From the NCBI RefSeq assembly GCF_905120465.1, contig NZ_CAJHOF010000005.1, positions 1 to 64,000 on the forward strand: a stretch of 64,000 nucleotides of DNA, given 5' to 3'. A program made the position numbers and the translations under genes. Numbering within the stretch: position 1 is the stretch's first letter; each line of letters opens with the position of its first letter. Shown here in pieces: positions 1 to 64,000 of this stretch. The notes below the pieces were generated by a model. That model made no database searches. It worked only from the letters and a program-made list of their open reading frames with translations, and was not told the DNA's origin. This stretch comes from Campylobacter majalis (GTDB taxonomy: Bacteria; Campylobacterota; Campylobacteria; Campylobacterales; Campylobacteraceae).

Positions 1-2
1 CT

Positions 3-125
3 GTGATAGAGCGAGATATAGGAAATAGTTTGGCTGCGAGTTGGTACATTTTGATCCTTTTAATTGCCGTAATTATATCCAAAAAAGTATTGATTGTGAA
101 ATTTATTCAAAAAACTCAGCGTTAA
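3..125 (+). CDS. C-terminal fragment of an unknown membrane protein (partial, 5' end outside window)
   Basis: An open frame enters from the left edge and ends with TAA at 123-125. It encodes about 40 residues: a hydrophobic segment (around SWYILILLIAVIISKK) followed by a short basic tail, as expected for the last membrane helix of an inner-membrane protein. It overlaps the end of the convergent mqo gene by 23 bp, which is common in compact Campylobacter genomes. Too little is present to name a family, and a chance open frame cannot be excluded. Confidence 0.45.
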   Translation: MIERDIGNSLAASWYILILLIAVIISKKVLIVKFIQKTQR

Positions 126-1446
126 ATTTATCTATATTAAAATTACCATCCAAGTAGGCTACTATATGCTCTAAATCGCTTTTTGCTGTTGCAAAGCAAC
201 TTGTTGCACCAGGGCTTGGTGTCATGTTAAATATAATGCCGTCATTTGTGACTATTTTACCCTCGCCAAATTCCAACTTTCCGCTATTTTTATCGATCAC
301 TTGCGGACGAATACCACCAAAATTTTTAGCATATTTTATATCTTCGATCCTTAGGCTTGGGACTATTTTTCGTGCTTCTTTTACAAAAGCATGTTTGTTG
401 ATAAAAGGAATTTCATATAAGAAATTTTTAATTAAATAGTTTGCAATATCACGGTCTTTTAATAAATCGATAAAAATTTTAGCTATTTTTTTATCAAATT
501 TTAAACACTCAAAAAAATCATAAAAGCTATCCATGCCATGGTATCGCTCAAGCTTTGGCATAACAAGAGCCGTTGGACCAAATCTAGTAAGCTCATTTGC
601 TAGTATATCCGGATCGCCGTGTAGGGCAGCAAATGGAAGCTTGTCATTTTGCACCATATAAACTTTGCCGTTAAGTAGCTTTTTGTTTGCAAAATAAAAG
701 CTTCCAGCTACAGGTAGTGTGCTAAGGTGTTGTGCGTAACCCATTTGATGAGCTAAAAATAACGAGTAGCTACCAGCATTTACGACGACACATGAAGCTG
801 TTATTACGCTATCGTTAGTTTTTAAATAGAACTTATCGCCGATTTTTTTAATCTCTTTTACATTGCAATTTAAATGCAGCTCATAATCATCCTTGCTTAT
901 TGTTTTAGCGTTATTTACTAGACTAACACTCATCGCGCCAAAATCTATCGTCGTGTATTGTCCTACTCTAGCACCCATGGCTAAAATTTTCTCACTTCGT
1001 TCGCTTTTATGATCTTTAAAAACGACGTTTGGCTCTATACTTTTTAGCTCGTTTTTATCAAAAAGCTCTAAATACGGATAAATTTCTTTAAAAATTTCAA
1101 AACGACTTTGTATTAAGTCGCACTCTTTTTCGCCTACACCAAGAACCATTTTTTGATGAGAGAACATAAATTTGTTCTCATAATTGTATTTTAGTGCATA
1201 TTTAATTGGCATTTGAGCAATTTTTGCGACTGATTTTGCCTTATCAAATGAGTAATTTGTCTCAATATCGCCTGAGTGAATTGTTTGGGAATTGCACTCG
1301 CCCTTTGAGTTTAAAGGTGCTATGGTGTCATATTTTTCAAGCAAAGCTACACTTTTGATATCAGTAAAATTGGCTAGACAATACATTAAAGCCGAACCAC
1401 TGATGCCGCCACCTATAATTACAACTTCGTAGTGCTTTTGTGACAT
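103..1446 (-). CDS. mqo: FAD-dependent malate:quinone oxidoreductase
   Basis: This 447-residue protein oxidises malate to oxaloacetate and passes the electrons to menaquinone at the inner face of the membrane, replacing NAD-malate dehydrogenase in the TCA cycle. The N-terminus holds the FAD-binding dinucleotide motif GGGISG at residues 12-17. The length is slightly short for the Mqo family, and the divergent Campylobacter type is expected. It is the last gene of a minus-strand run, 9 bp after the Old Yellow Enzyme gene, so the two are probably co-transcribed. Another FAD-dependent 2-hydroxyacid oxidoreductase remains possible, but Mqo is the best fit. Confidence 0.85.
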   Translation of the reverse strand: MSQKHYEVVIIGGGISGSALMYCLANFTDIKSVALLEKYDTIAPLNSKGECNSQTIHSGDIETNYSFDKAKSVAKIAQMPIKYALKYNYENKFMFSHQKMVLGVGEKECDLIQSRFEIFKEIYPYLELFDKNELKSIEPNVVFKDHKSERSEKILAMGARVGQYTTIDFGAMSVSLVNNAKTISKDDYELHLNCNVKEIKKIGDKFYLKTNDSVITASCVVVNAGSYSLFLAHQMGYAQHLSTLPVAGSFYFANKKLLNGKVYMVQNDKLPFAALHGDPDILANELTRFGPTALVMPKLERYHGMDSFYDFFECLKFDKKIAKIFIDLLKDRDIANYLIKNFLYEIPFINKHAFVKEARKIVPSLRIEDIKYAKNFGGIRPQVIDKNSGKLEFGEGKIVTNDGIIFNMTPSPGATSCFATAKSDLEHIVAYLDGNFNIDKFNAEFFE

Positions 1447-1455
1447 TTTTGCCCT

Positions 1456-2475
1456 TTATTTATACGTTCTTGTAAAGGTATTATCGATCAGGTCATACTC
1501 TTTTAGCTCAGACATCATTTGTATAACAAAATTTGGATTTGCTAAAATTGCACGAGAATACGCAACCAAATCACACACATCTCCAAGCAACAACGCTTCG
1601 CTCTCACCAGCTGTTTTTATAAGTCCAACTGCGATAACTGGTATATTTACAGCTTGTTTTATAGCTTTTGCATATTTTGCCTGATATAATGGGGCTATTG
1701 TTGGTGCGTCATTTGTTTGAAAATACACTCCGCCAGATGATATGTGTAAATAGCAAATGCCTAATTTTTCAAGCTCTTTTGATAGCGTAACTATATCATT
1801 TACACTATAATCATCATCTTGCCACGTATATGCACTAAGTCTTACGCCTACTTCGATATCCACAGCATTTTTTATCTCTGTAATTATTTGCTTTAACAGC
1901 AATGTTTTATCTTTGCCATATTCATCATCTCTATCGTTTATTTTCTTGCTTAAAAATTGATTTAGTAAGTATCCGTGAGCTGCATGAATTTCTACCAAGT
2001 CATATCCAGCTTTTTTGGCTCTTATGGCTGCTGATACGAAATTTTGCTTAATTTGTAAAATTTCATCTAAGCTTAATTTTTTTGGTATTTTTGAATTTGG
2101 CGAAAATGCTTGTGTGCTTGGTGCTACTGCTTCAGAGTCTGTGCATTCGCTTTTTCTACCAGCGTGAGCTAGTTGAACCCCGATTTGTGAGCCTAGAGAT
2201 TTTACTAATCTTGTTATGTTTTGATGTGCGGAGATTTGCTCATCGTTGTATAGACCTAAATCGTTGTTTGTTATCCTGCCGCGAGACTCAACCGCTGTTG
2301 CTTCAACTATGATAAGTCCGACGCTACCGATTGCTCTTGCACCGTAGTGTGTTTGATGATACTCGTTTGGTTTGCCGTCGTTGTTTTTGACTTTATAAGT
2401 GCAACTTGGCGCAAAAACCGTGCGATTTGCTAGTGTTAAATTGCCTAGTTTAAATTTTGAAAAAAGTAGCGACAT
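1456..2475 (-). CDS. Old Yellow Enzyme family NADH:flavin oxidoreductase (YqjM/NamA class)
   Basis: A 339-residue TIM-barrel FMN enzyme that reduces activated C=C bonds of alpha,beta-unsaturated carbonyl compounds using NAD(P)H; its physiological substrate is unknown. Visible YqjM-class hallmarks are Cys25 and Tyr27 in APSCTY, HAGRK at 104-108, the substrate-binding pair His164/His167 in HAAHGY, and DEYG at 184-187. The positions nearly coincide with those of B. subtilis YqjM. It lies between htpX and mqo on the same strand. A role in detoxifying electrophiles is inferred from the family, not shown by the sequence. Confidence 0.85.
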   Translation of the reverse strand: MSLLFSKFKLGNLTLANRTVFAPSCTYKVKNNDGKPNEYHQTHYGARAIGSVGLIIVEATAVESRGRITNNDLGLYNDEQISAHQNITRLVKSLGSQIGVQLAHAGRKSECTDSEAVAPSTQAFSPNSKIPKKLSLDEILQIKQNFVSAAIRAKKAGYDLVEIHAAHGYLLNQFLSKKINDRDDEYGKDKTLLLKQIITEIKNAVDIEVGVRLSAYTWQDDDYSVNDIVTLSKELEKLGICYLHISSGGVYFQTNDAPTIAPLYQAKYAKAIKQAVNIPVIAVGLIKTAGESEALLLGDVCDLVAYSRAILANPNFVIQMMSELKEYDLIDNTFTRTYK

Positions 2476-2514
2476 TTTATCTCCTTATTTTAGTTGTTAT
2501 TTAAATTAATCGAC

Positions 2515-3372
2515 TTAGTATTCTCTTAATTGCTTTTGTATCTCGTTTAGTGCAGCTATTCTATCGCTTGTTTTTGGATGTGTGCGAAAAAGTGCTGATA
2601 GTGTTTGTTTGACTGAACCAAATGGATTTATTATAAACATATGTGCTGTTTGTTCGTTTGCCTGGTGCATCGCATAATTTTTAGAGTAGTTTTCTAGTTT
2701 AGATAGTGCTGATGCTAGATGTTGCGGTTTGCCAGTCATCAACGCTGCACCTTTATCTGCTTTAAATTCTCTCTCTCTTGAGATTGCCATTTGTATAATT
2801 GAAGCTGCTAAAGGCATTACAACAGCTGCGATTAGTAGCAAAACAGCATTATTTTTATTTTGTCTTGCATTGCCACTCATTGCACCAAATTTTGCAAAAT
2901 TTGCAAGCATAGCAATTGCACCAGCGATTACAGCAGCGATTGTGCCTGTTAAAATATCGTAGTGTCTTACGTGGCTTAGTTCGTGTGCTATTACGCCTTC
3001 TATTTCATCTTTGTTTAAAATTTCAAGCAATCTTTCTGTTACGGCAACGGCTGCATTGTTTGGATTGCGACCAGTGGCAAATGCGTTTGGAACGCGCTCT
3101 GGTATGATATATACAGCTGGGACTGGAATGTTTGCGTTAAGGCAGAGAGTTTTTACGATATCAAGCAGTCCTTTTGCGTTGTTTTCATCTACTTTTACGG
3201 CTCTGTAGCGTTTTAAGACAATTTTGTCGCTAAAAAAATATGAAAAAAAGTTCATGCCAAGTGCAACCACAAATGCGATAATCATACCTTGCTCACCGCC
3301 CAATGCTGCACCAGCAAACATAAACATTATCATTAAAATACTCATCAAAATTATCGTTTTAAAAAGCTCCAT
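2515..3372 (-). CDS. htpX: HtpX-type M48 membrane zinc metalloprotease
   Basis: A 285-residue inner-membrane protease that degrades misfolded membrane proteins. Two N-terminal hydrophobic segments (about 5-25 and 29-48) precede the zinc motif HELSH at residues 130-134. A second hydrophobic pair (about 142-160 and 177-197) is followed by the third-ligand motif EFKAD beginning near residue 202. Length and order match the HtpX family. The start codon lies inside the end of the upstream 122-aa gene (14 bp overlap), so the two are likely translationally coupled. Nothing unusual is seen in the catalytic residues. Confidence 0.92.
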   Translation of the reverse strand: MELFKTIILMSILMIMFMFAGAALGGEQGMIIAFVVALGMNFFSYFFSDKIVLKRYRAVKVDENNAKGLLDIVKTLCLNANIPVPAVYIIPERVPNAFATGRNPNNAAVAVTERLLEILNKDEIEGVIAHELSHVRHYDILTGTIAAVIAGAIAMLANFAKFGAMSGNARQNKNNAVLLLIAAVVMPLAASIIQMAISREREFKADKGAALMTGKPQHLASALSKLENYSKNYAMHQANEQTAHMFIINPFGSVKQTLSALFRTHPKTSDRIAALNEIQKQLREY

Positions 3373-3727
3373 TTTCTATCCCTTTTTTATAAATTGCTGT
3401 ATCAACTTTTGTGTTAGCTAGTTTTGATAGCTGACTTTCATCGTCGATAACACATGCTATTTTTGCATCAAACATATAAAAATTTGCCAACTCACTAAAG
3501 GCTAGTGCGTCTTTTTGTTCGCATATGATATATTTTGCACCAACGGCATTTGCTATGATGGCTTGGGTTATATCGCTACATATTAGGCTAAACTCATGGC
3601 CTTTTTGCTTTGAAATTTTGATTAAATCTCTGTCGTATCTGTATAAGCAATTTTGACAAATTTCGCTCTCATGCGTGATATAAACTAATGGTTTATATGG
3701 TATTAACTCATCGCCTATTATTTGCAT
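3359..3727 (-). CDS. Unknown 122-aa protein upstream of htpX
   Basis: I do not recognise this family. It is a soluble 122-residue protein with a CxxC pair (ICQNC, residues 23-27) and an alternating beta/alpha pattern suggesting a small Rossmann-like fold, e.g. the strands at SLICSDIT and KYIICEQ. It sits 1 bp after the PP0621-type gene and overlaps htpX by 14 bp, so it is firmly inside the ribA-mqo run. A link to htpX (metal or membrane protein quality control) is only inferred from position. Confidence 0.75.
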   Translation of the reverse strand: MQIIGDELIPYKPLVYITHESEICQNCLYRYDRDLIKISKQKGHEFSLICSDITQAIIANAVGAKYIICEQKDALAFSELANFYMFDAKIACVIDDESQLSKLANTKVDTAIYKKGIENGAF

Positions 3728-3728
3728 T

Positions 3729-3923
3729 TTATCCCTTTATACACTCTTTACAAATATATTTGCCACTGCTTAGTATAGCTTCATCTAATGATATAAAAGT
3801 CCCACATTTATCGCATTGAACAAAACTTTGAACATCTCTTTGCTCGTCTTTTTTTCTACTTTTAAAAAATACTATATATATAATTAACAAAATTACAACA
3901 AGTGTTAAAATTTTCCCTAGCAT
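3729..3923 (-). CDS. PP0621-family small membrane-anchored zinc-ribbon protein
   Basis: A 64-residue protein with one N-terminal membrane helix (residues 4-20) and a charged stretch, followed by a C-terminal four-cysteine motif (CDKC near 38-41 and CKEC near 59-62), which should bind zinc. This layout is that of the PP0621 family, whose function is unknown. Its start overlaps the end of rsmG by 7 bp, supporting co-transcription. The cysteine-rich tail probably faces the cytoplasm, but topology is inferred. Confidence 0.8.
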   Translation of the reverse strand: MLGKILTLVVILLIIYIVFFKSRKKDEQRDVQSFVQCDKCGTFISLDEAILSSGKYICKECIKG

Positions 3924-4447
3924 ACCTTATCCATTAAAATATAATTTCTATTGTGTTTATTAAGCACTTTTGCGTTAAATCCATTTAATTCTTCGGTTAC
4001 GCTTGAGCCTTTGTATAGTAAAAATTTTGTATTTTCATTAAAAAATCCACGTGAAATTTTAACCAAATCAGCTACTTTCATCAATGCTCTTGATGTGATT
4101 AAATCAACTATAAATTTATCTCCATCTTGTAATTTTGTGCTATGAATTATTACGTTTTCTAACCCTAATTCAATCTTTGCAAGGGTCAAAAATGCTGATT
4201 TTTTATGATTTGGCTCATACAGATGCCACTCGCACTCATTAAGCTTCATCGCCAAAAACAGTGCAGGAAATCCAGCTCCACTACCGATATCTATGGCTTT
4301 GTTGGCTGAGATTTCGATCATGTCAAGTATGGCTATGCTATCATTTATCTGCTCGTCAAAATTTTTATAATTTGTTAGACTATGGATTTTGTTATATCTG
4401 TTTAAAATTTCAGAAAATTTCTCGCATTTTTGTTTAAAATCACTCAT
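3917..4447 (-). CDS. rsmG: 16S rRNA (guanine527-N7)-methyltransferase RsmG
   Basis: This 176-residue enzyme uses S-adenosylmethionine to methylate N7 of G527 in the 530 loop of 16S rRNA. The SAM-binding motif DIGSGAGFP lies at residues 53-61. The protein is shorter than E. coli RsmG (about 207 residues), as is usual in Campylobacter. The start overlaps the end of ribA by 8 bp. Loss of RsmG gives low-level streptomycin resistance in other bacteria; the gene looks intact here. Confidence 0.9.
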   Translation of the reverse strand: MSDFKQKCEKFSEILNRYNKIHSLTNYKNFDEQINDSIAILDMIEISANKAIDIGSGAGFPALFLAMKLNECEWHLYEPNHKKSAFLTLAKIELGLENVIIHSTKLQDGDKFIVDLITSRALMKVADLVKISRGFFNENTKFLLYKGSSVTEELNGFNAKVLNKHNRNYILMDKVC

Positions 4448-5012
4448 CTTTTAGCATGTGTCCCATTTGCTCTTGTTTTACTTTTAGATAGTCTTTGTTG
4501 TGTTTGTTTGGCGTGATTACGATAGGTATTCGTGAGACAATTTGCACACATTTTAGTCCGCCCAATTTTTCTGGATTATTTGTAAGAAGATTTATTTTTG
4601 TAATGCCAAAATCTTTTAAAATAATATCAACTATTTCATATGTTCTTTCGTCTGCTTTAAAACCCAATTGATGATTTGCTTGTATGGTATCAAGTCCCTT
4701 ATCTTGCAAACTATATGCGTTTATTTTGTTTAATAGCCCTATATTTCGCCCTTCTTGACGTAAATAAATCACCATGCCACCGTGCTTTTCTATATAATCT
4801 AAACTCGCTTCTAGCTGATCTCTACAATCGCACTTTAAGCTTCCTATTGCATCGCCAGTTAAGCATTCTGAATGAATACGCACATTTACAATCTCGCCAA
4901 ACGGCTCTTTAAATATGGCTAGATGCTCTTTTTCATTCTCTTTGAAGGCTTTAAGTTTGTAATTGCCAAAACGTGAGGGTAGATTTGCTATGTTTGAAAT
5001 TTCTATTTTCAT
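4440..5012 (-). CDS. ribA: GTP cyclohydrolase II (riboflavin synthesis)
   Basis: A 190-residue enzyme that opens the imidazole ring of GTP to form the first intermediate of riboflavin synthesis. The catalytic zinc ligands are visible as Cys50, Cys61 and Cys63 (SEC and KCDC), followed by RDQLEAS and the conserved LRQEGRNIGL segment. The length matches stand-alone RibA, with no fused RibB domain. It heads the minus-strand run and is divergent from hemB across a 61-bp spacer that must hold both promoters. Confidence 0.95.
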   Translation of the reverse strand: MKIEISNIANLPSRFGNYKLKAFKENEKEHLAIFKEPFGEIVNVRIHSECLTGDAIGSLKCDCRDQLEASLDYIEKHGGMVIYLRQEGRNIGLLNKINAYSLQDKGLDTIQANHQLGFKADERTYEIVDIILKDFGITKINLLTNNPEKLGGLKCVQIVSRIPIVITPNKHNKDYLKVKQEQMGHMLKDE

Positions 5013-5073
5013 ACTAAATTAACTCCATTTGTGATACACTTATGGCGATATTTTAGCAAAAAAAGGCAAATTT

Positions 5074-6045
5074 ATGTTTAAACGTTTTAGACGACTTAGA
5101 ATAAATGAAAATTTTAGGCAGATGATTAGACAAACTCATCTTAGTGTTGATGATTTTATATATCCGCTATTTGTTGTGCCTGGTGTCGGCGTGAGAAAAG
5201 AGATTGTTTCGATGCCAGAAGTGTATCAGCTAAGCCTTGATGAAATTTTAAAAGAGTGTGATGAAATTTTAAAACTTGGGATTAAATCGATTATATTGTT
5301 TGGCATACCTAGCACTAAAGACAGTATAGGCTCAGACGCTTTGAGTAATGATGGCATTATCGCTACGGCATTAAGGGCTATAAAGTCAAAATTTCCAGAG
5401 CTTTTTGTTATAACCGATCTTTGTTTTTGTGAATATACAGACCATGGGCATTGCGGGATATTAGATCACGTTCATCAAACCGTAGATAACGATGCAACAC
5501 TTGAAATTTCAGCTCGTCAAGCCATCATACACGCTAGAAATGGAGCCGATATGATAGCTCCAAGTGGTATGATGGACGGCATAATAACAACTTTAAGAAA
5601 AGCTTTAGATGAAAACGGTTATGAAAATTTACCCATTATGAGTTACTCTACAAAATTTGCTTCAGCCTATTATGGACCATTTCGTGATGTGGCTGAATCA
5701 GCGCCGAGTTTTGGCGATAGAAAAACATACCAAATGGATAGTGCAAATCGGTTTGAAGCGATAAATGAGAGCTTAGAAGATGAAAAGCAGGGTGCTGATA
5801 TACTCATGGTAAAACCGGCTTTGGCGTATCTGGATATAATACGTGATATTAAAGAGCGTTCGTTGCTTCCGCTTTGTGTGTATAATGTGAGCGGAGAGTA
5901 TGCTATGCTGCAAGCTGCGGCAAAAGCTGGTGTTATAGATTATGACAAGGTTATGTTAGAGACGCTTTTGGCATTTAAAAGAGCTGGTGCAGATTTAATC
6001 ATCACGTATCATGCAAAACAAGCGGCAAAGTTGCTACGAAAGTAG
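5074..6045 (+). CDS. hemB: Delta-aminolevulinic acid dehydratase (porphobilinogen synthase)
   Basis: A 323-residue enzyme that condenses two molecules of 5-aminolevulinate into porphobilinogen in haem synthesis. The zinc-site cysteines Cys117, Cys119 and Cys127 are present ([12 protein letters not shown]), as are the Schiff-base lysine regions [10 protein letters not shown] and MVKPALAY. A purine-rich AAAAAGG precedes the ATG. It is followed by argF and, two genes later, hemN, so haem genes cluster here as in other Campylobacter genomes. Confidence 0.96.
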
Positions 6046-6117
6046 TGAAAATTAAGCAAAAATATAACATAATACATTTATAAAATTTTGGTTATAAAAC
6101 AAAATAAGGAGAAGCAG

Positions 6118-7038
6118 ATGCGACATTTTCTTACATTAAATGATTTTACAAAAGATGAAATTTTAGAAATTTTAGATCTAGCTAAAAGCATTAAAGCCGA
6201 GACAAAATCTAAAAATTTCACCAAATATTTACAAAATCAAACACTAGCTATGATATTTGAAAAAAGCTCAACAAGAACAAGGGTGAGTTTTGAAGTTGGC
6301 ATGTATCAGCTTGGTGGTCACGCTCTGTTTTTGTCTAAAAATGATATTCAAATCGGACGCGGTGAGCCTATACGTGACACGGCTAGAGTGATAAGTAGAA
6401 TGTGTGATATGGCTATGCTTAGGGTTGATAAGCATGAGACTTTAGAAGAATTTGCAAAATACTCATCTGTGCCAGTTATAAATGGACTAAGCGATCTTTA
6501 TCATCCTGTTCAGTTAATGGCTGATTATCTAACCATGATAGAGCACAATGCTGGTGATGTTGTGGCTTATGTTGGCGATGGAAATAACATGACTGGCTCG
6601 TGGCTCATGCTTGCTTCAAAGTTAGGGCTTGATCTTAGAATAGCCACACCAAAAGGGTATGAACCAGAAGAGACTATTGTAAAACAAGCTTATGAAAATG
6701 CAAAAGTCTCAGGTGCAAAAATTTTAATCACAAACGATATAAAACAAGCTGTAAAAGATGCTAGTGTCGTGACTACTGATACTTGGGTATCAATGGGACA
6801 AGAGCGTGAAAAAGAGCAAAGAATAAGCTATTTTGATGGATTTATGGTAAATGATAGTGTTATGCAACTAGCAAAAGAGGGTGCGATGTTTTTACACTGC
6901 TTACCAGCATATAGGGGGTATGAAGTGAGCGAAAGTGTGTTTGAAGCACATGCTAATGAGATATTTGACGAGGCTGAAAATAGACTTCATGCACAAAAAG
7001 CGATAATGGTTTGGCTTGATAGACATAGAAATTCTTAA
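6118..7038 (+). CDS. argF: Ornithine carbamoyltransferase
   Basis: A 306-residue enzyme that converts ornithine and carbamoyl phosphate to citrulline in arginine synthesis. The carbamoyl-phosphate motif STRTRVSFE and the ornithine-site motif HCLPAYRG are both present. I place the start at 6118 and not at the earlier in-frame codon at 6088, because AAGGAG lies just upstream of this ATG and the protein then begins MRHFLTLND like its homologues. The cytosolic trimer is the expected form. Confidence 0.95.
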
Positions 7039-7047
7039 GGAGCTTTG

Positions 7048-7542
7048 ATGAGTGAGTGCAAAAACACTCTTGAATGTGTAAATAAAAAAATAGACGAAAT
7101 AAGCGGTGGGCTTGGCATAAGTGCCGAAGATAGAACAATATTTCAAATTGTTTCTACTACAAATGAAAATGAAAAATTTCTAAGTTTAAAAAGTGGTTCA
7201 TGGGATGGCGACGAGCCGTGGTTTGGTATTGATGAAGATAATAATATCCATGCAATGGTATCGATAAAATCAATATCAGCATTGATACAAGCTTATAAAA
7301 ATAGCGAGAGAGAAAATTTCAATCTAAGGCTTGAAAAGACAATATGGCAAAATATTCCTGTTGATTTTAATGATGTTTGGGTTGTGGCTATGGATGAGAT
7401 TAAAAAGATAGCCAAGGAAAAAGAAGAAAAGGCATTTAGCGTTGATTTAGATAAGCTTTTACGTGGGATTAAGCGATCTCATCCAAATCTTTTTGTTGAT
7501 ATATCGCAGATGATGAGAGCAAGGGGGATTGAAAATGATTGA
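7048..7542 (+). CDS. DUF2603 (UPF0763) family protein
   Basis: A 164-residue soluble acidic protein of unknown function, restricted to Campylobacter and relatives and usually found between argF and hemN, as here. The start at 7048 is preceded by TTAAGGAGCTTTG, a good ribosome binding site, and is preferred to the TTG one codon earlier. The C-terminus overlaps the start of hemN by 8 bp, implying coupled translation. No catalytic motif is visible. Confidence 0.85.
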
Positions 7543-8896
7543 TTTTGATGCATATGTGAAGTATTCACGCCCTGGTCCTCGCTACACTAGCTATCCGACG
7601 GCTCCTGAGTTTGGAGAGCATTTTGGATATGATGAATATGTAAATGAGCTAAAAAATCGCGATAAATCACGACCTTTGTCGTTGTATTTTCATTTGCCAT
7701 TTTGTAGATCCGCCTGTTATTTTTGTGGCTGCAATGTGATTTATACAAGCAAAGACGACAAAAAAGAACGCTATATAGATTATTTACAAAAAGAGCTTGA
7801 AATTTTATCAACACATCTTGATACATCTGTGCCTATTTTACAGATGCATTTTGGTGGTGGCACGCCAACGTTTTATAGCGCTACTCAACTTGATAGAATT
7901 ATAAACTTAATAAAAAATAAATTTTCAAACTTTATGATAGATGCCGAGATATCGTGCGAGATTGATCCTAGATTTTTAAACGAAGAACAAATTCAGGTTC
8001 TTACTTCACATGGTTTTAATCGTATAAGTTATGGCGTTCAGGATTTTAACGATAAAGTTCAAACTGAGATACACCGCATACAACCATATGAAGTGACAAA
8101 AAATGCAGTTGATTTGGCACGTAAATACGGAATAAATTCTATAAATATGGATCTTATTTATGGTTTGCCGTATCAAACATTAAAAAGCTTTAAAGATACG
8201 CTTGACAAGGCTTTGACGCTTGATCCTGATAGACTAGCTGTGTTTAATTATGCTCATGTTCCATGGATTAAGAAAAATATGAGAAAATTTGATGAAACAA
8301 CGCTACCTAGTCCAAAAACAAAGCTTGAAATTTTAAAATATACGATTGAATTTTTTACATCAAATGGTTATAAAATGATAGGCATGGATCACTTTGCTAA
8401 GCCAAATGATGAGCTGTTTGCTGCACTTAAAAATGGCACATTGCATAGGAATTTTCAAGGATATACGACAAAGGGTGGCACAGATTTGATTGGCATTGGA
8501 GTAACAAGCATAGGTGAGTGCAAACGCCATTATGCTCAAAATTTTAAAGACCTGGCTGAGTATGAAAAAGCCATAGATGCTGGACGTTTGCCGTATAGTA
8601 AAGGCATATATTTAAGCGATGAAGATTTGCTTAGAAAGTCTGTTATAATGAGCTTGATGAGTAATTTTATGCTTGATATTAAAGCAGTTGAGCAAGAATT
8701 TAATATAGATTTTTTTACTCATTTTAAAGATGAATTAAAAGAGCTTGATAGTCTTAGAGAATTTGTAGAGATTACATCCAATAAAATAGAAGTAAATCAA
8801 ACAGGTTCAATGCTAGTGCGAAATATTGCTATGTGCTTTGACGAGTATTTAAAGAAGATTCCAGAAAATTTACGTAGATTTTCTAAAACTATTTAA
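7535..8896 (+). CDS. hemN: Oxygen-independent coproporphyrinogen III oxidase (radical SAM)
   Basis: A 453-residue radical-SAM enzyme that decarboxylates coproporphyrinogen III to protoporphyrinogen IX without oxygen. The [4Fe-4S] motif CX3CX2C is formed by Cys57, Cys61 and Cys64 ([11 protein letters not shown]), with an adjacent Cys66 as in true HemN. The N-terminal [13 protein letters not shown] is also typical of HemN and not of HemW. I prefer the ATG at 7535 to the TTG at 7529 because of the AGGGGG just upstream. It is the last gene of the run. Confidence 0.95.
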
Positions 8897-9470
8897 TTTG
8901 TTGTTGGCTTAATCCATACTTAATAAGACTTTTAATTTCTTATAAAGCTTAGCAATATCATTGTATTTAAATAGTAAGCAAAGCGATGGCTAGTAAAGGG
9001 TTTGTTAAATACTTAAGTCTAAATAAAAGATATGGTCATGAGTAAAGCAAAAGTGGGTATTTAGTCTAAATAATGAGAGTATCAAGAAAGACCAAGTAAT
9101 AACAACATTTATAAAACTCTTTAAAATACTTTAAATTTTGTTTTTTAAATTCTTATTGTAATAAAGATTGTTTTATTTGTTTAAAATGATTTAATAATAT
9201 TAATTTTTAAGAATAATGTCTATTTTTACTTTAATTTTTTTATTTTGAGCAGAAATTTGATTTTTTGGTATATTGTTTTAAAGACTTGAGTAAGTCTTGA
9301 TTTTAATGCTTAAAAGTAATATTTTGGTGACAATTTTTTTATAATTATTATTAAATTTTACTCATAATTAATAAATAATTTAATTTTTAAGAAACTCATT
9401 TAATTTTTGTAAATATTTTTGTTATATAATGGCGACCAAAATTTATTTTTAAAGGAAAAGGATTTTCAAA
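8897..9470 (+). other. 574-bp AT-rich intergenic region before the type I secretion cluster
   Basis: I see no gene here. The left half has a segment at about 8976-9007 resembling the tail of the repeats near 33.9 and 55.4 kb. It also has two near-identical 12-mers ending in GTCTAAATAA, at 9014-9025 and 9062-9073. The right half is very AT-rich and contains the candidate promoter of the secretion operon. Confidence 0.6.
9425..9430 (+). promoter_or_regulatory. Candidate sigma-70 -10 box for the type I secretion operon
   Basis: TATAAT preceded by the T-rich stretch TTTTTGTTA, the usual Campylobacter promoter form in which the -35 is weak. It lies 41 bp before the start codon of the TolC-like gene, which has AAAGGAAAAGGA as a ribosome binding site. 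Confidence 0.6.
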
Positions 9471-11222
9471 ATGAAAAGGGTGTTATCTACTAGTATTTTA
9501 GCGGCTTTATGTATTGCTTCAGCAAACGCTGATGGACTAGTTCACAGGATATATGTAGGCACATTTACACAGGGTAAAAATGATGCAGGTGTTGATATGG
9601 TTGCAAAAAAACTTCAAGATAGCATTGAGGGTATTTCAGATTTAGTTGAAGTAGATAGATATATTTCTGATAAAAAAGAAATTGTTTTGTTTGTTGATAC
9701 AAAGCCTGTTAGTGTAACTCAGGCTCGTGAGCTATTAAAAACAATTAGACAATTTCCAAATCATGATGATGCTTTTATGAAAATAAAAACAAAGCGTGAT
9801 TATGAGATTGTAACCGAAAACATGAAAGCTAGAGGCGAGACTGCTTCTGCAGTTGTTGAAGATACGTTGGCAGAGCCTATTGCTGAAACAAGTATGACAC
9901 CAGAACCTAGTTTTGTTAAGCCTGTATCAAATGCCAATCAAGAGCCACTAAGCTTAAACAGTGTCATTAAAACAGTTTTAAGTGAAAATCCAAATCTAAA
10001 AGCCAGTGAATATAACTATTTGCAAGTTGGCAAAGATTTAAAAATAGCTAAAAATGCTTACTATCCTACATTAGACGCGATGGCATATTTTGGACATGAA
10101 AATAAACGATTAGATAATGGCATAACCACAAACACTGGTTCAGGTAGAATTGGTGGTGCAAATATAACTTTGGTTGAAAATTTATATAATGGCGGTGCTG
10201 ATGCAAATAGAATTAAATCACAAAGCCATAGACTTGATTCGGCTGCTTATTCTGTTGCTCAGACCGCAGATAGACTAGCACTACAAATGGTTGATGCATA
10301 TCTAGCATTGGTTGAGGCAAAAAGAATCCTTGATATAGAAAACGAAAATGTTGTAAATCATGAAAATATTCATACTCAAATTAGAGATAGAGCACAATCT
10401 GGCTTTGGTGTTGCCTCTGAAGAGAGACAAGCCGGTTCACGCTATACCTTGGCTCAATCAAATCTGATTGCGGCACAGAATAACTATGATGATGCAATAG
10501 CGACATTTGAAAAATTATATGGGCATAAAATAAACCCTGAAAATTTACATATGCCAGAATTTAATATCAATCTTCCGGCAACAGAAAAAGAAGTATATGA
10601 TAAAGCTATGCTTTGTAATCCATCTTTATTGGTTCAAAGATCAAATATAGCAATGTCTGAATCTGTTGTAAAAGAGAAAAATGCTCCATTTAGACCTAAG
10701 CTTGATTTGGAAGTTTCTGGTAACTATGAGCATACTGATGTTTTAGATAATAACAAAGAAGAGGCTACATTTGATACGCTAGTAAGACTTAGATACAATC
10801 TTTACAATAAAGGAATAGATAAGCTTGAAAAAGAAAAAAGCAAGTTAGCAGTGTCTCAAGAACAACAAAATCTTGATGTTTTGATGAGAGATTTGACAGA
10901 GAGCTTGAAATTTTCATGGCAAAATTATGTATTGGAAGAAAAAAGAATGGCATATTTATTGCAGCACGTTGAGTATGCCAAAGCTACACTTGATTCATAT
11001 CAGGACGAGTTTAGGATAGGTCGCAGAGACTTAATTAATTTGCTTGATGCAGAAACGGAATATAATTCAGCACTAAAAGAGATAACAAGCAATGAAAGAG
11101 CGTTGCTTTATGCAAAATATAGGCTACTTGATAACATGGGTCTGATTTCAGATAGCTTTGAGCCTGGTTTTGCAAAGAGATATATTCAAGGTGCATGCAG
11201 CATAGAAAACGACCTTAAGTAA
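9471..11222 (+). CDS. lapE: TolC-family outer membrane channel of a type I secretion system (LapE-like)
   Basis: A 583-residue precursor with a signal peptide (cleavage likely after SANA, residue 20). A periplasmic domain of roughly 100 residues (HRIYVGTF...) resembles a SPOR-like fold, and then comes a TolC/OEP region from about residue 155 to the end with the typical repeated helical halves. TolC proteins form the trimeric beta-barrel and periplasmic tunnel through which unfolded substrates leave the cell. The N-terminal extra domain makes it longer than classic TolC (about 470). It is first in an operon with protease, receptor, ABC and HlyD-like genes, which assigns it to a Lap-type adhesin exporter. 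Confidence 0.85.
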   Translation: MKRVLSTSILAALCIASANADGLVHRIYVGTFTQGKNDAGVDMVAKKLQDSIEGISDLVEVDRYISDKKEIVLFVDTKPVSVTQARELLKTIRQFPNHDDAFMKIKTKRDYEIVTENMKARGETASAVVEDTLAEPIAETSMTPEPSFVKPVSNANQEPLSLNSVIKTVLSENPNLKASEYNYLQVGKDLKIAKNAYYPTLDAMAYFGHENKRLDNGITTNTGSGRIGGANITLVENLYNGGADANRIKSQSHRLDSAAYSVAQTADRLALQMVDAYLALVEAKRILDIENENVVNHENIHTQIRDRAQSGFGVASEERQAGSRYTLAQSNLIAAQNNYDDAIATFEKLYGHKINPENLHMPEFNINLPATEKEVYDKAMLCNPSLLVQRSNIAMSESVVKEKNAPFRPKLDLEVSGNYEHTDVLDNNKEEATFDTLVRLRYNLYNKGIDKLEKEKSKLAVSQEQQNLDVLMRDLTESLKFSWQNYVLEEKRMAYLLQHVEYAKATLDSYQDEFRIGRRDLINLLDAETEYNSALKEITSNERALLYAKYRLLDNMGLISDSFEPGFAKRYIQGACSIENDLK

Positions 11223-11227
11223 TATAT

Positions 11228-11890
11228 ATGACCCTGTATCTAGGGATGTTAAAAAGGGCAAAAAATTTTGCCCTTTCTGTGTTTTTGGTAATTGTCCTAG
11301 CAAATGATTTCATAAAATCATCTGATATTTCGCAAATGCAAAAGCAGTATGGTGATAGTGCAAGACGACGTTTGGTGGCATTAAATTCTCTAATGGTTTC
11401 ACTTAAAGATGCAAGCGAACAAGAAAAGTTAAAAAAAGTAAATGATTTTTTTAATTCATTTAGATGGGTTGATGATATGCAAATATGGGGAGTAAAGGAT
11501 TACTGGGCTACTAGGATGGAATTTATAGGCAAGGGTGCTGGAGATTGTGAAGATTATGTTATTGCTAAATACTTTACATTAAAGCAACTTGGTGTGCCAA
11601 CAAACAAGCTATATTTTACATATGTAAAAGCACTTAAATACAATCAAGCTCATATGGTTTTGTCTTACTATGAAACTCCAAAATCAATACCTTTAGTTCT
11701 TGATAATATAAACGGACAGATTAAAATAGCAACACAAAGAAACGATTTATTACCAGTTTATAGTTTTAATGGTGATTCTTTATTTTTAGCAAAACAAGAG
11801 GGATTGGGGCAGATCGTGCCTGGCGGAAATAAAAAACAAAATCCAAAATGGATAGAATTAGTAGATAGAATGAAAAAAGAGGGACTATGA
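11228..11890 (+). CDS. lapG: Periplasmic transglutaminase-like cysteine protease (BTLCP, LapG-like)
   Basis: BTLCP proteases of the LapG type clip the N-terminal retention module of large adhesins and so release them from the outer membrane. The triad is visible as Cys107 (GAGDCEDY), His142 (QAHMVL) and Asp159 (LVLDN); the 35 and 17 residue spacings are close to those of Pseudomonas LapG. The DCEDY acidic cluster is the calcium-binding region in that family. A signal peptide spans about residues 7-25. The true start may be the in-frame ATG at 11246 (residue 7), because the signal sequence begins there. A strong RNA hairpin overlaps this start region. The 3' end overlaps lapD by 4 bp. Confidence 0.88.
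   Translation: MTLYLGMLKRAKNFALSVFLVIVLANDFIKSSDISQMQKQYGDSARRRLVALNSLMVSLKDASEQEKLKKVNDFFNSFRWVDDMQIWGVKDYWATRMEFIGKGAGDCEDYVIAKYFTLKQLGVPTNKLYFTYVKALKYNQAHMVLSYYETPKSIPLVLDNINGQIKIATQRNDLLPVYSFNGDSLFLAKQEGLGQIVPGGNKKQNPKWIELVDRMKKEGL
11253..11276 (+). terminator. Perfect hairpin at the lapE-lapG junction (possible attenuator)
   Basis: Two 11-nt arms (AAAGGGCAAAA and TTTTGCCCTTT) flank a 2-nt centre, and CTGTGTTTTT follows. It lies 31 bp after the lapE stop and inside the 5' end of lapG. It could partly terminate transcription or mask lapG translation. The arms also encode the signal peptide, which is unusual. Confidence 0.6.
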
Positions 11891-13830
11891 CATTATTTAG
11901 ACAGATTATGATAGCTATTGTATTTTTTGGCTTGATTGTATTTAGTGTTGTTGGGTATTTAAATTTTAATAGTTTAAATAACTACATAAATGATCAGCTT
12001 GGCACGAACGCTAGACATACAGCAAATTCTCTTGGCTTATCAATAAAATCCGTTGCTGATATGGATGATTTGTCCATGGTTGAAACTATGATGAATTCTA
12101 TATTTGATAGCGGTTATTATCAAATGATACGTTTAGATGACATAGATGATAAGGTATTGCTTGAAAATTCTCAAGAGATAAATGTTGATGCTATACCTGA
12201 TTGGTTTATAAATATGATTAGGTTAAATGCACCAATTCAAAGCAGTGAGATAATGACTGGTTGGGCAAAATTTGGAACACTCTATGTTCAAGGAAATACA
12301 GGTTTAGCGTATTATCAGCTATATAATGGCATGAAGGATATTTTTTACGCACTTTTGGCTATGTTTATAGCCATGCTTATATGTACATATTTTGCATTAA
12401 AAGCGATATTTAGACCTTTAAACGAAGTTCGAAAACAAGCCGAGGCGATACGAGATAGTAATTTTATAATTCAAGAACGCATACCTTATACTAAAGATTT
12501 AAAAGATATAGTTGTAGCCATGAATTCAATGGTTTATAAAGTAAAAGCCATATTTGATAAAGAGTCAGATACATTTAATAAATATCAAGAGATACTATAT
12601 AAAGACAGCCTAAGTGGGCTTTATAATAGGCGATATTTTCAAACAAAGGTGTCTGAGTATATAAATACTGAGGAGTATTCAAGTGGTACTATAATGCTGC
12701 TTGGTTTTAAGGATTTTATTGCCCTTAAGAAGAGTTTGGGCTTTGAAAAATGGCAAAGTTTGACAATTAAAATATCTCATATACTACAAGAAAAGATTGA
12801 TACTAGTAAATACTTTGGTTTTGCATCAAAGCTAAATGATAACGATTTTTCTGTTTTGCTTGTGGGCACTAGTTCAAAGCAACTTAGTGAAATGTCGAAA
12901 TTTATAATGAATGAAATAAAAAATAGCTTTAAAATTTTTGGTATAGACGAGAATGAAAATTTAGTCAATATGGCTTTGGTTGATTATCATCCAAAAACAG
13001 ATATGAGATCGCTGATGACTATTGCTGATGTTACTTTAGCAAATGCTAGAATGGACGGAAATTTCTGCATACGCGAGTATAACTTAAATACAAATTCAAT
13101 CTTGCTTGGCAAAGAAAAATATCGTGAATTAATCATGAAATCTATGCAAAACGATATGTTTAAATTTGCTGGACAAAATGTTATTGATGGCGATAAAATA
13201 GAACATACTGAGATATATTTAAGACTTGTTGATGAGTATGGCAAATGGCAAATGGCATCATATTTTATGCCAATGGTTAGTGAGCTTGAGCTTGGAGCTA
13301 CACTTGATTTACATGTGCTAGAGCGTGCATCAAATATGATAATAAATCAAAATATAAACAATGCAATAGCTATAAATTTAGGCAAGGATATAATTACATC
13401 TGATGTAAATTTCATAAAATTATGTGCCTTGTTTAAAAAAATTGGCTCAAATTTAAAAAACAAAGTGTATATTGAAATTCCAAACAAGGACGATATTGCC
13501 ATTGGAAGCATAGTTAAATTAACAAATGCAATGAAAGAATTTGGATTAAAATTAGGGCTTGATCATTTTGAATTTAATCAAAGTGGAACAAATAGACTTA
13601 AACAAATCAATCCAAGTTATGTGAAAATACGTGCAGCAAATTTGACTGAATTTTTTGATGGCAAAGATATTGATGAAGTAAAAAAGAGTCTAGATATTAT
13701 TATGGGATTAAGGAATATTAAGATAATAGGAATAGGTGTTGAAAGTCAAGAGCAAAAAGATAGACTGCTAGAGTTTGGCATAACAAGTATGCAAGGAATT
13801 TACATAGATGAGACTAAAAATATCGGATAA
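11887..13830 (+). CDS. lapD: LapD-like inner-membrane c-di-GMP receptor with degenerate GGDEF and EAL domains
   Basis: A 647-residue protein with the LapD/MoxY layout: helix 1 at about 8-27, a periplasmic domain of about 120 residues, helix 2 at about 152-173, then HAMP, GGDEF and EAL domains. The periplasmic GW pair puts Trp126 where LapD uses a tryptophan to bind LapG. The GGDEF signature is replaced by NDNDF (317-321) and the EAL motif by EIYLR (about 442-446), so neither synthesis nor hydrolysis is expected. In known systems, c-di-GMP bound to the EAL domain makes the periplasmic domain sequester LapG and keeps adhesin on the surface. The ATGA overlap with lapG suggests balanced production. 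Confidence 0.88.
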   Translation: MTLFRQIMIAIVFFGLIVFSVVGYLNFNSLNNYINDQLGTNARHTANSLGLSIKSVADMDDLSMVETMMNSIFDSGYYQMIRLDDIDDKVLLENSQEINVDAIPDWFINMIRLNAPIQSSEIMTGWAKFGTLYVQGNTGLAYYQLYNGMKDIFYALLAMFIAMLICTYFALKAIFRPLNEVRKQAEAIRDSNFIIQERIPYTKDLKDIVVAMNSMVYKVKAIFDKESDTFNKYQEILYKDSLSGLYNRRYFQTKVSEYINTEEYSSGTIMLLGFKDFIALKKSLGFEKWQSLTIKISHILQEKIDTSKYFGFASKLNDNDFSVLLVGTSSKQLSEMSKFIMNEIKNSFKIFGIDENENLVNMALVDYHPKTDMRSLMTIADVTLANARMDGNFCIREYNLNTNSILLGKEKYRELIMKSMQNDMFKFAGQNVIDGDKIEHTEIYLRLVDEYGKWQMASYFMPMVSELELGATLDLHVLERASNMIINQNINNAIAINLGKDIITSDVNFIKLCALFKKIGSNLKNKVYIEIPNKDDIAIGSIVKLTNAMKEFGLKLGLDHFEFNQSGTNRLKQINPSYVKIRAANLTEFFDGKDIDEVKKSLDIIMGLRNIKIIGIGVESQEQKDRLLEFGITSMQGIYIDETKNIG

Positions 13831-13833
13831 AAT

Positions 13834-15969
13834 ATGGTAGGCGATAAAAAAGATGAATTACTAGAGTGTTTGGTAATTTTTACTAAACTACATAATAACC
13901 CATATAGTGCTGACGCATTAACAATTGGTTTGCCAGTAAAAGATGGTGAAGAGGTCGAGCTTTTTTCTTTAAGTGGCTCAAAATCTTTGTTCTCGCGTGC
14001 GGCATTAAGAGCTGGATTTGCTTCTAGTTTGGTTAGGAAAAATTTAGATCAAATATCTCCACTTGTGCTTCCATGCATACTTATGCTAAGAGGCAAAAAA
14101 GCATGTATTTTACAAAGCATAAGCACAGATAGACGCACTGCAAACATCATTGTGCCTGATATTGCAAATGGTTCAAGCACGATAGATTTGGATAAATTAA
14201 ATCAAGAGTATCTAGGTTATGCATACTATTTAAAGCGTGAATTTGCTCCAGATGAGCGAGAAGCCTCGCATTTACTTGAAAATACAAAAGAGCATTGGTT
14301 TTGGGGGACTTTGAAAAAATCTAAGAAAATTTATATCGATGTTATTGTCGCTAGTGTGATTATTAATTTATTTGTTTTAGCTAGTCCGCTATTTACTATG
14401 AATGTTTATGATAGAGTTGTTCCAAACAATGCAACTGAAACGCTTTGGGTGCTTGCAATTGGTGTTTTGGTTGTGTATTTGATAGATTTTTTCTTGAAAT
14501 TTACAAGGTCGTATTTTTTAGAAATCGCTGGCAAAAAGAGCGATATTATTATGAGTTCTATGCTTTTTGAAAGAGTTATGGATCTAAAACTTACAAATCG
14601 TCCAAAATCCGTTGGCTCATTTGCCTCAAATTTGCGAGAATTTGATACTATAAGAAATTTTTTCTCATCAGCCTCTTTGGCTGCCATTGTTGATTTGCCG
14701 TTTGCTATTATATTTTTGATTACTGTTTATTTTATTGGTGGATACTTAGTTGTTGTTCCAATAGTTACAATGATAATTATTTTGATCTATACTTTATCTA
14801 TAAAAAATCCACTTCAAAATGCTATCAAAAGCACATTTGAAGCAAGTGCTGCTAAAAATGGCATTTTAATAGAGAGTCTAAATGGATTAGAGACCATAAA
14901 AACACTTGGTGCTAGTGGAAATGTCCAGTGGAACTGGGAAGAAGCTACTGGCGAAATTTCAAACAGAAGTATAAAATCAAAAATGATAACCACCTCTATT
15001 ACAACAGTAACGGCATTTTTGGTACATATTAATACAGTTGCTTTGGTTGTGCTTGGTGTATATATGATAAAAGATACTGCACTAACTATGGGTGGTTTGA
15101 TAGCCACGGTTATATTAGCGGGTCGTGCTATAGCACCTATGGGTCAGGTTGCATCTTTGATAGCAAATTACGAGCAGACGAAAACTGCTTATAAAGGCAT
15201 TGACAATATAATGAATATGCCAGTAGAACGTCCAGAAGGCAAAAAATTTGTAAGGCGAAATACGTTTGATGGCAAAATAGAATTTAAAAATGTCAGTTTT
15301 ACTTATCCAGAAACTGTCAAAGGATCGCTTGATAGGGTTAGCTTTACAATACAAGCCGGAGAAAAGGTCGGTATAATAGGGCGTAATGGTTCTGGTAAAA
15401 CAACTATACAAAAGCTTATGTTAGGGTTATATTCTCCAACTGAAGGTTCAGTTTTGATAGATGGTATAGATATAAACCAAATAGACCCAGCAGATTTGCG
15501 TAGAAACATAGGGTATGTTCCACAAGATGTGCTATTATTTAAAGGAACTGTGCGTGAAAACATAGTGCAAAAAGCACCTTATGCTGACGATATGCAAATA
15601 ATTAGAGCAGCAAAAATCAGTGGTGTGGATGAGTATGTTAATATGCATCCACTTGGTTTTGACATGCCGGTTCTTGAAAGAGGTGATGGCATAAGTGGTG
15701 GGCAGCGACAAAGTATCGCATTGGCTAGAGCATTTTTACTTGACAGTCCAATTGTATTACTAGATGAGCCTACAAACTCACTAGATAATACAATAGAAAA
15801 TAAGCTAAAAGCAAATTTAAAGACAAGTATTGCAAATAAAACAATGGTATTAATTACTCATAAAACATCAATGCTTGATTTGGTTGATAGACTTATAGTG
15901 ATTGATAATGGTAAAATTTTACTAGATGGCAAACGTGATGACGTTTTGGCAAAATTGAGTGGGAAATAA
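13834..15969 (+). CDS. lapB: Type I secretion ABC transporter with C39-like domain (LapB-like)
   Basis: A 711-residue inner-membrane ATPase that powers export. Residues 1 to about 130 form a C39 peptidase-like domain without the catalytic DCG and His motifs, so it should bind rather than cleave the substrate, as in HlyB and LapB. A six-helix transmembrane domain (about 165-430) follows, then the ATPase with Walker A GRNGSGKT (516-523), signature ISGGQ (620-624) and Walker B IVLLDEP (640-646). It begins 3 bp after lapD and is closely followed by the HlyD-like gene. Confidence 0.92.
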   Translation: MVGDKKDELLECLVIFTKLHNNPYSADALTIGLPVKDGEEVELFSLSGSKSLFSRAALRAGFASSLVRKNLDQISPLVLPCILMLRGKKACILQSISTDRRTANIIVPDIANGSSTIDLDKLNQEYLGYAYYLKREFAPDEREASHLLENTKEHWFWGTLKKSKKIYIDVIVASVIINLFVLASPLFTMNVYDRVVPNNATETLWVLAIGVLVVYLIDFFLKFTRSYFLEIAGKKSDIIMSSMLFERVMDLKLTNRPKSVGSFASNLREFDTIRNFFSSASLAAIVDLPFAIIFLITVYFIGGYLVVVPIVTMIIILIYTLSIKNPLQNAIKSTFEASAAKNGILIESLNGLETIKTLGASGNVQWNWEEATGEISNRSIKSKMITTSITTVTAFLVHINTVALVVLGVYMIKDTALTMGGLIATVILAGRAIAPMGQVASLIANYEQTKTAYKGIDNIMNMPVERPEGKKFVRRNTFDGKIEFKNVSFTYPETVKGSLDRVSFTIQAGEKVGIIGRNGSGKTTIQKLMLGLYSPTEGSVLIDGIDINQIDPADLRRNIGYVPQDVLLFKGTVRENIVQKAPYADDMQIIRAAKISGVDEYVNMHPLGFDMPVLERGDGISGGQRQSIALARAFLLDSPIVLLDEPTNSLDNTIENKLKANLKTSIANKTMVLITHKTSMLDLVDRLIVIDNGKILLDGKRDDVLAKLSGK

Positions 15970-15970
15970 T

Positions 15971-17443
15971 ATGGGCGATATAAAACAAAATAGTAACGAT
16001 AATCAGATTGTGCAAGTAGCACAAGATGATACCAAAACAACAATTAGCACAGAAGAGCAAAAAAGTATTAGTAATAAAATTTATGCAGACGCCAAAGATA
16101 TAAGGCAGAAAATTCAAAATCAAAACTATGATGCATATGATATTCGTTTTATGTCGAGTTTGTCTGAGGCTGTTTTGGCAAAAGCTCCTTCTAATTCTAG
16201 GAAAATTTTGTATGCTATATTTATTACTGTGGCATGGTTGATGATATGGGCATCATATGCAAAAATAGACGAAATAACAAGAGGAACTGGCAAGATTATA
16301 CCATCTGGCAAAAATCAAACGGTTCAAAATTTAGAGGGCGGTATTGTTCAAGAAATTTTAATCAAAGAGGGTGATGAGGTTAAAAAAGATCAAATTATTT
16401 TAAAAATAGATAATAAAAATTTCTCAAGTAGCTATGGAGAATCACAACTCAGATTGCAAGAGCTACATGCTAAATTTTTAAGACTTGATGCAGAAGCAAA
16501 TGATAAAGTTTTTGATTTTAATGAAACTCGTGATATAAATAATTCAAAAGCTATAATGTATGAGCTTAGTCTTTATGACTCAAACAAGGCTCAATTAAAT
16601 GAGCAAATTAGAATTTTAAATGAACAACTAAGGCAAAGAGAGAGTGAATTAAACGAGCTAAGAAATAAAATTTCTCAAACTCAAACAAGTTACCAACTTG
16701 CAGTAAAAGAGAGGGATATTATGGAGCCACTCTTTAAAAAGAGTTTGGTTAGTGAGGTTGAATTCTTGCAGTTACAAAGACGCCTAAATGACTTAAGAGG
16801 CGAGTTGGAAGCAGCTAGATTATCTGTGCCTAGAGTTCAATCAACCATAAATGAGGTTCAAAACAAAATAACAGAAGCAAAACTTGCATTTACTAATAAT
16901 GCAAAAAAAGAGCTAAATGAAGTATCGGCTGAAATGGCTAGAATAAACGAATCTCAAATAAATTTAAGCGATAGAGTTGAAAGAACTTACGTCCGATCTC
17001 CAGTTGATGGAATAGTTAGTAAATTGATGATTCATACAATATCTGGCGTAATTAAGCCTGGCGAAAGTATAGCAGAGATAGTGCCACTTGATGATAAATT
17101 GGTAGCCGAGGTTAAAGTTGTGCCGGCTGATGTTGCGTTTTTACGAACTGGTCTTCCGGCTAAAGTTAAATTTACGGCGTATGATTTTAGTATATATGGT
17201 GGTTTAGATGGCAATGTAACGCTTATAAGTGCCGATACTGAGACTAATGAAAAAACTGGAGAGAGCCACTATTTAGTGCGTGTAGAAACCGATAAGAACT
17301 ATCTTGGCACTGAAGATAAACCGCTTCGTATAAAGGTTGGTATGGTGGTTAGTGCAGATATTATCACTGGTAAAAAGACCATACTTGATTATCTTTTAAA
17401 ACCAATATTAAAAGCGAAAAATAACGCACTAACAGAGAGATGA
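15971..17443 (+). CDS. lapC: HlyD-family membrane fusion protein (LapC-like adaptor)
   Basis: A 490-residue adaptor linking the ABC transporter to the TolC-like channel. After a cytoplasmic tail of about 55 residues there is one membrane helix (about 59-80), a lipoyl/biotinyl half-motif (NLEGGIVQEILIKEGDEVKK), a long coiled coil (about 150-330), the second lipoyl half (RTYVRSPVDGIVS) and a C-terminal beta-barrel region. I choose the ATG at 15971, directly after the lapB stop, over an in-frame GTG at 15959. The stop overlaps the next start. Confidence 0.92.
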   Translation: MGDIKQNSNDNQIVQVAQDDTKTTISTEEQKSISNKIYADAKDIRQKIQNQNYDAYDIRFMSSLSEAVLAKAPSNSRKILYAIFITVAWLMIWASYAKIDEITRGTGKIIPSGKNQTVQNLEGGIVQEILIKEGDEVKKDQIILKIDNKNFSSSYGESQLRLQELHAKFLRLDAEANDKVFDFNETRDINNSKAIMYELSLYDSNKAQLNEQIRILNEQLRQRESELNELRNKISQTQTSYQLAVKERDIMEPLFKKSLVSEVEFLQLQRRLNDLRGELEAARLSVPRVQSTINEVQNKITEAKLAFTNNAKKELNEVSAEMARINESQINLSDRVERTYVRSPVDGIVSKLMIHTISGVIKPGESIAEIVPLDDKLVAEVKVVPADVAFLRTGLPAKVKFTAYDFSIYGGLDGNVTLISADTETNEKTGESHYLVRVETDKNYLGTEDKPLRIKVGMVVSADIITGKKTILDYLLKPILKAKNNALTER

Positions 17444-17955
17444 TGCAAACAATAGTTTATGATAAAAATTTTGAAGAATATGAAATTTTATCGTTTTTAG
17501 ATCGTGATTTGATTGTTGTAAAGGGTAGTGATGTCTGCGATGTTGTTAATAGTGATGTTAGCACACTTGTTTTTGCTAATGTTGAAAAGCAATATAGTCA
17601 ATTAAGTGAATATAAAAATCAAATCAGGAATTTTTATTTACCTAAAGAGATTAAAATAAACAAAGATAATATAACGATAGTTAAAATTGTAATACTTGGA
17701 TATGATGAGAGATTTGACAGAGTTGAGTTTAATACACAAATTTTAAATTTAAAAACTGCATATAAATACTCAATAACAAGTAATAGTATTGAGTTGATAT
17801 TTGTTGTTGATTGTAGTAGTATGATAGTTGCTGAGTTTTTAGGTAGTGTTTTGTATGAGTATTGCATTGATGAGTATAGTCAAAACAAGCAAATTTTTGT
17901 TTATGCAGATGGAGATTTGTTGTTTAATAAGAGATTAACAATCATGGAGGAATAG
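17440..17955 (+). CDS. Unknown 171-aa protein in the Lap-type secretion operon
   Basis: I do not recognise this protein. It has no signal peptide or clear membrane helix, is rich in Ile, Val, Asp and Tyr, and shows alternating strands and helices, which suggests a cytoplasmic alpha/beta fold. The start overlaps the lapC stop by 4 bp. The stop is followed at once by the regulator gene, whose ribosome binding site GGAGG lies inside this gene's end. The packing argues for a real gene with a job tied to secretion or its control. Its codon use looks like that of its neighbours. Confidence 0.75.
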   Translation: MMQTIVYDKNFEEYEILSFLDRDLIVVKGSDVCDVVNSDVSTLVFANVEKQYSQLSEYKNQIRNFYLPKEIKINKDNITIVKIVILGYDERFDRVEFNTQILNLKTAYKYSITSNSIELIFVVDCSSMIVAEFLGSVLYEYCIDEYSQNKQIFVYADGDLLFNKRLTIMEE

Positions 17956-17956
17956 A

Positions 17957-18580
17957 TTGAAAACTGTTTTGTTTACAAAAAATAATTCACTTTATAATCT
18001 TTGGAGTGGTTATAAATTTAAACACGATGTTAATATAACTTCTGGAAAAGCAGAATTTTTAAAGCAATTAAATAACAAGGATGTAATACTAGGCATAGAT
18101 GTTGATGCCGTGGATAATATAGTAGAGTTTGTTAAAAAAACATTGCAAGATTTTCAAGATAGTAAAATTTTTATTCTTGCTAATCAGCCTAATTTTGTTC
18201 AAGGCAAAGTACTGGTGTCTTTGGGTGTAAAAGCTTATGCTAACTCTCACATGCAAGAGATCCATTTTAATGATGCCATTACTACCATAAAAAACGGCAA
18301 TATCTGGCTGTATCCAGAATTTATTCAAAGCATGATACAAGAAATTGTTTTTGACTCTGACGTTGTTAAAAGTAATCAAAATGACATATATGATACTTTA
18401 AGCTCTCGCGAAAAACAAATAACTACTTTAATACAGCAAGGATTGAGCAATAAGGATATCTCAGAAAAACTTGGCATAACACAAAGAACAGTTAAGGCTC
18501 ACGCAACATCAATATATGCCAAAATGGGTGTAAAAGACAGGTTATCATTGGTTTTAGCTATACAAAATTTAAATGTTTAA
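17957..18580 (+). CDS. LuxR/CsgD-type transcription regulator with degenerate receiver domain
   Basis: A 207-residue protein with a C-terminal LuxR (NarL-type) helix-turn-helix at about 145-205, recognisable from SREKQITTLIQQGLSNKDI and TQRTVKAHATSIYAKMGV. The N-terminal 130 residues resemble a receiver domain but lack the usual acidic pair and phosphoacceptor Asp, as in the biofilm regulator CsgD. The start is TTG at 17957, chosen because GGAGG sits six bases upstream and no ATG fits. Its location suggests it controls this cluster or the adhesin gene, but that is inference. Confidence 0.85.
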   Translation: MKTVLFTKNNSLYNLWSGYKFKHDVNITSGKAEFLKQLNNKDVILGIDVDAVDNIVEFVKKTLQDFQDSKIFILANQPNFVQGKVLVSLGVKAYANSHMQEIHFNDAITTIKNGNIWLYPEFIQSMIQEIVFDSDVVKSNQNDIYDTLSSREKQITTLIQQGLSNKDISEKLGITQRTVKAHATSIYAKMGVKDRLSLVLAIQNLNV

Positions 18581-19199
18581 AATTTTGTTTATATTTTTAC
18601 TCGTAGCTTTTTTAAACGCTAAAAGTTATGAACTTTCAGATGAAAATTTAGCAAAATGCGACAATCAAATATGCAAAAATATATTAAATCACTATGCAAA
18701 TTTTATGCAAAAAATTAGTACTGAAAATTTTGAACGAAAACTAGAGCTTGTAAATTCATATATAAACACTATGCGTCCTCGTCATGATGATTACTATAAT
18801 AAAAATATTGATATTTGGAGCACTAGGGCAGAGTTTTTACGTAGTGCGGGAGGTGATTGTGAAGAGTATGCTATCAGTAAGTTAAAAAGCCTTAGAGATT
18901 TAGGTGTAAAAAATCAAGCTTGTTTATTGGTTGTAAAAGAAAAAATCATTGGTGGTTATCACATGGTTCTTGCCCTATGGAAAAAACAAGGTAGCGAACC
19001 AGTTATATTAGACAATCTTAGTTTTAAAATTTTGCCAATCTCTGCTAGATATGATTTAGAGCCAAAATATTGTTTAATGGACGGTAAATACTACAGACTT
19101 AAAGATAATGGCAAAAACCTAGAGACATTAAATATCCGTATGGATGCTTATGAAAAATATCTGCAAAAAGAGCAAAGTGAAAAATTTTGGAAACGTTAA
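18573..19199 (+). CDS. Second periplasmic BTLCP (LapG-type) cysteine protease
   Basis: A 208-residue precursor with a short signal peptide (residues 1-16, ending LNA) and the complete BTLCP triad: Cys96 (GGDCEEYA), His130 (YHMVLA) and Asp147 (VILDN). Spacings are 34 and 17, almost as in the first protease at 11228. Outside the motifs the two are quite different, and this one has extra cysteines (Cys29, Cys34, Cys117) that could form a disulfide. It overlaps the regulator gene by 8 bp. A second protease in one Lap-type locus is unusual; it might have a different substrate or site. Confidence 0.85.
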   Translation: MFKILFIFLLVAFLNAKSYELSDENLAKCDNQICKNILNHYANFMQKISTENFERKLELVNSYINTMRPRHDDYYNKNIDIWSTRAEFLRSAGGDCEEYAISKLKSLRDLGVKNQACLLVVKEKIIGGYHMVLALWKKQGSEPVILDNLSFKILPISARYDLEPKYCLMDGKYYRLKDNGKNLETLNIRMDAYEKYLQKEQSEKFWKR

Positions 19200-19432
19200 T
19201 CTTCTAAGTCAATGTCTATTTTATTAATATGTTTGGCGTTTTTTTCAATGTTATACTTATTTTTTTCTATTAGCAGTCTATTTTGTTCTATTAATTCTTT
19301 ATTTTGTTGAATATGTCTATCATTTTGTTCTATCATTTTAGATAAAAGTGTTAATTTTTTTTCATATCTGTTTATTAACATAAACACTGTATATATTAAA
19401 ATTACAATGATTATCCATGGCAAAAAATGCAT
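19196..19432 (-). CDS. Small single-pass membrane protein with coiled-coil tail
   Basis: A 78-residue protein with one N-terminal membrane helix (about 4-20) and a polar helix rich in Glu, Gln, Asn and Lys with heptad-like repeats (EQNDRHIQQNKELIEQNRLLI region). The start has a strong AAGGGGG ribosome binding site, so it is probably translated. It is convergent with the second LapG-type gene and overlaps its end by 4 bp. I do not know the family; a scaffold or structural role is a guess. Confidence 0.65.
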   Translation of the reverse strand: MHFLPWIIIVILIYTVFMLINRYEKKLTLLSKMIEQNDRHIQQNKELIEQNRLLIEKNKYNIEKNAKHINKIDIDLED

Positions 19433-19522
19433 ATTATCCCCCTTAAATTAAAAACAATTATAATTTTATAGATTTTAAATTTCAATAAAATTTATAAAAA
19501 ATTATTTTATTTTTTAAAACTC

Positions 19523-19551
19523 TTGACATTTAATTTTTTTTGAGCTATAAT
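19523..19551 (+). promoter_or_regulatory. Consensus sigma-70 promoter of the tRNA-tuf cluster
   Basis: TTGACA at 19523-19528 and TATAAT at 19546-19551, separated by 17 bp. Perfect -35 boxes are rare in Campylobacter, so this should be very strong, as fits a stable-RNA operon. The first tRNA starts 20 bp downstream. Confidence 0.85.
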
Positions 19552-19571
19552 TCAGGCTTCAAATCAAGGGT

Positions 19572-19647
19572 GCTGGTGTAGCTCAGATGGTAGAGCTACT
19601 GCCTTGTAAGCAGTAGGTCGGCGGTTCGATTCCGTTCACCAGCTCCA
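19572..19647 (+). tRNA. tRNA-Thr (anticodon TGT)
   Basis: A 76-nt cloverleaf with acceptor arms GCTGGTG and CACCAGC, an anticodon loop holding TGT, a TTCGATT T-loop and an encoded CCA. It is the first gene behind the consensus promoter. Confidence 0.95.
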
Positions 19648-19697
19648 TTTTACTTTAACAGTGTTTGACCAGAAATACCAAGCATAACATTTATCAA

Positions 19698-19782
<85 letters not shown>

Positions 19783-19789
19783 TGCTATT

Positions 19790-19866
19790 GCGGGAGTAGC
19801 TCAGTTGGCTAGAGCATCAGCCTTCCAAGCTGAGGGTCGCGGGTTCGAGTCCCGTTTCCCGCTCCA
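19790..19866 (+). tRNA. tRNA-Gly (anticodon TCC)
   Basis: A 77-nt tRNA with acceptor arms GCGGGAG and TTCCCGC (one G-T pair), loop CTTCCAA with anticodon TCC, T-loop TTCGAGT and an encoded CCA. Confidence 0.95.
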
Positions 19867-19990
19867 AAAAGATTTTGGATACTAAACTGGGAGCTGTATA
19901 TTATACTTAATTTGTATATGCATTCAGTTATATCCACTATTAGTTGAAATTTATATTGTTGTGATAATCGTCTCTGCCAAGAGTTTTCAC

Positions 19991-20065
<75 letters not shown>

Positions 20066-20084
20066 CGGTTTATGCGATTTAGGT

Positions 20085-20090
20085 TATAAT
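20085..20090 (+). promoter_or_regulatory. Candidate -10 box of an internal tuf promoter
   Basis: TATAAT 44 bp before the tuf start, in the spacer after tRNA-Thr(GGT). No good -35 is seen, which is usual in Campylobacter. It could boost tuf beyond read-through from the tRNA promoter. Confidence 0.5.
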
Positions 20091-20134
20091 ATAAATTTTT
20101 AGTTTATGTCATATATATCATAATGGAGGACAAG

Positions 20135-21334
20135 ATGGCTAAAGAAAAATTTTCACGTAACAAGCCACACGTAAATATCGGTACTATTGGTCACGTTGAT
20201 CATGGTAAAACTACACTAACAGCTGCAATTTCTGCTGTTCTTTCAAGAAGAGGTCTTGCTGAGCTTAAAGACTATGATAACATAGACAACGCTCCAGAAG
20301 AGAAAGAGCGTGGTATTACTATTGCTACTTCACACATTGAGTATGAAACAGAAAACCGCCACTACGCTCACGTTGACTGCCCAGGTCACGCCGACTATGT
20401 TAAGAATATGATTACAGGTGCTGCTCAAATGGACGGTGCTATCCTAGTTGTTTCTGCTGCTGATGGTCCAATGCCACAAACAAGAGAGCACATTTTGCTA
20501 TCTCGCCAAGTTGGTGTTCCATATATCGTTGTTTTCATGAACAAAGCCGATATGGTTGATGATGCTGAACTTCTTGAGTTAGTTGAAATGGAAATTCGCG
20601 AACTACTAAGCACTTATGACTTCCCAGGCGATGATACTCCAATCGTTGCTGGTTCAGCACTACAAGCTTTAAATGAAGCTAAAGACGGTGTTGATGGTGA
20701 GTGGTCAGCAAAAGTACTTGAGCTTATGGCACAAGTAGATGCTTATATCCCAACTCCACAACGTGCTACTGACAAAGATCTTCTTATGCCTATTGAGGAC
20801 GTTTTCTCAATTTCAGGTCGTGGTACAGTTGTAACTGGTAGAATTGAAAAAGGTATTGTTAAGGTTGGTGATACTATCGAAATCGTTGGTATTCGCGATA
20901 CTCAAACAACAACAGTTACTGGTGTTGAAATGTTTAGAAAAGAGATGGATCAAGGTGAAGCTGGCGATAACGTTGGTGTTTTACTTCGTGGCACTAAGAA
21001 AGAAGATGTTGAGCGTGGCATGGTTCTTGCTAAGCCAAAATCAATCACTCCTCATACAAAATTTGAAGGCGAAGTTTATATTCTAACAAAAGAAGAGGGT
21101 GGTCGCCATACTCCATTCTTTAATAACTATAGACCACAGTTTTATGTTAGAACTACTGACGTTACAGGCTCTATAACACTTCCAGAGGGAACTGAAATGG
21201 TTATGCCAGGCGATAACCTAAAAATTTCAGTTGAGCTTATAGCTCCAGTTGCTCTTGAAGAGGGAACACGTTTTGCGATCCGCGAGGGTGGCAGAACAGT
21301 TGGTTCAGGTGTTGTTTCTAAAATACTTGCGTAA
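20135..21334 (+). CDS. tuf: Elongation factor Tu
   Basis: A 399-residue GTPase that brings aminoacyl-tRNA to the ribosome. It has the P-loop GHVDHGKT (19-26), the DCPGHADY switch II segment, the NKAD guanine motif, and the three usual domains. The start is ATG 20135 with GGAGG six bases upstream; the in-frame ATG at 20123 overlaps that ribosome binding site and is rejected. Codon use is clearly optimised compared with the neighbouring accessory genes. A strong terminator-like hairpin follows the stop. Confidence 0.98.
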
Positions 21335-21341
21335 TTAACTA

Positions 21342-21372
21342 TTTGAGTGAGAAAATTCTCACTCAAAATTTT
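21342..21372 (+). terminator. Terminator-like hairpin after tuf
   Basis: A perfect 12-bp inverted repeat (TTTGAGTGAGAA and its complement) with a 2-nt centre, followed by ATTTT. It sits 8 bp after the tuf stop and before rpmG, so it may reduce rather than abolish read-through into rpmG, tRNA-Trp and secE. Confidence 0.75.
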
Positions 21373-21383
21373 AAGGATATTTG

Positions 21384-21542
21384 ATGAGAATTAAAATAGG
21401 TTTAAAGTGTGCTGAAAGTGGTGATATTAACTATAGCACAACAAAAAATAGTAAAACTATGACAGAAAAGCTAGAGCTTAGAAAGTATTGCCCTAGACTT
21501 AAAAAACACACTATTCACAAAGAAGTTAAGCTAAAGAGCTAG
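21384..21542 (+). CDS. rpmG: 50S ribosomal protein L33
   Basis: A 52-residue basic protein of the large subunit, recognised from MRIKIGLKC, the [16 protein letters not shown] core and its place between tuf and tRNA-Trp/secE. TTAAGGA precedes the ATG. The zinc-ribbon cysteines are incomplete: only Cys9 (in CAESGD, where CxxC would be expected) and Cys36 remain, so zinc binding is doubtful. Such cysteine-poor L33 forms exist in many bacteria. Confidence 0.95.
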
Positions 21543-21557
21543 TGGGTTTATGCCATT

Positions 21558-21633
21558 AGGGCAATAGCTCCAACGGTAGAGCGCTGGATTCCAAATCCAA
21601 TGGTTGGGGGTTCGAATCCCTCTTGCCCTGCCA
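21558..21633 (+). tRNA. tRNA-Trp (anticodon CCA)
   Basis: A 76-nt tRNA with acceptor arms AGGGCAA and TTGCCCT, loop TTCCAAA with anticodon CCA, T-loop TTCGAAT, and an encoded CCA end. It lies in the usual spot between rpmG and secE. Confidence 0.95.
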
Positions 21634-21648
21634 CATTTAAGGTTAAAA

Positions 21649-21828
21649 ATGGAAAAGATAATAAATTATATTAAGCAATCAAAACTTGAAATTTCAAAGG
21701 TTATATTTCCAACGAAAGAACAAGTTAGAAATGCATTTATTACCGTTTTTATTGTTGTTACTGTGGTATCACTATTTTTAGCGATAGTTGATGCTCTTAT
21801 GTCTTTTACATTATCTAGTTTAATATAA
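21649..21828 (+). CDS. secE: Protein translocase subunit SecE
   Basis: A 59-residue single-helix SecE that clamps SecY in the Sec translocon. The conserved amphipathic segment (LEISKVIFPTKEQVRNAF) is followed by one membrane helix (about 30-52). I start at ATG 21649 with TTTAAGG upstream; an earlier in-frame start lies inside tRNA-Trp and is rejected. It is directly followed by nusG, as in most bacteria. Confidence 0.95.
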   Translation: MEKIINYIKQSKLEISKVIFPTKEQVRNAFITVFIVVTVVSLFLAIVDALMSFTLSSLI

Positions 21829-21839
21829 CGAGGTAAAAT

Positions 21840-22370
21840 ATGGCACATAAATGGTATGCTATACAAACTTATGCTGGAAGTGAGATGGCTGTTAAAAGAG
21901 GCATTGAAAATCTGGTAAAAGATCATGGGATAGAAGAACAGCTTAAAGAAGTTATTGTCCCAACAGAAGATGTTATAGAGATAAAAAACGGAAAACAAAA
22001 AATAAATGAAAGAACTCTTTATCCAGGGTATGCGTTTGCACATCTTGATTTAGATACTGCCTTATGGCACAAGATTCAATCATTGCCAAAAGTTGGCAGA
22101 TTTATTGGTGAGGCAAAAAAACCAACACCTTTAACAGATAAAGACATTAATACAATTTTGGAAAAAGTACAAAAACGTGCTGCCCCTAAGCCGAAAATTT
22201 TCTTTGAAGATGGCGAGAGCGTACGTATAATAGATGGTCCTTTTGCGAACTTTACTGGTATCGTAGAGGAGTATGATATGGTTCATGGCAAACTTCGCCT
22301 TAATGTTTCAATATTTGGCAGAAGTACCCCAGTTGATATTTTGTATTCACAAGTTGAGAAGATAATTTAA
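21840..22370 (+). CDS. nusG: Transcription termination/antitermination protein NusG
   Basis: A 176-residue factor that binds RNA polymerase and links it to Rho or the ribosome. The NGN domain ([12 protein letters not shown] start) covers about residues 3-115 and the KOW domain ([18 protein letters not shown]) about 122-176. Length and place before rplK are standard. AACGAGG precedes the start. Confidence 0.96.
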
Positions 22371-22381
22371 GGAGAAAGTTT

Positions 22382-22807
22382 ATGGCTAAGAAGGTTATAG
22401 GCGAAATAAAATTGCAAATCGCTGCAACTAAAGCAAATCCAAGTCCGCCGGTTGGTCCAGCACTAGGTCAGCAAGGCGTGAATATAATGGAATTTTGTAA
22501 AGCGTTTAACGAAAGAACAAAAGATATGGCAGGTTATAATATCCCTGTTGTTATTACTGTTTATGCCGATAGAAGCTTTACATTTATCACTAAGCAACCA
22601 CCTGCAACCGATTTAATTAAAAAAGCAGCAGGTATTACAAAAGGAACAGATAATCCTCTAAAAAATAAAGTTGCGAAAATTACAAAAGCTCAGGTTCTAG
22701 AAATAGTTGAGAGAAAAATTGTAGATTTAAATACAAATGACAAAGAGCAAGCTGCTAAGATTATAGCTGGTTCTGCTCGTTCAATGGGTGTTGAAATAAT
22801 CGACTAA
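22382..22807 (+). CDS. rplK: 50S ribosomal protein L11
   Basis: A 141-residue protein of the GTPase-associated centre, with the proline-rich N-terminal segment [17 protein letters not shown] and the C-terminal RNA-binding domain ending in [10 protein letters not shown]. It starts 11 bp after nusG with AAGGAGAAAG upstream. The 60-bp spacer to rplA contains a possible regulatory hairpin. Confidence 0.97.
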
Positions 22808-22867
22808 TAACCTATACCGCCAGGTTGAGATTCTAAAGGCGGAAGCAATATAGATGCGGAGAAATTA
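22808..22867 (+). promoter_or_regulatory. Structured rplK-rplA spacer (possible L1 autoregulatory site)
   Basis: The 60-nt spacer has a CCGCC/GGCGG stem enclosing 16 nt. L1 is known to repress its own operon by binding an mRNA copy of its rRNA site, so this could be that site, but the known loop consensus is not convincing here. Confidence 0.35.
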
Positions 22868-23569
22868 ATGGGAAAGACTACAAAAAGATTTCAAGATCTT
22901 CTTAAGAAAATTGATGAAAATAAAGTTTATAGTATAAGTGAAGGTATAGATACAGTTAAAACTCTATCAAGTGCAAAATTTGTTGAAACTGTCGAAATAG
23001 CACTAAAACTTAATGTTGATCCACGCCATGCCGATCAAATGGTTCGTGGCTCAGTTATTCTACCTGCTGGCACTGGCAAGAAGGTTCGTGTAGCCGTTAT
23101 GGCAAAAGATGCTAAGGCAGATGAGGCAAAGGCAGCTGGTGCTGATATAGTTGGTGATGATGATTTGGTTGAGGATATTCAAAAAGGTATCATAAATTTT
23201 GATGTATTAATTGCTACTCCAAATTTAATGGGATTAGTTGGTAAAGTTGGTAGAATTTTAGGTCCAAAAGGCTTAATGCCAAACCCTAAAACGGGAACTG
23301 TTACAATGGATGTAGCTCAAGCAGTTAATAATGCCAAGAGTGGTCAAGTAAATTTCCGTGTTGATAAGCAGGGGAACATTCATGCTGGTGTGGGCAAAGT
23401 TAATTTTACAAAAGAGCAATTATTAGATAATGTCTCAGCGTTTATTAAGGCTATAAATAAGCACAAGCCAGCAGCAGCTAAAGGCAGATATGTCAAAAAT
23501 GCTACTTTGGCACTTACGATGAGTCCATCAGTTACGCTTGATACTCAAGAGGTAATGGATTTAAAATAA
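22868..23569 (+). CDS. rplA: 50S ribosomal protein L1
   Basis: A 233-residue protein of the mobile L1 stalk, which helps release deacylated tRNA. The conserved block [18 protein letters not shown] is present, and length matches the family. TGCGGAGAA precedes the ATG. A terminator-like hairpin and a long leader separate it from rplJ, so the two pairs of ribosomal genes can be expressed at different levels. Confidence 0.97.
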
Positions 23570-23580
23570 TTTATAAATTA

Positions 23581-23613
23581 AAAAATGAAGAGATATTTGT
23601 CTCTTCGTTTTTT
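23581..23613 (+). terminator. Terminator/attenuator between rplA and rplJ
   Basis: GAAGAGA and TCTCTTC pair around a 6-nt loop, extended by A/T and G-T pairs, and are followed by GTTTTTT. It lies 12 bp after the rplA stop and may partly end rplKA transcripts. Confidence 0.7.
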
Positions 23614-23737
23614 AAGATAAAAATGTGAATTTACATTGAATTTAGATTTTTATCTTAGATTGGAGATAGCGGAGGCTTATAAGGCTTAATTGAACCGACT
23701 CGCTCTGCTTGAAATCACTGGTCGGAAAGGAGAAAAT
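23613..23737 (+). promoter_or_regulatory. rplJ leader, probable L10(L12)4 autoregulatory RNA
   Basis: A 125-nt untranslated leader. It starts with a perfect 12-bp inverted repeat (23613-23624 with 23646-23657) and contains a GC-richer part with stem CCGAC (23695-23699) and GTCGG (23721-23725) directly before the AAAGGAG ribosome binding site. In many bacteria an L10 leader in this position is bound by the L10-L7/L12 complex to repress translation. The assignment is by position and structure only. Confidence 0.55.
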
Positions 23738-24220
23738 GTGACAAGAAGTGAAAAATCTGCAGTTGTAGCTAAACTAGAAGCTGAGTTTAGAGAAGCTGGT
23801 GCTATTATAGTTTGTGATTATCGTGGATTGAATGTAAAAAAGCTTGAAGTTTTAAGAAATACTGCTCGTGAGCAAGGTATTAAAGTTCAGGTTGTTAAAA
23901 ATACTCTAGCCAACATCGCACTTAAAAATGTCGATAAAGATGGCATGGAGTTAAAAGATACAAATATTTACATTTGGGGCGAAGATCAATTAGCTGTAAC
24001 TAAAGTTGTTGCTAAATTTGAAGAAACTAATGATTTATTTAGTATCAAAACAGCACATATTGATGGTGAAGTTGCTAGTGTTGAAAAAGTTAGAGCTCTT
24101 TCTAAAATGCCAAGTCGTGATGAGCTTATTGCAATGCTACTACAAGTATGGAATGCGCCAATCCAAAATTTTACAATTGGTTTAAATGCGCTTAAAGAAA
24201 AAAAAGAACAAACAGCATAA
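23738..24220 (+). CDS. rplJ: 50S ribosomal protein L10
   Basis: A 160-residue protein that anchors the L7/L12 stalk. The start is GTG at 23738, with AAAGGAG six bases upstream, giving [17 protein letters not shown] like its homologues. The frame is open back to 23690, but that part belongs to the structured leader. The C-terminal helix (after [13 protein letters not shown]) carries the L12-binding region. It is followed 15 bp later by rplL. Confidence 0.95.
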
Positions 24221-24235
24221 TAAAAGGATAATAAA

Positions 24236-24610
24236 ATGGCAATTACTAAAGAAGATGTATTAGAGTTTATATCTAATCTATCAGTTTTAGAACTAAGTGA
24301 ATTAGTTAAAGAATTTGAAGAGAAATTTGGCGTTAGTGCTGCTCCTGTAATGGTAGCTGGTGCTGTGGCTGGTGGTGCAGCTGAAGCTGCAGAAGAAAAA
24401 ACTGAATTTAACGTTGTGCTACTAGATGGCGGCGATAAGAAAATCAACGTTATTAAAGTTGTTCGTGCATTAACTGGTCTAGGTCTTAAAGAGGCTAAAG
24501 ATGCAGTTGAGCAAACTCCTTCTGTTCTTAAAGAAGGTATTAGTAAAGATGAAGCTGAAGCTGCTAAAAAAGAGCTTGAAGAAGCTGGTGCTAAAGTCGA
24601 ACTTAAGTAA
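24236..24610 (+). CDS. rplL: 50S ribosomal protein L7/L12
   Basis: A 124-residue acidic stalk protein that recruits translation factors. An N-terminal dimerisation helix, an Ala/Gly-rich hinge ([17 protein letters not shown]) and a C-terminal factor-binding domain with [19 protein letters not shown] are visible. AAAAGGATAATAAA precedes the ATG. Two hairpins follow before rpoB. Confidence 0.97.
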
Positions 24611-24630
24611 TTTCAGTTTTCTGAAATTTT
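24609..24630 (+). terminator. Hairpin overlapping the rplL stop
   Basis: AATTTCAG and CTGAAATT pair perfectly around TTTT, with TT after. It is AT-rich and so a weak terminator or RNase-protecting 3' structure. Confidence 0.5.
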
Positions 24631-24640
24631 CAAAACTTGT

Positions 24641-24667
24641 AGAGAGGGCTAATGCTCTCTCTTTTTT
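24641..24667 (+). terminator. Terminator/attenuator between rplL and rpoB
   Basis: GAGAGGGC pairs with GCTCTCTC (one G-T) around a TAAT loop, followed by TTTTTT. This fits the known need to make much more L12 than RNA polymerase from one operon. Confidence 0.75.
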
Positions 24668-24688
24668 AAATTTAGATGCCTTTTATAA

Positions 24689-33377
<8,689 letters not shown>

Positions 33378-33384
33378 TCTATTT

Positions 33385-33413
33385 TAACCCCTGGATTTCA
33401 GGGGTTAGTTTTT
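33385..33413 (+). terminator. Rho-independent terminator after rpoC
   Basis: AACCCCTG and CAGGGGTT form an 8-bp stem around GATTT, followed by AGTTTTT. It lies 8 bp after the rpoC stop and closes the operon. Confidence 0.9.
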
Positions 33414-33713
33414 GCTTTGTAAAAACTAAACGCAATATTAATTGCTATTTTATATAACTATTTGTAGGCGTTTTATTGATTTTAGTAAATTGTGCCTAAC
33501 TTTTACGTAACTTTTTAAGAAATACTATTAATTAAATTATTATATTGTAGTTGTAGATGGATAAATTGTAAAATTTTAAATCACTATAACCACAAAGCAT
33601 TAGCAAGCAAAATATCGCTACTAAATTTAAATAATTAATTATTTAAAAGCCAATTTGTTTAAATATTTTTAATAGTTGTTTGAAATTTTATCTTTATCAT
33701 TTCAATTAATGTC

Positions 33714-33920
33714 AAAACAAGCGAAGCGCTCACGAAGTGATGTTTCTTCAAAACAAGCGAAGCGCTTTTTGCAAAGCAAAAATGTTTCCCTGAAAACAAG
33801 TGTAACGCTCGGCGTAGTCGAGTTTGAGTAAAACTTCTCAAGCCCAAAAAAAGGGAGAGATGACGACAGCGACCGAAGCCAAGCCAAGCAATGGCGAGTG
33901 AAACGAGATAGGTTTGCTTA
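33714..33920 (+). repeat. Degenerate tandem repeat block with GCGAAGC mini-hairpins (copy A)
   Basis: At least three units begin AAAACAAGCGAAGCGCT or a variant (33714, 33750, 33793). Each is followed by a small palindrome: CACGAAGTG, then TTTTTGC/GCAAAAA around AAA, then CTCG/CGAG. The part at about 33749-33808 matches the reverse complement of 55361-55420 at roughly 54 of 60 positions, counted by eye. The tail at 33893-33916 matches 55448-55471 (minus) and resembles about 8985-9004. Confidence 0.75.
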
Positions 33921-34351
33921 ATTAAGTCCAAAAAACAAGGATAATGACAGCAAAGAAGGCGGTGCAAGGTAACCCAAAGCAGGTTTGTTAAAACAAGTAT
34001 TTAAGAGCAAATCTAGATGCTATAAATTTCATAATGAGCTTATAGTTTTTGCTTAATTTGTTTGTAATTGTAAGCAGATCATACAAAGACTTGTTATTGT
34101 CTGAAACATTGTAAAAGTTGGTTTTAATAAAATTGCGTAATATAATATATAAAATTTTATACTTAACTTTATTTATTGTTTTTAAAGCATTGCCAAATCA
34201 TAGCTTTTTGTGTTTGTTGCTCTTTTGGGTTCTTGGCTTGGTTGGTCAAAAACTATTCTTAGGCACTAAAAACCTTAAGCTAAATTTACCATTTTTATCA
34301 CTATTTTATTAAAAATTTATTAAAATATAAAAAATTAATTTAGGAAATTTT

Positions 34352-35023
34352 ATGTTTGGTCTAGATCTTATGCCATTTTATTTATCTTTAAAACTTTCAC
34401 TTATAACTACAATTATCTTGTTTTTATTAACATTGCCATTGGCATATCTTTTTGCTAGAAAAAATTTCATATTCAAGCCATTTTTTGAAGCGATAATTTC
34501 ACTTCCATTGGTTTTGCCACCTAGTGTTTTAGGATTTTATTTGCTTATTTTTTTGTCGCCATACTCTACAATTGGTGCGTTTTTACAACAAAATTTTGAT
34601 GTTAGACTGGTTTTTAATTTTACTGGTCTTGTTGTTGCTAGTTGTATCTATTCGTTGCCATTTATGTTTTCTCCACTTAAGTCAGGATTGCAAAGTTTAA
34701 ATAAGAATTTATTTGAGGCTAGTTATTCGCTTGGAAAATCAGAATTTACAACGCTTTTTAAAGTAGCACTACCAAATATTCGTCCAGCAATCCTAAGTGC
34801 CATTGTGATTAGTTTTGCTCATACTATGGGTGAGTTTGGTGTTGTTTTAATGATAGGTGGTAGCGTCGCGGATGAAACTAGGGTAGCTAGTATAGCGATA
34901 TTTGAAGCGGTTGAAATGCTTGACTTTACTAAAGCTCATATTTATGCTGGACTTATGCTGATTTTTAGCTTTTGTGTGCTATTTTTGCTGTTTTTATTTA
35001 ACTCAAAAAGGAACATATTATGA
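34352..35023 (+). CDS. modB: Molybdate ABC transporter permease
   Basis: A 223-residue inner-membrane permease with about five membrane helices. The EAA loop (FEASYSLGKSEFTTLFKVALP region) contacts the ATPase ModC, and the HTMGEFGVVLMIGG segment is typical of ModB. Neither modA nor modC is next to it, which is unusual because the three normally form one operon; partners must be encoded elsewhere or lost. It overlaps the peroxiredoxin gene by 4 bp. Confidence 0.88.
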   Translation: MFGLDLMPFYLSLKLSLITTIILFLLTLPLAYLFARKNFIFKPFFEAIISLPLVLPPSVLGFYLLIFLSPYSTIGAFLQQNFDVRLVFNFTGLVVASCIYSLPFMFSPLKSGLQSLNKNLFEASYSLGKSEFTTLFKVALPNIRPAILSAIVISFAHTMGEFGVVLMIGGSVADETRVASIAIFEAVEMLDFTKAHIYAGLMLIFSFCVLFLLFLFNSKRNIL

Positions 35024-35490
35024 TAAGAGATGCAAGTGGTAGTGAGTTTTATTTTTATAATTTTATAAAACAAAATAGATGTGTTTTGTTTTTTTATCCA
35101 AAAATGGGTAAAAATGGTGAGTATTTAAGTGACGAACTAAAGAACACAAAAGGGCTTACGGGATGCACTTTGCAAGCAAAAGGTTATGTAAATTTGACCG
35201 ATGAATATTTAAAGTTAGGTTATAAAATTTTAGCTGTTGGCACTCAAACACCACAAGATCAAGAAAAGTTTAAAAATGATATTGGTGGAGATATTTTATT
35301 TATCAATGATGAGAAATTTTTACTCGCTCACGATCTTAATCTTAGCGAGTTTAGCACGTTAAATGGCGTTAGATTTTATCATAGGCAGACCTTAATCATT
35401 GACAAGGGCGAAATTTTACATCGCCATATAGTTACAGATGTACAAAATGACGCAATAAATACGCTAGAAATTTTAAAAAAACTAGTTTAA
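35020..35490 (+). CDS. Peroxiredoxin, Bcp/PrxQ-like
   Basis: A 156-residue thioredoxin-fold peroxidase. The peroxidatic cysteine is in LTGCTLQAKGY (about residue 49), which takes the place of the usual PGCT motif; residues such as LGYKILAVGTQTPQDQ and the C-terminal RQTLIIDKGEI fit AhpC/TSA proteins. It begins inside the last codons of modB. The missing proline before Gly-Cys-Thr is a small deviation from the family. It likely reduces peroxides in the cytoplasm. Confidence 0.8.
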   Translation: MIRDASGSEFYFYNFIKQNRCVLFFYPKMGKNGEYLSDELKNTKGLTGCTLQAKGYVNLTDEYLKLGYKILAVGTQTPQDQEKFKNDIGGDILFINDEKFLLAHDLNLSEFSTLNGVRFYHRQTLIIDKGEILHRHIVTDVQNDAINTLEILKKLV

Positions 35491-35976
35491 AAAGTTAGTT
35501 ATTTTTCCAATTGTTAGTAGATAATTTATCTCATTGCTAACAAGTATCTGTTTGTGATTTATAAATTTCTTGGCTAGATTTTGCTCTAGCCAGAAGTTTA
35601 TTTTGCAAAAATACTCTTTTAATACCTTGTTTTTATTCACACTTTTGCCATCTTTGTGATAGGTTATATTTGTTTGAACTTTGCCACACTTTACGCTATG
35701 CGTATTTTCAAAATATAAAGAATTTGATAAGTATATAACTGGTGCATCTATATCGCTAAATGCCATAAAATCACCATCTACATACATGTTAATATCTCCA
35801 AAAAAATCATGATACAAATAGCAATTTAAACGCCCATCTTCGCTTATAAACTCATATAAATCATTGGTTTTATACACCTTTTTGTCTCGCATAATTAGAT
35901 AACTAAACTCATTGATTTGCAAAAATTCAAAAAATCTCTCTTGTGTATTTAGATCCATTAAAAAATCTGTTCTCAA
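35482..35976 (-). CDS. Unknown 164-aa cytoplasmic protein
   Basis: I do not recognise this protein. It is rich in aromatic residues, Asn and Asp, has no signal peptide, and ends in a hydrophobic, lysine-containing helix. A TTG start at 35976 is supported by AAAGG about seven bases upstream; an ATG six codons later is possible. It is convergent with the peroxiredoxin gene (9 bp overlap) and divergent from the exonuclease gene. No function can be inferred. Confidence 0.65.
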   Translation of the reverse strand: MRTDFLMDLNTQERFFEFLQINEFSYLIMRDKKVYKTNDLYEFISEDGRLNCYLYHDFFGDINMYVDGDFMAFSDIDAPVIYLSNSLYFENTHSVKCGKVQTNITYHKDGKSVNKNKVLKEYFCKINFWLEQNLAKKFINHKQILVSNEINYLLTIGKITNFLN

Positions 35977-36038
35977 AATTTACCTTTTATAAAATTTTAG
36001 CTATCATTTTATAAATAAAATACTTAAAAAGGGTAAAA

Positions 36039-37049
36039 ATGGCAAAAAGTTATATATGTGTGTTTGATTGTGAAACGATCCCTGATGCTTCGTTGCTAAG
36101 ACGTATTTATGGATATGATGGCGACGATATGGATGTTAGTTTGCAAGCATTTGAGGCACAAAAGCAAGTTAGTGGCAGTGAGTTTTTACCCATAATTTAT
36201 CATAGAGTTGTTGCTATATCGGCTGTTATGGCTGATGAGTATGGTAGATTTTTGCGAGTTAGCACGATGAAGGGTGAAAATGAGCGAGAAATTTTAACAA
36301 AATTTATAACTTTTATAAATGAGCATAATCCACGTTTAGTTAGTTTTAATGGTAGAGGATTTGATTTGCCGATGATTATGGCAAGAGCAATGAGATACAA
36401 TATCAGTGCTAGTGCGTATTATGAGACTGACAATAAAGAGCTAAACAAGGATAAATGGAAAAATTATAGATCGCGTTATGATGGGCGTTTTCATCTTGAT
36501 TTGCTTGATCATATTAGTGATTTTGGTGCAGTTAGAGGCCTTAAACTCGATGCTCTTTGTGCGTCATTAAATATCCCTGGTAAATATGATGTGAGTGGGG
36601 ATCAGGTTTTGGAGCTATTTTATCAAAATGAGATAGAAAAAATTAATGAATACTGCGAATCAGACGTGTTAAATACGTATTGGGTGTTTTTGAAGTTTGA
36701 GCTTTTGCAGGGCAATATACTTTTAAGTGATTATGCAAATTGTTTATCAATTATGAGTGAATATCTTGATAAAAATTGTCAAAATCGTGGATATGTTGGC
36801 GTTTTTTGTGAGTATATTTCAAAAGAGATTGATAGGCTTTCTGGCAATGCTTCTTACGAAGATGAGCAAGCAGATTATAAATATGATGAAGATTTTCAAA
36901 AAGTGGATATTAAAAATATAGACGAACATTTGGCTAAATCAGGACTTGATGGGCTTTTGCAAAAAGGTGTGAATGCACCGTTAAAATCAAAACCAAAGGC
37001 AGTTTTGACAGAATTAAACTTACCAGAGATTGATTTGGATGCAGAGTAG
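36039..37049 (+). CDS. DEDD-type 3'-5' exonuclease (PolB-exonuclease-like)
   Basis: A 336-residue protein whose first 220 residues match the stand-alone PolB-like exonuclease family. Exo I is Asp10 and Glu12 (FDCET), Exo II is FNGRGFDLPM (about 110), and Exo III is YCESDVLNTYWVF (about 207), with the last Asp in place. The C-terminal 100 residues are poorly conserved and end in an acidic tail. It probably acts in DNA repair or RNA/DNA end trimming; the exact substrate is not known. Confidence 0.85.
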   Translation: MAKSYICVFDCETIPDASLLRRIYGYDGDDMDVSLQAFEAQKQVSGSEFLPIIYHRVVAISAVMADEYGRFLRVSTMKGENEREILTKFITFINEHNPRLVSFNGRGFDLPMIMARAMRYNISASAYYETDNKELNKDKWKNYRSRYDGRFHLDLLDHISDFGAVRGLKLDALCASLNIPGKYDVSGDQVLELFYQNEIEKINEYCESDVLNTYWVFLKFELLQGNILLSDYANCLSIMSEYLDKNCQNRGYVGVFCEYISKEIDRLSGNASYEDEQADYKYDEDFQKVDIKNIDEHLAKSGLDGLLQKGVNAPLKSKPKAVLTELNLPEIDLDAE

Positions 37050-37085
37050 TAATTAAATAGTATTAAATCAAACAAGGAGAACAAT

Positions 37086-37799
37086 ATGCGTAAAAAGATA
37101 AAATTTAGACATATTTTTTATATAATTTTGATATTGATTATAGGATATTTTATAAAGTTACCAACAAAATACGAAACACCAAGCCCAAGCATTGACAAAG
37201 AGCTTGATGTAAGCACAAAGGGTAATGTGTATGATTTTAATATATCTATAAGAGATAGTGAATTTTATGAATTTACATTAGCAATTGCATCAAAAGATGT
37301 CAATGAAGAAAAAAGACTATTTGAGCTAGTTAGTCAAAAAAAACAAGAGTTAAAAGAACAAGGAGTTGATTATAACTTGGATGATATATATTGCCAGATT
37401 GTGCCTCAATTTAAGATAGCTGGTTCGCACTACTCGAGCAAAGAAGAGTGCAAGGGTGCAAATATACTTTTAAAGCTTAAAATTCACTCTATAAATAAAC
37501 ATTTTAAGTATAAGTATCTAACTGGTGATGATTTAAGAATGCGTTGGTATGAAGGAGATGATGACTTTGAGATAGTAGCTGATATGTCTAAGATAGAAAT
37601 ATCTTCTAGGGCACAATCTCCTAATGGTTCGTGGGCAAAACGCAAAAGAATAGCTGCTGTTGGGCTATATAAGGGGGATTATCAAATAAGGCTAGAAGTG
37701 CTAAATGACACACCTTTAGCAAAAGAGGCAGGAATATATCTAAAAATAAATAGATATCGTATAGGTAAATTTGGAGAGCTTAAATTTGAACTTGATTAA
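37086..37799 (+). CDS. DUF5625-like membrane-anchored protein, possible immunity protein
   Basis: A 237-residue protein with an N-terminal membrane helix (about 9-24) and a periplasmic domain. The pattern DVSTKGNVYDFNISI, later LLKLKIHSI and GLYKGDYQIRLEVLNDTP, resembles DUF5625, a family often found beside secreted effectors. It lies 11 bp before a broken papain-like effector gene, which suggests it protects the cell from that effector. The DUF assignment is from memory of the pattern and is moderately certain. AACAAGGAGAA precedes the start. Confidence 0.65.
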   Translation: MRKKIKFRHIFYIILILIIGYFIKLPTKYETPSPSIDKELDVSTKGNVYDFNISIRDSEFYEFTLAIASKDVNEEKRLFELVSQKKQELKEQGVDYNLDDIYCQIVPQFKIAGSHYSSKEECKGANILLKLKIHSINKHFKYKYLTGDDLRMRWYEGDDDFEIVADMSKIEISSRAQSPNGSWAKRKRIAAVGLYKGDYQIRLEVLNDTPLAKEAGIYLKINRYRIGKFGELKFELD

Positions 37800-37810
37800 A
37801 GGAGAATAAT

Positions 37811-38798
37811 ATGCCAAAATATACACTTACAGTAAATATAGAAGAGCGTGGCACTATGCATACAGATAGGGATAAAAATACAACCAATCCATCTATGGCT
37901 GGGCATATGTGGCTAGGTGCTAGTGATGAGGTTAATAAGCCACTTGAGTTTGGCTTTGCAAGCAGAAATAGTATGCCGTTTGATATAGGAGTGCTAAAAG
38001 ATGATGATAACTCATCGTATGCTGGTGAGCCAAGATACTCAAAAACGACTGAGATAACAAAAGAGCAGTTTGATAGATTTAGAGACATTCATGAGAATAG
38101 AGCATTGTCAAATTTTGATTTTAATAATTATAATGCTATTACTAATAACTGCGTTGCTCACACTTGGTCAGTTTTGAATGAGATAGGCATAGAAACCGGT
38201 GGATTTTTGGGCGAATTGATGCCAAATAAGTAACGCTAAATATATAGATGAACTTTTTGATAATCACAAAGGCTTTTTGGATAATGTAGGCTCATACAAA
38301 GATAGTGCAAAAAGTATAAATCACTGGAGAGACTATTGGGATAGCAAAAAGCTTGAGTATCCATACCCTGATGATTTAAACGATCCTTTTAACTTTGATA
38401 GTTGTAAAAAGGGGTATTGTGAGGTAAATTTAGATAGGTTTAGAGTTATAGATACGAATAGTGCTAAGGATAAGTTTATAGGTTGGAATGGCTCTACACT
38501 AAAAGAATCTCTTGAATATATTTTAGATGGTGCAATATGGAAGGCTGTAGGAGATGATGATGAGCCAAAGATAGTTATTGACTATACGCCAAGCATTAAG
38601 GATTTAGAGCAATTAAAAGATAGTCTTGTAGCGGATGATCCTTGCGGCACATTTGACAAAATTATAAGAGATATAGATTTAGCGATATCAAGTAGCGAAG
38701 TTTGCAGTGTTTTTAACTCTAGATTTGGCTATAGTGATCTTGATATGGCTAATAATTTGTCGGATTTTAGAACAAGAATTCTTATTGTTAAAAATTAA
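37811..38798 (+). pseudogene. Frameshifted papain-like (NlpC/P60-type) effector-like gene
   Basis: The first frame (37811-38233, 140 residues) ends at TAA right after LMPNK. Skipping one base (T at 38231) continues the reading as NAKYIDELFDNHKGFLDN and on to 38798 with no stop, giving a product of about 328 residues. The N-terminal part has a GHMW motif (His32) and NNCVAHTW (Cys114), the order seen in permuted NlpC/P60 or LRAT-like hydrolases and in several type VI effector families. The C-terminal half is unrecognised. The upstream gene may encode its immunity protein. It could be a true pseudogene, a sequencing error or a recoded gene. Confidence 0.7.
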
Positions 38799-38800
38799 AT

Positions 38801-38820
38801 AAAGGAGCAAAAGCTCCTTT
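38801..38820. terminator. Bidirectional terminator between the effector-like gene and the chemoreceptor gene
   Basis: AAAGGAGC and GCTCCTTT pair perfectly around AAAA. On the minus strand it is followed by ATTTAATTTTT. It lies between two convergent genes. Confidence 0.8.
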
Positions 38821-38827
38821 GTATGAC

Positions 38828-40789
38828 TTACGTTTTAAATTTCATCAATACCTGATTTATTTTTTCGCCAGTATGTTCTAGATGCTCAGCTGCAGTTGCG
38901 ATCTCTTCAGTGTTTCGCATATTAACAGAGCTAATTTGGTTAATTTGTTCGATGCGCTTAAGTAGCTCATTTATATCGTTGCTTACACGTTTGAAATCAT
39001 TTGCACTATTGTTTGACTGAGTTTCGCATTGTGCCATTGATGAGTTTGCGTTATCGACGCTTTGCATTGTTTTATCGGCAATTTGTGTTAGTTCATTGAT
39101 GCTTGCTACATTGCGTTGCATTTTATTTGTAGCCTCGTCCATTGCCATACCGACGGCATTAACTGTCGCATTTATTTCATTTAGGCTATCTTGTGTGCGT
39201 TCGGCCAGTTTTCTCACCTCATCAGCAACTACTGCAAAACCACGTCCTTGTTCTCCTGCACGTGCTGCTTCAATAGCTGCATTTAGTGCCAATAAATTAG
39301 TTTGATCGGCAATATCTGAGATGACATTTAAAACATTTTTGATTTCGTCTGTATTTTGAGATAAAGTTTTAATGTCATTTGATAGCTCAATTTCGTTACT
39401 TGAGGTGGCATTTATATACTCTGTTATTTGAGCTATATCGTTTTTGGTGCTAGAAAGCTGACTTGAAGCAGTGGCTAAAATTTCGCTTGTTTCAAGCACA
39501 TTTTGGATAGATACTTGGATTTGTTCATTCATTTTGTTTGACATCTCAAAAGTATTTTGTATAGTTTGAGCCGTTTCTTCGACGCTTTTTCCAACCACTG
39601 CAGCGGTTGATGATAGTTCGTTTGAGATAGATGCATTTTCGCTACTAGCATCTTTTGCCATTGCTACTGTTAGCCTTACTTTTTCAATAAATTTATTAAA
39701 CTCATGTGCGGTTTCTCCAACTTCATCAAGGCTATTTACAGGAATTTTACGCGTTAAGTCACCGTCGCCTACAGCTAATTCGTTGGCGTGATTTTTAAGC
39801 TCGTTAATTGGATTTACAACGCTAAATTTTATGATAATTGATATAATTAAAATAATAACAAGCACGACTACTGCCATTACTATCATTTGTGTAATAATTC
39901 CTGATTTTGCTGTTTGGATGTCGTGATAGACGTGAGTGTTTGTATCGGCAATAAATACTTGACCTATGTTTTTGCCTGTGTAATCTAGTAGATCAAGTGT
40001 TGTTACGAAGTAATTTTGTGTTGAAAACATTGAGTTGTGTAAATTTTTATCGCTTACGTTTTTAAGCTCTTGTATTAAATTTTCATTTGCATTTTTTATA
40101 TCTTGTGCTATTACGTATTGAGATTGCACGATTTTAGGAGCATCCTTAAGTCCATCAGCGATATTTAAAAGTGAGCTGTTTATAGCGATGATAACGTCAG
40201 CGTTTTCATCAGTTTTTAAATCTTTTACGATCGATTCAAACGATTGAATGATTTCTACTGAGCCGATATAGTCGGTGTCTTTTGCAAATATTGGTGCAAG
40301 ACCACGAAGCGCAAGACCAGCTTTGCCCACTTCAATACCAGCTAATGGTCTTTTGGTATTTTTAACGTGAGTTATAGTGTGACGAAACGAGCTTAGGTCG
40401 TCGCCTGATTTGTTATTCCAGTGTCTTAGGAAGCTTTTTACATCATGAGTGTGAATATGTACTTTTAAATTTTTATATTCAGAAGCTTCTCTGGCTACAT
40501 CCATGAGTTTTGATAGCTCTTTTTGTGCGATTGTTTTATCATTTTGAATTAGTGCCTCAGTGACGTAACGATTTTCAGCGATGTTTATTGCACTTAGTAA
40601 GCCTACTTGTGTTTTGCCAACTAATTTTTCTTTAAACATTGATGCAAATTGTTTTTGCTTGTCTTTTAACACGCTTTGTTCTATCTGTGTAACGCTATTG
40701 TTATAAAAATAAAACATAACAATTGCCGCAATGACCGCAAGGGCAACTAATGGAATGTAAATTTTGTTTTGAATAGAAATGTTTTTCAA
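38828..40789 (-). CDS. Methyl-accepting chemotaxis protein with dCache_3-like sensor
   Basis: A 653-residue chemoreceptor. An N-terminal helix (about 11-28), a periplasmic sensor of about 270 residues and a second helix (about 301-323) precede HAMP and the cytoplasmic signalling domain with the hairpin tip [20 protein letters not shown]. The sensor contains [31 protein letters not shown] and IGSVEI, a pattern of the dCache_3 type. The ligand is unknown. A CheA/CheW docking region is present but no C-terminal CheR pentapeptide is seen. Confidence 0.93.
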
Positions 40790-40871
40790 TTCTACACCTT
40801 TCCTTAAGATAAAATTTCACTTATTTCAAAATTAAGTAAAAATTAAATTTTGCTTAATTTGATAAATAAGT

Positions 40872-40877
40872 ATTATA
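40872..40877 (-). promoter_or_regulatory. Candidate -10 box of the chemoreceptor gene
   Basis: TATAAT on the minus strand, about 83 bp before the chemoreceptor start, inside an AT-rich spacer of 116 bp. No clear -35 or sigma-28 box is seen. Confidence 0.45.
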
Positions 40878-40905
40878 TTTTTATACCGTAAATGTAAAGT
40901 AAATT

Positions 40906-41766
40906 TTATTTTATTATAGGAAATAGTGCAGAAATTATTGCGTTTGCTCCTTGTTCGGTTAGTTTTTTGAAAAATTTTTCTATTTGAGGCGTTTGTTTCC
41001 ACTCTGCTTTATCTACTTGTGCTAAAATTTCTAGCTGTGATCTTGCATCATAATAGCCACCAATATCGTCAATTAGCCCAACATTTAACGCATCATTTGC
41101 CAAGAAAACTCTAGCGTTTGCCCATTCGTTTGCCATTGAAATTTCAAGATTTCTAGCACTTGCAACATCTGTGATAAACAGCTCATATGATCTGTTTGCT
41201 ATCTCTTGCAAGGCATCTTTTTCTAGCTTAGACCAAGTTCTAGTGTATGTGCCCATCTCTTTATACTCTCCAGCCTTTACAACTTGTTCGCTAATGCCGA
41301 TTTTAGTGGCTAGTTCGCTTATGTTTGGCACTTGCATTATTACGCCTATAGAGCCTATCATGGAGCCTTTGTTTGCAATTATTTTATTTGCATTTACTCC
41401 AGCATAATAGCTACCACTTGTCATATTGCCAGCTGCATATGCCACAACTGGCTTACTTTGGCTTAGGCGTTTGACTTGCTCTGCTAACTCTACGCTAGGG
41501 CTTAACGCACCACCTGGACTATCGATATTTAAAAGCACACCTTTTATATTTTCATCAATCCTAGCCTCTTCTAGTTGAGATAAAATTTCATCCGCACTAA
41601 AAATAGCACCTTTTATATCGATTTGAACTAAATTTGGGGTGCTTAATTCGCCTTTTGGCGTAAAGACAACAAAAACTATCAGTAAAAACAGCATGGCTTT
41701 AAAGTAGTTGTTTATAAATTTTAACACCGCTATGATTGGATTAAAAATTGATTTTATAAATTGCAT
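40906..41766 (-). CDS. sppA: Signal peptide peptidase SppA (short form)
   Basis: A 286-residue membrane-bound serine protease that degrades cleaved signal peptides. One N-terminal helix (about 24-36) anchors it. NIDSPGG is at about 80-86, the likely nucleophile is Ser117 (TSGSYYAG) and the general-base lysine is Lys169 (GEYKEMG); the 52-residue gap equals that of the B. subtilis Ser/Lys dyad. It overlaps the upstream hydrolase gene by 13 bp, as in other campylobacters. Confidence 0.92.
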   Translation of the reverse strand: MQFIKSIFNPIIAVLKFINNYFKAMLFLLIVFVVFTPKGELSTPNLVQIDIKGAIFSADEILSQLEEARIDENIKGVLLNIDSPGGALSPSVELAEQVKRLSQSKPVVAYAAGNMTSGSYYAGVNANKIIANKGSMIGSIGVIMQVPNISELATKIGISEQVVKAGEYKEMGTYTRTWSKLEKDALQEIANRSYELFITDVASARNLEISMANEWANARVFLANDALNVGLIDDIGGYYDARSQLEILAQVDKAEWKQTPQIEKFFKKLTEQGANAIISALFPIIK

Positions 41767-42962
41767 ATTTTTCCTTTTATTATTAGATTTTTTACATTTT
41801 TTGTATGAAGAATTAGTTGTGTTAGCATATCGTTATTATCGCATTTTAAGGCTTTTAATACCATAATATCGGCACTTTTACCTTGTTTTAAAACCCCATT
41901 ATTTGTCTTTAATGCATTTGCGCCGCCTAAAGTTGCAGCACGAAACAGAACTTTGATTAAAGAATTTAGTTTATATTGTTGATGTGTAAAGATTGCGTTT
42001 CTTAGCTCGTCAAACATATTTAGGCTTAAATTTGAGCTTAAGCCGTCTGTGCCGATACTTAAGTTGATTTTATGTTTTTGTATTTGGCGTAAATTTAGTG
42101 CCTTTTTGCCAAGTAGCCTATTTGAACTGGGGCAATGTGTTATGCTGTGATGGGTCTTAAAGTCTTTAAAATTTTGTGCATAAACGCAGTGAGTAAAGAG
42201 TGTGTTGTGATTATTAAATAGCTTAAAATACTCATCTGGGCTAAAATTTGGCTTTGGATCTTTTGTGAAATTTAAAAGATGTTTTTTAAAATCTCCACTT
42301 GCACTCTCTAGCCACTGTTTTTCATGATGGCTTTCCATGAAGTGAGTTGAGATTATTAAATTGTTTTCTTTTGCAAAATTTAATGCGAGTTTGGCTAGTT
42401 TTGGATGTATAGAGTAGGGCGAGTGAAGCGATATTGCTGGTGTAAAACGCTCATTTTGATACAATTTGCTTTTGCTAAATCTCTCTTTAAAAGCATTGAA
42501 ATTTTGCTCTATCATTGCTTCGTTTGAGCCTAAAATTTCATTAAAATGCACGACGTTTAGTGGCGATGTGGCTAGTATGTCGGTATCACGCCCAAAGCTA
42601 GATATCGCACCGATTGTTGCTATGCCGCTTTTTAGCATGTCATTTATGGCTTTTTGCATGATTTTATCTGTGCATTTTTGGCTTAGTTTTTTTGAGTTTT
42701 TTATCACTGAGCCTAGCCACGCGATAAAATCGCCATATTTTAGTGTTGTTTTGTTTGCACTAAACTCAAGATGTGCGTGAGTATTTACAAATGCTGGAGC
42801 TAAAACGCTGTTTTTATAGTCTATAAAAGTGGTGTAATTTTTCTCTTTTAAAAGTTTTGAAATTTTATCAATTTTTATGATTTTATCACTCATTAAAATG
42901 CCATAATTTTCTAAAATTTCAAGATTTTCATCAATTAAAAATTTTGCCGTTATTAGTTTCAT
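41754..42962 (-). CDS. Aminofutalosine deaminase family metallo-hydrolase
   Basis: A 402-residue amidohydrolase with metal ligands His62 and His64 (NTHAHLEF), later histidines in STHFMESHHEKQW, and the catalytic Asp in GTDGLSSN. Proteins of this type in Campylobacter and relatives deaminate 6-amino-6-deoxyfutalosine in the futalosine route to menaquinone. That function is taken from family knowledge; a different amino-purine substrate is possible. It is coupled to sppA. Confidence 0.8.
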   Translation of the reverse strand: MKLITAKFLIDENLEILENYGILMSDKIIKIDKISKLLKEKNYTTFIDYKNSVLAPAFVNTHAHLEFSANKTTLKYGDFIAWLGSVIKNSKKLSQKCTDKIMQKAINDMLKSGIATIGAISSFGRDTDILATSPLNVVHFNEILGSNEAMIEQNFNAFKERFSKSKLYQNERFTPAISLHSPYSIHPKLAKLALNFAKENNLIISTHFMESHHEKQWLESASGDFKKHLLNFTKDPKPNFSPDEYFKLFNNHNTLFTHCVYAQNFKDFKTHHSITHCPSSNRLLGKKALNLRQIQKHKINLSIGTDGLSSNLSLNMFDELRNAIFTHQQYKLNSLIKVLFRAATLGGANALKTNNGVLKQGKSADIMVLKALKCDNNDMLTQLILHTKNVKNLIIKGKICNL

Positions 42963-43024
42963 TTTTTGCCTTAATATAGCTTTGTTTATGTCTATTTTTC
43001 TTTTATTTTGGCAAAATTATAGCT

Positions 43025-44341
43025 TTAATTTATCAAAAACTCAATACAAAACTCGCTATAACTTTTTGGCTCTGAGTTAATTGTAATTTTTGCGTTGTGA
43101 AGTCTTGCTATTTGTGCGGACATAAATAGCCCTAGTCCGTTTCCGCTATTTTGCATTTTGTTTCGTGAAGCTTCAACTTGATAAAATTTATTAAAAATTT
43201 TATCAAACTCGCTTTTTTCTATGCCTTCGCCATCATCTTTTATGCTTAGTTTTGCTACACTATTATCGATTTTTAAATTTACTTCTATTTTTGAGCGTGA
43301 GAATTTAAGTGCATTATCTAAGATGTTATTTATGGCACGTTCTAGTAGCGTAATATCGGCATTTATATATATGTTTGGATCTATTTTTGTAATTAGTTTT
43401 TTGTTTGAAATTTTATCAAAATCATTTAAAATTGATTGCAAAATTTCACTTAAACACACTCGTTTCATTTTGATATTTGTTAGGTTTTCGATCTTTGAAA
43501 TTTGTAGTATTTGATTGGTTAGTTCAGCCATTTTTTTTGATTGTTTTTGGATAACTTGCAAGCATTGTTTTGCTTCATCTAATGTATCGGCGTGCTGTAT
43601 GGCGTATTGGGCTTGTGATAAAATTACTGAAATTGGAGTTTTTAATTCGTGCGATATATCTGATGTAAGTTGTTTTTCGTTTTGAAATTTAATCTGAAGC
43701 GTTTGTAGCATTTCGTTTATTACGCTACTTAATTTTGCCAATTCGTCATTATTGTTTGATGTTTTTACGCGCTTGCTAAAATCAGCACTTTGACTGATGG
43801 TTTGTGCGGTTTTGCTGATTTGATTTATTGGGGCTAGGGCATTTTTTGCCAATTTGTATCCGACAAAAATCGCAATTACAAATAATATGGGTGCTATAAG
43901 TGCTATGGCAAAAAATAGCGATCCTAGTATGCTTTGGGTATTATCTGCTAAGATTATCGCACGTATTATTGTGTCTTTTTGTTTTTTTATTGGTCTGTCA
44001 TAGTAATAAAATTTCGTCTTATTATTTTCATAAAATCCTATTTTTGAGCCAGAAAAACGCTGTTTTGGGTCAAAATTTTTAGGATATTGTCCCTTTATAA
44101 CGCCCTTTTGTCTTTGCAAAATGATTAAAAAGACTCCATCGTCATACTCTTCGTATTTGTTTATATCGTGTGATATTTGCTCCACTTTATTAATTAGCTT
44201 TTTGTGTGTTTCGTATTTTGCGACTTTATTTGCTATAAATAATGATAAACTTATGGTTATGATAACTAAAATCAACATAAAAACACTATACCATAGTGTG
44301 ATTTTGTGAGAAATTTCTATATTTTTAAGCTTTGATAACAT
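43025..44341 (-). CDS. Two-component sensor histidine kinase
   Basis: A 438-residue membrane kinase. Two helices (about 16-38 and 140-163) flank a periplasmic domain of about 100 residues; HAMP, the His box (SDISHELKTPISV), an N box (NNILDNALKFS) and G boxes (DDGEGIEKSEF, GNGLGL) follow. I place the start at 44341, overlapping the regulator gene by 17 bp; an in-frame start at 44386 would overlap by 62 bp. It pairs with the response regulator encoded just before it. The signal is unknown. Confidence 0.9.
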   Translation of the reverse strand: MLSKLKNIEISHKITLWYSVFMLILVIITISLSLFIANKVAKYETHKKLINKVEQISHDINKYEEYDDGVFLIILQRQKGVIKGQYPKNFDPKQRFSGSKIGFYENNKTKFYYYDRPIKKQKDTIIRAIILADNTQSILGSLFFAIALIAPILFVIAIFVGYKLAKNALAPINQISKTAQTISQSADFSKRVKTSNNNDELAKLSSVINEMLQTLQIKFQNEKQLTSDISHELKTPISVILSQAQYAIQHADTLDEAKQCLQVIQKQSKKMAELTNQILQISKIENLTNIKMKRVCLSEILQSILNDFDKISNKKLITKIDPNIYINADITLLERAINNILDNALKFSRSKIEVNLKIDNSVAKLSIKDDGEGIEKSEFDKIFNKFYQVEASRNKMQNSGNGLGLFMSAQIARLHNAKITINSEPKSYSEFCIEFLIN

Positions 44342-44993
44342 AGCCTTGATTTCGCCTTGTTTGGATAAAATCACTAAGTCCAGCATTTTCTAGCTTTTTG
44401 CGGATATTTTTCACTAATACCTCCAAGACATTTGAACTGCTTTCATTGCTGAAATCATAAATACTCTCTTTTATCATCTCTTTGCTTACGATTTTATCTT
44501 GATTTAGCATTAGTATCTCAAGTATCTCATACTCTTTTGCGGTTAAATCTATTAAAATGTCATCATATTTTACGCTTTTTTGAGCCATATTTAAAGTTAG
44601 CCCATGTGCTAAAATTTCGTTATTACTTTTGTGATTGCTTCGTCTTATTATGCTTCGTAGTCTAGCCTTTAGCTCATCTATATCAAATGGTTTTGATAAA
44701 TAATCATCAGCACCCATGTCAAGTGCATTTACTATATCTTGCTTGTCGCTTTTTGCAGTTAGCATTAGCACTGGTGTCTTATCGTTTTTGCTTCTAAGTT
44801 TAGACAAAAAACTAAAACCATCCATTATCGGCATCATCACATCAAGCACTATAGCATCATAAGTGGCTACATCGATATACTCTAATCCTTCTGCCCCATT
44901 ATAAGCACAATCGACATTGTATCCACCCTTTTTTAAGTGCTTTGCGATGATGTCGTTTAGATCAATTTCATCTTCGATGATTAAAATTTTCAC
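44325..44993 (-). CDS. OmpR-family response regulator
   Basis: A 222-residue regulator with a complete receiver domain (acidic pair in IIEDEID, phosphoacceptor Asp51 in LDVMMP, Lys in LSKPFD) and a C-terminal winged helix ending RRNQGYVIKA. It is transcribed after a PepSY protein gene (31-bp gap) and before its kinase. This arrangement resembles modules in which a periplasmic PepSY protein modulates or is controlled by the two-component pair. Confidence 0.92.
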   Translation of the reverse strand: MKILIIEDEIDLNDIIAKHLKKGGYNVDCAYNGAEGLEYIDVATYDAIVLDVMMPIMDGFSFLSKLRSKNDKTPVLMLTAKSDKQDIVNALDMGADDYLSKPFDIDELKARLRSIIRRSNHKSNNEILAHGLTLNMAQKSVKYDDILIDLTAKEYEILEILMLNQDKIVSKEMIKESIYDFSNESSSNVLEVLVKNIRKKLENAGLSDFIQTRRNQGYVIKA

Positions 44994-45024
44994 ACACGTC
45001 CTTTTTGGACATTATACTTAAAAT

Positions 45025-45351
45025 TTACTGTTTTTGCTCTTGCTTTACTTTGTCCTTGGCTCTGTTTTTATCGCATTTTTTATTGCTGCGATTATTTTTA
45101 TCTTTTTTATTAAATTCTTTAACATCAATGATTTTGCCATCATTTTTGTCTATTTGGACTTCTATAAATTTGTCATCTTTTATAGATTTTACCTTATAAA
45201 ACTCACCAGCTCTATCTTTGGCTAACACTATGCCTTTTATTTCGGCACCCGTTTTATCTTGTGCTATCTTTGCTGCCTGGTCAAACCCAATCGCTCCAAA
45301 AGCTGTGCTTACTCCTAACATTAAAGCTAGGGTAAAAATACCTTTTTTCAT
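45025..45351 (-). CDS. Periplasmic PepSY-domain protein
   Basis: A 108-residue precursor with a signal peptide (cleavage near AFG, about residue 19) and one PepSY domain (GFDQAAKIAQDKTGAEIKGI through DKNDGKIIDV). The last 30 residues are very Lys/Asn/Asp-rich. PepSY domains are thought to inhibit proteases or sense envelope conditions. It heads an operon with the response regulator and kinase genes and has a good AAGGAG ribosome binding site. Confidence 0.85.
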   Translation of the reverse strand: MKKGIFTLALMLGVSTAFGAIGFDQAAKIAQDKTGAEIKGIVLAKDRAGEFYKVKSIKDDKFIEVQIDKNDGKIIDVKEFNKKDKNNRSNKKCDKNRAKDKVKQEQKQ

Positions 45352-45457
45352 CTTATTCTCCTTGTGATTTTTTGCTTGAGTATTATCAAGTTTGCAAATT
45401 GTAAAATATTTAAATGAAGCTAGTATGAATAAAATTAAAAATTTAGAAATAAAAATG

Positions 45458-45463
45458 TATAAT
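45458..45463 (+). promoter_or_regulatory. Candidate -10 box before aroQ and the flagellar block
   Basis: TATAAT 31 bp before the aroQ start, preceded by an A-rich stretch. It would drive the long aroQ to fliY run, together with any internal promoters. Confidence 0.55.
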
Positions 45464-45494
45464 CAAAACACATTTTAAACCAAAAAGGAAAATA

Positions 45495-45977
45495 ATGGAT
45501 AAATTTAAAGTAATGGTGATTCAAGGACCAAATCTTAATATGTTAGGTTTGCGTGAGCCAAACGTGTATGGCTCTATGAGATTGCAAGATATTCATCAGC
45601 AAATGAAAGTTGTAGCAGATCAATACGGTGCTGAGATAGAGTTTTTCCAAAGTAATTTTGAAGGCGAGATAGTAGATAAGATTCAAGAGTGCTTAGGTGA
45701 AGTAGATGGTATCATCATAAATGCGGCTGCTTATACTCACACATCAGTTGCTATTCGTGATGCTATAAGTGCTATAAATTTACCAACAATTGAAGTGCAT
45801 ATTAGCAATGTATATCGCAGAGAAGAGTTTCGTCAAAAAAGCCTAATTGCACCTGTTTGTGCTGGTGTAATAGTCGGCTTTGGACCAGTTGGCTACCATC
45901 TAGCAATGATAGGAATGCTTCAAATTTTTGATCAAATTAAAGCCGTTAAAAACGCACAACAAGCAGACAAAGAGTAA
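45495..45977 (+). CDS. aroQ: 3-dehydroquinate dehydratase, type II
   Basis: A 160-residue enzyme of the shikimate pathway that dehydrates 3-dehydroquinate. It has the N-terminal [17 protein letters not shown] motif with the catalytic Tyr, the [12 protein letters not shown] segment, and the HISN motif. The length is that of type II dodecameric enzymes. AAAAAGGAAAA precedes the start. pepQ begins 1 bp after its stop. Confidence 0.96.
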
Positions 45978-45978
45978 G

Positions 45979-47007
45979 ATGAAAAACTATATCCTAAGAG
46001 ATGAAAACGCTGTATTTTTTGAGTGCGGATATAGCTGTGATAATGAAATTTTGCTAGTTTTGGGTGATAATAAATTTTTTATCACAGATGCAAGATACGG
46101 CATAGAGGCAAGTGAGCTAGTAAAGCCAAACGTAAATGTTGTTGTGGCAGATAAAAGCCTGATAGCTCACACAAGGATGCTTTTGCGTAAATTTTCACCA
46201 AAAAGCATCGTGTATGACCCAAATGATTTTAGTGTGGCGGCTTTTAGTGAAATTTCAAAAAATCTTAGGATAAATTTTATAAAAAAAGCATATTTTTCAA
46301 AACAAAAACGCGTCATTAAATCTAAAGACGAGCTTGAGATTTTAAGGGCAGCAGCGAGATTTGGTGCTGAGTGTTTTGATGAGTTTGCTCAGTTTGTTAG
46401 AAAAAATGGTGAAGGCATGAGCGAAAAAGAGCTGCATTACAACGCAACGCTGATTTTTAAGCGTAAAAATACGCTTGGGCTTAGCTTTGATCCCATTGTA
46501 GCGATAAATGAAAATGCAGCTAAAGCACATGCATTACCAAGTGAGAAAAAGTTAAAATTTGGTGATTTGCTTTTGCTTGATGCTGGTGTAAAATACCAAA
46601 GATATTGCTCAGATCGAACCAGAACGACTTGTTTTGATGAGAATTTTAATTTTTCTAAAAAACAAAATTTTAAAACAGCAAAACAAAATGAGATATATGC
46701 TATCGTTTTAAAAGCACAAGAGTTAGCTATAGATGCCATAAAAATCGGAGCAAGTGCTAAAGATGTTGATTTGGCGGCTAGGGATTATATAGCTAGTTGC
46801 GGTTATGCAAAGGAGTTTTTTCACTCTACTGGACACGGCGTGGGCGTTGATATACATGAGTTGCCAAATATAAATGCAAGAAGTAACGTTGTGCTTGAAA
46901 AAGGTATGGTGTTTAGTGTAGAGCCAGGAATTTACATAGCAAATGAGTTTGGTGTGCGTATAGAAGATGTTGTGGTGGTTGGCGAAAATGGAGCTGAGAT
47001 ATTATGA
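45979..47007 (+). CDS. pepQ: Xaa-Pro aminopeptidase (M24 family)
   Basis: A 342-residue metallopeptidase that removes residues before proline. The pita-bread metal ligands are visible in LLLDAGVKYQRYCSDRTRT, the FHSTGHGVGVDIHE block and the VFSVEPGIY and VRIEDVV segments. I start at ATG 45979 directly after aroQ; the frame is open further upstream but only inside aroQ. It overlaps folK by 4 bp. Confidence 0.92.
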   Translation: MKNYILRDENAVFFECGYSCDNEILLVLGDNKFFITDARYGIEASELVKPNVNVVVADKSLIAHTRMLLRKFSPKSIVYDPNDFSVAAFSEISKNLRINFIKKAYFSKQKRVIKSKDELEILRAAARFGAECFDEFAQFVRKNGEGMSEKELHYNATLIFKRKNTLGLSFDPIVAINENAAKAHALPSEKKLKFGDLLLLDAGVKYQRYCSDRTRTTCFDENFNFSKKQNFKTAKQNEIYAIVLKAQELAIDAIKIGASAKDVDLAARDYIASCGYAKEFFHSTGHGVGVDIHELPNINARSNVVLEKGMVFSVEPGIYIANEFGVRIEDVVVVGENGAEIL

Positions 47008-47480
47008 GACTTGATGGCGTGATTAATGTCAGCAAAAGTCGCTATTTTGGTAGAAATTTTGGCAAAGCTAGTGATTATAAATATCACGCATATATAGGTG
47101 TTGGTGGGAATTTAGGCAATGTTAAAAAAAGATTTGACAATCTTATAAGAGCGTTTAAAAATGATAAGAGATTGTGGGTTGAAAAGACTTCACCAATCAT
47201 TAAAAACAAAGCATTTGGATATACAAATCAGCCTGATTTTTTAAATGCTGTTATAAGTTTGCAAACTAGTATGAGCTCAAATATGCTTTTAAAAATAATG
47301 CAACATTATGAGGTTAAATTTAAACGACAAAGAAGTTTTAAAAATGCACCAAGAACGCTTGATTTAGATATTTTGTATTATTCTAAAAAAGTTAGAAAAT
47401 CAGCGAGATTAATGGTGCCACACGTAGGCGCAAGTGATAGATTAAGTGTAATAGTGCCACTTGGTATGATGATAAAATAA
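47004..47480 (+). CDS. folK: 2-amino-4-hydroxy-6-hydroxymethyldihydropteridine pyrophosphokinase
   Basis: A 158-residue enzyme of folate synthesis that transfers pyrophosphate from ATP to the pterin. The core starts at YIGVGGNLGN (about 30), with the aromatic FLNAV segment and the magnesium-binding RTLDLDIL. The 28-residue basic N-terminal extension before the core is also found in other campylobacters. It lies just before flhF, as is usual in this group. Confidence 0.92.
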   Translation: MRLDGVINVSKSRYFGRNFGKASDYKYHAYIGVGGNLGNVKKRFDNLIRAFKNDKRLWVEKTSPIIKNKAFGYTNQPDFLNAVISLQTSMSSNMLLKIMQHYEVKFKRQRSFKNAPRTLDLDILYYSKKVRKSARLMVPHVGASDRLSVIVPLGMMIK

Positions 47481-47492
47481 AGGGATTATTTA

Positions 47493-48884
47493 ATGGCGTT
47501 AAAACATTATGCAGTAACTGGTGAAACTAGCATAGAGGCTTTGAAAAAAGCAAGAGAGTTGTATGGTGATGAGGCGATACATATTACTACAAAGCAGATA
47601 CAGCCAAAGACGATAAACAAAAAAGCAATCTATGAAGTAATGGTAGCGGTTGAAGAAAAGGATGAAAAACGTCCTAATTCAAAAGCCATGAATTATGAAA
47701 ACGCTGTTTCAAAATTTAATCAAAACTACGATGTTGTCAAGTCAAAAACTCCAAAAATCGAAGAAGTAGCAAGAGCAAATGACACAAGAGAAAATAGTGC
47801 AAATGAACGCAATGAAAGGTTAAATTTTAGAATAGATGAGATAAAAAGCAATACAAAGCAGAGCGTAAGTGATGAAGATGTATTTTTAAGCATATCAAGT
47901 GCTGCAAAAGAGATAGGAAAGATAGTTAATATAGATGAAATAACGCCTGAAATTTCAAATGTATCAACTAAAAAGATAGACGATGTAGCAAAGCAAGTAA
48001 ATAATCTGCGTGAAAAAGTTGATCTAATAACTGATATGTTTTGGGAGGAAAAATCAGCTCACAGAAATAATTTAGCTATACCGCCTGAGTTTGCTACGAT
48101 ATATAAAAGTGCAAAATCAAGTGGCATGAAAGAGGAGCATTTAGAGGCGATTATGCAAGCAACTTATGCGAATATGCCAAGCTCTATGAAGACAAATCCA
48201 ACGGCAGTTAAGCGCTATTTTTACTCATTTTTAAGAAATATGCTTCCTTGCAGAAAGGAAAAAACTAAGCAAAAACAGCGTATAATTATGCTGGTTGGTC
48301 CAACTGGAGTTGGCAAAACTACAACTTTAGCTAAATTGGCTGCTCGTTTTGCATATAGCTCAGAAAAACGATACACCACTGGCATTATTACGCTTGATAC
48401 TTATCGTATTGGTGCAGTTGAGCAGCTATTTCAATATGCTAAAATGATGAAACTGCCTATCCTTGATGTTATTGAAGTAGATGAGTTTAAAGATGCTATA
48501 AAAAAACTAAATCATTGCGATGTGATACTAGTAGATACTACTGGAAATTCTCAATATGATAGAGAAAAGCTTGATAAGCTAGATAGGTTTTTAAGGGCAA
48601 GTGGAGCTGATATAGATGTTAGTTTAGTGCTTAGTGCTGGTAGTAAAGTCGAAGATTTGATAGAAATTTATAATGGTTTTTCGTTTTTGGATATTGATAC
48701 TTTAATCGTTACAAAATTTGATGAAACAAAGGTTTTTGGCAATGTTTTTTCACTCATATACGAGACAAACACGCCAGTTAGTTATTTTTGTGTAGGGCAA
48801 GAGGTTCCTGATGATTTGATTGAGGCAAATTCTGAGTTTTTGGTAACTTGTGTGCTTGATGGCTACAAAAAGGACAAGTTGTGA
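47493..48884 (+). CDS. flhF: Flagellar SRP-like GTPase FlhF
   Basis: A 463-residue GTPase that sets the position of the polar flagellum and is needed for sigma-54 dependent flagellar genes in Campylobacter. A variable N-terminal region precedes the N domain and the G domain with GPTGVGKTTTLAKLAAR (about 268), DTYRIGAVEQL and VDTTG. The basal GTP motif TKFDE is present. It overlaps flhG by 4 bp. Confidence 0.95.
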   Translation: MALKHYAVTGETSIEALKKARELYGDEAIHITTKQIQPKTINKKAIYEVMVAVEEKDEKRPNSKAMNYENAVSKFNQNYDVVKSKTPKIEEVARANDTRENSANERNERLNFRIDEIKSNTKQSVSDEDVFLSISSAAKEIGKIVNIDEITPEISNVSTKKIDDVAKQVNNLREKVDLITDMFWEEKSAHRNNLAIPPEFATIYKSAKSSGMKEEHLEAIMQATYANMPSSMKTNPTAVKRYFYSFLRNMLPCRKEKTKQKQRIIMLVGPTGVGKTTTLAKLAARFAYSSEKRYTTGIITLDTYRIGAVEQLFQYAKMMKLPILDVIEVDEFKDAIKKLNHCDVILVDTTGNSQYDREKLDKLDRFLRASGADIDVSLVLSAGSKVEDLIEIYNGFSFLDIDTLIVTKFDETKVFGNVFSLIYETNTPVSYFCVGQEVPDDLIEANSEFLVTCVLDGYKKDKL

Positions 48885-49747
48885 TAACGCAAGCTAGCAA
48901 ACTAAAACAGATGGTTGATGGACAAAAACAGACGCAAAAACGAACGCATTTTATTGCTGTAACGAGCGGAAAAGGCGGCGTTGGCAAAAGCACAATAAGT
49001 GCAAATATCGCAAATATTTTAGCGCTTGATGGTTATAAAGTCGCACTTCTTGATGCTGATATAGGACTTGCAAATTTAGACGTGATTTTAAATGTTAAAA
49101 TGGGTAAAAATTTACTTCATGTTTTAAAGGGTGAGTGCGGATTAGCTGAAATTTTAATACCAGTTAAGAAAAATTTAATTCTAATTCCAGGAGAGAGTGG
49201 CGATGAGATTTTAAAATTTAACAACCAATTTTTATATGAAAGATTTTTAGAAGAAGCAAATGAGCTAGACGAGCTTGATTTTATGATAATTGATACTGGT
49301 GCTGGGATTGGCGGAAGCACACAGATGTTTTTAGAAGCGGCAGATGAGGTTGTGGTTGTCACGGTGCCAGATCCAGCTGCAATAACTGACGCATATGCTG
49401 TGATTAAAATTTTATCACGTTTTAAAAATAATCCAATGCTTCTTTTAAACATGGTTAAAAATGAAAACGAAGCAGTTCGCATATATGAAAATATAAAACG
49501 CGTTGCAAATGCAAACATAAAAGAGCCATTAAATTTAGAATTAGCTGGATATATCATGTCTGATAAATCCGTTTCAAAAAGTATAAAGCAGCGAACTTTA
49601 GTGAGTGATGATGCACCGTATTCGATACCAACAGCACAATTAAAAGATATAACATCTAAAATTTTATATAGATTGGAACGAAAAGTGCTTACAAACAAAA
49701 ATGATACTTTTGGTAGTTTTTTCAAACGCCTGATAGAGCAGTTTTAA
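48881..49747 (+). CDS. flhG: Flagellar number regulator FlhG (MinD-like ATPase)
   Basis: A 288-residue ParA/MinD-type ATPase that limits flagella to one per pole and influences cell division in Campylobacter. The deviant Walker A SGKGGVGKST is at about 26-35, with DADIGLANLD and the IDTGAGIG switch. The start is GTG at 48881 inside the end of flhF; the first 25 residues are the expected N-terminal extension. Confidence 0.95.
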   Translation: MITQASKLKQMVDGQKQTQKRTHFIAVTSGKGGVGKSTISANIANILALDGYKVALLDADIGLANLDVILNVKMGKNLLHVLKGECGLAEILIPVKKNLILIPGESGDEILKFNNQFLYERFLEEANELDELDFMIIDTGAGIGGSTQMFLEAADEVVVVTVPDPAAITDAYAVIKILSRFKNNPMLLLNMVKNENEAVRIYENIKRVANANIKEPLNLELAGYIMSDKSVSKSIKQRTLVSDDAPYSIPTAQLKDITSKILYRLERKVLTNKNDTFGSFFKRLIEQF

Positions 49748-49756
49748 AGGGATTTA

Positions 49757-50107
49757 ATGAGAGCTGAGAATTATATAGCATTTTTTACAGTTTGTGGATT
49801 TTTTGTTGGTGTTTCATGGACTTTAATGCGTGCAACAGATCCGCTTGATATTCTTGTTTATACGGCACTTATAACGTTTTTTTTCTATCTTGTTGTGCAT
49901 ATTGTAATTATGAATTATGTTGATGTAAAAGTTGTTATCAAAAAATTTTTTGATAAAGAAAAGCATGAAGAAGTGGCTGATTATTTGCTAAGTGAATTAG
50001 CAATACGTGAAAAACGCATTGAGAATTTATTACAAAAAGTTGATGAGCAAACTAGCAAAAAGCCGTTAGGTAAAACAAATGCAAAACTCAAAGCCAAAGC
50101 AGCCTAA
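49757..50107 (+). CDS. Conserved membrane protein of the flhF-flhG-fliA locus
   Basis: A 116-residue protein with two membrane helices (about 7-24 and 33-54) and a Lys-rich cytoplasmic tail. It is kept at this site, between flhG and fliA, in several campylobacters but has no known function. It overlaps fliA by 29 bp. A supporting role in flagellar assembly is inferred from position only. Confidence 0.8.
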   Translation: MRAENYIAFFTVCGFFVGVSWTLMRATDPLDILVYTALITFFFYLVVHIVIMNYVDVKVVIKKFFDKEKHEEVADYLLSELAIREKRIENLLQKVDEQTSKKPLGKTNAKLKAKAA

Positions 50108-50789
50108 TCCGTATCAAAGTGCAATTAAAAAAGAACAAGATGAGGTGGTGTTAAGCTATATGCCAGCTCTAAAAGCTATGGCGTATAGACTAAAAGAGCG
50201 ATTGCCTGCTAATATAGATGTAAATGATTTAGTTAGCATGGGCACGATTGAGATGATAAAGCTAAGTAAGACTTATAACAAAGAGCAAAATGATTCGTTT
50301 TGGGGATATGCTAAAAAGCGAGTATATGGCTCAATGCTTGATTATTTGCGTTCGTTGGATGTATTAAGTCGCACTGATAGAAAGTTGTTAAAAGAGATAA
50401 ATTTATTAATTGATAGTTATTTTAATGAGCATGAATATGAGCCAGATGATGAATATTTGGCTAATGCATTAAGTGTAGATTTGCAAAAAATAAGAGAAGC
50501 TAGAAGTGCTGGTGCAATAGCTTCTGTTTTATCTCTTGATGAGAGAGTGGATATACAAAGTGAGCATAATACTGAAGAATTTGTAATAAGATCTGAGCTA
50601 TTAGAGCGGATTGAGAACGTTTTAAATGAATTTTCGCAAAGAGATCAGCTTGTAATGCAGCTTTATTATTATGAAGAGCTTAGTTTAAGAGAGATTGCTG
50701 AAATTTTAAATATAAGCGAAGGAAGAGTGAGTCAGATACACGCAAGATTGCTTAAAAAAATTAGGGAGAATTTAGAAGTTAATGGCTGA
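50079..50789 (+). CDS. fliA: Flagellar sigma factor sigma-28
   Basis: A 236-residue sigma factor for late flagellar genes. Region 2 (LPANIDVNDLVSMGTIEM, YAKKRVYGSMLDYLR) and region 4 (REIAEILNISEGRVSQIHARLLKKI) are complete. The start lies inside the preceding gene and has a weak AGGTAAAACAA in front. It is followed by fliM with an 8-bp overlap. Confidence 0.95.
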   Translation: MQNSKPKQPNPYQSAIKKEQDEVVLSYMPALKAMAYRLKERLPANIDVNDLVSMGTIEMIKLSKTYNKEQNDSFWGYAKKRVYGSMLDYLRSLDVLSRTDRKLLKEINLLIDSYFNEHEYEPDDEYLANALSVDLQKIREARSAGAIASVLSLDERVDIQSEHNTEEFVIRSELLERIENVLNEFSQRDQLVMQLYYYEELSLREIAEILNISEGRVSQIHARLLKKIRENLEVNG

Positions 50790-51882
50790 TATTTTAAGTC
50801 AAGAAGAGATAGATGCACTGCTTGAAGTGGTTGATGGAGATGGTGATACTGACGATATACAGGCACATTCAAGTGAAAGTGGCGAACAAAAACAAATAAT
50901 CATATATGACTTTAAGCGTCCAAATCGCGTTAGCAAAGAGCAACTTCGTGCGATAAAGGGCATACACGATAAACTTGCACGTAACCTAGCTAGTCAAATT
51001 TCAAGCGTTATGCGCAGTATCGTTGAGATCCGTCTTCACTCAGTCGATCAGATGACATATGGTGAGTTTTTGATGAGTTTGCCAAGTCCTACTAGCTTTA
51101 ACGTTTTTTCTATAAAACCGCTTGATGGCAACTGCGTATTAGAGATTAATCCAAGTATTGCATTTCCGATGATAGATAGGCTTCTTGGCGGACTTGGTGA
51201 AAATTTTGAAACAAGTAGGGAGCTTACTGATATCGAGATAAATTTACTTGATGCTGTGCTTAGAATGATCATGCAACGCCTTAAAGAGAGCTGGAGTATG
51301 ATAACCGATATGTATCCAAATGTCGAAGCCAAAGAGAGTAGCCCAAACGTCGTTCAGATAGTAAGCCAAAACGAGATCGTGATAATGGTCGTTATGGAGA
51401 TCATCGTTGGTAACTCAAGCGGCATGATAAATATCTGCTATCCAGTTATCTATCTTGAGCCGATTTTAAGCCGTCTTGCAAACCGCGATATAATGCTTGG
51501 TGAAACGAGTGCAAAAAAGAGCCGCAATAAAGAGCTAAAAACGCTTATCGGACGAGCGGAAATTTTATACGAAGCCATACTTGGTAAGGCTGTGATAAGT
51601 GTAAATGAGTTTTTAAATTTAAAAGAGGGTGATATCTTGCGACTAGATCGTGGTGCTGATGATAAAGCGATAGTTTCCATAGATAAAAAAGAGGTATTTT
51701 TGGCTGAGGTTGGTTTGCATAGATATAGAAAATCAATCAAGATTGAGCAATTAATACGCTCTGATAAAGATGAGATTAAAAATATACTAGAAAAATATGA
51801 AGAAGAAAGAAAGGCTAAGCTGTTAGCATACGAAGAGCAGGAACAAGAACAAAACGAGGAAGATGAATATTATGATGAATGA
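50782..51882 (+). CDS. fliM: Flagellar motor switch protein FliM
   Basis: A 366-residue C-ring protein. It begins with the CheY-binding LSQEEIDALL, and the middle domain has the GG-motif region LLGGLGENF. The C-terminal SpoA domain covers about 265-335, and the tail is strongly acidic (EEQEQEQNEEDEYYDE). The extended acidic tail overlaps the fliY start by 20 bp, which is longer than usual. Confidence 0.95.
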   Translation: MADILSQEEIDALLEVVDGDGDTDDIQAHSSESGEQKQIIIYDFKRPNRVSKEQLRAIKGIHDKLARNLASQISSVMRSIVEIRLHSVDQMTYGEFLMSLPSPTSFNVFSIKPLDGNCVLEINPSIAFPMIDRLLGGLGENFETSRELTDIEINLLDAVLRMIMQRLKESWSMITDMYPNVEAKESSPNVVQIVSQNEIVIMVVMEIIVGNSSGMINICYPVIYLEPILSRLANRDIMLGETSAKKSRNKELKTLIGRAEILYEAILGKAVISVNEFLNLKEGDILRLDRGADDKAIVSIDKKEVFLAEVGLHRYRKSIKIEQLIRSDKDEIKNILEKYEEERKAKLLAYEEQEQEQNEEDEYYDE

Positions 51883-52711
51883 GTTGTTTAATATATTTGT
51901 AAGTGAGCTAAAGGCGACTATTGAAGGGCTTACAGGTAGAGTGCCTGAGGTTGGTGAAAGAAATGATTTTGAAGCAACATCACAAACTGGCATAAAGCCG
52001 CCATTTGTGCTAGCAAATGTCGCAGTTAAGGGCGACAATGATGCAAAATGTCTGCTTGTATGCACACCTGTATTGATGACAGCGGTTGGTGAGTGGATGA
52101 TGGGAGAAGAGGAAATTTCTCATAATGACAAGCTTGGTGAAGATGATTTAGACGCAGCCAAGGAGATATTTTCTAACTTTTTGGGTGCTGTAAATACATC
52201 GGTTGGAGCACAAAAAAGTTTTGCAAAGTTAAATTTTGAAGTAGTTGGCGTAAATTTCATTGATGAAGGCGGTGAGTTTAATTTTAATGAATTTGCAAAA
52301 CTTTATTTGTTTAACGTAAAAATCGAAGATTTAGATGAGTATATAGGTTTTGTTTCAGATACTCAGTTTGAAGAGATTTTTAATCCTAAACCAAAAGAGG
52401 AAAATACACCAAAAGATACACAAAAAACAGCTGATTTTAGTGCTGATGAGATGAGAAATATCGGACTTATCATGGATGTTAGGCTTCCGATACGCGTTAG
52501 AATAGGTTCAAAAAGAATGCTTTTAAAAGATGTTTTAAATATGGATATTGGCTCAGTGATAGAACTAAATCAGCTTGCAAATGATCCGCTTGAAATTTTA
52601 ATTGGAGATAAGGTTATTGCATATGGCGAGGTTGTGATAGTTGATGGTAATTTCGGTATTCAAATTACTCAAATTGGTTCAAGACGGGAAAGATTAGAGC
52701 AGTTAAAGTGA
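51863..52711 (+). CDS. fliY: Flagellar motor switch protein FliY
   Basis: A 282-residue C-ring protein that combines a CheC-like middle region (ELKATIEGLTGRVPEV, GEDDLDAAKEIFSNFLG) with a C-terminal SpoA/FliN domain (IMDVRLPIRVRIGSKRMLLKD to the end). In Campylobacter FliY works together with FliN and FliM. Several ATG codons near 51863-51875 are possible starts; none has an ideally spaced ribosome binding site, since this region encodes the acidic tail of FliM. Confidence 0.93.
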   Translation: MNIMMNELFNIFVSELKATIEGLTGRVPEVGERNDFEATSQTGIKPPFVLANVAVKGDNDAKCLLVCTPVLMTAVGEWMMGEEEISHNDKLGEDDLDAAKEIFSNFLGAVNTSVGAQKSFAKLNFEVVGVNFIDEGGEFNFNEFAKLYLFNVKIEDLDEYIGFVSDTQFEEIFNPKPKEENTPKDTQKTADFSADEMRNIGLIMDVRLPIRVRIGSKRMLLKDVLNMDIGSVIELNQLANDPLEILIGDKVIAYGEVVIVDGNFGIQITQIGSRRERLEQLK

Positions 52712-53295
52712 AATTTTTAGATGAGTTTGTAGCCTATAAAAATGGGCTAAATTTAGATAGCAAGTGCGTGACATTTTTTGGTTCGGCAAGGTTTAAAGAT
52801 GATAATGAGTATTGTTTGGCTGCTCATAATTTAGCATATCGCCTTAGTGAAAATGGCATAAGTATAATAACTGGTGGTGGCGACGGCATTATGAAAGCTG
52901 CAAATAAAGGTGCCTTTATAAGTGGTAAATCTCAAAGCGTAGGATTTAATATACAGTTGCCATTTGAGCAAAATTCAAACAGTTTTTTAACAAACAGTTT
53001 TTTGTTTAGTAATTTTTTCCCCAGAAAATACGCACTTATTCAAAGTTCATCCGCATTTGTTGTATTTCCTGGTGGGTATGGCACTCTTGATGAGTTGTTT
53101 GAAGTTTTGACATTATCTCAAACCGGCATGAATAAATTTAAAATATATCTATACTCGTCTAAATTTTGGAGCGGATTAGATGATTTTATAAAAACAACTT
53201 TATTAAACGAGCAAACTATAGACGACCAAAGTCTAAAAGTATATGAAATCACTGATGACATAGACAAGATAGTAAATGAAATAATAATGCTTTGA
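52708..53295 (+). CDS. LOG-family (TIGR00730) nucleotide hydrolase-like protein
   Basis: A 195-residue Rossmann-fold protein with the LOG signature PGGYGTLDELFE and an upstream GGGDGIMKAANKGA. Characterised relatives cleave nucleoside monophosphates to free base and ribose phosphate; older annotation as lysine decarboxylase is wrong. The start overlaps the fliY stop by 4 bp, so it rides on the flagellar transcript. Its true substrate in Campylobacter is unknown. Confidence 0.88.
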   Translation: MKFLDEFVAYKNGLNLDSKCVTFFGSARFKDDNEYCLAAHNLAYRLSENGISIITGGGDGIMKAANKGAFISGKSQSVGFNIQLPFEQNSNSFLTNSFLFSNFFPRKYALIQSSSAFVVFPGGYGTLDELFEVLTLSQTGMNKFKIYLYSSKFWSGLDDFIKTTLLNEQTIDDQSLKVYEITDDIDKIVNEIIML

Positions 53296-53529
53296 AAGCT
53301 TGTTTATATTTCTGAGATTTATTTTAAAAATTTATATTTGCTTTTAAATTTTAATTGGTAAAAAATAAATATATTATATAATTGACATAAAATTTACAAA
53401 ATAACTTCTTTAAATGATAATAAACCTAATAAAGCTACTGATTTATGCCAAAATTTTATTGCTTGCATAAATTTTGTAATTAAAGCGAGTATTTGTAAAT
53501 TTTAAGTTTTAAACTAAAAGGAAGTCACA

Positions 53530-54549
53530 ATGAAAATAATGGTTGCTATGAGTGGTGGCGTTGATAGCACAATGACGGCTAAGACGCTACAAGAAGCAGG
53601 GCATGAGATAGTGGGGTGTTATATGATGCTTCACGATAAACCAGGATATCACGAAGAAAATATAAGAAAGGTAAAAAAAGTAGGTGATTTTTTAGGTATT
53701 AATGTCCATATACTAGATCTTAGAGAGAGATTTAATGAGTTTGTTTATAATCCATTTGTAAATGAATATAAAGCTGGTAAAACACCAAATCCATGTGCTT
53801 TATGTAATAAATTTATAAAACTTGGAGCATTGCTTGATTTTGCTAAAGAGCAAGGTTGTGATAAGCTAGCCACAGGACACTATGTGCAAGTTATAGATGG
53901 TTTTATCAGTGTTGCAGTAGATCCTAGCAAAGATCAGAGTTATTTTCTAGCGCAGGTTCCAAAAGCGTTATTAAATGATGTTATATTCCCGCTTGGCGAT
54001 AAGTATAAAACCGATATAAAAGCCTTGGCTGCACAAATTCCAGTGCTTGAAGAATTCGCTACTCAGGCTGAAAGTAGTGAGATATGTTTTGTTGAAAAAA
54101 CGTATGTTGATGTATTAAATAAGCACTACAATACCGATATGCCGGGCAATGTTGTTGATAAAAATGGTAAAATTATCGGTTCTCATCAAGGATATATGCA
54201 CTACACTATTGGCAAACGTCGCGGTTTTGAGGTGCATGGGGCTCACGAGCCACACTTTGTGCTTCGTATAAATGCTGATAAAAACGAGATAGTTGTTGGC
54301 ACCAAGGATGATTTAAAAGAAAAAATCGTTAAACTTGAAAGTGTTAATATGTTTATAGATGATGATGAGTTTGATGGTGAGGTTAAAATCCGATACCGAA
54401 GCCCAAAAATAGATGCAAAAATTAAAGTAGATAAGTCAGAAAATACAGCCGTAATAACGCTAAGCGATGCCGCATATGGTGTAGCAAAAGGGCAGTTGTG
54501 CGTTGTTTATAGGGGCGATAGGGTTATTGCAAGTGGATTTATAGTATAA
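53530..54549 (+). CDS. mnmA: tRNA-specific 2-thiouridylase MnmA
   Basis: A 339-residue enzyme that thiolates U34 of tRNA-Lys, -Glu and -Gln. The PP-loop AMSGGVDST is at about 5-13; catalytic cysteines are seen in NPCALCN and [24 protein letters not shown] and the C-terminal barrel follow. It stands alone between a 234-bp spacer and a gene desert. AAAAGGAAGT precedes the ATG. Confidence 0.95.
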
Positions 54550-54587
54550 ATTTTAACTTCATAAAGATTTAAACTTTTTGTAAATTA

Positions 54588-54640
54588 AAAAGCTAAGAAT
54601 TTGATTTTATTAAGCAAATTGCAAATCCTTAGCTTTATAT
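54588..54640 (+). terminator. Terminator-like long hairpin after mnmA
   Basis: AAAGCTAAG (54589-54597) and CTTAGCTTT (54628-54636) pair, with an inner ATTTG/CAAAT extension, followed by ATATTTT. Confidence 0.65.
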
Positions 54641-54898
54641 TTTGGTTTGCTTATATGTTTGTAAATATCTCTTTAGGTAAAACCTATAAGGTTTTTTAAG
54701 CCCAGTTTTATATACTACAAACAAGTAAAGCTTTTATATATTATTTTGTATTTAACAAAATATCTAAATTATTTAAAACTTGCCTTAAGCTATACATAAT
54801 ATTAATTTTACTTTTAGTATTCAATTTTTTGTGATAAGTAAATAGCAACAAATAAAACTAAAATTTTTAATGTTGTTTGTGTGACTTTTATCTGTTTA

Positions 54899-54973
54899 TT
54901 GTAACGAGCGAAGCGAAGTTCTTCATAGGGATAGCGACTTAAGCTATCATCTTGTAACGAGCGAAGCGAAGTT
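54899..54973 (+). repeat. Pair of exact 22-bp direct repeats flanking a hairpin
   Basis: The same 22-mer, containing ACGAGCGAAGCGAAGTT, occurs at 54899-54920 and 54952-54973. The 31-bp spacer holds GATAGC and GCTATC arms (54930-54935 and 54943-54948) around GACTTAA. Both copies contain the GCGAAGC heptamer. Confidence 0.8.
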
Positions 54974-55040
54974 AAAAACCAAACCATCAAAAACATACCC
55001 ATCATTTAAGAATTCCCAAAACAAATTTAAAGAATTTTAA

Positions 55041-55281
55041 AACATTTTGCTTTTCAAAAAGTGCTTGGCTGATTTAAAAGCTGCAAAATTTTTAAGCAAC
55101 TCTGCATTAATGGCAAAAGAGCGTGAAAAAGCAAGTAAATTTTTAGCAAAGAATTAAAATTGATAAAGCTATTTTAAAGCAAATAATGCGTGATAAAGAT
55201 GTCACGCAGATAGTAGCAAACAAGCTGTATTTGCTCTGTTTCATGCTGTCGCACTCAAGAAGCCTATTTTACTGCGTTTAT
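55041..55281 (+). pseudogene. Possible decayed small gene
   Basis: The frame from 55041 reads as helical, Lys/Ala-rich protein (CLADLKAAKFLSNSALMAKE and onward to FLAKN) and stops at 55157. A one-base shift continues at 55159 as IDKAILKQIMRDKDVTQIVA and beyond to about 55281. The two pieces together look like one frameshifted protein of about 75 residues. No start codon with a ribosome binding site is seen, and the family is not recognised. It may also be chance. Confidence 0.3.
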
Positions 55282-55360
55282 CATCGCTTGGCTTTGGTTG
55301 CTACTCTTATTCTTTGAGTTTGAGAGACTAAAACACAAAAACAAACATCGGCTATGCTGA

Positions 55361-55471
55361 GCACTTCGCTTGTTTTCAGGGAAACATTTTTGCTTTGCAA
55401 AAAGTGCTTCGCTTGTTTTCTCAAAGAGAGTGCTAAAACACAAGAAACAAACCTATCTTGTTTTACTTGCC
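55361..55471 (-). repeat. Inverted copy of the GCGAAGC repeat block (copy B)
   Basis: Read on the minus strand, 55361-55420 contains two units starting AAAACAAGCGAAG and the TTTTTGC/GCAAAAA hairpin, matching about 33749-33808. The tail at 55448-55471 matches the tail of copy A, though the order of parts differs between the copies. Confidence 0.75.
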
Positions 55472-55574
55472 ACTACCACAAAATTGATAGTTGTTTTTAG
55501 AATTTTGCACTTGTGTTGGCAAATTTTGTAAAGAGCATCATGGCATCTTTGAAGTTAATTTTAGATGATTAGGT

Positions 55575-55600
55575 ATAAAAAGGGGATTAACCCTTTTTAT
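55575..55600 (-). terminator. Rho-independent terminator of pyk
   Basis: ATAAAAAGGG and CCCTTTTTAT form a perfect 10-bp stem with a 6-nt loop. On the minus strand the downstream arm is T-rich. It overlaps the pyk stop codon. Confidence 0.85.
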
Positions 55601-57045
55601 ATGCTTAGATAATGATTTATTTGCTCTTTTTTAAGAATTCTCATAAAGTTCGTGCTACCCTCTACTCCGGTTGGAAAACCCGCTGTAACTAGATAGGTTT
55701 TTTCTATGTCAATTATGCCGTTTTTGACAGCTTGTTTTATCATTTTAGTTAGTAATTCTGAGATAGTGTCGCATTTTGGTAGAGTAAAATTTACAGAATT
55801 TACCCCCCAAGCAAGTGCTAGTGAACCAGCAATTTGCGGATCATGAGTTACGGCAAATATATCTATATTAGCTCTGTTTCTAGCTATTTTTATGGCTGAT
55901 TTTCCAGAGCCTGTTATGGCTATTATCCCATCTGCTTTAATGCGATATGCTAATGCTGCTGCTGATGATGCTACCATGTCTGTCTCATCGAAGAATTCAA
56001 ACTCATCAAATTTATTATATGGATATATTTTTTGTGCTTGAATGATTGTGTTATTCATGGCTTGTACAACTGCTACAGGATTGATGCCAACGGCACTTTC
56101 TTCGCTTAACATAACAGCATCTGCTCCGTCTAAAACGGCGTTTGCCACGTCAGATATCTCTGCTCTTGTAGCACTTTCATTCTCTGCCATCGAAAGCATC
56201 ATTTGTGTTGCTGTTATGACTGGTTTGCTTTTTGCGTTGGCTTTTTTGATGATTAGCTTTTGTATAGTTGGTACCTCGTAATATGGCACTTCAATGCCCA
56301 AATCGCCACGAGCTACCATGATAGCATCGCTTACATCTATTATGCTATCTATATTTTCGACTGCATCAAATTTTTCTATTTTGGCAATTATCCTTGCTTT
56401 TGAATTTAGCTCATTAAGGATTTTTTTGGCTTTTAATATATCGTTTGCATCTTGAACGAAACTAATAGCCACGTAATCAACCAAATGTTTAGCTCCAAAT
56501 TCCATATCTAGTTTGTCTTTTTGTGTTATTACCTCTATGCCGATTTTGGTATTTGGGAAATTTACGCCTTTATTTGAGCTTAATATTCCATTATTTTCTA
56601 TGACAGTTTGCACCATATCTTGCTCTGTTTTTACCACTTTGGCACGGATTTTGCCATCGTATAGATATACGTATTCGCCAACTTTTAGCATTGGTATGAT
56701 TTGCGGTTGATTTATGCATGTTTTATAGTGTGCTTGGCTTAGTTGTTCGCCATCTATTTGCTCACTATGTATATCTAGTCTATCGCCCATTTTTAATTCA
56801 AAAGGTGTTTGTATCTTGCCAACTCGAATCTTGGGTCCGCAAATATCTTGCAATATACCCACACGCACACCAGTTTGTGCTTGTGCCTCTCTGATTTTGG
56901 CTATGTTTTGTGCATGATATTCGTGTGTGCCATGACTAAAATTTAAGCGAAATACATTAACCCCAGCATTTATTAAATTTTTAATTATTTCTATATTATC
57001 ACTTGCTGGTCCTATGGTTGCTACGATTTTGATTCGTTTTTGCAT
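55597..57045 (-). CDS. pyk: Pyruvate kinase
   Basis: A 482-residue enzyme that converts phosphoenolpyruvate and ADP to pyruvate and ATP. Visible motifs are NFSHGTHEYH near the N-terminus, the catalytic-lysine segment IIAKIEKFDAVENID, ARGDLGIEVP, and MLSEESAVGINPV. The length and the C-terminal domain fit type II pyruvate kinase. Many campylobacters lack a complete glycolysis but keep Pyk. It is monocistronic and ends in a strong terminator. Confidence 0.95.
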   Translation of the reverse strand: MQKRIKIVATIGPASDNIEIIKNLINAGVNVFRLNFSHGTHEYHAQNIAKIREAQAQTGVRVGILQDICGPKIRVGKIQTPFELKMGDRLDIHSEQIDGEQLSQAHYKTCINQPQIIPMLKVGEYVYLYDGKIRAKVVKTEQDMVQTVIENNGILSSNKGVNFPNTKIGIEVITQKDKLDMEFGAKHLVDYVAISFVQDANDILKAKKILNELNSKARIIAKIEKFDAVENIDSIIDVSDAIMVARGDLGIEVPYYEVPTIQKLIIKKANAKSKPVITATQMMLSMAENESATRAEISDVANAVLDGADAVMLSEESAVGINPVAVVQAMNNTIIQAQKIYPYNKFDEFEFFDETDMVASSAAALAYRIKADGIIAITGSGKSAIKIARNRANIDIFAVTHDPQIAGSLALAWGVNSVNFTLPKCDTISELLTKMIKQAVKNGIIDIEKTYLVTAGFPTGVEGSTNFMRILKKEQINHYLSI

Positions 57046-57192
57046 ATTTAATCCTTTTTGAATTTTACAACTAAAAATTATAACAAAAATTAGATTAAAA
57101 ATTTAAAAAATAAGATGAAATAACTATTATGCATTTCAGGAATATTTAAGTTTAAATTAAAAAAAATATTTGATTTTTTTAGCCTTGAAAAT

Positions 57193-57240
57193 GCTAAGTA
57201 AAAATTGGATAGAGTTTATCCAAATTAGCTTAGAATACAC
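57193..57240 (+). promoter_or_regulatory. Operator-like palindrome and candidate promoter of the fdh operon
   Basis: TTGGATA (57205-57211) and TATCCAA (57217-57223) form an inverted repeat with 5-bp spacing, nested in an outer CTAAG/CTTAG pair. A TAGAAT -10-like box begins at about 57231. The leader to the first gene is about 55 bp. A regulator-binding site is inferred from the symmetry alone. Confidence 0.45.
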
Positions 57241-57294
57241 CATTTTATGGCTATTTAGTGATATTTTAATAAATATTTAAAATAAGGAGCAAAA

Positions 57295-58008
57295 ATGCAT
57301 GAAAACAATGACATAAGTGTGCTAAATGCCAGAAAAATATACTATTTAATGTTTTCAAAATTTTTTGCATTTACATATGATATCACTAGATTTAATGACG
57401 CTAAAGAGATGCTTGAGCTTATAAATTCTCAGCCTCTTGACGAGCTCTCACAAATATCTTGTCAAAATTTACTTGCAAATTTTAATCCACAAGAAATTTC
57501 AGATGAATATGACGATATTTTTCATGCACCACCAAGACCTATGCATAATACTTTTTCATATTACGATGAGGGCTATAGTGCTGGTAGAATGGTTGTGATG
57601 ATAAAAAAACTTATTCACAATACAGATATTAGACGTGATGAGAATGTGTTTAAGGAAAACGAGGACAATATAGGTTTTGTTTTTGCTTTAATGGCGGATT
57701 TTATTGATAGGCAAATTAATAATAAACAAGAGTATGAAAGTATAACAAAAGAGTTATTTGCTCAGATTATAAATCCTTACATTGATGAGTTTAATGATAT
57801 GCTTTATTCTCATGCAAATGCGAAAATTTACAAAGATATATCAAATATCTTAGCAACATTTATTGAGTTTGAAAGATTAAATTACAATCTTTCAAAGCCG
57901 GCATATGAAAAACAGACAAAGGCTTATGATGGTATTTCTAGATCTGAGGCTTTAAGACGAGAGATAAATAGAGCCAAAAGAAAAGCTGAAAAAGAGATGC
58001 TATCATGA
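57295..58008 (+). CDS. TorD/DmsD-like chaperone for formate dehydrogenase
   Basis: A 237-residue all-helical protein of the TorD family of TAT proofreading chaperones. The characteristic EISDEYDDIFHAPPRPMHN segment (about 82-100) and the later helices match. It heads the fdh operon, so it likely binds the TAT signal of FdhA until the molybdenum/tungsten cofactor is inserted. AATAAGGAGC precedes the start. The C-terminus is Lys/Arg-rich. Confidence 0.88.
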   Translation: MHENNDISVLNARKIYYLMFSKFFAFTYDITRFNDAKEMLELINSQPLDELSQISCQNLLANFNPQEISDEYDDIFHAPPRPMHNTFSYYDEGYSAGRMVVMIKKLIHNTDIRRDENVFKENEDNIGFVFALMADFIDRQINNKQEYESITKELFAQIINPYIDEFNDMLYSHANAKIYKDISNILATFIEFERLNYNLSKPAYEKQTKAYDGISRSEALRREINRAKRKAEKEMLS

Positions 58009-58077
58009 GAAGTATTTATAAATTTAATAAAAATTTAGACGATAAAATTTTGTGTAAATTTTAAGAAAGGTGAGTTG

Positions 58078-58254
58078 ATGCAAACAACAAACAGAAGACA
58101 GTTTTTAAAGAAACTAATGGTAGGTGGTGCAGTAAGTGCCGTAGTGGCGACATCTGCTGTAGCTCATGATAAGGGCAAAAAAGCACAAAAAAACAAGGAT
58201 GTGTTATATGAGAGAACAAAAACATGGGAATTTTATTATAAGCAAGCAAATTAA
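58078..58254 (+). CDS. Small TAT-signal protein of the formate dehydrogenase operon
   Basis: A 58-residue protein that begins with a twin-arginine signal (NRRQFLKKLMVGGAVSAVVA) and ends about 30 residues after the hydrophobic stretch. Short TAT proteins in front of fdhA are a known feature of epsilonproteobacterial fdh operons. AAGAAAGGTGAG lies upstream of the ATG. Its role is unknown; helping assembly or export of the complex is inferred from context. Confidence 0.85.
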   Translation: MQTTNRRQFLKKLMVGGAVSAVVATSAVAHDKGKKAQKNKDVLYERTKTWEFYYKQAN

Positions 58255-58290
58255 ATTTCATGTAAAATTAAAATTTAGAAAGGAGTTAAA

Positions 58291-61107
58291 ATGAGCGAAG
58301 TTTCTAGAAGAACGCACGTTGGAAGACGTTCGTTTTTAAAAATGGCAGCTTTAGGAACGACCGCTGGTGTAATTGGTATCGGTGCTAATTCTCTTACAAG
58401 ACAAGCTGATAAAAGCGAAATTGCAAAACCATATCCAGGCTCAAAAATGGTTAAGTCTATATGTTCGATATGCTCTGTGGGCTGTGGTGTTATTGGCGAG
58501 GTTGTAGATGGTGTATGGGTGCGTCAAGAAGTGGCACAAGATCATCCAGTTAGTGCTGGTGGGCATTGCTGTAAGGGTAGTGATGTAATCGATATGGTTC
58601 GCTCACATTGCCGTGTAAAATATCCGATGGTCAAACAAAACGGCAAATGGAAGCGTATAAGTTATGAAGAAGCATTTGACCAAATAGCAACACAGCTTAA
58701 AAAATATAGAGACAAAAATCCAGAACAAGTAATGTTTCTAGGCTCTGCCAAAGACAGCAATGAGCAAAGTTACTATATTAGTAAATTTGCTGCGATGTTT
58801 GGGACAAACAACTTAGATCATCAAGCTAGAATTTGACATAGTGCAACAGTCGCCGGTGTGGCGAATACATGGGGTTATGGTGCTATGACAAACCATCTTG
58901 GAGATATCCAAAACTCAAAGTCTATTTTTATAATTGGGGCAAGCCCAGCAGTAAATCACCCTGTTGGTTTTAGGCATTTTTTAAAAGCAAAAGAGAACAA
59001 CGGTGCAAAATTAATCGTTGTAGATCCACGCTATACTAGAACCGCAGCAAAGGCTGATTATTACGCATCTATTAGACCAGGCACAGATATACCATTCATG
59101 TATGGTATGATGAATATTATATTTGAAAATGGTTGGGAAGACACGAAATTTATAAATGATCGCGTTTATGGCATGGATGAAATTCGTAAAGAAGCATCAA
59201 AATGGACGCCAGAAGTAGTGGCTGATGTATGCGGAGTGAGCGAGGATTTGCTTTATGAAATTACAAAAGTTTTTGCCACAAATAAACCAGGCTGTGTTGT
59301 ATGGGCTATGGGGCTTACTCAGCACACAATAGGTAGCTCAAATACACGTATTGCTTCAATTTTACAGCTCGTAACTGGCAACATGGGCAAAAGTGGCGGA
59401 GGATGCAATATCCTTCGTGGGCATGATAATGTCCAAGGTGCTAGCGATATGGCAAATGCACCAGATAGTTTGCCAGGATACTACGCTAAAAACGAAACCA
59501 CATGGAAGTATTTTGCTAAGATGTGGAAGGTTGATTATGAGTGGTTGCAAGGAAATTTTGTAAAGCCTGAGTGGATGTTTAAGCCAGGATTTACACTTGC
59601 TCGTTGGTGGGCTGGTTCGCTAAATGGTAAAGATGGCAATGACGCTATAGAAAATGCTGGAGATAGTCTAAAGGCACTTTTTGTAATTGGCAATGGTATA
59701 ACTTCAACAGCACAACAAGTTAAAGTTCAAGAGGGTTTAGATGCACTTGAATTGCTTGTTCTGGCTGATCCTTTTGTAAATGAAGCTGGAATTATTACAA
59801 ATAAAAAAGATAACGTTTATTTGCTACCAGCAACCTCACAGTTTGAAAATAGTGGAACCGTTGTGGCTACAAACAGAAGCGGACAATGGAGAAGTAAAAT
59901 TTCAAATGCAATGTATGAAAGCAAGCCAGATCATGAAATTTTATTTGAACTTGCCAAAAGACTTGGTTTTTACGATGAACTAACTCGCACAATACGTGAT
60001 GAAAACGGCAATATAGAGTGGCCAGAAGCCGCTACTCGTGAGATAGCAAGTATAGTAAAATCAATCGGTCTAACAGGCTGGACGCCAGAGCGATTAAAGC
60101 GTCATCAAGAACATTGGGATAAATTTGATGAAAAAACACTGCTTGGTAAGCCTGGAACGCCAGTTGAGGGTGAATATTATGGATTGCCTTGGCCTTGCTG
60201 GACCCAAAATCATCCAGGAAGTCCTATATTGTATGACATAGACACACCTGTTGTGCGTGGCGGTATGGGTTTTAGAAATCGTTTTGGTTTAGAGCATAAT
60301 GGTGTTAGTCAATTAGCAGCCAAAGGTAGTGCACCAGTTGATGGGGCGATAAATGATGGCTATCCAGAGATAACAAAAGCTAATATTGAAGCGGTTTTAG
60401 GAATCACTCTAACAGATGAAGAGCGCGAGAAAATGGGTGCATCTTGGGCTACAGACGATAGTGGCATAATCGCTGAAAAATGTATGCAAAAAGGCATTGC
60501 TCCGTATGGAAATGCAAGAGCTAGAGCGGTTGTTTGGACGTTTGTAGATCAAATTCCGCTTCACAGAGAGCCTATTCATTCGCCACGTCAGGATTTGGTT
60601 GAAAAATATCCAAGCTTTGAAGATAAGCCAAATCATTATAGGGTGCATACTCAGTATAAGAGCTTGCAACTAAGTAAAAATTTCTCAAAAGAATTCCCTA
60701 TAAATTTAGTAACAGCACGTTTGGTAAATATGAGTGGTGCTGGTATGGAAACGCGTGCTAGTAAGTATTTGGCCAGATTGACACCTGAGATGTTTGCTGA
60801 TATTCATCCAGAGTTAGCCAAACAGCACTTGTTAAATGATGGCGATATGATATGGATACACTCGCCGGAAGGCACAAAAATAAAGGTAAAAGCTCGTATA
60901 GTGCCATCTGTTCAGCCTGATATGATATTTTTACCATTTCACTTTACGGGAGTTATGCAGGGCGTGGATATGAGCGGAAATTTCCCAGAAGGAACCAAGC
61001 CTTATGCAATAGGTGAGAGTGCAAATACAGTTACAAACTACGGCTATGATATAGTTACACAAATACCTGAAACTAAGGGCGGTTTGTGTAGGATTGAAAA
61101 GGCATAA
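58291..61107 (+). CDS. fdhA: Formate dehydrogenase large subunit, selenoprotein (in-frame UGA = Sec182)
   Basis: A 938-residue periplasmic molybdenum/tungsten enzyme that oxidises formate to CO2. A TAT signal (GRRSFLKMAALG) is followed by a [4Fe-4S] site (CSICSVGC and a fourth Cys near SAGGHCC). The frame has a TGA at 58834-58836 between QARI and HSATVAGVANTWG, exactly where the family has Sec or Cys, and a SECIS-like hairpin follows. Ordinary gene calling splits it at this codon. The product is the catalytic subunit working with FdhB and FdhC. Confidence 0.95.
58850..58864 (+). promoter_or_regulatory. Bacterial SECIS hairpin in fdhA
   Basis: TCGCC and GGCGA form a perfect 5-bp stem with loop GGTGT. 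The loop begins 18 nt after the TGA, the same distance as the GGTCT loop in E. coli fdhF, where SelB binds. This supports UGA read as selenocysteine. Confidence 0.85.
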
Positions 61108-61109
61108 TC

Positions 61110-61736
61110 ATGAAAGAAACTATAACGAGATTAAAATTTTATTGCGATGATGATAGGTGTATTGATTGCAACGGTTGTGCAGTAGCTTGTGACGAGGCTC
61201 ATGAACTACCTATTGGCATACGCCGTCGCCGTGTTATTACTTTAAATGAAGGACAAATTGGCAAGGAAATTTCAACATCAATTGCATGTATGCACTGTGA
61301 AGATGCTCCGTGTGCGTTGGTTTGTCCGGTGGATTGTTTTAATATCCGTGCTGATGGAGTTGTGCTTCATGATAAAGACATGTGTATAGGCTGTGGATAT
61401 TGCTTATATGCTTGTCCTTTTGGTGCTCCGCAATTTCCGCGTGATACGGCTTTTGGTGTTAAGGGCAGTATGGATAAATGCACAATGTGTGCTGGTGGCG
61501 TGAATATAGATACAAATTCTCACGACGAGTTTGAAACATATGGGCAAAATCGTATAGCTGAAGGCAAAGTGCCTGTATGTGCTGCGATGTGTTCTACAAA
61601 GGCATTGTTAGTTGGCGAAAGTGATATCATCGAAGAAATTTATCAAAATAGGGTCAATGCTAGAGGCTATGGTGTTAAAAATTTAAAAGATACACCAACA
61701 TGGAAGATAGCATACTATAAAAAGGATAGATTATGA
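61110..61736 (+). CDS. fdhB: Formate dehydrogenase iron-sulfur subunit
   Basis: A 208-residue ferredoxin-like subunit carrying four [4Fe-4S] clusters that pass electrons from FdhA to the cytochrome b subunit. Cysteine groups are CIDCNGCAVAC, CMHCEDAPCALVC, CIGCGYCLYAC and a fourth set formed by CTMC and the later CAAMC. No TAT signal is present, so it is expected to be exported together with FdhA. It starts 2 bp after fdhA and overlaps fdhC by 4 bp. Confidence 0.95.
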   Translation: MKETITRLKFYCDDDRCIDCNGCAVACDEAHELPIGIRRRRVITLNEGQIGKEISTSIACMHCEDAPCALVCPVDCFNIRADGVVLHDKDMCIGCGYCLYACPFGAPQFPRDTAFGVKGSMDKCTMCAGGVNIDTNSHDEFETYGQNRIAEGKVPVCAAMCSTKALLVGESDIIEEIYQNRVNARGYGVKNLKDTPTWKIAYYKKDRL

Positions 61737-62671
61737 GAGCGATGCTAATATTTTTAAGTTTTTTGAGTGCTTATGGACTTCATTTGCCAGATGGAAAGCC
61801 ACAATTTGATAGTAATGTATGGGCAAAAGACAGGATAGAAAACATAGCTGGATACGAGGGTGGCTTGGGTGAGTTATGGACGTATTTGCAGGGCAATGAC
61901 GTCTTTGCATATTGTGTTTTGGGTGCAGTTATAGCAGTAATTATAGCATTTACGCTTCATTTTTTGGCTATTGGACCAAAGCATTTTAGCCATGATGGCA
62001 AAAAGGTATATGCTTTTAATATAGTTGAGCGTTTGTCTCACGGACTTGCTGCAGTATCTTGGATGATATTAGTTCCAACAGGTATCATTATGATGTGGGG
62101 AGCGACATTTGGTGGGGGTTCATTTGTTCGTTTAGCCAAAGATTCTCACGGTATAGCTACTATTTTGTTTGCCATTTCGGTTTTACCAATGCTTTTTGCA
62201 TGGACAAAAAGAATGTTGCCGGCTGTTTATGACATAAAATGGATGCTTATAGTTGGCGGATATCTTTCAAAAAAGAAACGCCCTGTTCCAGCTGGTAAAT
62301 TTAATGCCGGTCAAAAGGCGTGGTATTGGATAGCTATACCAGGCGGTATAGTGATGATAGCTACCGGTGCTGCCATGTATTTTTTAGATTTTAAAGAACC
62401 TGCTGTGGCAACTTGGTTTGGGATTTCTCAGATTGATCTACTTCGTCTTTCAGCACTTATTCATAATGTTTTAGGCATACTTTGTGCAGTATTTTTTTTG
62501 GTGCATATTTATATGGCAGCCATTGCAATTCACGGTGCAATATGGTCTATGGTGCATGGCTATAAAGAAGAAGAAGAGGTATATATACTGCATCATCATT
62601 GGTATAATGAGCTAGTTTCTAAGAATGAAATTGGCGTATCAGAATACGAAAAAGTATATCCAAAACTATAA
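61733..62671 (+). CDS. fdhC: Formate dehydrogenase cytochrome b subunit
   Basis: A 312-residue membrane subunit that takes electrons from FdhB and reduces menaquinone. It has an N-terminal signal-like helix, a periplasmic segment, and four further membrane helices (about 59-80, 105-125, 140-160 and 190-260 region) with haem-ligand histidines in RLSHGLAA, SALIHNVLG and FLVHIYMAAIAIHG. A perfect terminator hairpin follows the stop. Confidence 0.93.
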   Translation: MRAMLIFLSFLSAYGLHLPDGKPQFDSNVWAKDRIENIAGYEGGLGELWTYLQGNDVFAYCVLGAVIAVIIAFTLHFLAIGPKHFSHDGKKVYAFNIVERLSHGLAAVSWMILVPTGIIMMWGATFGGGSFVRLAKDSHGIATILFAISVLPMLFAWTKRMLPAVYDIKWMLIVGGYLSKKKRPVPAGKFNAGQKAWYWIAIPGGIVMIATGAAMYFLDFKEPAVATWFGISQIDLLRLSALIHNVLGILCAVFFLVHIYMAAIAIHGAIWSMVHGYKEEEEVYILHHHWYNELVSKNEIGVSEYEKVYPKL

Positions 62672-62679
62672 AATTTAAA

Positions 62680-62706
62680 GGGCTTTGATTTCAAAGCCCA
62701 ATTTTT
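62680..62706 (+). terminator. Terminator between fdhC and fdhD
   Basis: GGGCTTTGA and TCAAAGCCC form a perfect 9-bp stem around TT, followed by AATTTTT. It separates the structural genes from fdhD. Confidence 0.88.
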
Positions 62707-62717
62707 AGGGCAAAAAA

Positions 62718-63497
62718 ATGCAACCAATTTTTACTACTCAAATTACAAAATATAAAGCAGACGAAAATTTTGCTATAGATGATATTTTAGTAAGAGAGAT
62801 AAAGCTTGAAATTTTACTAAACGATGTCAAAATAGGTGCCATGATGGCAACTCCTACAGATTTGACTGAGCTTGCAATAGGTTATTTATTAAGCGAAAAT
62901 ATTATAACAAATCCAAAAGATATATTAGATGCTTTGTTTGATGAAAAAACTCTAAGCGTAAAAATAATTGCAAAGGCAAACCAAAAAGCACTTAATAATC
63001 TAAACTCTGAAGGTATTATTATAAGTGGATGTGGCAGAAGTGTTACAGCAAATATAGACTTGCAAAGCCTAGATGCAAAAAAGATACAAAGTGATATGAA
63101 ATTTCAAAGACGAGAGATTTCAAAGCAGATGAGTGAGTTTTATACTCAGTGTGATTTGTATGAAAAAACAGGTTGTGTTCATACGGCAAAGCTTTTTATA
63201 GGTGATAAATTTTATATTGGCGAAGATATAGCTCAGCATAACACTATAGATAAAGCTATTGGCAAAGCTGTGCTTGGTGGTGCTGATTTAAATAGCGGAT
63301 TTTTGATGGTTAGCGGTAGGCTTAGCTCTGAAATGGTCGTAAAAGCCGTGATGAACTCTATCCCGCTTTTAGTATCACGCACAGCACCGACTAGTTTGGG
63401 TGTGTTGATTGCAAGAAAATTTAATCTTACACTTTGCGGATTTGCTAGAGGTGAAAATTTAAACGTATATAGTGGTGCGGAGCGTATATATGCGTGA
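62718..63497 (+). CDS. fdhD: Formate dehydrogenase sulfurtransferase FdhD
   Basis: A 259-residue protein that transfers sulfur to the Mo-bisMGD cofactor before it enters FdhA. Conserved parts are TPTDLTELAIGYLLSE, the cysteine loop (here GCGRS near residue 100), TGCVHTA, and the VSRTAPTSLGVLIA segment. E. coli FdhD uses a CxxC pair in the loop; only one cysteine is seen here. It overlaps the following regulator gene by 8 bp. Confidence 0.92.
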   Translation: MQPIFTTQITKYKADENFAIDDILVREIKLEILLNDVKIGAMMATPTDLTELAIGYLLSENIITNPKDILDALFDEKTLSVKIIAKANQKALNNLNSEGIIISGCGRSVTANIDLQSLDAKKIQSDMKFQRREISKQMSEFYTQCDLYEKTGCVHTAKLFIGDKFYIGEDIAQHNTIDKAIGKAVLGGADLNSGFLMVSGRLSSEMVVKAVMNSIPLLVSRTAPTSLGVLIARKFNLTLCGFARGENLNVYSGAERIYA

Positions 63498-64000
63498 AAT
63501 CATAGCACAAAATATTTTGAAATTTAAGAATAATAAAGGGCGTTTAGATTGTGGAGTTGCGTTTAAAATCGCTAAAAAATTAGGCGTAGATATAGGCTTG
63601 GTTGGTGATGTGGCAAATGAATTAAAAGTCAAAATTGATGCTTGTGAGTTGGGGCAATTTGGCAAGTTACCCATTGGTTTTGGCAATTTTGTTACAAGCA
63701 AAACATTAAAACAAAAATTAGATGAAAAAGGCAGAATAAGTTGCAAGGATGCAAGAGATATAGCTAACGATGGCATAGGTTTAAAGCAGGTGCGTTCGAC
63801 ACTAAGGGATTATAGTATAGATGTGAAATTTTGCCAACTTGGTTGCTTTAAAGAGAAAAAAGGGAAAAAGATGATTGTAAAAACAAAAACATGGATTGAA
63901 AATAACGATGGAGATTTGCTATTTGGCAAGGGAAAAACTGAGGTCCTTGAAGTGATAGCTCAGACTGGCTCTATTTCAAAAGCGGCTGAAATTTTAGGAA
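63490..64000 (+). CDS. ModE-like regulator with N-terminal tandem CxxxA repeats (partial, runs off window)
   Basis: The frame opens at ATG 63490 and has no stop before the window end (170 codons). Residues 1-127 hold two similar units (GRLDCGVAFKIAKKLGV with CELGQFG, and GRISCKDARDIANDGIG with CQLGCF), each about 60 residues. From residue 128, MIVKTKTWIENNDGDLLFGKG and the helix-turn-helix part TGSISKAAEILG match the ModE N-terminal DNA-binding domain. A separate start at 63871 is possible but has a weaker case because the frame is continuous. Molybdate-responsive control of fdh or mod genes is inferred. Confidence 0.8.
   Translation, partial: MREIIAQNILKFKNNKGRLDCGVAFKIAKKLGVDIGLVGDVANELKVKIDACELGQFGKLPIGFGNFVTSKTLKQKLDEKGRISCKDARDIANDGIGLKQVRSTLRDYSIDVKFCQLGCFKEKKGKKMIVKTKTWIENNDGDLLFGKGKTEVLEVIAQTGSISKAAEILG

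Follow-up and report, generated by a model that had tools for sequence, protein, structure and literature searches.

A second LapG-family protease with diverged LapD-contact residues in a Lap-type adhesin secretion locus of Campylobacter

The LapD–LapG pair is the textbook inside-out c-di-GMP switch, in which one protease serves one receptor. A locus at positions 9471–19199 of the window (the whole stretch of 64,000 nucleotides analysed here, from Campylobacter majalis) encodes such a pair together with a second LapG-family protease. We asked whether this protein, here named LapG2 to distinguish it from the LapG ortholog LapG1, could be an active enzyme, what it might cut, and whether it would answer to LapD.

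The locus consists of eight genes, all on the plus strand and nearly gapless, neighbours overlapping or lying apart by only a few bases, and every one of them was identified by Pfam or NCBIfam profile searches (Table 1, in gene order). Profile matches and coordinates agreed with the initial annotation in that a complete LapBCE-type exporter is encoded together with a LapG–LapD pair. The LapD protein also matched solved structures of LapD output and GGDEF-EAL domains, and the Trp that anchors LapG is kept within the GW(A)K loop, reading GWAK in the window. For the DUF5416 protein, a structural model (pLDDT 88) gave weak Ig/cohesin-like beta-sandwich matches, with Z up to 6.9. The host genome (1.95 Mb in 59 contigs) carries exactly two Peptidase_C93 genes, both at this locus, and a Lap system is complete within it, comprising the LapG–LapD pair, the type I exporter and a retention-module adhesin with a cleavage site. 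The start codon (ATG) of LapG2 falls inside luxR, so that the two genes overlap by 8 bp (18573 versus 18580). LapG2 therefore probably closes the luxR transcription unit and is likely co-translated with luxR.

Table 1. Genes of the Lap-type locus, with positions in the window and the matches that identify them.
Gene product	Position	Strand	Evidence
TolC/LapE-type outer-membrane channel	9471..11222	+	PF02321 149 bits; TIGR01844 222 bits; OEP/TolC
LapG1, LapG ortholog, periplasmic Ca-dependent cysteine protease (C107, H142, D159)	11228..11890	+	Peptidase_C93 55 bits; NF045674 234 bits; PDB 4u65 LapG E 5.5e-51; tree
LapD: LapD_MoxY periplasmic domain, degenerate GGDEF + EAL	11887..13830	+	PF16448 (LapD_MoxY_N) 128.5 bits; NF045673 318 bits; PDB 3pjw/4u64
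LapB/LssB-type ABC exporter (type_I_sec_LssB)	13834..15969	+	TIGR03375 944 bits, cut-off 693
LapC/HlyD-type adaptor (type_I_hlyD)	15959..17443	+	TIGR01843 390 bits, cut-off 209
DUF5416 protein	17440..17955	+	PF17437 78 bits
LuxR/CsgD/GacA-type regulator, C-terminal GerE HTH	17957..18580	+	PF00196 64 bits
LapG2, second BTLCP protease with signal-peptide-like N-terminus (C96, H130, D147; extra C29, C34, C117, C167)	18573..19199	+	PF06035 46.8 bits; LapG2 clade; predicted fold Z 23.3

Both proteases scored above the Peptidase_C93 gathering cut-off of 27 bits (55 bits for LapG1, 46.8 for LapG2), and neither reached the strict cut-off of 320 bits of the NF045674 LapG equivalog (234 and 86 bits, respectively). 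LapG2 matched LapG structures more weakly than LapG1 did (4fgo with E 2.9e-18 versus 4u65 with E 5.5e-51). Its AlphaFold2 model (pLDDT 92) nevertheless placed the predicted fold with the LapG structures at Z 21–23, the match to L. pneumophila LapG 4FGO (VIA Z 23.3 over 176 residues) being followed by a first non-LapG structure at Z 10.6. The Cys96/His130/Asp147 triad, set in this transglutaminase-like fold, is invariant across LapG2 orthologs. Over the 121 aligned sequences of both proteases, the catalytic residues C135/H170/D187 (P. fluorescens numbering) are invariant in 121/121, as are the Ca-binding residues D111/D134/E136 next to the active site, including 75/75 of the LapG2 sequences. 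Together with an N-terminal segment that reads like a signal peptide, these findings upheld the initial annotation of a second, exported BTLCP protease with an intact triad.

How LapG2 came to lie beside LapG1 was addressed by a maximum-likelihood tree of the 121 sequences, which separated a LapG1 clade, including P. fluorescens and L. pneumophila LapG, from a LapG2 clade whose 75 members come almost entirely from Campylobacterota, with the characterised LapG proteins outside it (split support 100/99). Inside the LapG2 clade, Campylobacter and Sulfurospirillum LapG2 formed a supported group (100/98) with the second proteases of genomes G150–G152. Because of this deep split and this grouping, LapG2 is, judging from the tree, an old paralog forming an ancient sister clade of LapG across Campylobacterota, and not a recent duplication.

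C93 proteases were found in 54 of 153 genomes of the family, and two of them, with LapG2 present, in 18 of the 48 genomes of the genus, where the two genes lie about 7.3 kb apart when on one contig. The order shared within the genus is HemN-TolC-LapG1-LapD-ABC-HlyD-DUF5416-LuxR-LapG2-tuf, and the named genomes of this two-protease set belong to strains of C. concisus and to C. gastrosuis. The order given for the window in the initial annotation thus recurred with LapG2 across the genus (the same 18 genomes), although the pairing is not confined to Campylobacter. In a survey of the phylum, the LapG2 profile matched in 132 of 397 genomes, about 75 of these with at least two matches, counts that mix both proteases since the profile also detects LapG1; G314, for instance, has two LapG1–LapD pairs instead. 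Among 20 genomes picked via LapG2-type matches, those of Campylobacterota carry between two and four C93 proteases and mostly one strong LapD_MoxY_N protein, with more in G168, and those of Undibacterium and Methylophaga carry one protease each. That the pairing was undescribed agreed with our search of open-access papers, which gave nothing relevant on LapG in Campylobacterota or on a second LapG; that it was peculiar to Campylobacter did not stand, since Campylobacterota genomes commonly encode at least two BTLCPs.

Within the genus, LapG2 is always accompanied by LapG1 and by one or more retention-module genes, and retention modules are likewise missing from the two complete genomes that have no C93 protease. 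Where a species has one protease, LapG2 is the missing one, and in one C. concisus lineage the gene was cleanly deleted with its flanks preserved; no LapG2 remnant was found in the LapG2-minus loci. Presence and absence of LapG2 required three changes on the tree of the ABC transporter, so that LapG2 has probably undergone repeated loss within the genus and is therefore dispensable. Such losses, the absence from several other species and an apparent orphan LapG2 in G318 would be expected if LapG2 were a degenerate or redundant leftover with little function. We find this highly improbable, considering the pairwise dN/dS of 0.015–0.14, which indicates purifying selection, and a triad and Ca site that are invariant across a phylum-wide clade. 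The G318 orphan was also considered as proof of LapD-free function, but is better read as a deletion remnant.

With regard to the substrate, the linkage of LapG2 to an adhesin is well supported by its neighbourhoods outside the window. The Sulfurospirillum SCADC cluster has the order TolC-LapG1-LapD-ABC-HlyD-LuxR-adhesin-LapG2, with the start of LapG2 overlapping the stop of the adhesin, a 2491-aa RTX/cadherin protein having an N-terminal LapA retention module followed by LEETAAG. The Sulfurospirillum adhesins ahead of LapG2 are RTX proteins of 2500–3100 aa with a retention module and E[E/A]TAAG, and this adhesin–LapG2 pairing is repeated in the L109, L114, G328 and G413 clusters, a small retention-module protein sitting between the two genes in G413/L122.

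The initial annotation had suggested that the second protease might cut a different adhesin or process at another site, neither of which was borne out. Only one retention-module adhesin was detected in the host genome, L045, located on another contig (G000:C11:5265-5615), and its single site LSQLEETAAGGD (ETAAG, with T at position 105) agrees with LapG sites in the literature, for example DPTTALESTAAG (PMC3032553). In the genuine retention modules sampled from the genus, the site is [E/A/D]TAAG or closely resembles it, both in genomes with LapG2 and in genomes without it, the five exceptions being retention-like proteins seen in both LapG2-plus and LapG2-minus groups. Sites of the two groups were alike apart from LEETAAG versus LEATAAG, a difference that seems to follow phylogeny, and a separate cleavage site was accordingly rejected. 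Genome G048 combines LapG2 with one TAAG adhesin and lacks two-partner-secretion adhesins, and the presence of adhesins of the latter type does not track LapG2, which led us to dismiss them as substrates. Adhesin gene number as a driver of LapG2 was likewise set aside, because the larger numbers seen in LapG2-plus C. concisus did not recur in other species. With one detected adhesin in the genome, the same sites with or without LapG2, and the example of G048, neither a separate adhesin nor a separate site is thus needed or supported.

It could still be argued that LapG2 cuts some other surface protein or another site, given the deep divergence between the two clades and the lack of a conserved adhesin neighbour in Sulfurimonas and Arcobacter, where no consistent Lap neighbour of LapG2-clade genes was found. 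The BTLCP-like HvyA of Caulobacter, a bacterial transglutaminase homolog likened here by description, has a specialised role, acting on capsulation and not on a Lap adhesin (PMC4241560). A different substrate is nonetheless unlikely in our view, considering the one detected adhesin, its ordinary type of site, and the position of Sulfurospirillum LapG2 behind standard TAAG adhesins.

The remaining question is that of control. LapG crosslinks to LapD through A169, Y176, V205 and Y206 (PMC4359373), and this docking surface is kept in LapG1 but not in LapG2: V205, A169, Y206 and Y176 rank 6, 11, 13 and 19 of 169 positions in LapG1-to-LapG2 divergence (Mann-Whitney p=0.0013), with position V205 hydrophobic in 46/46 LapG1 but in 14/75 LapG2 sequences. 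Since the off-interface control site Y108 has diverged as well (rank 2), this evidence is indirect, and contact-site divergence seen in an alignment is no proof that LapG2 escapes binding by LapD. The earlier proposal that the second protease acts outside LapD control thereby gains indirect support from the lost contact residues, whereas LapD independence as such is something we infer.

Alternatively, LapG2 could also be held by LapD or a LapD-like receptor, through a different surface, with the two proteases competing or being released at different c-di-GMP levels. Most two-protease genomes have one main LapD; in G150/G151 the order is LapG1-LapD-LapG2 with LapG2 overlapping LapD, and in L108 LapG2 directly follows, and overlaps, a gene for a GGDEF-EAL protein. 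These couplings count against our preferred explanation and would fit c-di-GMP control through a different docking mode, for which DvhG of D. vulgaris, a LapG-like protease that acts on TAAG-type sites under a different receptor, DvhD, gives a precedent (PMC13090378). Against it, the four mapped contact sites are unconserved even in the LapD-coupled LapG2 of G150/G151, and we hold such control by LapD to be somewhat unlikely.

Our preferred reading, to which we assign a probability of roughly 50%, is that LapG2 cuts the same adhesin class as LapG1 but is free of LapD/c-di-GMP control or subject to it in a different manner. Weighing against this reading are also the lack of a consistent Lap neighbour in Sulfurimonas and Arcobacter and the dispensability of LapG2 within the genus. 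LapG2 would then be an active, Ca-dependent periplasmic protease from a paralog clade that is ancient in Campylobacterota, sharing with LapG1 as substrate the LapA-type retention module of an RTX adhesin stalled in the TolC channel, and freeing the adhesin by a cut at a TAAG-type site. While LapG1 would be sequestered by c-di-GMP-loaded LapD via its conserved docking strand, LapG2 would probably not be held canonically, because the conserved docking residues are lost. Its activity might instead depend on another partner or on its own expression, which would follow luxR here and the adhesin in Sulfurospirillum, the outcome being one adhesin system with two release valves. More tentatively, this may be an ancient two-protease switch in which LapG1 releases the adhesin at a fall in c-di-GMP and a LapD-blind LapG2 releases the same adhesin upon a second, non-c-di-GMP cue (a LuxR-type regulator or adhesin co-expression), so that two independent inputs would govern attachment.

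The locus resembles the LapG/LapD/LapBCE/LapA system of P. fluorescens in its TolC-ABC-HlyD exporter, LapG ortholog, LapD Trp loop and RTX retention-module adhesin with a TAAG site, but differs in its additional LapG-family protease, whose LapD-docking residues have diverged, in its DUF5416 and LuxR genes, and in an adhesin encoded elsewhere in the genome. Like the DvhG–DvhD pair of Desulfovibrio vulgaris it places a LapG-like protease outside the gammaproteobacterial scheme, although that pair comprises one protease and a dCache/HD-GYP receptor, whereas the window has a normal LapG–LapD pair plus an additional protease. Lap-type release is also found for LapA/MapA of P. fluorescens and FrhA/CraA of V. 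cholerae, where two adhesins share one protease, while the genome studied here has two proteases and one detected adhesin. The intact cutting machinery and the unconserved LapD-docking surface of LapG2 suggest a second, differently controlled way to let go of surfaces. If so, adhesin release in Campylobacter, Sulfurospirillum and their kin would not be governed by c-di-GMP alone, and comparing LapG1 with LapG2 would be a natural way to test which residues place a LapG under the control of a receptor.

The extra cysteines of the second protease were confirmed (C29, C34, C117 and C167, with LapG1 having only the catalytic C107). Position 207, in the docking strand, is Cys in most Campylobacter and Sulfurospirillum LapG2 proteins, and this Cys207 could form a disulfide with C117, stiffening the region that moves on LapD binding.

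When the same pairs of C. concisus-type genomes were compared, synonymous divergence was higher for LapG2, the second BTLCP protease (0.10–0.27, genes L084-L092), than for the LapG ortholog LapG1 (0.04–0.06), and because of this excess the sequences suggest that recombination may have occurred at the 3' end of the Lap locus in these genomes. Retention-module matches numbered 5–14 per C. concisus-type genome with LapG2 versus 3–7 without it, a comparison confounded by lineage. Both kinds of C. concisus-type genomes also encoded retention-like proteins without the AAG cleavage site, which was absent from all five examples (L219, L220, L228, L245 and L254).

Small proteins of about 205 aa, having a short C-terminal part joined almost directly to the retention module and lacking both repeats and a TAAG site, were found in two Sulfurospirillum loci, and G413:C15:47168 resembles them. 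These proteins are possibly channel plugs or decoys. The Sulfurospirillum-group genome G314 carried two LapG1-LapD pairs (C7:16783 and C8:12394) in place of LapG1 plus LapG2. Genome G318 (locus L257) had kept LapG2 and the adhesin 3' end with LapG1, LapD and the adhesin N-terminus absent, which looks like a large deletion.

Features discussed in this part of the analysis
Feature	Position	Location
Inverted repeat	window 11253-11276	first lapG1 codons, directly past tolC
LapD	window 11887-13830	
DUF5416 protein	window 17440-17955	between HlyD and LuxR
Small retention-module protein	L122:9363-9974	near LapG2, Sulfurospirillum
Small retention-module protein	L116:7690-8316	near LapG2, Sulfurospirillum

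Whereas the literature describes the LapG-anchoring loop of LapD as a strictly conserved GWxQ, most Campylobacter LapD proteins, including that of the window, had GWxK; GWSQ was seen in genomes G018 and G052. With perfectly matching 10-bp arms and a T-rich run behind them, the inverted repeat is terminator-like and might act as an attenuator of expression between tolC and lapG1. The DUF5416 protein, with no obvious signal peptide, was kept across the genus with very divergent sequence, and its model was an Ig/cohesin-like beta-sandwich (pLDDT 88) having weak PDB matches.
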